From contig JAMOOX010000111.1 in the NCBI GenBank assembly GCA_027065045.1, forward strand, positions 1 to 35,396: a DNA stretch of 35,396 bases, in the 5' to 3' direction. The notes below the pieces were generated by a model. It saw only the letters and a list, made by a program, of their open reading frames with translations, had not been told where the DNA came from and made no database searches. The stretch comes from Campylobacteraceae bacterium (GTDB lineage Bacteria; Campylobacterota; Campylobacteria; Campylobacterales; Sulfurovaceae). Below are positions 1 through 35,396 of the stretch, in pieces. The stretch's first letter is position 1; every line of letters begins with the position of its first letter. Position numbers and translations under genes: made by a program.

Positions 1-675
1 ACGACAAATATCTAATATAGCATCATAAGCATCATAAAATGGGTTCTCTTTGTGATAGTGCATCATCCACGCGGCCATCAAGCTACCACCACGACTTACA
101 ATCCCCATTTTTCTTTTGGCAACATGTGGCATAAATCTAAGTAAAAATCCTGCATGAATTGTAAAGTAACTTACACCTTGAAGTGCTTGTTTCTCTAATA
201 CTTCTAACATAGATTCAATAGTTAAATCCTCTATCTTATCATTACAATCATGAAGTATTTGATACATTGGTACTGTACCAATAGGCACAGTAGAGTGAGC
301 AATTACAGCCTCTCTAATGGCATCTAAATCTCCACCTGTAGATAAATCCATAATTGTATCAGCCCCATATTTCAAACAAGCATCAACTTTTTCTATCTCA
401 CCCTCAATATCACTTGAAAGAGCAGATGAGCCAATATTAGCATTAATCTTACACTTTGATACCATACCTATCGCCATAGGAGTTTGATGTTTATGGTTAA
501 TATTTGCTGGAATTATACATCTTCCCCTTGCTATTTCACTTCTTAGTAGTTCAGGGTCAATCTTCTCAACCTTAGCAACATACTCCATCTCTTGAGTAAT
601 AATGCCCTGTTTGGCATAATACATCTGAGTTCTTACTTTATCGTCTTCTCTTAGTTTTACCCATTCTTCTCTCAT
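1..675 (-). CDS. thiC: Phosphomethylpyrimidine synthase ThiC, N-terminal part (cut by window edge)
   Basis: ThiC is the radical-SAM enzyme that converts aminoimidazole ribotide into the pyrimidine (HMP-P) half of thiamine. The 225 visible codons start at the ATG at 675 behind an AGGA ribosome binding site and read [20 protein letters not shown] and onward. Typical ThiC stretches are present: [10 protein letters not shown], the NANIGSS segment, [12 protein letters not shown], and GTVPMYQ. The C-terminal part with the iron-sulfur cysteine cluster lies outside the window to the left, so intactness cannot be judged. No THI-box (TPP riboswitch) consensus is visible in the 238 bases upstream. The gene to its right (914-1411) is on the same strand but 238 bases away, so co-transcription is uncertain. 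Confidence 0.95.
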
Positions 676-913
676 ATTTAAAATCCTAATTATTTATGAC
701 ATATTAGAGTTATACCAATTCAATCTTAAATAATTATTAATTAAGAGTGATTTTATCCTATTATTTGAAATATTACTATATTAAGCTTCTAAAATTCTCT
801 TTTAATTTGATTTATAAATTCCAATCAGATATATTAAGTACTTAAATAATTATAAAAATCAGTTTTATATATGATTTTTTATCTACTTTTACTCTTTTTT
901 AAATTATAGTTAT

Positions 914-1411
914 TTATTTTGGAAGTATAGTCTCTATAATATCACCTTTTCTTTGCAAAAGTGTTATATTATTTTTTGATGCCAACTCTTTTACATCTCC
1001 ATTTATATTAAAACTAGCTAATCCTAGATAATGATTATAATCTTTATATTCTGGATATAGTTTTTTAAAGTTTTCATATTTTTTATTAATTAATTTTTCT
1101 ATATCACTTGTATGTGCTTTATATTTTGTTTCTATAATAGCAATATCTTTACCATTTACCAATAATATATCATATTCATCTTCTATATTACCTTTAGTTC
1201 TATGAGCATTTGGTTCTATAAAGTCATAATTTATCCCTGCCATTGAAGGCTTTGTTCTTAATGAATTATAAAAAAATTCTTCGGCAATATCCCCTTGATT
1301 ATTTGAAATATTTCCTACTAACTTTCCTAGTTTATCTAATCTTCTATCTGATTTTTCTTGAGAAGCTTTTAATTCAAGTAAGGCTTGTGCTAATTGTTCT
1401 TGTGTTATCAT
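914..1411 (-). CDS. Predicted PD-(D/E)XK nuclease-fold protein, function unknown
   Basis: A 165-residue soluble protein that I cannot name. A short helical N-terminus (residues about 1-35, charged, with QEKSDRRLDKL) is followed by a compact domain with an early glutamate in GDIAEEFF (E44/E45), then EYDILLVNG (D81) and IAIIETKYK (E94-x-K96). The D...ExK spacing with flanking beta-strand-like hydrophobic runs is the hallmark of the PD-(D/E)XK nuclease fold, as in DUF3782-like accessory proteins. Similar proteins are, to my knowledge, scattered in Campylobacterota genomes without a known role. It sits between hemA and thiC, with 111 bases separating it from hemA, and has no obvious partner. Fold assignment is inference from motifs; nuclease activity is untested. 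Confidence 0.6.
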   Translation of the reverse strand: MITQEQLAQALLELKASQEKSDRRLDKLGKLVGNISNNQGDIAEEFFYNSLRTKPSMAGINYDFIEPNAHRTKGNIEDEYDILLVNGKDIAIIETKYKAHTSDIEKLINKKYENFKKLYPEYKDYNHYLGLASFNINGDVKELASKNNITLLQRKGDIIETILPK

Positions 1412-1522
1412 AATTTACTCTTTATTTATTATATCTAAATCAACTCAATTTAATACAAAAACTCAATTGATAGATAGATTTTTTTTGCTCTTTTTGATAA
1501 AAACTATTAAGAAATATTACAA

Positions 1523-2827
1523 CTATTTATACCCTTTTGTATGGTGGTCATCTTTATACTGTTGAGGATTATGTTCATCTCTAGTAATATTAAACATATT
1601 AGCCACAGCATCTATACTACATATACTATCTTTCTCTTTGGATTGAATTCTTAGTTTTTGGGTAGGTAGATGTAAGAATTGATTAAACATCTGTTGAGCC
1701 ATTTTTCTCATATTATCTTCATACTCTTTGGGTACAAATCCTTTATTTATGGCTCTTTTTAGCTCTTTTTCTATTGACTCATTTACATCTAATCTGATAC
1801 CTTTGATTACGGGTTCTATTGATAATGCTCTAAGCCATTTATAAAACTCATTTTTATAATTTTCTACTATTTCATTGGCTTTTATCGCTTGTTCTTCTCT
1901 TAGGGCGTGATTTGTATCTGATATGTCTCTAAGGTCATCAATTCTAAAGATTTGTAAATTTTCAACTTTAATATCTTCTATATCTCTAGGAATTGCCATA
2001 TCAAACCATAATTTATTAAGGTTGTGATTTATTATCATATCTTTTGTAATTACAGCAGTTGGTGCTGATGTAGCACAAAAAACTAATCTATATCTATTGA
2101 TATATTTATCTAGTTTTTCAAACTTATCTACTTTGACATTTTCACCTAATTCATCTGCTAAATCTTGAACTTTATTTAAGTCTCTTCCTAATAATACTAC
2201 ATCACAACCTGCTCGTAATAGATGTTTTGATGCTAATTTACCCATCTCTCCTGCACCTACTACCACACCTGTCATACCTGCAAGATTATCACCTAAAATT
2301 ACAGATGCTTGTGCCACAGCAACTGATGCTATTGAGATTGGATTGCTTGATATTGTAGTTTTATTTCTTACCTCTGCTGCACATTTGATAGCATAGCTTA
2401 GTAATCTATTGAGTTTTTTACTAGCAGTTCCATTATCATAAGAGAATTTAAATCCATCTTTGACTTGACCTGTGATTTGAGATTCTCCAATTACTAATGA
2501 ATCTAGTGAGGCTACAACAGAAAATATATGTTTTATTGCCTCTTCATCATCAAATCTTTGAGCCATTGATATAAGTTCTTTAAAATCTATCTTACTTGTT
2601 TGGCTAAGTATTCCTACAATTGCATGATATGAAGCAAAATTATCACGAGTAGCTACAACTACCTCTATACGGTTACAAGTAGCTACCAAAAAAGCCTCTT
2701 CTACAAAATCAAAATTAACCAATCTATCTAAAACAGAGCGTTTAATTTGATTATCTTTAAATGCTAACTTCTCTCTTTGGGCTAAATCACATCTTTTATG
2801 ATTAAAACTAATTACTTGATAATACAT
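1523..2827 (-). CDS. hemA: Glutamyl-tRNA reductase
   Basis: This NADPH-dependent enzyme reduces glutamyl-tRNA to glutamate-1-semialdehyde, the first committed step of C5-pathway tetrapyrrole synthesis. The 434 residues carry the catalytic cysteine in ATCNRIE (Cys51), the GESQITGQVK signature (residues 114-123) and the dinucleotide-binding glycine motif GAGEMG (191-196), followed by a C-terminal helical dimerisation region. Length is normal for the family. Its ATG shares one base with the stop of ispB (TAATG at 2829-2825 on the minus strand), so it is translationally coupled as the last gene of a DUF2018-ispB-hemA operon. In Helicobacter pylori the same order is followed by proS; here the next gene is instead a PD-(D/E)XK protein. 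Confidence 0.97.
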   Translation of the reverse strand: MYYQVISFNHKRCDLAQREKLAFKDNQIKRSVLDRLVNFDFVEEAFLVATCNRIEVVVATRDNFASYHAIVGILSQTSKIDFKELISMAQRFDDEEAIKHIFSVVASLDSLVIGESQITGQVKDGFKFSYDNGTASKKLNRLLSYAIKCAAEVRNKTTISSNPISIASVAVAQASVILGDNLAGMTGVVVGAGEMGKLASKHLLRAGCDVVLLGRDLNKVQDLADELGENVKVDKFEKLDKYINRYRLVFCATSAPTAVITKDMIINHNLNKLWFDMAIPRDIEDIKVENLQIFRIDDLRDISDTNHALREEQAIKANEIVENYKNEFYKWLRALSIEPVIKGIRLDVNESIEKELKRAINKGFVPKEYEDNMRKMAQQMFNQFLHLPTQKLRIQSKEKDSICSIDAVANMFNITRDEHNPQQYKDDHHTKGYK

Positions 2828-3723
2828 TAAAATTCCCTATCAATCATATCTTTAGCTATCTTTTGAAGTGAGATATTTCCCTCTTTATTCATAAGGCTTA
2901 ATGCCTCTTCTACAAGAGTTTGAGCCTCTTTTATACATTTTTCTATAATATTATACTCTTTAAATCCAGCTAATATCCAGTTGAGTTCATCACTACTCAA
3001 CTCTTTTTTATGGAGTGATATAAGTTTAGTTTTATCATCATTATTTAGTTTTTCATATAGATATATATATGGTAGTGTAGTCTTACCCTCTACAAAGTCA
3101 TGCATAGATGGCTTACCTAAAGTATCTGATGAACTTGTAATATCTAATATATCATCAATAATTTGAAAAGCTATACCTATATTTCTACCATAAGTTTGAT
3201 ATGGAATTGGGTTTTTATTGGCTAAAATTGCTCCTGAATAAGCACAGGCTTCTATAAGTGAAGCTGTTTTTTGATATATCATCTTCATATAATGCTCTTT
3301 AGAACTATTAAATCTATTTGCTAATAGTACATCTGCTTGTTCTCCAAGACTTAGTTGAGTTACTGCATTTGATACTATTTTTGATACCTTACTATCAATA
3401 TTATTAAGCTCATAAAACCCTTTGGAGTATAAAATATCTCCCAACATAATAGCACTCTTATTTCCATATAAGGCATTTATAGATGGTCTGTTTCTACGAA
3501 CATAAGCATCATCAATTACATCATCATGAAGAAGTGAAGCTAAATGTATCATCTCTACAACAGCAGAGAGTTTAATAGCACTTAATGACTCTCCAGCAAT
3601 TTTTAATATTAACTTTGCTCTTAATCTCTTTCCCACAGGAAGCTTTTTATAAAGCATTACTGTATTATCATCATCTAGTTCAAGTATAAACTGTTCTATT
3701 TTTCTCTCTACTGCTCTTAACAA
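2827..3723 (-). CDS. ispB: Polyprenyl (octaprenyl) diphosphate synthase
   Basis: A trans-prenyltransferase that condenses isopentenyl diphosphate units into the long side chain of respiratory quinone (menaquinone in this group). The 298-residue protein has the first aspartate-rich motif DDVIDD (67-72) followed by RR (76-77), and the second motif QIIDDILD (187-194). Conserved KTASLIEA and GKTTLPYI segments fit the all-alpha prenyltransferase fold. The product length cannot be read safely from sequence; octaprenyl is assigned by analogy with Helicobacter/Campylobacter IspB of similar size. It lies 9 bases downstream of the DUF2018 gene and overlaps the hemA start by one base, so all three are probably one transcript. 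Confidence 0.93.
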   Translation of the reverse strand: MLRAVERKIEQFILELDDDNTVMLYKKLPVGKRLRAKLILKIAGESLSAIKLSAVVEMIHLASLLHDDVIDDAYVRRNRPSINALYGNKSAIMLGDILYSKGFYELNNIDSKVSKIVSNAVTQLSLGEQADVLLANRFNSSKEHYMKMIYQKTASLIEACAYSGAILANKNPIPYQTYGRNIGIAFQIIDDILDITSSSDTLGKPSMHDFVEGKTTLPYIYLYEKLNNDDKTKLISLHKKELSSDELNWILAGFKEYNIIEKCIKEAQTLVEEALSLMNKEGNISLQKIAKDMIDREF

Positions 3724-3732
3724 ATCTATCCC

Positions 3733-4005
3733 CTATTCACATTGAGTAACAATATTACCCACAAGTTCAATAAATAATGAATCTACTCTATCATCTATAT
3801 CTTTATCTATAATAGTTGCTCTCATAATCTGTTCTTGTTCATCTTCTAGCCCTCTCTCTTCTAGCATCTTCTCAGCTACGGCAAATCTTCTAAACATTTT
3901 TTCTATTTCCATCTCTACAATATTTTCATTCGCACTCTTTGCTATACTAAAGTAGTTAGATTTAGGTGTACCTACAAAAGCATCATCATCATCAAATATA
4001 TTCAT
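3733..4005 (-). CDS. DUF2018 family protein (HP0242-like)
   Basis: A 90-residue, highly acidic, mostly helical protein beginning MNIFDDDDAFVGTPKSNYF. It matches the Campylobacterota-specific DUF2018 family, whose H. pylori member HP0242 folds as an intertwined, pseudo-knotted homodimer; the biological role is unknown. As in H. pylori, it is the first gene ahead of ispB and hemA, and that conserved linkage supports the assignment. Start is the ATG at 4005 with AGGAT about 10 bases upstream. A possible minus-strand -10 box lies at 4040-4045. A link with prenyl or haem synthesis is suggested only by gene order. Confidence 0.85.
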   Translation of the reverse strand: MNIFDDDDAFVGTPKSNYFSIAKSANENIVEMEIEKMFRRFAVAEKMLEERGLEDEQEQIMRATIIDKDIDDRVDSLFIELVGNIVTQCE

Positions 4006-4141
4006 TCTTTTTTATCCTAGTTTATTATTTTGAATAAAAATTATATCTAAAATAATTAAATTATAGATTGTTAAAAATATGTAAGGAGAATATTATTATT
4101 AAGTTGATATAACCTTAAAAAAGAAATTAATAGGAATTATA
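4006..4141. promoter_or_regulatory. Divergent promoter region between DUF2018 and DUF255 genes
   Basis: These 136 AT-rich bases separate two divergently read genes and must contain both promoters. For the leftward operon a TATAAT-type -10 box is visible at 4040-4045 (plus-strand ATTATA), 35 bases before the start codon. No clear -35 box is seen, which is normal for this phylum. For the rightward gene only the ribosome binding site AGGA at 4132-4135 is clear. No inverted repeat stands out. Confidence 0.4.
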
Positions 4142-5548
4142 ATGTTAAATTGGTATAAATATAGTGATGATATAGTAGATATAGCCAAAAAAGAGAATAA
4201 GCTTATATTTTTATATATAGATTATATTGGTTGTTCTTTGTGTAAGATAATGGAGAGAGAGACACTATTAGATAATCAAATTGTTAAAATATTAAATGAT
4301 AACTTTATATCTGTTAAGGTAAATAGAGATGAGAGAAGTGATATATATAGATATTACCAAAAAGTATATAAACTTATGAATGCCAAAGAGGCACAACTTC
4401 CAATATCTGTATTTCTTACACCATCAATGAAACCAATTTTTATCTCATCATATCTAAAAGTTGAAGATAGCGAGGGAATTGTAGGATTTAAGAGTATATT
4501 AAATCTAATATTAGATAGATTTAATAGTGATTTTGATACCTTAGTAGAGAAAGCTAATGAGATAGAAGAGAGTATAAATAGAGTTAATACCAAAATAGAG
4601 GCTACTAAATTAGATATTTCTATAAGTAAATTAGTTTTATCACAAGCTAAAGAGCTTTTTGATACTCAAAATGGAGGGTTTGGAGATGCTCCAAAATTCC
4701 CAAATATATCTCTATTAGAACTTCTTTTGGATATGGATAAATCTATGGTAACTACTACAATAGATGGAATGCTTAGAGGTGGCTTCTATGATATGGAAGA
4801 GGGAGGATTTTATAGATACTCCAATGATAAGATGTGGATAAAAGCAAGTAATCAAAAGAGTCTATATGATAATGCCTTAATATCAGGACTTTTACTAAAA
4901 GCCAATTATAAAGAAAAGGCTTATGAGACATTAGACTTTATTATAGATAAGATGAGTAGTGATAATCTATTTTTTACTCTTATAAACAAAGAAGAAAATA
5001 TAGAGATAGATAAGAGAGTAATAGTATCTCAAAATGCAATGGTAATTAAATCTCTATTTGCTACCAAAGAAGAGAGATATATCAACCAAGCCAAAGAGTC
5101 TTTAAAAGCTCTACTTAAAATATTAATGATAGATGGAAAACTATACCACTCTACAAATATAGGCGATAATCCAACAGTAGATGGATTTTTAGATGATTAT
5201 GCCTATTTAGGAGAGGCATTAATTGAGGGATATAGAGTAGTTGATGATGAGGTATATCTAATAGAGGCTACAAGATTATTAAATAGTACCATAGAGAAGT
5301 ATTATAATCAAGGACTATGGAAATACTCAACAGGAGATTTCTCTACAATAGATACAATTTATGATAATAATTATCCATCAGCTATATCTACAATAACATC
5401 ATTTATATTAGATATATCTCAATTAGTAGATGAGGTTTATACTAAATTTGCTTATAGAACGATTCAGATACACTCATATAATCTTATGAGACAACCAATA
5501 TCATCTCCTAGGCTTACGGATATGGTTATTAGGTATCTCAATAAATAA
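4142..5548 (+). CDS. Shortened, divergent thioredoxin-fold DUF255 (YyaL/SSP411-like) protein
   Basis: The 468-residue protein has an N-terminal thioredoxin-like domain (about 1-140) with a CxxC motif (Cys31, Cys34 in GCSLCK) and LPISVFLTPSMKP. A helical (alpha/alpha)6-barrel-like region follows, with GGFGDAPKFPN, GMLRGGFYDMEEGGFYRY and SLYDNALISGLLL. This is the layout of the DUF255/YyaL family, whose exact role is not established. Usual members are about 600-700 residues and begin with an SPYLLQHA.NPVDW segment; that segment is largely missing here, CHWCH is reduced to CSLCK, and the HFEKMLYDN motif has become NQKSLYDN. It is an intact reading frame, so either a divergent functional paralogue or a protein under relaxed constraint. 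Start has AGGA 6 bases upstream. Confidence 0.75.
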   Translation: MLNWYKYSDDIVDIAKKENKLIFLYIDYIGCSLCKIMERETLLDNQIVKILNDNFISVKVNRDERSDIYRYYQKVYKLMNAKEAQLPISVFLTPSMKPIFISSYLKVEDSEGIVGFKSILNLILDRFNSDFDTLVEKANEIEESINRVNTKIEATKLDISISKLVLSQAKELFDTQNGGFGDAPKFPNISLLELLLDMDKSMVTTTIDGMLRGGFYDMEEGGFYRYSNDKMWIKASNQKSLYDNALISGLLLKANYKEKAYETLDFIIDKMSSDNLFFTLINKEENIEIDKRVIVSQNAMVIKSLFATKEERYINQAKESLKALLKILMIDGKLYHSTNIGDNPTVDGFLDDYAYLGEALIEGYRVVDDEVYLIEATRLLNSTIEKYYNQGLWKYSTGDFSTIDTIYDNNYPSAISTITSFILDISQLVDEVYTKFAYRTIQIHSYNLMRQPISSPRLTDMVIRYLNK

Positions 5549-5607
5549 AGGTTTTTATAGTTTTGATTTTTTGGTGGTAATAATCTATATTAATCATAAT
5601 CTCTCCT

Positions 5608-5850
5608 TTAAACCCATAAACTTTCTCCAATCTCAAATAAAAACTCAGGTGCAAAATCTGCACCATTTTTCCACTCTATCGTATTATGAGATATAAAAAA
5701 ATCTTTGAAATATTCTTTATTTTTCAAAGGTTCAAATACTTCTCCATAAAGTTCATCTTTTAAATCTACTATTTTAACTTTGTTATTATTAAATTTAAGT
5801 TCTAATCTATAATCTGAAATATATTTTGCTTTATCCACATGTAAAAACAT
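5608..5850 (-). CDS. DUF2442 domain protein, solitary
   Basis: An 80-residue protein with the DUF2442 pattern: an N-terminal strand region (AKYISDYRLELKFNNN), KIVDLKDELYGEVFEPLKN, and the closing IEWKNGADFAPEFLFE. DUF2442 proteins are often paired with DUF4160 proteins as presumed toxin-antitoxin or regulatory couples. No DUF4160-like frame is visible on either side: 59 bases separate it from the DUF255 stop and 46 from clpB. It lies downstream of clpB on the same strand, so some read-through transcription is possible. An AGGAGATAAA ribosome binding site (minus strand) precedes the ATG at 5850. Function unknown. Confidence 0.75.
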   Translation of the reverse strand: MFLHVDKAKYISDYRLELKFNNNKVKIVDLKDELYGEVFEPLKNKEYFKDFFISHNTIEWKNGADFAPEFLFEIGESLWV

Positions 5851-5896
5851 TTTATCTCCTTATGGTATAAGAGAATAAAATCTCCTACTATTTAAA

Positions 5897-8470
5897 TTAA
5901 CTTATATTTACCACAAACTCCCCATTAACCACATCAAACTCTACTCTACTTCCCTCTACTACCTTATCTTCTAAGATTAAATCAGCTAATCTATCCTCTA
6001 TCTCTTCATATAATGCTCTTTTTAGTGGTCTTGCTCCATACACTGGGTCAAATCCTTTTTGGGCTATATACTCTTTGGCATTTTGAGTTAAGCTAAGTTC
6101 TATATCTCTCTCACTTAATTTATCTTGAATTGATTTAAATAGAATATCTACTATCTCTGTAATTGCTTCTAATCCTAATGGATTAAATATTACTATATCA
6201 TCAAGACGGTTTAAAAACTCTGGCTTAAAGTAGTTTTTAAGCTCACTATTTACTACCTTTTCTCTCTCTTCTAAGTCATTTATCTCCATAATCTTATCAC
6301 TTGCGATATTTGAAGTCATAATAATAATAGTGTTTTTAAAATCAATCGTTACACCCTTATTATCTGTAAGTCTTCCATCATCAAGGACTTGAAGAAGAGT
6401 ATTAAATACATCAGGGTGAGCCTTTTCTATCTCATCAAAAAGAACCACTGAATATGGTTTTCTTCTCACTGCTTCTGTAAGTTGTCCACCCTCATCATAT
6501 CCTACATACCCAGGAGGTGCTCCTACAAGTCTTGATGCTGTATGTTTCTCCATATACTCACTCATATCAATTCTAATCAAAGCATCTTCACTATCAAATA
6601 AAAATTTAGCAAGAGATTTAGCCACCTGAGTTTTACCAACTCCAGTTGAACCCAAGAATATAAAGCTTCCTATTGGGCGATTTGTATCGCTTAACCCTGC
6701 TTTATTTCTCTTGATTGCTCTTGATATTGCTTTTAGAGCTTGATTTTGTCCTATTACACTTTGATTTAAAATTGACTCTATATTTAAGATTTTATCTTTT
6801 TGAGATTGAAGCATTTTATTAACTTCAATTCCTGTCCAACGACTTACTATTGATGCTATCATCTCTTCATCTACTGAATTTTTGAGTAGAGTACCACTTT
6901 GTAGCATCTTTTTCCATTTAGATTGAAGAGCCTCTATCTCTTTGGTTTTGGCAGGGATTGTACCATATTCTATCTCTGCTGATTTATTAAAATCTCCCTC
7001 TCTTTGAGCTTGAATTGCTACATTTTTAAGAGACTCTATCTCACTTTTAAGAGTTGCTATATCATCAAATACTTTTTTCTCCTCTTCAAACTGATTATCA
7101 AGTAGGATTTTTTTCTCTTTAAGATTTGCTAACTCCTCTTCAATTTGTGCTAATCTTTGAGAGTTTTTATCTCCATCTTCCATCAATAGAGCCGATTTTT
7201 CTACTTCAAGAGTAGTTACAGCCCTTTTTGTAATTGAAAGCTCTTTTGGTTCGCTCTCAATTTGCATTTTAAGTTCAGCCGATGCCTCATCAATCAAATC
7301 TATCGCTTTATCTGGCAAAAATCTATCACTAATATATCTATCACTTAATTTTGCCGAAGCTACTAATGCACTATCTGTAATTGTAACATTATGATGAGTT
7401 TCAAGGCGATTTTTAAGCCCTCTTAAAATCTGTAAAGCCTCATTAATTGATGGCTCATCTACTTTTACTGGTTGAAATCTTCTTTGAAGTGCTGTATCTT
7501 TTTCAAAATATTTTCTATACTCTTTGAGTGTGGTTGCTCCAATAGTTCTTAGTTCTCCCCTTGCTAAAGCAGGTTTGAGGATATTAGCTGCGTCCATACT
7601 CCCCTCACTTGCCCCTGCTCCAATAATAGTATGAATTTCATCAATAAAAAGAATTATATTATCGCTCTTTTTCACCTCATCTACAACAGCTTTTAATCTA
7701 TCTTCAAACTCTCCACGATACTTAGCCCCTGCGATAAGTCTGCTCATATCAAGAGATACTACTCTTTTATTTTGAAGTGAAAGAGGCACATCTCTATTGA
7801 CTATCATTTGAGCCAATCCCTCTACAATAGCAGTCTTACCAGTACCTGGTTCTCCTATTAATATTGGATTATTTTTGGTTTTACGAATAAGGATTTGCAT
7901 TACTCGTTGAACCTCTTCATCTCTACCAATTACTGGGTCAAGCTCTCCATCAATCGCTTTTTGATTTAGGTCAATTCCATATTTTTCTAGTGCTTCTAGT
8001 GTATCATCTCCAGTTTGAGAATCTATTGATTTACCACCTCTAATAGCTTCTAAGTTTTTTCTAAACTCACTAATATCTAAATATTTCTCAAATACCTCTC
8101 TAAAAAAACTCTCTGTTGAATTGGCAATTAGCCAACTATCAACGGCCAAAAAGCTATCCCCATTAGCACTCATTACACCCTCACCACTCTCTAATGATTT
8201 GATTAGGTTATGAGATAGTTTGATATTATCTTTGGTTACTGATGAGACTGATGAGAATTTTGAAGCCAAACTTTTGGTTTCTAGTTCTATTGCACTCTTA
8301 TCTATATTCATCTTATTTAATACTTGATTAAGTATTGATTGTGAATTTGTTAAAAGCCCCCAAATAAGATGTAATGGCTGAACCTCTTGATTTTTATTAT
8401 GTAGAGCCAATGAAAGTGCTGATTCAATGCTATCTCTCATTTGATTAGTTAATTTTTCTAAAATATTCAT
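5897..8470 (-). CDS. clpB: ATP-dependent disaggregase ClpB
   Basis: ClpB is the Hsp100 ring ATPase that, with DnaK, pulls proteins out of aggregates. All parts are present in 857 residues: N-terminal Clp repeat domain (1-145), first AAA+ domain with Walker A GEPGTGKT (206-213) and Walker B ILFIDEIH, a long coiled-coil middle domain (about 400-520, rich in E/K/L) that separates ClpB from ClpA/ClpC, second AAA+ domain with GSTGVGKT (near 600) and [16 protein letters not shown], and a C-terminal D2-small domain. No ClpP-binding loop is expected. It is transcribed alone from a strong promoter at 8504-8533 that overlaps an inverted repeat, consistent with stress control. AAGGA lies 8-12 bases ahead of the ATG. 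Confidence 0.98.
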
Positions 8471-8503
8471 ATTAATATCCTTTTAAATTATATTTATAGG
8501 AGT

Positions 8504-8533
8504 ATTATATCAAGTTTAGTCTATACTTGTCAA
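8504..8533 (-). promoter_or_regulatory. clpB promoter, near-consensus sigma-70 type
   Basis: On the minus strand a perfect TTGACA (-35, plus-strand 8533-8528) and a perfect TATAAT (-10, 8509-8504) are separated by 18 bases. The predicted transcript would start near 8497 and leave a leader of about 27 bases before the clpB ATG at 8470. Both boxes match the full consensus, unusual in this phylum, where a -35 box is commonly absent. Such a strong promoter would need a repressor to be heat-regulated. Confidence 0.75.
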
Positions 8534-8535
8534 GT
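8511..8535. promoter_or_regulatory. Candidate operator inside the clpB promoter
   Basis: Three half-sites are arranged as CAAGT (8511-8515), nine bases, ACTTG (8525-8529), one base, CAAGT (8531-8535). The first pair spans the spacer between the clpB -10 and -35 boxes, and the second pair overlaps the -35 box. This geometry suits a dimeric repressor. It matches neither the HrcA CIRCE element nor the HspR HAIR consensus, so the regulator is unknown. Confidence 0.45.
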
Positions 8536-8660
8536 TAGTTATATTAAATTAGTTATAGTTGAGATATTTTAATAGATTAGGGTAGTATAGTACTCTAATA
8601 CTTATTATAAAGCATCTTTGTCTGTTTCGCCTGTTCTTATTCTTATTACACGCTCAAATA

Positions 8661-8678
8661 TAGCGTAATATCACGCTA
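8661..8678. repeat. Perfect 6-bp inverted repeat (hairpin) before the Fic remnant
   Basis: TAGCGT (8661-8666) and ACGCTA (8673-8678) are exact reverse complements around a 6-base loop. There is no U-tract after it on either strand, so it is a poor terminator candidate. It lies just ahead of the Fic-family remnant and could be part of its former control region or a trace of insertion. Confidence 0.4.
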
Positions 8679-8679
8679 A

Positions 8680-9063
8680 TGGATTTGGCAACATAGTGAA
8701 TATCCAAATTTTAAATATAAAAAAATAGAATTAGAAGATATATTAAAAGATTTAGAGTATAAACGAGGTATGCTTGATGGTACTTCAAAATTTTTTAATG
8801 ATAATGATATTAAAAATATATTGGTTAAAATGGCATTTAGAGATATTAAGTAATGCTATGAATATAGCAAATGCTAATATTAGATATATTATACAAAAAA
8901 CAAAATTTTTAAGTGTGGTTTAAATACCAAAAAATATACGGCAATTACTAAAAAAAGTAAAGCAACCACAGTACGAGATATTCAAGAACTTGTAGCATTA
9001 AGATGTATAAAACAGATTGAGGGAAGTAGTGGTCGTAATGTTAGATATAAAATTATATTATAA
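8680..9063 (+). pseudogene. Decayed Fic-family (DUF4172 + Fic) gene, core domain deleted
   Basis: Three pieces of one protein family are visible in order. Frame 8680-8853 reads WIWQHSEYPNFKYKKIELED and onward through KRGMLDG, the start of a DUF4172 domain that precedes many Fic domains. A short shifted piece (8858-8922) reads MNIANANIRYIIQKTKF, like the helix near the end of the Fic domain. Frame 8917-9063 reads GLNTKKYTAITKKSKATTVR then DIQELV...GRNVRYKI, the C-terminal winged-helix part. The central Fic motif HPFxxGNGR, which carries AMP transfer, is absent, and the pieces are broken by stops and a frameshift. A deletion of some 200 residues plus frameshift explains this. Not functional as Fic. 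The family call is from recalled domain patterns. Confidence 0.75.
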
Positions 9064-9116
9064 TTTATTTATTATGCAATAATATGATTAAAATTTAATC
9101 AAAAGATAGATTAGAG

Positions 9117-9734
9117 TTAGATACCTTTTAATATTACATCAAAAAGATAATCTACCTCTTTATCATTTAATTTAATAGTAGTTTGTGTTTGAAATAGCTC
9201 TATAATTGAAGTTTTTAAAAGTGATGGAGAGTAGATACATCGTGGATGGCACATCTTAAATCCTGCCATTAACCCAACAAATTGTTCTAGTGGCATTTGA
9301 CAAATATAACACTCATTATTAAAATCTACTCTTCCTTCAAATAAGAGAAGTTTAATATAGCTCTCTACTGCTACTCTTTTGGGGTTTTGTCGTCCCCATT
9401 TGCTAGATGCCTCTAAAAGTAGATTAAAATAGAACTCATCAAGCTCTTCTATATCTCGTAGATGTGGTTCAAGTATGGTGATAAATTGATGCCAAAGTAG
9501 TATTTTTGAGTTATCTTTGAGCCAATCAAATGATAAATGACTAACTCTGCGAAGTCGTGGTAAAAACCTACTATCTTCTCCCTCAACTTCAAAATCTATC
9601 AAAAATCCCAAAGATATTATAGAGTGTCTAGCACCAAAAAACCGATAATATGATTGAGAACTCTTACTACTCAAAATTGTAACAATAGTATCTTCATTTT
9701 TGGCATTTTTTACAGATAATATAAAACCTTTCAT
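9117..9734 (-). CDS. recO: Recombination mediator RecO, short Campylobacterota form
   Basis: RecO works with RecR to load RecA on SSB-covered single strands in the RecF-type recombination pathway. The 205-residue protein begins MKGFILSVKNAKNEDTIVTI, the usual OB-fold opening, and has a helical C-terminal half. Four cysteines in CYICQMPLEQ and KMCHPRC resemble the zinc-binding pair of pairs in many RecO proteins. RecO of this phylum is shorter than the roughly 240-residue enterobacterial form, so the length is expected. It is divergent from rplI. Sequence conservation in RecO is weak, which limits certainty. Confidence 0.82.
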   Translation of the reverse strand: MKGFILSVKNAKNEDTIVTILSSKSSQSYYRFFGARHSIISLGFLIDFEVEGEDSRFLPRLRRVSHLSFDWLKDNSKILLWHQFITILEPHLRDIEELDEFYFNLLLEASSKWGRQNPKRVAVESYIKLLLFEGRVDFNNECYICQMPLEQFVGLMAGFKMCHPRCIYSPSLLKTSIIELFQTQTTIKLNDKEVDYLFDVILKGI

Positions 9735-9894
9735 TATAATTACTTTAATAAATCTTGATTTTTTATGTACATTTTTTATCCTTTTGATAGATTATAATAT
9801 AATATATATAGACATTTTATCAAATTGCTATAAAGTTTTAGATAAAATATAGAAAATAAAACTATATAAAAAATATTTTAAATAAGGATTAGTA
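9735..9894. promoter_or_regulatory. Divergent promoter region between recO and rplI
   Basis: This 160-base AT-rich spacer must drive recO leftwards and the rplI-hslV-hslU-era genes rightwards. For the rightward direction TTGATA (9784-9789), 17 bases and TATAGA (9807-9812) make a plausible promoter, and a TATAAT also occurs at 9793-9798. AAGGA lies shortly ahead of the rplI ATG. With so many AT-only words, placement is uncertain. Confidence 0.35.
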
Positions 9895-10338
9895 ATGAAA
9901 GTTCTATTAATAAAAGATGTAAAAGCACTAGGTTTAGCTGGTGAGATAAAAGAGGTAAAAGATGGTTATGGACATAATTTTCTTATCAAAAAAGGTTTAG
10001 CTAAGCTTGGGACTACTGCTGTGATTGCTCAATGGGAAGAGGAGCAAAAGATAAAAGCACAAGAGTTAAAAGATGAGATAGCAAAGTTTGAAGATTATAA
10101 AAAGAAGTTAGAAGATATTAAAGTAGTTATCAAGAAAAAATCAGCACCTGTTGGAATTCAAGGAAGTGTTGGTAAAGATGAGATTGTAAGAACACTTAAA
10201 GATAGTCATAATATTGATATTGATAAAAAGACGCTAGAGCTTAAAAAACCTATTAAAACAACGGGTATTATTGGTGTAAAGGCTAAATTAGGTCATGGGA
10301 TTATTGCTACTATTAGTGTAAGTGTGGAGAGTATATAG
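9895..10338 (+). CDS. rplI: 50S ribosomal protein L9
   Basis: L9 binds 23S rRNA domain V and reaches out from the L1 stalk base. The 147 residues show the typical N-terminal domain MKVLLIKDVKALGLAGEIKE followed by VKDGYGHNFLIKKGLA, a long connecting helix (about 40-75) rich in E and K, and the C-terminal domain ending in GHGIIATISVSVES. Full length. Its stop codon is immediately followed by the GTG start of hslV, so translation of the two is coupled. First gene of the rplI-hslV-hslU-era block. Confidence 0.97.
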   Translation: MKVLLIKDVKALGLAGEIKEVKDGYGHNFLIKKGLAKLGTTAVIAQWEEEQKIKAQELKDEIAKFEDYKKKLEDIKVVIKKKSAPVGIQGSVGKDEIVRTLKDSHNIDIDKKTLELKKPIKTTGIIGVKAKLGHGIIATISVSVESI

Positions 10339-10869
10339 GTGTTTGATGCTACAACGATATTAGCTTATAGAGGTAATGACAGGGCAGTTATTGGTGGTGA
10401 TGGGCAAGTTACTTTTGGAGATACAGTTCTCAAAGGTAATGCTAGAAAGATTAGACGGCTTTATAATGATAAAATATTAGCAGGATTTGCTGGTAGTACG
10501 GCTGATGCTTTTACTCTTTTTGATATGTTTGAGGGGATTTTGAATGAGAAAAAGGGTGATTTGTTTCGCAGTGTAATAGAGTTTTCTAAGCAGTGGAGAG
10601 GGGATAAGCATTTGCGAAACTTGGAGGCTATGATGATAGTGCTTAATCGTGAGCATATATTTATCCTTACAGGTAATGGAGATGTGGTAGAACCAGAAGA
10701 TGGTAAGATTGCTGCTATTGGTAGTGGTGGTAATTATGCTATCTCTGCTGCTAGGGCATTATATAAGCATAGTTCTCTAAATGAAGAGGATTTAATCAAA
10801 GAATCATTGGCAATTGCAGGTGATTTATGTATATATACAAATAAAAATATCAGAACGCTAGAGTTATAA
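10339..10869 (+). CDS. hslV: HslV (ClpQ) peptidase subunit, GTG start
   Basis: HslV is the proteasome-like peptidase core of the HslUV protease. The 176-residue protein reads [20 protein letters not shown], where the catalytic threonine is Thr5; the four residues before it must be removed to expose it. [20 protein letters not shown] and [17 protein letters not shown] are diagnostic. H. pylori HslV has the same short extension (MFEATTI), so this is a group trait. The start is GTG placed directly after the rplI stop (TAG then GTG), with no space for a separate ribosome binding site other than one inside rplI. Works with HslU, the next gene. Confidence 0.96.
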
Positions 10870-10881
10870 AGGATATAATAG

Positions 10882-12210
10882 TTGGATAATTTAACACCAA
10901 AAGAGATAGTAGCACAATTAGATAAGTATGTGATAGGGCAAAGAGAAGCTAAAAAAACAATAGCAGTGGCACTTAGAAATAGATATAGACGAATGCAACT
11001 TGATATTGAAACACAAAGAGATATAGTACCTAAAAATATTTTGATGATAGGTGATACAGGAGTTGGTAAGACAGAGATAGCTAGAAGACTTGCTAGAATG
11101 ATGTCTGTACCATTTCTCAAAATTGAGGCTAGTAAATATACAGAGGTTGGATTTGTAGGGCGAGATGTAGAATCTATGATTAGAGATTTGGCTAATGTAT
11201 CTTTGGGATTAGTCAAAAAAGAGGAAGAGAAAAATAATAAAGAGAAGATAGAGGCTTATGTTGAAAATAAGATTATAGAACAGCTTTTACCACCTCTTCC
11301 TAATGGTGCTACTGATGCTAAGAGAGCTGATTATGATAAATCATTTGCTAAGATGCAAGAGAAACTTGAAAATGGTAAATTAGACCATCTTAAAATCAAG
11401 GTAGATATAAAAGAGAGTAATGATTTTAGTGATAGTGGAATGCCTACTCATATTATAGAGGTTCAAGAGTCAATCTCTAAAGTTTTAGGAGGATTAAATA
11501 AAAATTCTAAAACCAAAGAGGTAAGTGTAAAAGAGGCTAAAATTCTTTTGGCACAAGAGGCTACTAATGAGCTTTTTGATAATGATAATATCAAAGAAAA
11601 GGCTAAAAATAGGGTAGAAGAGGGCGGTATAATATTTCTTGATGAGATTGATAAGATTGCTGTGGCAAAATCAAGTAGTAGCAGACAAGACCCAGGTAAA
11701 GAGGGAGTACAGAGAGATTTACTTCCAATAGTAGAGGGTTCAAATGTCAATACAAAATTGGGTATGATTAAAACAGACCATATCTTATTTATTGCAGCAG
11801 GGGCTTTTCATGTAAGTAAACCAAGTGATTTAATTCCTGAACTTCAAGGTAGATTTCCATTAAGAGTAGAACTTGATAGTCTCGATGAAGATGCTTTACA
11901 TAAAATTTTGACTCAACCACAAAACTCTATGGTAAAACAGTATCAACTCCTTTTAGGCGTAGAAAAAGTAGAGCTTATATTTCAAGAAGAGGCACTAAGG
12001 TCTATTGCTAAATATGCCTTTAAAGCAAATGAGAAGAGCGAAGATATTGGGGCTAGAAGACTTCATACTATTATGGAGAAGATATTAGAAGATATTAGTT
12101 TTGATGCTGATGAACATTGTGGAGAGACTATAACTATTGATGAAGAGTTAGTAACAAAACAAGTTGGTGATATTGTCAAAGATGAAGATGCAACAAGGTA
12201 TATATTATGA
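10882..12210 (+). CDS. hslU: HslU (ClpY) unfoldase ATPase subunit, TTG start
   Basis: HslU is the AAA+ ring that unfolds substrates for HslV. The 442 residues carry Walker A GDTGVGKTE (57-65), the pore loop region in the KYTEVGFVGRDVES segment, a variable I-domain (about 110-230), Walker B GGIIFLDEIDKIA, the sensor segment GAFHVSKPSDLIPELQGRFP and the C-terminal tail ending DATRYIL, the part that docks into HslV. The start is TTG with AAAGGA 9 bases upstream; the usual N-terminal motif LTPKEIVAQLDKYVIGQ follows at once, so no earlier start is needed. It overlaps era by four bases (ATGA). Confidence 0.97.
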   Translation: MDNLTPKEIVAQLDKYVIGQREAKKTIAVALRNRYRRMQLDIETQRDIVPKNILMIGDTGVGKTEIARRLARMMSVPFLKIEASKYTEVGFVGRDVESMIRDLANVSLGLVKKEEEKNNKEKIEAYVENKIIEQLLPPLPNGATDAKRADYDKSFAKMQEKLENGKLDHLKIKVDIKESNDFSDSGMPTHIIEVQESISKVLGGLNKNSKTKEVSVKEAKILLAQEATNELFDNDNIKEKAKNRVEEGGIIFLDEIDKIAVAKSSSSRQDPGKEGVQRDLLPIVEGSNVNTKLGMIKTDHILFIAAGAFHVSKPSDLIPELQGRFPLRVELDSLDEDALHKILTQPQNSMVKQYQLLLGVEKVELIFQEEALRSIAKYAFKANEKSEDIGARRLHTIMEKILEDISFDADEHCGETITIDEELVTKQVGDIVKDEDATRYIL

Positions 12211-13097
12211 TAAAAAATAAAAAGAGTGGTTTTGTAGCAGTTGTTGGAAGACCAAATTCTGGTAAATCTACCCTACTAAACTATTTAGTAGGTGAGAGAT
12301 TAGCGATGGTTTCAAAAAAGGCTCAAGCTACAAGAAAAAGAATGAATATTATCGTAATGTATGAAGAGACTCAAATTATATTTGTAGATACTCCAGGTAT
12401 TCATAAAAAAGAGAGACTGCTTAATCAATTTATGTTAGATGAGGCTCTTAAGGCTATGGGAGATAGTGATTTAATACTATTTCTTGCCCCTGCGACTGAT
12501 TCACTCAAAGAGTATGAGAAGTTTTTGGAGTTAAATCAATCAAAAAATGCCAAGCATATTGTACTTTTGACTAAAATAGACCATATTAAAAAAGATGCTA
12601 TTTTATCAAAGCTAATGGAGTATCAAAAATATCAAGATAAATTTCAAGCCATTATTCCATTTTCTGTAAATAAAAAAGTTGGTAAAAAAGCACTTTTGGA
12701 TGAGATAAGTAAAAATCTTCCAGACTCTCCATATCTATTTGATAATGATATGATTACAACTGAAAATATAAGAAATATATACAAAGAGCTAATAAGAGAA
12801 TCTATATTTGAAAACCTTAGTGATGAGATACCTTATGAGAGTGATGTAGTTATTGATAAAATTTATGAAAGTGATGAGATAGATAAAATTTATGCTACGA
12901 TTGTGGTAGAAAAAGATACTCAAAAGGGTATTATTGTAGGGCATAAGGGTGAGGGTATCAAAAGAGTTGGGAAGTTAGCTAGAGAGGTATTAGAACACTT
13001 TGCTAATAAAAAAATCTATCTAAATCTTTTTGTATCTGTAAAAAAGGGTTGGAGTAAAAATAGAGACTCTCTTGAAGAGTTTGGTTATATAGTATAA
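12207..13097 (+). CDS. era: GTPase Era
   Basis: Era is an essential GTPase that binds the 3' end of 16S rRNA during small-subunit maturation. The 296-residue protein has G1 GRPNSGKS (14-21), G3 DTPG, G4 LTKID and a C-terminal KH domain with IIVGHKGEGIKRVG. Length is normal. Start overlaps the hslU stop (ATGA). Sixty bases and an AT-only hairpin separate it from the secretion/transformation cluster, so the promoter of that cluster may lie inside or just after era. Confidence 0.97.
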   Translation: MIKNKKSGFVAVVGRPNSGKSTLLNYLVGERLAMVSKKAQATRKRMNIIVMYEETQIIFVDTPGIHKKERLLNQFMLDEALKAMGDSDLILFLAPATDSLKEYEKFLELNQSKNAKHIVLLTKIDHIKKDAILSKLMEYQKYQDKFQAIIPFSVNKKVGKKALLDEISKNLPDSPYLFDNDMITTENIRNIYKELIRESIFENLSDEIPYESDVVIDKIYESDEIDKIYATIVVEKDTQKGIIVGHKGEGIKRVGKLAREVLEHFANKKIYLNLFVSVKKGWSKNRDSLEEFGYIV

Positions 13098-13102
13098 GCT
13101 AT

Positions 13103-13133
13103 TATTAATATTAAAACATATATAATATTAATA
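13103..13133. repeat. 11-bp perfect AT-only inverted repeat after era
   Basis: TATTAATATTA (13103-13113) and TAATATTAATA (13123-13133) pair perfectly around a 9-base loop. It starts 6 bases after the era stop and 25 bases ahead of the next start codon. With only A-T pairs and no U-run it would be a weak terminator; it could also be a binding site for a regulator of the downstream cluster. Confidence 0.4.
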
Positions 13134-13157
13134 CTTTGTTAAAGGAGCTATAAAGCT

Positions 13158-14723
13158 ATGTTTAATATCAAAAGTAAGTCAAAAACAAAAGATAAAAAAT
13201 CAGCAAACAAACAATCTAAATATAAATCTATCTTTACAATAGATGCTTATGAGAATAGATTTTATAAGCAACATAGTAATAAAATTGAGCCTAAGAAAAA
13301 GGCTGAATATAATACCTCAAATTATGTTACATCATATATGAGCAATAAAGATTTAATTTCTGCTGTAATTGAGATTAGTAATAATATACCAGAAGAAGAT
13401 ATTGATGATACAATAGAACTTAAGACTTATGAGGAGTTAGGCTTAGACCAAGCTAATACATATATTATAAGTTCCGTAGAGACAACAGAAGTAGATAATA
13501 ATAGACATTTTCAAGTATTTGTTACCGAACCAGAAACAATTCAAGAAAAGTTCTCATCAGTTTTAGTTGAAGTTAAGTTTATAGATTTAATTATCCCATC
13601 ACCTCTTTTATATAAAACTCTATATACAAATAAGATACTACATAATGTAGGACTTGATTGTTTTATCTATTTTACTAGATATGATACTGTTGTGGTATTG
13701 TATAAAGATGGAGACTATTTATACTCTAAATCAATAGAGTCCTCTCTTACTAGAATTTATGAAAAATATTTGGAGATGCCAGGTGATAGAATGGATGAAG
13801 ATGAGTTTTATAAAATATTAGGTACTGAGGGGCTAAAAACAACAAATAGTGATTATCAAAAAGATGTAATGAAAATCTTTGGAGAGGTTTTTATTAGTAT
13901 TAATGATATTTTAATATATGCAAAAAGAGCCTTTGATTTAGAGTCTATTGATAAAGTTTATGTAGGTAGTGAATTTGGTCCAATTGCAGGGCTAGAGGAT
14001 TATTCCCAGACATATTTAGGGCATGTTTTAAGTGAGCTAAATTTTGATTATAGTTTTGATAGTAATGAGTGGTATTTAGAGCAGTTTCAATGTTTAATGG
14101 CTCTTACTTCAATTGGTTATCTTAACGAAGAGGATACTAATCTTGTAAACTTAACACAGTTTTATAGACCACCACCTTTTCATATGCGACCAGGTGGGCA
14201 GTTTATAATATCAACTACAATAGCAAGTGTTGTGGGTATTACCTATCCATCAGCATATCTAATTGGTGCTTATGCTAATCAGTTGGAGAGTCATCTATTA
14301 GAAGATAAAAAGAACAAACTTACAGCTATTGCTAATAAGTATAAACATATAATTGCTACTAAAAGTGCTATTTCTAAAAAATTAGATGGAGAGATAGAAG
14401 CACTAGATGTTACATATAGTAGTAAAATCAAAACTTTAAGTGCTATTTATAATAAAAAAGTTCACTATAAACTAAAATCAGAATCATTATATAAGTTTGC
14501 GGCTGACCTTAAAAGGCATGATGTACGAACAGATAGTATCAGTAGTGAGAATGATACATATACAATATCTTTAGTAAGTGAGAGTAGTAAGAGTATTACT
14601 AATTTAATTAAATCAGTGTCAGAAGAGTATTTTGAAAAAATAGATACTATAGATATTTCTAAAATTACTCATGACCAATCTACAGGGTATTATAGAGGAT
14701 TATTAGAGGTGAAGTTAAGATGA
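13158..14723 (+). CDS. PilM/GspL-like plus PilN-like membrane assembly protein
   Basis: First gene of the secretion/transformation cluster, 521 residues. The N-terminal about 330 residues are cytoplasmic and resemble a divergent PilM/GspL actin-like domain (IYFTRYDTVVVLYKDGDYLY, and IDKVYVGSEFGPIAGLEDY); the usual phosphate-binding DxG motif is not obvious. A stretch NLVNLTQFYRPPP recalls the start of PilN, then one membrane segment (about 348-372, QFIISTTIASVVGITYPSAY), a helical coiled region and a periplasmic ferredoxin-like end. It therefore looks like PilM and PilN joined in one chain. AAAGGAG precedes the ATG by 10 bases. It overlaps the PilO-like gene by four bases. I infer a role in the inner-membrane platform; exact orthology is not certain. 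Confidence 0.6.
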   Translation: MFNIKSKSKTKDKKSANKQSKYKSIFTIDAYENRFYKQHSNKIEPKKKAEYNTSNYVTSYMSNKDLISAVIEISNNIPEEDIDDTIELKTYEELGLDQANTYIISSVETTEVDNNRHFQVFVTEPETIQEKFSSVLVEVKFIDLIIPSPLLYKTLYTNKILHNVGLDCFIYFTRYDTVVVLYKDGDYLYSKSIESSLTRIYEKYLEMPGDRMDEDEFYKILGTEGLKTTNSDYQKDVMKIFGEVFISINDILIYAKRAFDLESIDKVYVGSEFGPIAGLEDYSQTYLGHVLSELNFDYSFDSNEWYLEQFQCLMALTSIGYLNEEDTNLVNLTQFYRPPPFHMRPGGQFIISTTIASVVGITYPSAYLIGAYANQLESHLLEDKKNKLTAIANKYKHIIATKSAISKKLDGEIEALDVTYSSKIKTLSAIYNKKVHYKLKSESLYKFAADLKRHDVRTDSISSENDTYTISLVSESSKSITNLIKSVSEEYFEKIDTIDISKITHDQSTGYYRGLLEVKLR

Positions 14724-15373
14724 AATTCTTTGCAGATAAAATGGAGGCATTAGATAAGTTTTTTGCCTCTAAAAATAGTAGTGAAAGTTATATGATTATT
14801 GTAGGGGTTGCTGGGAGTATCGCTTTTGTAGCATATATGATTTTTTTACCCTATGCTACCTCTGAATTTGAAAACTCAAAAGCTGAAAAGATTTCTATTA
14901 AAAAGAGTATTAATACACAAAAAGATTATTTAACATCTATAACAGTAGGTGGAGATAGAGATTATCATGTAAAGCAATATAATCGTGATATTGCTCAAAA
15001 GAAAAACTCTATTGCTAATTATAAAGCAAAAATTAAATTTGTAAATCTAAATCTTGAACAACTATCTGATATGCTTTTTAATAAAAGAAGTTGGTCAAAA
15101 TTTATAGATTCTATTAGTTCTAAATCTGATGAACATGATTTAATGCTTAGAGAGATTACAAGTGAATATGTAGATAATAATGGTAGTTTTGGACATGTTT
15201 TAAAAGTTGGTATATCTTGTAAGGGTGATTATAATGGAATTGTAAAATTTATTAATCAATTAGAACAAAATGTATTAGTTACAGATGTATATGATATTCA
15301 TATATATTCTGATACAAATACATCTTATGCCTTATCTGATATTAATATTTCTGTATGGGGAGTAAATCACTAA
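14720..15373 (+). CDS. PilO-like inner-membrane platform protein
   Basis: A 217-residue bitopic protein: about 22 cytoplasmic residues, one membrane segment (SYMIIVGVAGSIAFVAYMIF, about 23-42), a coiled-coil region (50-110) and a periplasmic domain whose GDYNGIVKFINQLEQNVLVT matches the common PilO pattern in which this stretch forms the last helix of a ferredoxin-like fold. In type IV pilus systems PilN and PilO pair to link the cytoplasmic ATPase to the outer-membrane secretin. Its position between the PilM/PilN-like gene and the secretin operon supports that. Overlaps upstream by ATGA and shares one base (TAATG) with the next gene. Confidence 0.72.
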   Translation: MKFFADKMEALDKFFASKNSSESYMIIVGVAGSIAFVAYMIFLPYATSEFENSKAEKISIKKSINTQKDYLTSITVGGDRDYHVKQYNRDIAQKKNSIANYKAKIKFVNLNLEQLSDMLFNKRSWSKFIDSISSKSDEHDLMLREITSEYVDNNGSFGHVLKVGISCKGDYNGIVKFINQLEQNVLVTDVYDIHIYSDTNTSYALSDINISVWGVNH

Positions 15374-15789
15374 TGAAAAAGTCAATAATATTTATAGCTA
15401 TTAGTAGTATTTTACTATTTGGGCAAAATATATCTGTTGAAGATATTAAAATGATGGTTCAAAAGATTAGAGATAAAAGAGTAGGTATTGATATGAGCCA
15501 GTTACAATATACTGAAAATCCATTCGTATCTGTTGTTAAGGGTGGAGATACAAACTCTACAAAAATGGTTTTTAAACCAAAACGGATAGAGATACAGCTT
15601 AGCTTAGATGCTATAATGAATCAACGAGCAAAAATTAATGGTGAATGGAAAAAAATAGGAGATATGGTATCTGATTATAATATAACTTATATTAATGATA
15701 GAAAAGTTATATTATCAAGAGATAATAATCATACAAAAGAGATTTTTATATATAAAGATAAAAATATTATAACTTTAAAAGGGGAGTAG
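15373..15789 (+). CDS. ctsR: CtsR-like small periplasmic protein (PilP-like position)
   Basis: A 138-residue secreted protein: signal peptide MKKSIIFIAISSILLFGQ, then a short domain with beta-strand character (QLSLDAIMNQRAKINGEWKK, NRKVIL-like strands near the end). I chose the ATG at 15373 over the in-frame ATG at 15355 because it overlaps the PilO-like stop as TAATG, has GGGGAG about 10 bases upstream, and begins directly with the signal peptide. The REGION RAKINGEWKKIGD resembles the PilP/GspC homology fold that contacts the secretin. Named CtsR only because it sits directly ahead of the secretin gene, as ctsR does in Campylobacter jejuni; sequence orthology was not tested. Confidence 0.55.
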   Translation: MKKSIIFIAISSILLFGQNISVEDIKMMVQKIRDKRVGIDMSQLQYTENPFVSVVKGGDTNSTKMVFKPKRIEIQLSLDAIMNQRAKINGEWKKIGDMVSDYNITYINDRKVILSRDNNHTKEIFIYKDKNIITLKGE

Positions 15790-15793
15790 ATAT

Positions 15794-17392
15794 ATGAAGA
15801 AATTTAATTTTAAAGGTATATTACTGATAGTAATAATTACACTATTACTACCAAATATATTAAATGCAAAGGGGTGTTCTACAAAGCTTTTTACAGCTAC
15901 AATGAATAGTGAAATCACAATTGCAGATGCTATTGAAAATTTAGCAGATACTTGTGGTTTTAGTATTATTGTAAGAGATGGTTCAGCTAAAAAGCGTCTA
16001 AATAAGAGATTATATTATGTAAAGCTTAAAAATAGTACTCTTAGAGGATTTTTAGATACTGTACTTTTAGAAAATGATTTAATATATACTCTTAATGGTA
16101 ACAAGTTAGTTATATCATATTTAACAACAAAAACTTTTAGAGTTCATTATATATCAGGGAGTAGAACGGGTAGTTCAAAAGCTAATGTAACTATTGCAAA
16201 CTCTAGTAACTCTGCATCTAGTGGTGGTGGAGAGAGTGGTGGTTCATCTAGTGGAGGAGGAAACTCTGAAACAGGAATTTCAATTCAAAGTGATGATAAG
16301 TTTGAATTTTGGAATACAGTAGAGAAAGAGATTCAAAGAATATTAATAGGTGCTGGTGATGGTAGTACGCACTATTTAAAAGAGGGTGATTCTTGGGTGG
16401 GCCCTGATGGGCAAAAGTGGGAGTATAATCCATTAGCCCCAATAGTAAATCCAACAGCAGGAATGGTAACAGTAACTGGTACTGCAAAACAGTTAAAAAG
16501 AGTAGCTAAATATATTAAAACTCTTACAAAACAGATTAAAGCACAGGTATTAATTGATGTAAGAATATTAAGTGTAGAGTTTGATAATAGTAAGACTACT
16601 GGAGTTGATTGGACTCAAATCTATGGACTTCAGAATTTTACTCTAAACTCTATGATGATGACACAGAGTAATGTTGCTTCGTATGAAAGAGGTGGTGGAG
16701 AAGGTGGTGGAAGTTTTCCATTCTCTGGAACTACATTTGCAGACAATCCTACACCTACAAGAGCAGGTGTTTTTGAAGTTGGTGCTACTGCAGAGATAAA
16801 AGATTTAGTTAAATTTTTGGGCACTCAAGGAGATGTAAAATCAATTTCAAGTCCTAGAGTATTAACTCTTAATAATCAACCAGCACTTATTAGTGTAGGT
16901 AGAGAGCTATTTTATAAAATCAAATCATCTACTTCAACATCAGGTAGTGCTGGTGGGACATCATCAGAGGGTGAGCAAGTTAGTTCTGTTTTTGCTGGAA
17001 TACTATTAGATATTACACCTGAAATTTCTCCAAATGGTATGGTTACACTTAAAATTAACCCATCAATTACAGATACAGCAGATAGTGTAGCATCAGATGG
17101 AACAGTTAGGACTATTCCACCTGATTTAATTAGACGACAAATTGCTTCGGTAATTACAGTAAAAGATGGGAAACATGCTGTTTTAGGTGGGTTGATTTCA
17201 TCTAAAAAAGGGTTAAAAATATCTAAAGTCCCACTTTTAGGTGATTTACCACTACTAGAGTATATGTTTAAAAAAGAGGAGAAGATTGATAAGGTAGAAG
17301 AGCTTGTATTAATTATTACTCCTCATATTATTAAGAGTAGTAAAGATATGTCTCTTAAAGCATTAGGATATAAAAAATTAAGTCATGAGTAG
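15794..17392 (+). CDS. ctsD: Outer-membrane secretin (CtsD/MshL/PilQ family)
   Basis: Forms the outer-membrane ring through which a pilus, pseudopilus or DNA passes. The 532 residues have a signal peptide (1-25, cleavage after LNA), a secretin/TonB short N-terminal domain (about 30-115, with FRVHYISG at its end as in MshL), a Gly/Ser linker (about 132-160, SSASSGGGESGG), an N1-like domain with MVTVTGTAKQLKRVAKYI, and the C-terminal secretin barrel with VLTLNNQPALISVG, LGGLISSKKG and VPLLGDLPLLEYMF. AAGGGGAG lies ahead of the ATG. It overlaps the ATPase gene by 8 bases. Family assignment is firm; the cts name rests on gene order shared with C. jejuni. Confidence 0.9.
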   Translation: MKKFNFKGILLIVIITLLLPNILNAKGCSTKLFTATMNSEITIADAIENLADTCGFSIIVRDGSAKKRLNKRLYYVKLKNSTLRGFLDTVLLENDLIYTLNGNKLVISYLTTKTFRVHYISGSRTGSSKANVTIANSSNSASSGGGESGGSSSGGGNSETGISIQSDDKFEFWNTVEKEIQRILIGAGDGSTHYLKEGDSWVGPDGQKWEYNPLAPIVNPTAGMVTVTGTAKQLKRVAKYIKTLTKQIKAQVLIDVRILSVEFDNSKTTGVDWTQIYGLQNFTLNSMMMTQSNVASYERGGGEGGGSFPFSGTTFADNPTPTRAGVFEVGATAEIKDLVKFLGTQGDVKSISSPRVLTLNNQPALISVGRELFYKIKSSTSTSGSAGGTSSEGEQVSSVFAGILLDITPEISPNGMVTLKINPSITDTADSVASDGTVRTIPPDLIRRQIASVITVKDGKHAVLGGLISSKKGLKISKVPLLGDLPLLEYMFKKEEKIDKVEELVLIITPHIIKSSKDMSLKALGYKKLSHE

Positions 17393-18194
17393 TTTTAATG
17401 ATATTAAAAATATATTTATTGATACAATAGATATTGAAGAGTATGTTGAATTAGAATCAGCACTATATTCTTATAATAGATTATCTGATAGTATTAATAG
17501 ACCACTTAAAATGGTACTACTTTTTGGAAGACCAGGGACAGGTAAGAGTATATTACTCAACCGTCTCTATCAAAATCTTAAATATCAAAGAGAGATACAC
17601 TATTTTGATGCCCCCTCAACAGAGGAGAGAGAATTTTTTAGAAAGTTTTTTAAGTTAGTAACTCTAAAAGATTTACCAAAAAATACAGAGATAAACTTCA
17701 CTACTTTAGTTGATTATTGTAAATCTATTCAAGGTAAAAGAGAGATTACAATTTTATTAGATGAAGCTCAAATGTATGATACCTCTATGTTAGAGAAGAT
17801 TAGAATTTTATCAGATACTAGGGCTATTAAATTTGTAATTTCAATACATAAAACTGATAATGAAGATTTAATCACAAAAGAGCATTTTAAGACTCGTATT
17901 TGGGAAACAATAGAACTAAGAAATGTAAGTAAAGTAGAACTCAAAAGCTATATACATAAAAAACTTTTAAAGAGAAACTATTTTGAAATAGCAGATATTA
18001 TCAAAGATAAGCATATTAATATGATATATAGCTTTACAAATGGTAACTTTAGAGAGTGTAATAAGATGATGTTTAAGATTTTTGAGATTTATGAATATTA
18101 TGATGGATTAGAAGGTTATAAAATCAATGAAAACAGATTTTCTAAAAAGTTTATAGAGATGGCTGCTATAAGATTAGGATATATTAATGTATGA
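17385..18194 (+). CDS. ctsP: ExeA/MshM-like AAA ATPase (CtsP-like)
   Basis: A 269-residue P-loop ATPase with Walker A GRPGTGKS (48-55), Walker B ITILLDEAQ (121-129) and a sensor segment IKFVISIHK; the helical C-terminal lid follows. This is the AAA domain of the ExeA/GspA/MshM group without the peptidoglycan-binding or membrane parts of full ExeA. In C. jejuni the gene in this position, ctsP, encodes a nucleotide-binding protein needed for natural transformation, and its product acts with the membrane protein encoded next. Here, too, the next gene encodes a membrane protein and overlaps by 8 bases. Probably peripheral to the inner membrane. Confidence 0.78.
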   Translation: MSSFNDIKNIFIDTIDIEEYVELESALYSYNRLSDSINRPLKMVLLFGRPGTGKSILLNRLYQNLKYQREIHYFDAPSTEEREFFRKFFKLVTLKDLPKNTEINFTTLVDYCKSIQGKREITILLDEAQMYDTSMLEKIRILSDTRAIKFVISIHKTDNEDLITKEHFKTRIWETIELRNVSKVELKSYIHKKLLKRNYFEIADIIKDKHINMIYSFTNGNFRECNKMMFKIFEIYEYYDGLEGYKINENRFSKKFIEMAAIRLGYINV

Positions 18195-18909
18195 GATGAA
18201 AGATTTAGAGAGAGAGTGGCTCAAATATAAATTAAAACGCTCAATACCATATTTTATTTTACTATTTTATATTATTTTAATTGCTATTTATTATAACTAT
18301 AGAGTAGTTGTCAATAGTTTTGTAGGTGAATATTATAGTAAAATAGTTAAAAAATATGATATAGGTAAAGATACTATCATCATAGAAGTCAATAAAAGTA
18401 AAGATATTGTAGTTAAAGTTGATAAAAATATTACTAATGATGAGTTAAATGTAAGTGATGAACTGTTTGATATAAATAGTACTATTTATGAAGAGAATGT
18501 AACAGACCCATTTTTTAGTAGTATTAAAAGTGAAATCAAAAAAACTCCACAAGATAAACTAGAAGATGAGATAGAGAAAAGACATGAGAAAAAATATGTA
18601 TATATTAAAACAACTTCAAAAGCATATAAAGAGGTGGAAAAAAGATTTGCACTGAATCAAGACCCAGAAGATGCACTATTTTTAGCAAGATTTTATTATG
18701 AGTCTAAAAAATATAAAAAATCTGAAGAGTGGGCATTTATAGCCAATGAGTTAAATGACTCTTCTGAAGAGAGTTGGTTGATTTATGCAAAATCAAAAGC
18801 AAAAAGAGGTAAAATATTAGAAGCAGTGCATATTTTAGATTCATATCTTAAAAAACATAATTCAATAGCTGCTAGAAAACTATTAGAACAATATAGAACA
18901 AAATTATAA
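18187..18909 (+). CDS. ctsX: Bitopic membrane protein with TPR-like end (CtsX-like)
   Basis: The 240-residue protein has one membrane segment near the N-terminus (about 20-37, IPYFILLFYIILIAIYYN), a charged linker, and a helical C-terminal region (about 145-240) whose repeat-like segments NQDPEDALFLARFYYESKKY and SEEWAFIANELNDSSEESWL look like tetratricopeptide repeats. MshN of MSHA pilus systems has a similar layout. The gene order secretin-ATPase-this gene-ATPase E matches ctsD-ctsP-ctsX-ctsE in C. jejuni, where CtsX is an inner-membrane protein required for DNA uptake. I infer that it anchors the CtsP-like ATPase. Confidence 0.65.
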   Translation: MYEMKDLEREWLKYKLKRSIPYFILLFYIILIAIYYNYRVVVNSFVGEYYSKIVKKYDIGKDTIIIEVNKSKDIVVKVDKNITNDELNVSDELFDINSTIYEENVTDPFFSSIKSEIKKTPQDKLEDEIEKRHEKKYVYIKTTSKAYKEVEKRFALNQDPEDALFLARFYYESKKYKKSEEWAFIANELNDSSEESWLIYAKSKAKRGKILEAVHILDSYLKKHNSIAARKLLEQYRTKL

Positions 18910-18921
18910 AAAGAGGGAATA

Positions 18922-20676
18922 ATGGTTAAATTAATTAAAATAATGTTAGATGAAAATCTTTTAGCAAAAGATAGTATATCCTATTTGGTTAGACATCGTC
19001 CAAATCCACTTAAAGTTAATTTTGCTAATCTTATAGAGCATAAATTTATTGATGTTAATATTGTAGAGGAGTTCCTTGCTAAAAAGATTAGGGAAGGTAC
19101 TATTAACCTAGCCCATCTTGAAAAAATTGAGGGTATGAATATTAATAAAATTCTACACCTTGTAGCCAAAGAGCTAAAAGTTAAGTTTGTAGATTTAGAT
19201 GATATAGAACTTGATATGAACCTATTTGCCAAGACACCATATAAACAGTTACTTAAATATGATGTTATTCCTGTTGAAGAGAGTGACCTTAGTATCTTGA
19301 TTGTTTTTGGAGACCCATTAGATATGGAAGCACAAGATGTAATGCAGAGAATTTTTCCTAGAAAGCCTCTTGATATTGCAATTGCTCGTCCTAGACAAAT
19401 TCAAGAGTATCTACAGAGACTAGAGATTAATGAGAGTGTTAAGGGGTTAGTTAATGGAATTAGAGATGATTTAAAAGACTCTTCAGGAGGAGATGAAAGA
19501 GATAGAGATGAGTCTCCCGCTGTATTAAAGCTTGTAAATATTATTCTAAGAAAAGCTATTACATCGTATGCTAGTGATATTCATATTGAAGCAACTGAAA
19601 AAAACTGTATCGTAAGAGCTAGAATTGATGGTATGTTAGTTCAATTATTTACTTTTGATAAAGATATATTTTTCCCTCTCTCTTCAAGGATAAAGCTTGT
19701 ATCAAATCTTGATATTGCAGAGAAAAGAAAACCGCAAGATGGAAGATTTTCTACTGAAGTAGCAGGTAATCCTTATGACTTTAGGGTCTCAACACTGCCT
19801 ACACTTCATGGTGAATCTATAGTTATGAGGATTTTGGATAAGTCCAAAGTTATGATAAGGTTGCAAGATTCCGGAATGACAAAACATAATTATGATAAAT
19901 TTACAGAGAGTATTGAAGCACCTTATGGAATTGTACTTGTAACAGGACCAACAGGAAGTGGTAAAACCACAACTTTATATGGTGCTTTAAATGAAATCAG
20001 AGATGTAAGAGATAAGATTATTACAGTTGAAGACCCTGTTGAGTACCAGATGGGTGGAATTCAGCAAGTCCATGTAAAAGCTAGTGTAGGACTTAGCTTT
20101 GCTGATGCTCTTCGTTCAATTCTTAGACAAGACCCTGATAAGATAATGATTGGGGAAATTAGGGACCAAGAGACTCTTAGGATTGCTATTCAAGCAGCTC
20201 TTACAGGACACCTTGTGTTATCTACTCTTCATACAAATGATGCTATTAGTGCTGTAACAAGAATACTTGATATGGGAATAGAGAGTTATCTTGTAAGTGG
20301 TGCTTTAGTAGCTATTCAAGCACAAAGACTTGTAAGAAAGCTTTGTTCTCACTGTACCGTTCCTGATACACTCCAAGAGAAAGTAATGAGAGAGATAGAA
20401 CCATATCTTCCAAAAGATGGTAGAGAGTTAAAGTTTTTTAGAGGAGAGGGGTGTAAAGAGTGTGGACACTCTGGATATAGAGGACGGGAGATGATTTCAG
20501 AAGTACTTCAAATTAGCGAAGAGTTTTCACGACTAATTGCTTCAGGTGGGTCTAAAGAGGAGATGACAGAGTTAGCATTTAAAGATGGTTTTGTTCCTAT
20601 GTTTAGTGATGGATTAATTAAAGCACTAGAGGGTAAAAGTACAGTAGAAGAGGTATATAGGGTGGCAAGACTATAA
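18922..20676 (+). CDS. ctsE: Secretion/assembly ATPase GspE/PilB family (CtsE-like)
   Basis: Hexameric motor ATPase that drives (pseudo)pilus assembly. The 584 residues comprise an N-terminal MshEN-type domain (about 1-165), then the ATPase core: Walker A GPTGSGKT (342-349), Asp box ITVEDPVEYQ (367-376), Walker B IMIGEIRDQE (408-417), His box LVLSTLHTNDA, and a zinc tetracysteine (Cys475, Cys478, Cys511, Cys514). All catalytic features are intact. An AGAGGGA ribosome binding site lies about 7 bases before the ATG. Its stop shares one base with the start of ctsF (TAATG), so motor and platform protein are coupled. Confidence 0.93.
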   Translation: MVKLIKIMLDENLLAKDSISYLVRHRPNPLKVNFANLIEHKFIDVNIVEEFLAKKIREGTINLAHLEKIEGMNINKILHLVAKELKVKFVDLDDIELDMNLFAKTPYKQLLKYDVIPVEESDLSILIVFGDPLDMEAQDVMQRIFPRKPLDIAIARPRQIQEYLQRLEINESVKGLVNGIRDDLKDSSGGDERDRDESPAVLKLVNIILRKAITSYASDIHIEATEKNCIVRARIDGMLVQLFTFDKDIFFPLSSRIKLVSNLDIAEKRKPQDGRFSTEVAGNPYDFRVSTLPTLHGESIVMRILDKSKVMIRLQDSGMTKHNYDKFTESIEAPYGIVLVTGPTGSGKTTTLYGALNEIRDVRDKIITVEDPVEYQMGGIQQVHVKASVGLSFADALRSILRQDPDKIMIGEIRDQETLRIAIQAALTGHLVLSTLHTNDAISAVTRILDMGIESYLVSGALVAIQAQRLVRKLCSHCTVPDTLQEKVMREIEPYLPKDGRELKFFRGEGCKECGHSGYRGREMISEVLQISEEFSRLIASGGSKEEMTELAFKDGFVPMFSDGLIKALEGKSTVEEVYRVARL

Positions 20677-21923
20677 TGAAATATTTTAATGTAACTATAA
20701 TTAATAAAGGTGTCAAAAGTGTAGAAGTAATTAAGGCACAAGCTAAGATGGGTGCTGTATCTACTGCAAAAAGAAAATTTCCAGGTGCTGTTATTGTAAG
20801 GGCTGTAGAGACAGCAGCTCCTGTTGAAGATAGTTTTCAAGAGATTATGAAAAAAGTTAATGATGCAATGGAGGGTGCAATTCCTGAATCTGCAAAAATA
20901 GCTAGTATTAGACAAATTGCTGTTATGAGTGATGCTGGTATTCCTATTAATGATACTCTCCAAGAGATTGCAAATACTGTTGAAAATGATAAATTAAAAA
21001 AGATTTATCAAAATTTATGTGATGATATTAATGCAGGAAAGAGTATGTCTGCCTCTATGGAAAAATATCGTGGTGAATTTGGAAATATTACTATCGCTAT
21101 GACAGACTTGGGTGAAAAAACAGGTAATATATCAGAAGCATATTCCAAATTAGCAGGAATTTTGGAGGATATTGCTGATAATAATAAAAAATTTAAAAAG
21201 GCTCTTAGAGGTCCTAGAAATACGCTAATTGCTATGGGGGTAGCATTTTCTATTTTGATTTTGGCTGTTGTTCCTAAATTTAAAGAGATATTTGAAGCTT
21301 TAAAAACGGACTTGCCACTACCAACACAAATTTTACTTTTTCTTGAACATTATATGAATACATATATGGTTGAAATTATTGTTAGTTTTATTGTTATTAA
21401 ACAGATACATAAATATATGTATAATAATAATATAGATTATCAGTTTAAGGTTGATGAGATAATGATTCACCCTAAATTTATTTTAATTAGTAAGGCTATA
21501 TTTCTCTCTACAATGCATAGATATAATCTTGTATTTGGAGAGCTTGTAAAATCAGGTACTCCTGTTGTAGAGGCTTTAACCACTGCTGTTGGAATGGTAG
21601 ATAATCTAGCATTAAAGAAAAAACTAGAAACAATATCTCCAAATATTCAAAGAGGTAAGAGTCTAACAGAATCACTTATTGAGACAGGACTTTATGAAAA
21701 TATGCTTTTACAGATGATAAAAGCTGGTGAAGCTGGTGGGCAATTAGATATGATGTTGGATAAGGTTACAAATTATTATTATGCTGAATTTACAGATTTA
21801 ATTGATAATTTATCTGCTTATATTGAGCCTATTATGATGTTTTTTATTGCTTGTCTTGTTACGCTTATGGCTCTTGGAATATTTATGCCTATGTGGGGTA
21901 TGGGTGAAGCAGCAGGAGAGTAG
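20676..21923 (+). CDS. ctsF: Inner-membrane platform protein GspF/PilC family (CtsF-like)
   Basis: Polytopic platform protein around which the (pseudo)pilus is assembled. The 415 residues contain two GspF domains: SIRQIAVMSDAGIPINDTLQ (about 85-105) begins the first, and MHRYNLVFGELVKSGTPVVE (about 283-302) the second. Membrane segments follow each, near residues 187-203 and 382-405, with a further hydrophobic stretch at about 230-247. The family signature LLQMIKAGEAGGQLDMMLDK is intact. Last clear gene of the cluster; no pseudopilin or prepilin peptidase gene is in the window, so these must be encoded elsewhere, as they are separate from the main operon in C. jejuni. Confidence 0.9.
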   Translation: MKYFNVTIINKGVKSVEVIKAQAKMGAVSTAKRKFPGAVIVRAVETAAPVEDSFQEIMKKVNDAMEGAIPESAKIASIRQIAVMSDAGIPINDTLQEIANTVENDKLKKIYQNLCDDINAGKSMSASMEKYRGEFGNITIAMTDLGEKTGNISEAYSKLAGILEDIADNNKKFKKALRGPRNTLIAMGVAFSILILAVVPKFKEIFEALKTDLPLPTQILLFLEHYMNTYMVEIIVSFIVIKQIHKYMYNNNIDYQFKVDEIMIHPKFILISKAIFLSTMHRYNLVFGELVKSGTPVVEALTTAVGMVDNLALKKKLETISPNIQRGKSLTESLIETGLYENMLLQMIKAGEAGGQLDMMLDKVTNYYYAEFTDLIDNLSAYIEPIMMFFIACLVTLMALGIFMPMWGMGEAAGE

Positions 21924-21929
21924 ATAGAT

Positions 21930-22850
21930 ATGGTATTTAAAAATCTAAAAGAGATAGAAACCCTATCTTTAGATGAAAAATTAAAGAGAGTAGGAGGGTT
22001 TAAAAAAGCTCCCTACTCTAAAAATCTATTTAGAACTAATATGATGCTAAATCCATTAAAGTTAAATCATTTAAATCAAATTGATAATCTTAAATCTGAT
22101 ATGATAACTCTAAACTTAGAAGATGCCATTGCCCCATCTCGTAAAAAAGAGGCACTCTATAATATAGCTCTATTTTTATCTAATATAAGAGAGTCTAATA
22201 GTTTTATCGTAATTCGTACCAATCCATTAGGAGAGGGAGCAGAAGAGGAGATAGAGTTTTTAAATGATTTTGGTTTTGATGCTATTAGAGTATCAAAGGT
22301 TAAAACTAAAGATGATATATCCAAAGCTCTATCAATCCTATCAAAAGATAAGGAGCTTCATATCTCAATGGAGACAAAAGAGGCTTTTATAAATTTAAGA
22401 GAGTTTAGAGTTGATAATAGATTTACAACAGCTAATATTGGTATTTTAGACCTATTAAACTCACTTAATCTACCTCAATCACTACTTGAAATTAATAATC
22501 CTACAATTGATTATATACTATCTAAATTTTTGCTAGATGCTCATTTTATAGGAATTAGAGCAACCTCTTTTATGTTTCAAGATTATAATAATATCAAAGA
22601 TTTTAAAGAGTGGTGTAAAAAAGAAAAATTAATGGGCTTTAGTTCAAAAGCATGCATGGGACCAGCTCAAGTAGATATAGCAAACTCTATATTTGGAGTA
22701 TCCAAAGATGAGATAGAACGAGCTAAACATATCAAAAAAGTTTTTGAAGATAGTAGCAGTATAAATGAAAATGGATTTATGGATACTAAATATGGTTTTA
22801 TAGATGAACCTATCTATAAAGATGCTCTATTGGTATTGGATAGTATATGA
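21930..22850 (+). CDS. HpcH/HpaI aldolase / citrate lyase beta-like family protein
   Basis: A 306-residue TIM-barrel protein of the CitE/malyl-CoA lyase family, which cleaves or forms C-C bonds in CoA esters with a divalent metal. LFRTNMMLNPLKLNHLNQ, TLNLEDAIAPSRKKEA (E64, D65), IVIRTNPLG, ISMETKEAF (metal-binding glutamate candidate) and TANIGILDLL are the expected strand motifs. The C-terminal KLMGFSSKACMGPAQVDIAN fits the closing GKxxIHPxQ-type segment in altered form. Substrate is not predictable. It starts 6 bases after ctsF and overlaps the transglycosylase gene by four bases (ATGA), so it may ride on the same transcript. Confidence 0.78.
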   Translation: MVFKNLKEIETLSLDEKLKRVGGFKKAPYSKNLFRTNMMLNPLKLNHLNQIDNLKSDMITLNLEDAIAPSRKKEALYNIALFLSNIRESNSFIVIRTNPLGEGAEEEIEFLNDFGFDAIRVSKVKTKDDISKALSILSKDKELHISMETKEAFINLREFRVDNRFTTANIGILDLLNSLNLPQSLLEINNPTIDYILSKFLLDAHFIGIRATSFMFQDYNNIKDFKEWCKKEKLMGFSSKACMGPAQVDIANSIFGVSKDEIERAKHIKKVFEDSSSINENGFMDTKYGFIDEPIYKDALLVLDSI

Positions 22851-23800
22851 AAATAGTTTTAATAATTCTACTCTTTATATCACCTATTTTTAGTTATGAT
22901 TATCTTCAAAATAGAGATGTTCAAAAATTTATAAACTATATGGAAAAAGAGCATAAATTTAATAAAAGTGAATTAGAGAGTATATTTAAAAAAACTAAAT
23001 TTGATAAAAAAGTTTTATCTAAATACACCGTCCCTAAAAAAGCATATAGAAGTGATGCTAGTTGGAAAATTTATGAGAATAACTTAGTAGTTCCCTTAAT
23101 GTTTAAAAGAGCAAAAAGATTTAAAAATACTCATTTAAAACTTCTAAAAAAAATATCTAAAAAGTATAAAGTAGATATAAATATTATTATAGCAGTTGCA
23201 GGAGTAGAGAGTAACTTTGCTAGAAATACAGGAAATTTTTCTATAATTAATTCACTTACAACTTTGGCCTTTTTTAAAAATAGGAAACAGAAGTTTTTTA
23301 AATATGAGTTAGAAGAGTATCTTCTTCTTTGTCGAGAAAAAGGGTATGATATATTTAAACTTAAAGGCTCTTTTGCTGGTGCTATGGGTGTGGTTCAGCA
23401 ACTTCCATCAATTAATAGAGAGTATGGTGTAGATTATGATAGAGATGGTATCTCTAATCCTTGGAGTATCCCTGATGCCCTAGCTTCAATTGCTAATTTT
23501 TTACATTTAAATGGTTGGAATAATAGCAGAGATATAGTTATTAGTAGTAGATATAATAAAAAAGAACCTCTACTATTAGAGAGTGGTTTTGATAAGTATT
23601 ACTCTATTAATACTTTAAAAGATAATGGATTAATATTTGCTAACTTTAAGCAAGAAAATGCTACTTTAATAGAGTTAAATGGTAATATTGGTAGAGAGTT
23701 ATGGCTAGGAGATAAGAATTTTGATATTTTGACAAGCTATAATAATAGCATAAATTATGCAATGGCACTATATAGAATATCAAAAATGATTGATAAATAA
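22847..23800 (+). CDS. MltB-family lytic murein transglycosylase
   Basis: Cleaves peptidoglycan strands with 1,6-anhydro ring formation in the periplasm. The 317-residue protein has a signal peptide (MKIVLIILLFISPIFSY), no lipobox cysteine, and the SLT2-type domain with catalytic glutamate in AGVESNFARNTG (E121), then KLKGSFAGAMGVVQQLPS, DYDRDGISNPWSIPDALASI and FLHLNGW. The typical QFMPSS motif is replaced by QQLPS, a modest departure. Located behind the envelope-spanning cluster, it could open the cell wall for that machine, but the intervening HpcH/HpaI gene makes this only a suggestion. Confidence 0.87.
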   Translation: MKIVLIILLFISPIFSYDYLQNRDVQKFINYMEKEHKFNKSELESIFKKTKFDKKVLSKYTVPKKAYRSDASWKIYENNLVVPLMFKRAKRFKNTHLKLLKKISKKYKVDINIIIAVAGVESNFARNTGNFSIINSLTTLAFFKNRKQKFFKYELEEYLLLCREKGYDIFKLKGSFAGAMGVVQQLPSINREYGVDYDRDGISNPWSIPDALASIANFLHLNGWNNSRDIVISSRYNKKEPLLLESGFDKYYSINTLKDNGLIFANFKQENATLIELNGNIGRELWLGDKNFDILTSYNNSINYAMALYRISKMIDK

Positions 23801-23810
23801 GATGTAATCA

Positions 23811-24275
23811 ATGATGGATGAAGATATAATTTGGAAAGGTCATGATAAGCATATTACAATGATGAAGTATCATCTAATATCTCTTATTCTTTTTATTATA
23901 ATTATATCTATATCTATAAAAATAGATTTTAAATTTTTATCTCTTTTAGTTATTCCTTTTCTTCTATCTTATAGCAAATATAAAGCGATTCTTAGAGATA
24001 GTTTTGAAATCAACTCTAAACGATTGGTTATGGTACATTTCAAAAAAGGTAAATATAAAACTCATGAAATAGAGTTATATGATGTTAAACATTTGGTATT
24101 AGAACAAAAAGCAAATGGTAAAGGTTATATTATATTTAAGACTATGAGCAGTAAATTTGAAGAAGTCATAACACCATGTATGAATAATCCAAAAGAGATA
24201 CATAATATTATAAGAGATATTGTAGAAGATTTAAAACTCAATAGAAATAAAATTTTATCAAGTGATATAGAGTAA
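23811..24275 (+). CDS. Small membrane protein with PH-domain-like (YdbS/bPH2) pattern
   Basis: A 154-residue protein with IIWKGHDKHITM at the N-terminus, two close hydrophobic segments forming a hairpin (about 20-55, YHLISLILFIIIISISI and FLSLLVIPFLLSY), and a beta-rich soluble domain (about 65-140: DSFEINSKRLVMVHFKKGKY, THEIELYDVKHLVLEQKANG, GYIIFKTMSSKFEEV). This order, WxGxP-like entry, membrane hairpin and a PH-like sandwich, is that of bacterial PH domain proteins (bPH2). Function unknown. Start is the first ATG of an ATGATG pair; the ribosome binding site is weak. Confidence 0.55.
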   Translation: MMDEDIIWKGHDKHITMMKYHLISLILFIIIISISIKIDFKFLSLLVIPFLLSYSKYKAILRDSFEINSKRLVMVHFKKGKYKTHEIELYDVKHLVLEQKANGKGYIIFKTMSSKFEEVITPCMNNPKEIHNIIRDIVEDLKLNRNKILSSDIE

Positions 24276-24351
24276 ATTTGTATAATTAAACCATTTAACA
24301 CTCTTTTTTATATATAATTTGAAAAAATATCTTATAAGAGGATTATATATA

Positions 24352-25596
24352 ATGATAGATTTAAAGTATTTAGAAAAAAATTATGAAGAAGCAACAGATA
24401 AGCTAATTAAAAAAGGTGTAGATAGAGAAGTTTTAGATAAACTAAATTCACTATTTATCACACACAAAGAGGCTTTGAAATCTTATGAAGATAGTAAGGC
24501 ACAACAAAATCAATTATCAAAGCAGTTTGGAACATATAAAAAAGAGGGCAAAGATATAGCACCCCTTAAACAAGAGATTGATGAGTTAAAAATAGTTATT
24601 AATAGCAAACAAGAAAAAGCAAGAGAAATATCTCAACAAGTTGAAGAGTATGCTCTAAATATCCCAAACTTCCCAGATGATAGTGTCCCAAATGGAGAGA
24701 GTGAAGATGATAATGTAGAGCTTCGCAAAATCCTTAATCCAAAAGAGTTTAGTTTCAAACCCAAAGAGCATTGGGAGTTAAGTGAGATAAATGGTTGGAT
24801 TGATTTTGGTAGAGGAGTTAAACTTGCCAAGAGTCGTTTTAGTGTCCTTAGAGGAGATGGAGCAAGATTAGAAAGAGCATTAATTAATTTCTTTTTAGAT
24901 GAGAACCGTGCCAAAGGATTTGAAGAGGTAGCCGTACCATTTATCAATAATCGTGATATGCTTCAAGGTACAGGACAACTACCAAAATTTGAAGATGACC
25001 TATTTAAGATAGAAGATGAAAATCTATTTCTAATTCCAACAGCAGAAGTCCCACTTACAAACTTATATAATGATGAGATTTTAAGAGCAGATGAGTTACC
25101 AAAACTTCTAACAGCATATACCCCTTGCTTTAGAAAAGAGGCAGGAAGTGCAGGACGAGATACAAGAGGTATGATAAGACAACATCAATTTAGCAAAGTA
25201 GAGATGGTAGCAATAGCTAATCCTCAAAATTCAGAAGAGATATTTCAAATGATGGTATCTAATGCTTCAGATATACTTAGCAAATTAGGCTTACCTCATA
25301 GGGTAGTGGAGTTATGTTATGGAGATTTAGGATTTAGTGCCTCAAAGACAATAGATTTAGAGGTATGGCTACCTGGTCAAAATCAATATCGTGAGATAAG
25401 TTCAATCTCAACTACAAAAGAGTTTCAAGCAAGACGAGCTAAAATTAGATTTAAAGATGGCAAAAAAAATAGCTTAGTCCATACTCTAAATGGTTCAGCA
25501 TTAGCAGTAGGTAGAACAATAGTTGCTATAATGGAAAATTATCAAAATGAAGATGGTAGTGTAGATATTCCAGAAGCACTAAAAAAGTATATGTAA
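24352..25596 (+). CDS. serS: Seryl-tRNA synthetase
   Basis: Class II synthetase that charges tRNA-Ser. I place the start at the ATG at 24352, since [15 protein letters not shown] is the usual beginning and AGAGGA lies 9 bases ahead; an in-frame TTG at 24319 would add 11 residues of no known match. The 414 residues show the N-terminal tRNA-binding coiled coil (about 25-100), then motif 2 region [20 protein letters not shown], the QFSKVEMV segment, YREISSIS and motif 3 [20 protein letters not shown]. Its stop shares one base with the hisH start (TAATG), so serS and hisH are coupled. Confidence 0.97.
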
Positions 25597-26207
25597 TGAT
25601 AGCTATTGTAGATTATAATATTGGCAATCTTGCCTCTGTTATTAATGCCTTTAAAGTATTAGGCGAAGATGTCGTAGTAGAGTCTAATCCATCTAAACTA
25701 AAAGAGTATGATAAATTAATTTTACCAGGGGTTGGAGCTTTTGGAGATGCTATGGAACATCTTAAAAGTAATGGTATGGATAGGGCAGTAATAGAGTATG
25801 CAAATAGTGGAAAACCACTTTTGGGAATTTGTCTAGGAATGCAACTATTATTTGAAAGTAGCCAAGAGTTTGGAAATCACAAAGGATTAGGAGTGATTGA
25901 GGGTAGGGTAGTAGCATTTGATGAATCTAAGTTTGAGCAAAAACTAAAAGTCCCACATATGGGTTGGAATGAGCTATTTATCCAAAAAGATACAGCACTT
26001 TTTAAAAATTTATCAAAAGAGTTTTATCTATACTTTGTACACTCATATCATATTGAATGTGATGATAAATATGTAATTGGAAAAACATATTATGGATATG
26101 ATTTTGTAAGTGCCGTAAATAGAGATAATATATATGGAATACAACCACACCCAGAAAAAAGCCATAAAAATGGACTAAAGATTATAGAGAATTTTATAAA
26201 TATGTAG
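25596..26207 (+). CDS. hisH: Imidazole glycerol phosphate synthase, glutaminase subunit HisH
   Basis: HisH releases ammonia from glutamine for HisF in histidine synthesis, the step that also yields AICAR. The 203-residue class I amidotransferase has the nucleophile in GICLGMQLLF (Cys79) and the His-Glu pair in QPHPEKSH (His185, Glu187), with the oxyanion strand LPGVGAFG near 43-50. Complete. The histidine gene hisA, normally close by in this phylum, is pushed 1.6 kb downstream by the first ATPase-TOPRIM pair. A hairpin terminator candidate follows one base after the stop. hisF is not in the window. Confidence 0.97.
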   Translation: MIAIVDYNIGNLASVINAFKVLGEDVVVESNPSKLKEYDKLILPGVGAFGDAMEHLKSNGMDRAVIEYANSGKPLLGICLGMQLLFESSQEFGNHKGLGVIEGRVVAFDESKFEQKLKVPHMGWNELFIQKDTALFKNLSKEFYLYFVHSYHIECDDKYVIGKTYYGYDFVSAVNRDNIYGIQPHPEKSHKNGLKIIENFINM

Positions 26208-26231
26208 GGTGTGATTGCTATCACACCTTTT
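26208..26231 (+). terminator. Hairpin with short T-run right after hisH
   Basis: GGTGTGAT (26208-26215) and ATCACACC (26220-26227) form a perfect 8-bp stem with a 4-base loop, followed by TTTT (26228-26231). It begins at the base after the hisH stop. The stem is good, but the T-run is short, so termination may be partial. If active it would cut hisA and prmA off from the serS-hisH transcript and require a new promoter. Confidence 0.6.
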
Positions 26232-26243
26232 GAAAAATATAAT
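26215..26243 (+). promoter_or_regulatory. Possible promoter ahead of ATPase1
   Basis: TATAAT at 26238-26243 is preceded, after 17 bases, by TTGCTA (26215-26220; four of six consensus bases), which falls in the loop and stem edge of the hisH hairpin. Transcription would begin near 26250, at the foot of the next hairpin. TATAAT is easy to find in this AT-rich DNA, so this is tentative. Confidence 0.35.
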
Positions 26244-26249
26244 ATTAAT

Positions 26250-26280
26250 GGTGCGTTGGGAAACGTACCCTACGGAAGGA
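26250..26280 (+). repeat. Short hairpin element and ribosome binding site before ATPase1
   Basis: GGTGCGT (26250-26256) and ACGTACC (26263-26269) pair over seven positions with one G-T wobble, around TGGGAA; CCTAC and the ribosome binding site GGAAGGA (26274-26280) follow, 7 bases ahead of the ATG. The core is richer in G+C than its surroundings. A degraded reverse-strand copy seems to lie at 35179-35198. It looks like a small dispersed palindromic repeat. Confidence 0.5.
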
Positions 26281-26287
26281 AAAGCCA

Positions 26288-27292
26288 ATGAGTGAGCATT
26301 TTATTAGAGAGATTGAGATTAAAAATTTTAAATGTTTTAATGATTTCAAAGCAGATGGATTTGGTAGAGTTAATCTTATTGGTGGTAAAAATAATGTTGG
26401 GAAGACGGCTTTTATGGAGGCTATATTTTTAGCTTCTGATATTAAGAGTATTGATTCAATAGATTTTATTAACTCATTTTTTGTAATAGAGACACTTAGA
26501 GAGGTATTAAAGAGTTATAGTGGAGAGATGCTTGTATTAGAGATTATAAAAGTTTTTGAAAAGTATCAAAATATAGAGATTAAAACCAAGGATTTTTATA
26601 TTCACTTAGAGATTCAAAAAGATATGCTACAAGATAAGTTTTTGATAAATGGTAAAGATAGCAGAGTATCAAGAAAGTTAAGCAACGATTTTTTTATAAA
26701 TAGCTATGAATTATGGAATTTTATTCCAAGTTATATAATAGGTAATAAATTAATCTTTTCTATTTTCAATCAAATTAAAAAACAGAGAAAAAAAACTCAA
26801 TTAAATAATATTTTAAAGCAATTTGATAATAATATTTTGGAATTTGAAATTATAGATAATCAACCACAAGTCTTTTTAGATAGTAGTCAAAAATTTCAAA
26901 ATATATTAGAGTTAGGACATGGATTAAAGAGATATATTGTTATTATAGCTTCAATTTTGATTAATAGAGATGGGTTTTTATTTTTAGATGAGATAGAAAA
27001 TGGTATTCATCATAGCCAACTAGATAAACTATGGAATATTATTTTAACTATATCAAAAGAACAAAATGTTCAAGTATTTGCTACAACTCATTCAGAGGAA
27101 TGTATCAAAGCATTAGTTACAGCTAACAAAGAAGATGTAAAAACCTATCAACCAAAAGAGCCTATATTAGAAAATAATGAGATTAAATTTATAGAGTTAG
27201 GTATAGTTGATGGAAAAGTTGACTCTATTATTTTTGATTTTAAAGAGTTGGAAAATGAAGTTGAGCAAAATATGGAGATTCGTGGATGGTAA
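26288..27292 (+). CDS. OLD/ABC-type ATPase, first copy of ATPase-TOPRIM pair
   Basis: A 334-residue ATPase of the AAA_15/AAA_21 (OLD-like) group. It opens with IREIEIKNFKCFNDFKADGF, then Walker A GGKNNVGKT (32-40); a helical insert of about 165 residues; a signature-like LGHGLKR (209-215); Walker B FLFLDEIENG (D234, E235); and the H-switch ATTHS (His268). These ATPases dimerise like SMC/ABC heads and often control a partner effector. The gene lies between hisH and hisA and ends in RGW-stop, whose codons contain the start of the TOPRIM-like gene (ATGGTAA overlap, 7 bases). I do not recognise a named system. It is shorter than typical OLD or AriA proteins and has no fused nuclease, which is supplied by the next gene. 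Confidence 0.85.
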   Translation: MSEHFIREIEIKNFKCFNDFKADGFGRVNLIGGKNNVGKTAFMEAIFLASDIKSIDSIDFINSFFVIETLREVLKSYSGEMLVLEIIKVFEKYQNIEIKTKDFYIHLEIQKDMLQDKFLINGKDSRVSRKLSNDFFINSYELWNFIPSYIIGNKLIFSIFNQIKKQRKKTQLNNILKQFDNNILEFEIIDNQPQVFLDSSQKFQNILELGHGLKRYIVIIASILINRDGFLFLDEIENGIHHSQLDKLWNIILTISKEQNVQVFATTHSEECIKALVTANKEDVKTYQPKEPILENNEIKFIELGIVDGKVDSIIFDFKELENEVEQNMEIRGW

Positions 27293-27834
27293 GGATTTTT
27301 TGTGAGGGTAGTGATGATAAAACCTTTTTACGATTACTACTTAATGATTTAAAAAAATCTCAAAATATTATTGGTCAGCATAATTTTGATTCTATTATAA
27401 AAGTGATGGGTGGAAAATCTAATCTATTAGACAAAAAAAGTTATAAAACAGTAAATAAACAGGTAGGAAAGCAGATTAAAAAAGTCCTATTTGTATTTGA
27501 TTGTGATTTTATAGAAGATGATAATATCTGTGGTGGGTTAGAAAATAGTATAAAGGCGATTGAAAAGCTTATAACTACACTAGATTGGAAAATAGAGGTT
27601 GATTATTATATCTTTAATAAAAATCTTGACTATTTTATTATTGATACAATTGATAAAAAAGAGAACTTTTTAGGGTGTGAAGAGTGTTTTGAACTAAAAG
27701 AGTTAAATAAAAATAGAAAGATTTTAACTTGTATATATAAATCTCTATATCCCAAAAAACCTTTTGATTTTTCACACCCAAATTTCAATGAATTAAAACA
27801 TAAACTAAAAAAATTATTTAAGGAACAAAAATGA
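27286..27834 (+). CDS. TOPRIM-like (DUF3226-type) protein, first copy
   Basis: A 182-residue protein with the TOPRIM pattern: the catalytic-type glutamate in [10 protein letters not shown] (E7), a conserved [10 protein letters not shown], and the DxD strand VLFVFDCDF (D72, D74) followed by [21 protein letters not shown] is shared with its second copy. TOPRIM domains of this kind act as nucleases or bind Mg-phosphate in OLD, PARIS (AriB, DUF4435) and RloB-type systems; which activity applies here is unknown. The DUF3226 name is from memory of the pattern. It overlaps ATPase1 by 7 bases and hisA by 4 (ATGA); its last codons (LFKE) contain the AAGGA (27820-27824) used by hisA. Confidence 0.78.
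27820..27833 (+). promoter_or_regulatory. hisA ribosome binding site inside TOPRIM1
   Basis: AAGGA (27820-27824) sits 6 bases before the hisA ATG (27831) and at the same time codes for part of the LFKE end of TOPRIM1. hisA therefore depends for initiation on sequence belonging to the accessory gene. Confidence 0.75.
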
Positions 27835-28538
27835 CAATATTACCAGCAATAGACCTAAAAGATGGAAAAGCAGTAAGACTTAGCAAAGGGCTAATGGAGA
27901 GTGCCAAAATTTATAGTGATGAGCCATGGCAAGTGGCAAAACGGTTTGAAGAATTAGGGAGCGAATGGGTTCATTTAGTAGATTTAAATGGAGCATTCGC
28001 AGGAGAGCCGAAGAACTTAGAGCAGATTAAAAAGATTAGAGAAAACTGTAATCTAAAGCTTGAACTTGGTGGTGGGATTAGAGATGAAGATACAATTAAA
28101 ATGTATTTAGAGTTAGGAATTGATAGATTAATACTTGGTTCAATCGCAGTGAAAAATCCACAATTTGTGCGAGATATGGCAAAAAAGTATCCAATAGTTG
28201 TAGGAATTGATGCTATTGATGGTATGGTGGCTGTTGAGGGTTGGGCAGAGACTTCTGATATGAAAGCTACTGATTTAGCCAAAGAGTTTGCTTCTTGTGG
28301 AGTTGAGGCGATAATCTGTACTGATGTTGGAAGAGATGGAATGATGAGTGGATTAAATTTGGAATTTACCAAAGAGATACAAGAGGTATCAGGATTAGAG
28401 ACAATAGCAAGTGGAGGGCTTAAAGATATGAGTGATATTAATGGACTTATTGAGATGGGTATTGATGGGACTATTGTTGGAAAAGCCTTTTATGAGGGTA
28501 CACTTGATTTAGAAGAGGCATTTAAGGCTACTAAATAA
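27831..28538 (+). CDS. hisA: Phosphoribosylformimino-AICAR ribotide isomerase HisA
   Basis: HisA performs the Amadori isomerisation that makes PRFAR for HisH/HisF. The 235-residue half-repeat TIM barrel has both catalytic aspartates, D8 in [13 protein letters not shown] and D127 in VGIDAIDG, plus phosphate-binding GGGIRDED and [12 protein letters not shown]. It is complete and looks unaffected by its neighbours. Its start overlaps the stop of TOPRIM1 by 4 bases and its stop overlaps the ATG of ATPase2 by one base (TAATG), so a housekeeping enzyme is enclosed between two accessory units with no spacer on either side. Confidence 0.97.
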
Positions 28539-29458
28539 TGGAACAACAAAAACACTTTATCAAAGATATAGAGATTAAAAACTTTAAATGTTTTAAGGAT
28601 TTTAAAGCAGATGGATTTGGTAGAGTTAATCTAATTGGTGGTAAAAATAATGTGGGTAAGACGGCTTTTATGGAGGCTTGTTATATTAATAGACAATATA
28701 CATCACAAGCTATAGCTGATATAATATTTTCCAGATATTTAATAAATTTATTTGATGAATTGTTAAAAGAAGTTGGAATAAAGTATATATTAAACTTTAT
28801 AAATCATAAGGCTAAAGATATTGTAGGTGGTGAAGTAATATCAAATTTGGGTATTTCAGAAATAAAATATTTTGAAAATGAATTAAAGAATGAAAAAATA
28901 TTATCAAATATTATATATTTTGATACAAATATACAATCAAATAAAAGATATGATGAATGGTACTCTATAATTATAGAAAATGGAATTGAAGATAATGTTG
29001 ATAAGCTTATTCAAATATTTGATACAAATATAGATAAATTTAGAATTATAAAATCTCAACCAAAATGTAGAAAAAAAGATGATAAAAAATATTATAATTT
29101 AAATGAATTTGGGGATGGTATTGCTAAAATTATCTCTTTTATTTGCCTTCTTTTAGCAAAAAAGAAAAGCATTGTTTTTATTGATGAGATAGAAAATGGA
29201 ATACATTACACAAATTTAGATGAATTATGGAGAATTATATTAACTATTTCAAAAGAGCAAAATGTTCAAGTTTTTGCCACAACACATTCAGATGAGTGTA
29301 TAGAATCTTATGCTAGAGTGGCTAAGAGTTTGGAAGATGAAGAGATTACTTTTATTGAATTAGGTAAGAATAAAAAAGATGAGATTAGAGCAATGGTATA
29401 TCCTTATGAGTGGTTTATTGATGAGATAGAACAAAATCATGAGGTTAGAGGATGGTAA
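28538..29458 (+). CDS. OLD/ABC-type ATPase, second copy of ATPase-TOPRIM pair
   Basis: A 306-residue paralogue of the 26288-27292 ATPase. Walker A GGKNNVGKT (34-42), signature-like FGDGIAK (191-197), Walker B VFIDEIENG (D216, E217) and H-switch ATTHS (His250) are intact. The first about 47 residues and the stretch from Walker B to the H-switch are nearly identical to copy 1 (both have LTISKEQNVQVFATTHS), whereas the insert between residues 48 and 160 is almost unrelated. A 29-base run is identical in DNA (26348-26376 and 28604-28632). The end EVRGW-stop again overlaps the partner start by 7 bases. Initiation likely uses AAGG in the hisA end (28524-28527). Confidence 0.85.
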   Translation: MEQQKHFIKDIEIKNFKCFKDFKADGFGRVNLIGGKNNVGKTAFMEACYINRQYTSQAIADIIFSRYLINLFDELLKEVGIKYILNFINHKAKDIVGGEVISNLGISEIKYFENELKNEKILSNIIYFDTNIQSNKRYDEWYSIIIENGIEDNVDKLIQIFDTNIDKFRIIKSQPKCRKKDDKKYYNLNEFGDGIAKIISFICLLLAKKKSIVFIDEIENGIHYTNLDELWRIILTISKEQNVQVFATTHSDECIESYARVAKSLEDEEITFIELGKNKKDEIRAMVYPYEWFIDEIEQNHEVRGW

Positions 29459-30024
29459 TTATTGTTGAAGGAAAAGATGATAAATCTTTTATTGTTGCTT
29501 TATTAAATGATTTAAGAAAAAATGGAGAAATAGTACTCCAAGATAATATTAATTTTGATAATTATATTGAGGTAATGGGTGGAAAGTCAAAACTTTTAGA
29601 TAGCAAACATACTAAATATAAAAAAATTCAACTTAAAATAGATAATGATAATATACAAAAAGTTCTTTTTATTTTTGATTGTGATTTTAAAGAAGATGAT
29701 AATATTTGTGGTGGAATGGAAAAATCGTTAGAGTGTTTTAGTAATCTGAAAAAAGAATTAAATTGGAATATAGCAATTAATGTATATGTTTTTAATAAAA
29801 ATTTAGATTACTTCTTGATGGACACAATAAAAGATAAAGATTGTTATCAAGATTTTAAAGGTTTAATCAACTGTTTAGATATTGAGAAATTAAAGCCAAA
29901 TAAAAAACCAATAGCAAATTTATATAGAGATTTATATCCATATCCAGAGTTTGATTTCAAAGATGATAATTTTGAAGATATAAAACAAAAACTAAAAAAC
30001 TTATTTAAGGAAGATAATGGATAA
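29452..30024 (+). CDS. TOPRIM-like (DUF3226-type) protein, second copy
   Basis: A 190-residue paralogue of TOPRIM1, sharing VEGKDDKSF (E6), VMGGKSKLLD, VLFIFDCDF (D76, D78), [10 protein letters not shown] and [14 protein letters not shown]; all candidate metal-binding residues are kept. The C-terminal third differs, apart from the closing LFKE. It overlaps ATPase2 by 7 bases and prmA by 8. AAGGA at 30007-30011, inside its last codons, is the only good ribosome binding site for prmA. The two TOPRIM proteins have diverged along most of their length while keeping the motif core, so the duplication is old or the copies arrived separately. Confidence 0.78.
   Translation: MVIIVEGKDDKSFIVALLNDLRKNGEIVLQDNINFDNYIEVMGGKSKLLDSKHTKYKKIQLKIDNDNIQKVLFIFDCDFKEDDNICGGMEKSLECFSNLKKELNWNIAINVYVFNKNLDYFLMDTIKDKDCYQDFKGLINCLDIEKLKPNKKPIANLYRDLYPYPEFDFKDDNFEDIKQKLKNLFKEDNG
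30007..30019 (+). promoter_or_regulatory. prmA ribosome binding site inside TOPRIM2
   Basis: AAGGA (30007-30011) sits 5 bases before the prmA ATG (30017), within the LFKE codons of TOPRIM2. This repeats the arrangement at TOPRIM1-hisA. Confidence 0.75.
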
Positions 30025-30832
30025 TACATATAACGAACTAACAATTACAATCCCACCTCAAATGGTAGAGTTTGTAGCTGATTATGTATCAAATATATTT
30101 CATGATGGTATTGAGATGGGAAGTGATAATATTATTATTAGAAGCGAAAAAGATATTAGTTATATCAAAGATGGAGTAGAGGCTTTGCTTCATCAATTAG
30201 ATGATAATATGAAATTCTCATTTCAAGAAGAGATTAAAAAAAATGAGGATTGGATAGGGGTATATCAAGATAGTGTAGAACCTGTTGTGGTGGGTAGTTT
30301 TTATGTTAAGCCTAGTTGGTATGAAGATAGAGAGGATAAGCTAAATATTCAAATAGACCCAGCTTTGGCATTTGGTTCAGGGCATCATCCAACTACTTTT
30401 AGTTGTTTGGAGTTTATAGAGAAGTATATAAAAGCAGGGGATAAGGTTTTAGATGTAGGTTGTGGTAGTGGTGTATTAGGACTTGCTTGTGCTAAACTTG
30501 GGGCAGATGTTGATTTATGTGATACAGACCCAATTTCAGTGGAGAGTACAATAGAGAATTTTGAACTAAATAAGAGTAGTTATAATGATATATGGGAGGG
30601 GTCTGTATATAAGAGAAAATCTCAATATGATATGGTAATTGCTAATATTATAGCAGATGTTTTGAAATTAATATCCAAAGATATAGTAAAAGCTACAAAA
30701 GATAATGGTATAATGATACTTTCAGGAATTTTAGATAAAAAGGAAGAGTTAGTACTTAAATCATTTAAAGATTATGAACTAATTGATAGAAAGTTAAAAG
30801 GTGAGTGGGTAACACTCGTATATAAAAAATAG
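30017..30832 (+). CDS. prmA: Ribosomal protein L11 methyltransferase
   Basis: PrmA trimethylates ribosomal protein L11. The 271-residue protein has an N-terminal substrate-recognition domain (1-95), then the class I SAM-binding core: [11 protein letters not shown] (118-127), motif [13 protein letters not shown] (144-155), the acidic LCDTDPIS and motif [13 protein letters not shown], where PrmA has N in place of D. Full length. Starts inside the end of TOPRIM2 (8-base overlap). The prmA-ftsH order is also found in C. jejuni, so the gene lies in its ancestral neighbourhood. Confidence 0.95.
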
Positions 30833-30845
30833 TAAGAGGAACTTG

Positions 30846-32771
30846 ATGAACAACGGAAATAAAAACGATAACAATTTTTTTAATAATAATCCCATATTAG
30901 CATTTATGGTATTTTCAATAGTTATAATATTGGTATTTAAGGTATTAATTGGTGATAATAGTGGTGGTATGAATGATGTAATGGGGCAAAAGAGCAATAT
31001 TATTACAAAGCATGTTAAATACTCTATTATTAAAGATGAGATTAAAAAAGGTAATATTAAAACAGTCAAAATTACACCTAGTAGAATAGAGGCTCGTGGT
31101 GATGGCTTTAGAATGGTAGCTAGTAATATACCTGCTAATGATTTGACACTTATTAAACTTTTAGAAGATAATAATATAGAGTTTGAGGGTGCTATGGGTG
31201 AGGGTATGGTATCAGAACTTATCTCAATGTTACTACCTATATTTATATTTTTTGCAATTTGGATAATCTTGGTTAAGAAGATGCAAAAAGGTATGGGTGG
31301 TGGAATGCTTGGTATGGGTAAATCAGGCACACAAGTAAATTCTGAAAAACCTGATACAAAGTTTGATGATGTAGCAGGAGTAGAAGAGGCAAAAGATGAG
31401 GTCAAAGAGATTGTTGATTTCTTGAAATATCCAGAGAGATATATGGAACTTGGAGCAAAAATCCCAAAAGGGCTTCTATTAGTAGGACCTCCTGGTACTG
31501 GTAAAACTCTATTAGCCAAAGCCGTAGCAGGAGAGGCGAGTGTGCCATTTTTCTCTGTAAGTGGTTCAGGATTTATTGAGATGTTTGTAGGGGTTGGGGC
31601 AAGTAGAGTAAGAGATTTATTTGAACAAGCCAAAAAGGTAGCACCATCTATTATATTTATTGATGAGATTGATGCAATAGGTAAAAGTCGTGCAAGTGGT
31701 GGAAATATGGGTGGAAATGATGAGAGAGAACAGACTCTAAATCAACTTTTAGCTGAGATGGACGGATTTGGTACAGATACACCAGTAATTGTTTTAGCAG
31801 CTACAAACAGACCTGAAACACTTGATGCTGCGTTGCTAAGAGCAGGTAGATTTGATAGACAAGTATTAGTAGATAAGCCTGATTTTGAGGGAAGACTACA
31901 GATACTTAAAGTTCATAGTAAAGATGTTAAACTTGCTTCTAATATTGATATGGAGATAATTGCAAAACAGACATCAGGATTAGCAGGTGCTGATTTGGCA
32001 AATATTATCAATGAAGCAGCTCTTCTTGCAGGAAGACATAATAAAAAAGAGATAGAACAATCAGATTTACTAGAATCAATTGAGAGAACTTTTGTTGGAC
32101 TTGAAAAGAAAAATAGAAAAATAAGTGATTTAGAGAAAAAAATTGTATCATATCATGAGAGTGGTCATGCTTTAATGGCAGAACTTACAAAAGGGGCTAC
32201 AAGAGTAACAAAAGTATCTATTATCCCTAGAGGATTGGGTGCTTTAGGATATACTCTACACTTACCTGATGATGAAGATAGATTCTTGAAACAAAAATTT
32301 GAACTTTTAGCAGAGATTGATGTACTTTTAGGTGGTAGAGCTGCTGAAGAGGTATTTTTAAATGATATTAGTACAGGTGCTAGTAATGACCTTGACCGTG
32401 CTACTGCGATAATCAAAGATATGATTACAGTTTATGGTATGAGTGATGTAGCAGGACTTATGGTACTTTCACGAACTCAAAGTTCATTTTTAGGTGGTGG
32501 AATGGTATCAAATGATTATAGTGATAAGATGTCAGAAAATATTGATGAGTTTATAAGATTATCACTTGATAAACATTATGAAGATACCAAAGCTACTCTT
32601 AGAGAGTATAGTGGTGCTATTGAAGAGATGGTAAAAGTGCTTCTTGATGTAGAGGTAATTGAGGGTAATACAGTAGTATCTATTATCGATAAGTTTGAAA
32701 AAGAGAATGGTATGGAGAGTAGATTAGCCCATACTAAATCAATAGATTCTCTATTAGAAAAAAAGAGTTAA
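30846..32771 (+). CDS. ftsH: Membrane-bound ATP-dependent zinc protease FtsH
   Basis: FtsH degrades membrane and short-lived cytosolic proteins. I use the ATG at 30846; the TTG at 30843 is only 2 bases from AAGAGGA (30834-30840), while the ATG is 5 bases away. The 641 residues contain an Asn-rich start, membrane segments at about 16-36 and 124-143 with a short periplasmic domain between, Walker A GPPGTGKT (214-221), Walker B IIFIDEID, second region of homology with RAGRFDRQV, and the zinc motif HESGH (437-441). The Gly/Met-rich [10 protein letters not shown] linker follows the second membrane segment. All catalytic residues present. Confidence 0.97.
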
Positions 32772-32781
32772 AATATCTATT

Positions 32782-33639
32782 ATGATGTTGAAGCAGATTA
32801 AAAAAGCAGGTTTTATCCTAAAGCCAAATTCACCAGAGATTAGAGATACCTATATTGGTATCAAAAAACTCTTTAATAAAAGAGGTATAGAGGTAGTACT
32901 AGATAATAGAAGTGCCTCTATGATTTCTAAGAGTGGAATAAAGTTTAAAAAAATGTGTAAAGAGGTAGATTTTTTGGTATCATTAGGTGGTGATGGCACA
33001 CTTCTATCTCTTGTAAGACGAAGTTATGGATATGACAAGCCAGTATTAGGTATCAATGCAGGAAACTTAGGATTTTTAGCCGATGTCAAACTTGATGAAG
33101 TTGATGAGTTTTTGGATAATCTACTCAAAGGTAATTATAGAATAGATGATAGAATGATGATGAGTGCCAAACTTCACAAAGCCAATTATACAGAACAGTT
33201 TTATGCCTTTAATGATATTGTAATCACAAGACCAACAATATCTAAAATGGTAAAAATTGATGCCTATATTGATGAAGAGAACTTTAATACTTATAGAGGA
33301 GATGGATTAATTGTATCTACCCCCACTGGTTCTACGGCTTATTCATTAGCATCAGGTGGGCCTGTAATGTATCCACTTACCAAAGCTTTTATATTATCGC
33401 CAATATCCCCACATTCTCTTACTCAAAGACCCCTTGTAGTCCCAACTGACTTTAGGATTGAGCTAATATCCCCACAAGATAGAGTAATTGCTATGGTAGA
33501 TGGACAAGATGACTATATAATGGAAGTCAATGATAGATTAGAGATTACAATAGCATCTATGGGTGCTAAACTATTACACAAAAAAGAGAGTAATTATTTC
33601 TCTGTTTTAAGAGAAAAACTATTTTGGGGAGATAGATGA
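32782..33639 (+). CDS. nadK: NAD kinase
   Basis: Phosphorylates NAD to NADP. The 285 residues carry the GGDGTLL motif (69-75), GINAGNLGFLAD, NDIVITRP, the glycine-rich DGLIVSTPTGSTAYSLASGG and PTDFRIEL. Length is typical. The gene starts 10 bases after ftsH with a doubled ATG; no strong ribosome binding site precedes it, so it may depend on ftsH translation. It overlaps recN by four bases (ATGA). nadK next to recN is a pairing known from many bacteria. Confidence 0.96.
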   Translation: MMLKQIKKAGFILKPNSPEIRDTYIGIKKLFNKRGIEVVLDNRSASMISKSGIKFKKMCKEVDFLVSLGGDGTLLSLVRRSYGYDKPVLGINAGNLGFLADVKLDEVDEFLDNLLKGNYRIDDRMMMSAKLHKANYTEQFYAFNDIVITRPTISKMVKIDAYIDEENFNTYRGDGLIVSTPTGSTAYSLASGGPVMYPLTKAFILSPISPHSLTQRPLVVPTDFRIELISPQDRVIAMVDGQDDYIMEVNDRLEITIASMGAKLLHKKESNYFSVLREKLFWGDR

Positions 33640-35177
33640 GTAGGTCTATAATTAAGAGAATATATATAAAAGAGCTTCTATTTTTTGATACTTTAGAACT
33701 AGAATTTGATAGTGGATTAATTGTATTTACAGGTGCAAGTGGAGCAGGTAAGTCTATGCTTATATCATCACTTCTCTCTACATTTGGATTAGACACACCC
33801 AAAGCATCAATGTGTGAAGTAATATTAGAAAAGTTTAATAGCCTAGAACTTGATAGCTATGATATTGATGATGAGTTTAGTATCAAAAGTATCAAACGAG
33901 ATAAGCTAAGATACTATATTGATGGACAAAAAATATCCAAAAAATCCCTACAATCCCTATTTAAACCACCATTTGTAAGCTACCTATCTGTAAGAGATAG
34001 AGAGGGCTTTAGTAGTGATAATCTACTCTCTATCATTGATAATATTATCATCAAAGATAATAGAGTTTTCAAAAAAGAACTTAGAGAGTATAAAAAACGA
34101 TTTAAAATATATCAAGATAAACTCAATCAACTACAAGACCTTAGAGATAACCAATCTAAAATCAAAGATTTAATAGAGTTTGCCACATTTGAAATAAATA
34201 AGATTGATACAATCAACCCAAAAGTAGGCGAAGAAGAAGAGCTTCTAAGACTCAAACAACAACTATCAAAAATAGATAAAATCAAAGAAGCAATAGATGG
34301 CTCACAAGGAATATTTGAGTTTGAAACCCAACTAATAGAGGCATACTCCCTAGTAGATAAAGATAGCAGTTTTATCAATGATACATTCACCCAAATAAGA
34401 GCAGATTTTGATGATATAAACAACCTATCACAAGAGTTAGAAGATACAGATATAGAAGAGCTACTCAATAGAATAGAGCAAATATCATCACTAATAGAGA
34501 GATATGGCTCAATCCAAAATACAATAGATTATAGAGAAAAAAAACTTCAAGAACTAGATAAATACAAAAATATATCTTATGATATGAGAGCATTAGAAAA
34601 CTTTGTAGAGTTAGAGTATCAAGAGCTTATAAACTTAGCATATAGATTAGATAGCACAAGAAGAGAAGCCTCTATAAACATAGAAGAGTATCTATATGAG
34701 TATCTAAAAGAGCTAAAGCTCTCACGAGTAAATTTTATATTTACCCAATCATCTCTATCAAGCTTAGGTAATAGCACAGTAGATTTATCCATAAATAACT
34801 CAATAGCCTCAACTCTAAGTGGAGGAGAGTTTAACCGTCTAAGATTAGCACTAATGGTAGTAGTAATGCAAAGAGGTGCAAATAGCCAATCAGGAGTAAT
34901 AATATTAGATGAGATAGATGCCAATGTAAGTGGAGACGAATCAATAGCCATAGCCAACTTAATACACAAACTATCACAAAAATATCAAATATTCGCCATA
35001 TCCCACCAACCCCACCTAAGTGCCAAAGCCAACCAACATATTTTAGTGACTAAAACTCAAAATGGTGGAGAGGTAGAGGTATTAAATAGAGATGGTAGAA
35101 TACAAGAGATAGCTAGAATTATAGCAGGAGAGAGAGCAAATAGCGAAGCTTTGGAGTTTGCTAGGAATTTGATATAG
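33636..35177 (+). CDS. recN: DNA repair protein RecN
   Basis: An SMC-like ATPase for double-strand break repair. The 513-residue protein has Walker A TGASGAGKS (32-40), a coiled-coil arm (about 140-360; many heptads with L/I and K/E, containing EFATFEINKID-like helices), the ABC signature TLSGGEFNRLRLAL, Walker B VIILDEIDANVSGDES and the H-loop region IFAISHQPHLSAKA. Slightly shorter than the 550-residue forms of other bacteria but normal for Campylobacterota. It is the last complete gene in the window and ends at 35177; a different kind of DNA begins right after. Confidence 0.95.
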   Translation: MSRSIIKRIYIKELLFFDTLELEFDSGLIVFTGASGAGKSMLISSLLSTFGLDTPKASMCEVILEKFNSLELDSYDIDDEFSIKSIKRDKLRYYIDGQKISKKSLQSLFKPPFVSYLSVRDREGFSSDNLLSIIDNIIIKDNRVFKKELREYKKRFKIYQDKLNQLQDLRDNQSKIKDLIEFATFEINKIDTINPKVGEEEELLRLKQQLSKIDKIKEAIDGSQGIFEFETQLIEAYSLVDKDSSFINDTFTQIRADFDDINNLSQELEDTDIEELLNRIEQISSLIERYGSIQNTIDYREKKLQELDKYKNISYDMRALENFVELEYQELINLAYRLDSTRREASINIEEYLYEYLKELKLSRVNFIFTQSSLSSLGNSTVDLSINNSIASTLSGGEFNRLRLALMVVVMQRGANSQSGVIILDEIDANVSGDESIAIANLIHKLSQKYQIFAISHQPHLSAKANQHILVTKTQNGGEVEVLNRDGRIQEIARIIAGERANSEALEFARNLI

Positions 35178-35178
35178 G

Positions 35179-35198
35179 GTAGGGTGTTTTCCAATGCC
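35179..35198 (-). repeat. Degraded reverse copy of the hairpin element at 26250
   Basis: Reading the plus strand, GTAGGGT then GTTTTCC then AATGCC corresponds, with small gaps and changes, to the reverse complement of the 26250-26274 element (GTAGGGT, GTTTCCC, AACGCACC). It starts two bases after the recN stop, just as the other copy lies in a gap following a housekeeping gene. The match is by eye. Confidence 0.35.
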
Positions 35199-35396
35199 AA
35201 TGAATTAAGCCCAAAACCATCTACAAACTAGCTTTTTTAGAGACAGGAAACTTAGTAGAAGAGTGTTTTTCTCTCTTGAAACATTAAGACCAAGGTATCC
35301 CGACTTCGCCCCAAACCTTCCTTAAGCAACGACTAAATCCCCACCCACTAAGGAAAGTTAAAGCTCTAAATTATTGTAGTGCCTAGCTAAATCTAT
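35199..35396 (-). mobile_element. Possible 3' end of an IS200/IS605-type (TnpB) element with structured RNA region
   Basis: This segment has more G+C and a different word usage than its surroundings and no complete gene. On the minus strand a frame entering from beyond the window edge reads IDLARHYNNLEL and stops at 35360-35358. Such short endings after an Asn-rich helix occur in TnpB proteins. Downstream of the stop the sequence can fold: TTCCTTA (35318-35324) pairs with TAAGGAA (35349-35355), and AAGAG/CTCTT arms lie near 35259-35278. In IS200/IS605 elements this position holds the right end and the guide (omega) RNA. The rest of the element, if any, is outside the window. Alternative: an unrelated structured RNA or intergenic DNA. 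Confidence 0.33.

Follow-up and report, generated by a model that had tools for sequence, protein, structure and literature searches.

The window, that is the whole stretch of 35,396 nucleotides that was analysed, carries on its minus strand a gene for the ATP-dependent disaggregase ClpB, the product of which has the NCBIfam family TIGR03346 (ClpB) as its best match, with 1160.9 bits just below the cut-off of 1232.1. The gene is preceded by a likely ribosome binding site and by a promoter in which TTGACA (8533-8528) and TATAAT (8509-8504) are separated by a spacer of 18 bases on the minus strand. The features of the locus are as follows.

5897..8470, minus strand: clpB, ATP-dependent disaggregase ClpB, 857 aa (profile match and open reading frame)
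8476..8483, minus strand: likely ribosome binding site AAAGGATA (read from the sequence)
8504..8509, minus strand: -10 box TATAAT (promoter pattern match)
8528..8533, minus strand: -35 box TTGACA, within the left arm of the HAIR-like operator
8514..8534, minus strand: HAIR-like candidate HspR operator CTTGACA-AGTATAG-ACTAAAC, 21 bp, with a core common to three heat-shock promoters and to relatives
8511..8535, plus strand: CAAGT-N9-ACTTG-N-CAAGT string, overlapping the operator and not conserved

The first-pass annotation had reported a TTGACA-18-TATAAT promoter upstream of clpB (minus strand, 8533-8504), and its letters were confirmed. With up to two mismatches this promoter pattern occurs in the window at chance level (16 matches versus 16.6 in shuffles), and the clpB promoter is the only one of the 16 with zero mismatches. 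The half-sites described in the same annotation are likewise present on the plus strand, with CAAGT at 8511-8515, ACTTG at 8525-8529 after nine bases and a further CAAGT at 8531-8535 after one base, and their coordinates bear out that they cover the -35 box. The candidate operator at 8534-8514 spans the -35 box of the clpB promoter and extends over part of its spacer. No match was obtained when plasmid records were queried with positions 8400-8700 of the window.

A HAIR-like element at heat-shock promoters

The HAIR consensus of Streptomyces, as quoted in the available text of PMC7464140, is CTTGAGT-N7-ACTCAAG. The window site resembles this consensus in having two 7-base arms 7 bases apart and in retaining CTTGA and ACT.AA, but differs from it at the end of the left arm, which reads CA instead of GT, and in the right arm, which reads ACTAAAC instead of ACTCAAG. 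It agrees with the consensus at 10 of 14 positions, a score that 8 other places in the window reach and 3 surpass, and the HAIR consensus score alone was discarded as uninformative in this AT-rich window. The low standing of the site on this score may explain why the first-pass annotation dismissed HAIR as not fitting, a statement contradicted by the fit in the other register, CTTGACA-N7-ACTAAAC (8534-8514). The HAIR-like element at clpB emerges only when the site is compared with others of the genome and with those of relatives. The same annotation had also set aside CIRCE, the HrcA system, and in this it was right. CIRCE is also a repressor operator at heat-shock promoters, but TTAGCACTC-N9-GAGTGCTAA gave no match with up to three mismatches in the window, and the best place in the clpB upstream reached 10 of 18 positions. 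HrcA (PF01628) was found in none of the five genus genomes, a count in which a divergent HrcA could be missed because the control genomes with a match include no Campylobacterota.

The exact core CTTGA-N8-GACTAAA is present in four copies in the 2,060,903 bases of the window's own genome, compared to about 0.47 expected. Three of these copies lie in the promoters of cbpA-hspR, grpE-dnaK and clpB (grpE was named by the NCBIfam GrpE profile and the DnaK-like open reading frame following it was recognised by reading), and the fourth lies within an open reading frame. All three promoters carry a perfect TTGACA-18-TATAAT, and at all three the gap between CTTGA and GACTAAA is 8 bases and the spacer between the -35 and -10 boxes is 18 bases. 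On the cbpA promoter, however, the element is placed 4 bp further upstream than on the clpB and grpE promoters, and this shift at constant gap and spacer indicates that the element is a unit of its own rather than a by-product of the -35 box. Operator and promoter are thus separate, overlapping units. The cbpA site matches HAIR at 11 of 14 positions; when scored with a matrix trained on the clpB upstreams of genus g4 it reached only 3.6, compared to 20.0 for the clpB site of the same genome, and the kinship of the two sites therefore rests on their shared core. At up to two mismatches the core merged into the genomic background (242 matches versus 281 for the reversed control), and no exact copy was found at groES in the five genus genomes.

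Within the genus the element precedes clpB in all five genomes. The clpB upstreams of the other four share ACTTGACA-N6-GACTAAA and TATAATAC with the window and do so without the CAAGT-N9-ACTTG arrangement; read in register, the genus form is CTTGACA-N7-ACTAAAG, and the window has ACTAAAC. In the family set clpB was matched in 137 of 150 genomes, and 130 upstreams were scored after exclusion of G011, G076, G092, G100 and G104 (upstreams not retrieved) and of G058 and G137 (fragments). When no more than a single mismatch was allowed, the core was found in 86 of these 130 upstreams versus 5 of 2600 mononucleotide-shuffled ones. TTGACA is perfect in 85 of the 86 core-bearing upstreams, and TATAAT follows 17 or 18 bases downstream in 84. 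The distribution of the element across genera was uneven: with the g4-trained matrix, scores above 99.9% of the null were obtained in 5/5 upstreams of g1, 10/10 of g3, 8/10 of g5, 1/2 of g7 and 14/30 of g9, and in none of the 26 upstreams of g2, g6, g10 and g11.

Similar results were obtained at the cbpA-hspR loci of named relatives, where 66 of 77 scored loci carry the core with no more than one mismatch (77 of the 80 named hspR loci were scored and 3 were not). Among the remaining 11, five have two mismatches, and in six the promoter seemingly lies at or beyond the 200-base limit. Three of the cbpA-hspR promoters in this collection (L267, L272 and L273) carry CTTGATT-N7-ACTCAAG, which agrees with HAIR at 13 of 14 positions, and on sequence grounds these sites link the divergent elements to the classical HAIR consensus.

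HspR as the candidate regulator

HspR is encoded in the window's own genome directly behind cbpA (L025/L035, 123 aa), and the protein passes the curated model NF047375 with 121.9 bits at a cut-off of 105. Its best identity to named relatives is 76%, and among the 80 matches listed 50 are titled Sulfurovum and 4 more Sulfurovaceae. Directly behind hspR lies a further open reading frame of 408 aa (L025, 125-1351, minus strand) that was named by reading as response-regulator/histidine-kinase-like.

The arrangement at clpB can be compared with that of Campylobacter jejuni, in which, according to the available text of PMC7464140, clpB and cbp are under HspR alone and the HspR operator overlaps the core promoter, while at the hrc promoter HspR is located upstream of the core promoter and HrcA over the core. 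The candidate operator in the window likewise overlaps the core promoter, and both organisms have HAIR-like sites with imperfect arms. The window differs from the situation described in that text in that its left arm contains a perfect -35 TTGACA, and the grpE-dnaK element of the same genome differs in lying over the core promoter with no HrcA found. A literature search for an HspR operator at clpB in Campylobacterota yielded no description; the available text of PMC10696704 mentions hspR genes in metagenomes and does not contain the word HAIR.

Judged from the element shared between promoters, its fixed internal spacing, its placement on the promoters and the presence of an HspR gene in the genome, the clpB site is very probably a divergent HAIR and a putative HspR operator that overlaps the -35 box and the spacer. 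Binding by HspR, repression and release upon heat would be expected by analogy with reports for Campylobacter jejuni and Streptomyces. At normal temperature HspR would sit on CTTGACA-N7-ACTAAAC, which would occupy roughly positions -37 to -17, assuming a -10 box that ends at -7, and in doing so would occlude the -35 box and block RNA polymerase. After a heat shock HspR would be released, allowing transcription of clpB from the strong TTGACA-18-TATAAT promoter. Control through this element would also extend to cbpA-hspR, implying autoregulation, and to grpE-dnaK. Since no exact core at groES and no match to PF01628 were found in the five genus genomes, groES would need other control.

Three other readings of the site have to be weighed against HspR. 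The first-pass annotation had considered it plausible that the CAAGT/ACTTG half-sites serve an unrecognised heat-shock repressor, and indeed three exact half-sites lie over the -35 box and the complete string was found in none of 100 window shuffles. From base composition, about 6e-5 occurrences of the string would be expected in a window of this size and 0.004 in the genome, rarity figures that are post hoc, as the string was defined only after being seen. However, CAAGT-N9-ACTTG is missing from 129 of the 130 family clpB upstreams and is absent from the promoters of cbpA, grpE and groES in the window's own genome. Its frequency in the 2.06 Mb genome is at chance level, with 3 places versus about 1.9 expected. 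Contigs 25, 35 and 111 hold these places, and the two besides clpB fall within open reading frames; cbpA, grpE and groES are on contigs 96, 109 and 124. Seven letters of the three-half-site string make up CTTGACA, the conservation of which has another cause. The half-sites, found in 1/130 clpB upstreams, at chance level in the genome and at none of the other stress promoters searched, were consequently rejected as the operator, and we regard this reading as extremely improbable. The more general notion of a heat-shock repressor site stands insofar as a repressor operator on the promoter is very probable; the repressor itself is most likely the known HspR and not an unrecognised protein.

The element might instead represent the conserved core of a special class of sigma-factor promoters that involves no repressor. 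The conservation of TTGACA and TATAAT is comparable to that of the operator core, and -35 boxes are said to be weak in this phylum, which would fit such a class. Against it, CTTGA-N8-GACTAAA is shifted en bloc by 4 bp between the cbpA promoter and the clpB and grpE promoters at a constant 18-base spacer, and GACTAAA belongs to the spacer, in which a standard sigma-70 factor should require no such sequence; this reading is very improbable. Equally improbable is a HAIR-like element bound by another protein in that part of the genus from which hspR would have been lost (G001-G003). HspR was not found in the genus relatives G001, G003 and G004, the last of which is 77% complete, and G002 yielded only a weak MerR match (33%), G001-G003 being 99-100% complete; the remaining MerR proteins of the genus (L026-L029) were discounted on the basis of their length and gene neighbourhood rather than with the HspR model. 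In G001-G003 (L319, L317 and L318) cbpA is present without hspR directly behind it, and the open reading frame in this position in G001 has a weak, below-cut-off match to an Rpn nuclease/transposase family. The best G001 match of the histidine kinase (56%) is located elsewhere, with no hspR among its neighbours. Moreover, the element is kept at clpB and grpE in G001-G004, and the cbpA promoters of G001-G003 (L317-L319) carry the HAIR-like GTTGATT-N7-ACTAAAC, in which GTTGA replaces CTTGA. However, the contig ends 33 to 385 bases from cbpA, in G001 within the open reading frame behind it, and hspR may therefore be in an unassembled piece, so that loss of hspR and an assembly gap are both possible; the window's own genome does have HspR. 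Retention of the element in G001-G003, for which the fourfold-site divergence of clpB (0.21 to 0.35) was used, was dropped as proof of selection after a loss, since the whole clpB upstream is alike among the three and the persistence of the element is accordingly weak evidence.

A second palindrome at clpB and other stress genes

A strong HspR match (E below 1e-20) was obtained in 118 genomes, and at E <=0.001 the number was 121 of 150. Of the 86 genomes whose clpB upstream carries the element, 70 have a strong HspR match and 16 do not, and 34 of the 44 upstreams lacking the element come from genomes with a strong match. Whether a genome encodes HspR is therefore no predictor of the element at its clpB gene.

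In 41 of these 44 HAIR-less upstreams (for example in L192, L193 and L205) the palindrome WTGCWAYYTARRTWGCAW was found with at most three mismatches, 15 copies being exact; the corresponding figures are 0 of 86 for HAIR-type upstreams and about 1.6% for shuffled sequences. As the 44 upstreams also supplied the consensus, the count of 41 is not independent, and more independent support comes from a genome-wide pattern search and from gene contexts. Three genomes (G020, G027 and G050) have neither the HAIR-like core nor the palindrome at clpB. The arms of the palindrome are complementary in 248 of 369 arm pairs of the HAIR-less clpB upstreams. The best -10 box lies 20 bases downstream in 33 of the 41 upstreams, 21 bases in 5 and 15 bases in 3, ties having been resolved towards 20. 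A distance of 20 places the centre of the palindrome near -41.5, a position used by class II activators.

A stricter form, TGCWAYYTARRTWGCA, occurs at 69 places in 42 of the 150 genomes, and the reversed pattern at 1 place in each of 3. Gene contexts were inspected in 50 stretches (loci L343-L392) covering 52 of the 69 strict places, with Hsp20, YfdX, AMMECR1 and Crp-type domains named by Pfam, and DnaK and the CtpA-like protease by reading. The strict palindrome reads into at least one of six kinds of gene in 36 of these stretches and into none of them in 14, the genes being clpB (12), ctpA (12, divergent from clpB), hsp20 (10), yfdX (9), dnaK (4) and AMMECR1 (2). In 8 of the 50 stretches a Crp-type gene is present. 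Strict copies of TGCWAYYTARRTWGCA are absent from the window's own genome; this genome does have a Crp-type gene converging with yfdX (G000:C141:28771-30468; L110 and L111), and a copy of the palindrome with one mismatch is located upstream of this yfdX at 30451-30468.

Neighbourhood and geometry point to a Crp-type protein as a candidate binder of the palindrome. We tentatively consider, as a possibility that falls somewhat short of even, that clpB exists in two mutually exclusive states in the family (probably Sulfurovaceae), namely HspR/HAIR repression, as in the window, or activation by a hitherto undescribed Crp/Fnr-type stress regulator through WTGCWAYYTARRTWGCAW near -41.5, with whole genera being in one or the other state. 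The window's genome would then hold both systems. Literature searches for YfdX together with Hsp20 and Crp, for Crp/Fnr at heat-shock clpB and for YfdX in Sulfurovum yielded no description.

In summary, the site at clpB is a real regulatory site that was rightly sensed as a heat-shock operator and misread as that of an unknown repressor, being most likely an HspR operator. The supposed unknown repressor is thereby removed, and an HspR regulon is indicated in a group of Campylobacterota whose named relatives are mostly Sulfurovum. As no HrcA was found in the genus, HspR may run grpE-dnaK alone there. In neighbouring genera the second palindrome marks a candidate undescribed stress regulon, comprising clpB, hsp20, yfdX and dnaK, that may be under the control of a Crp-type protein.
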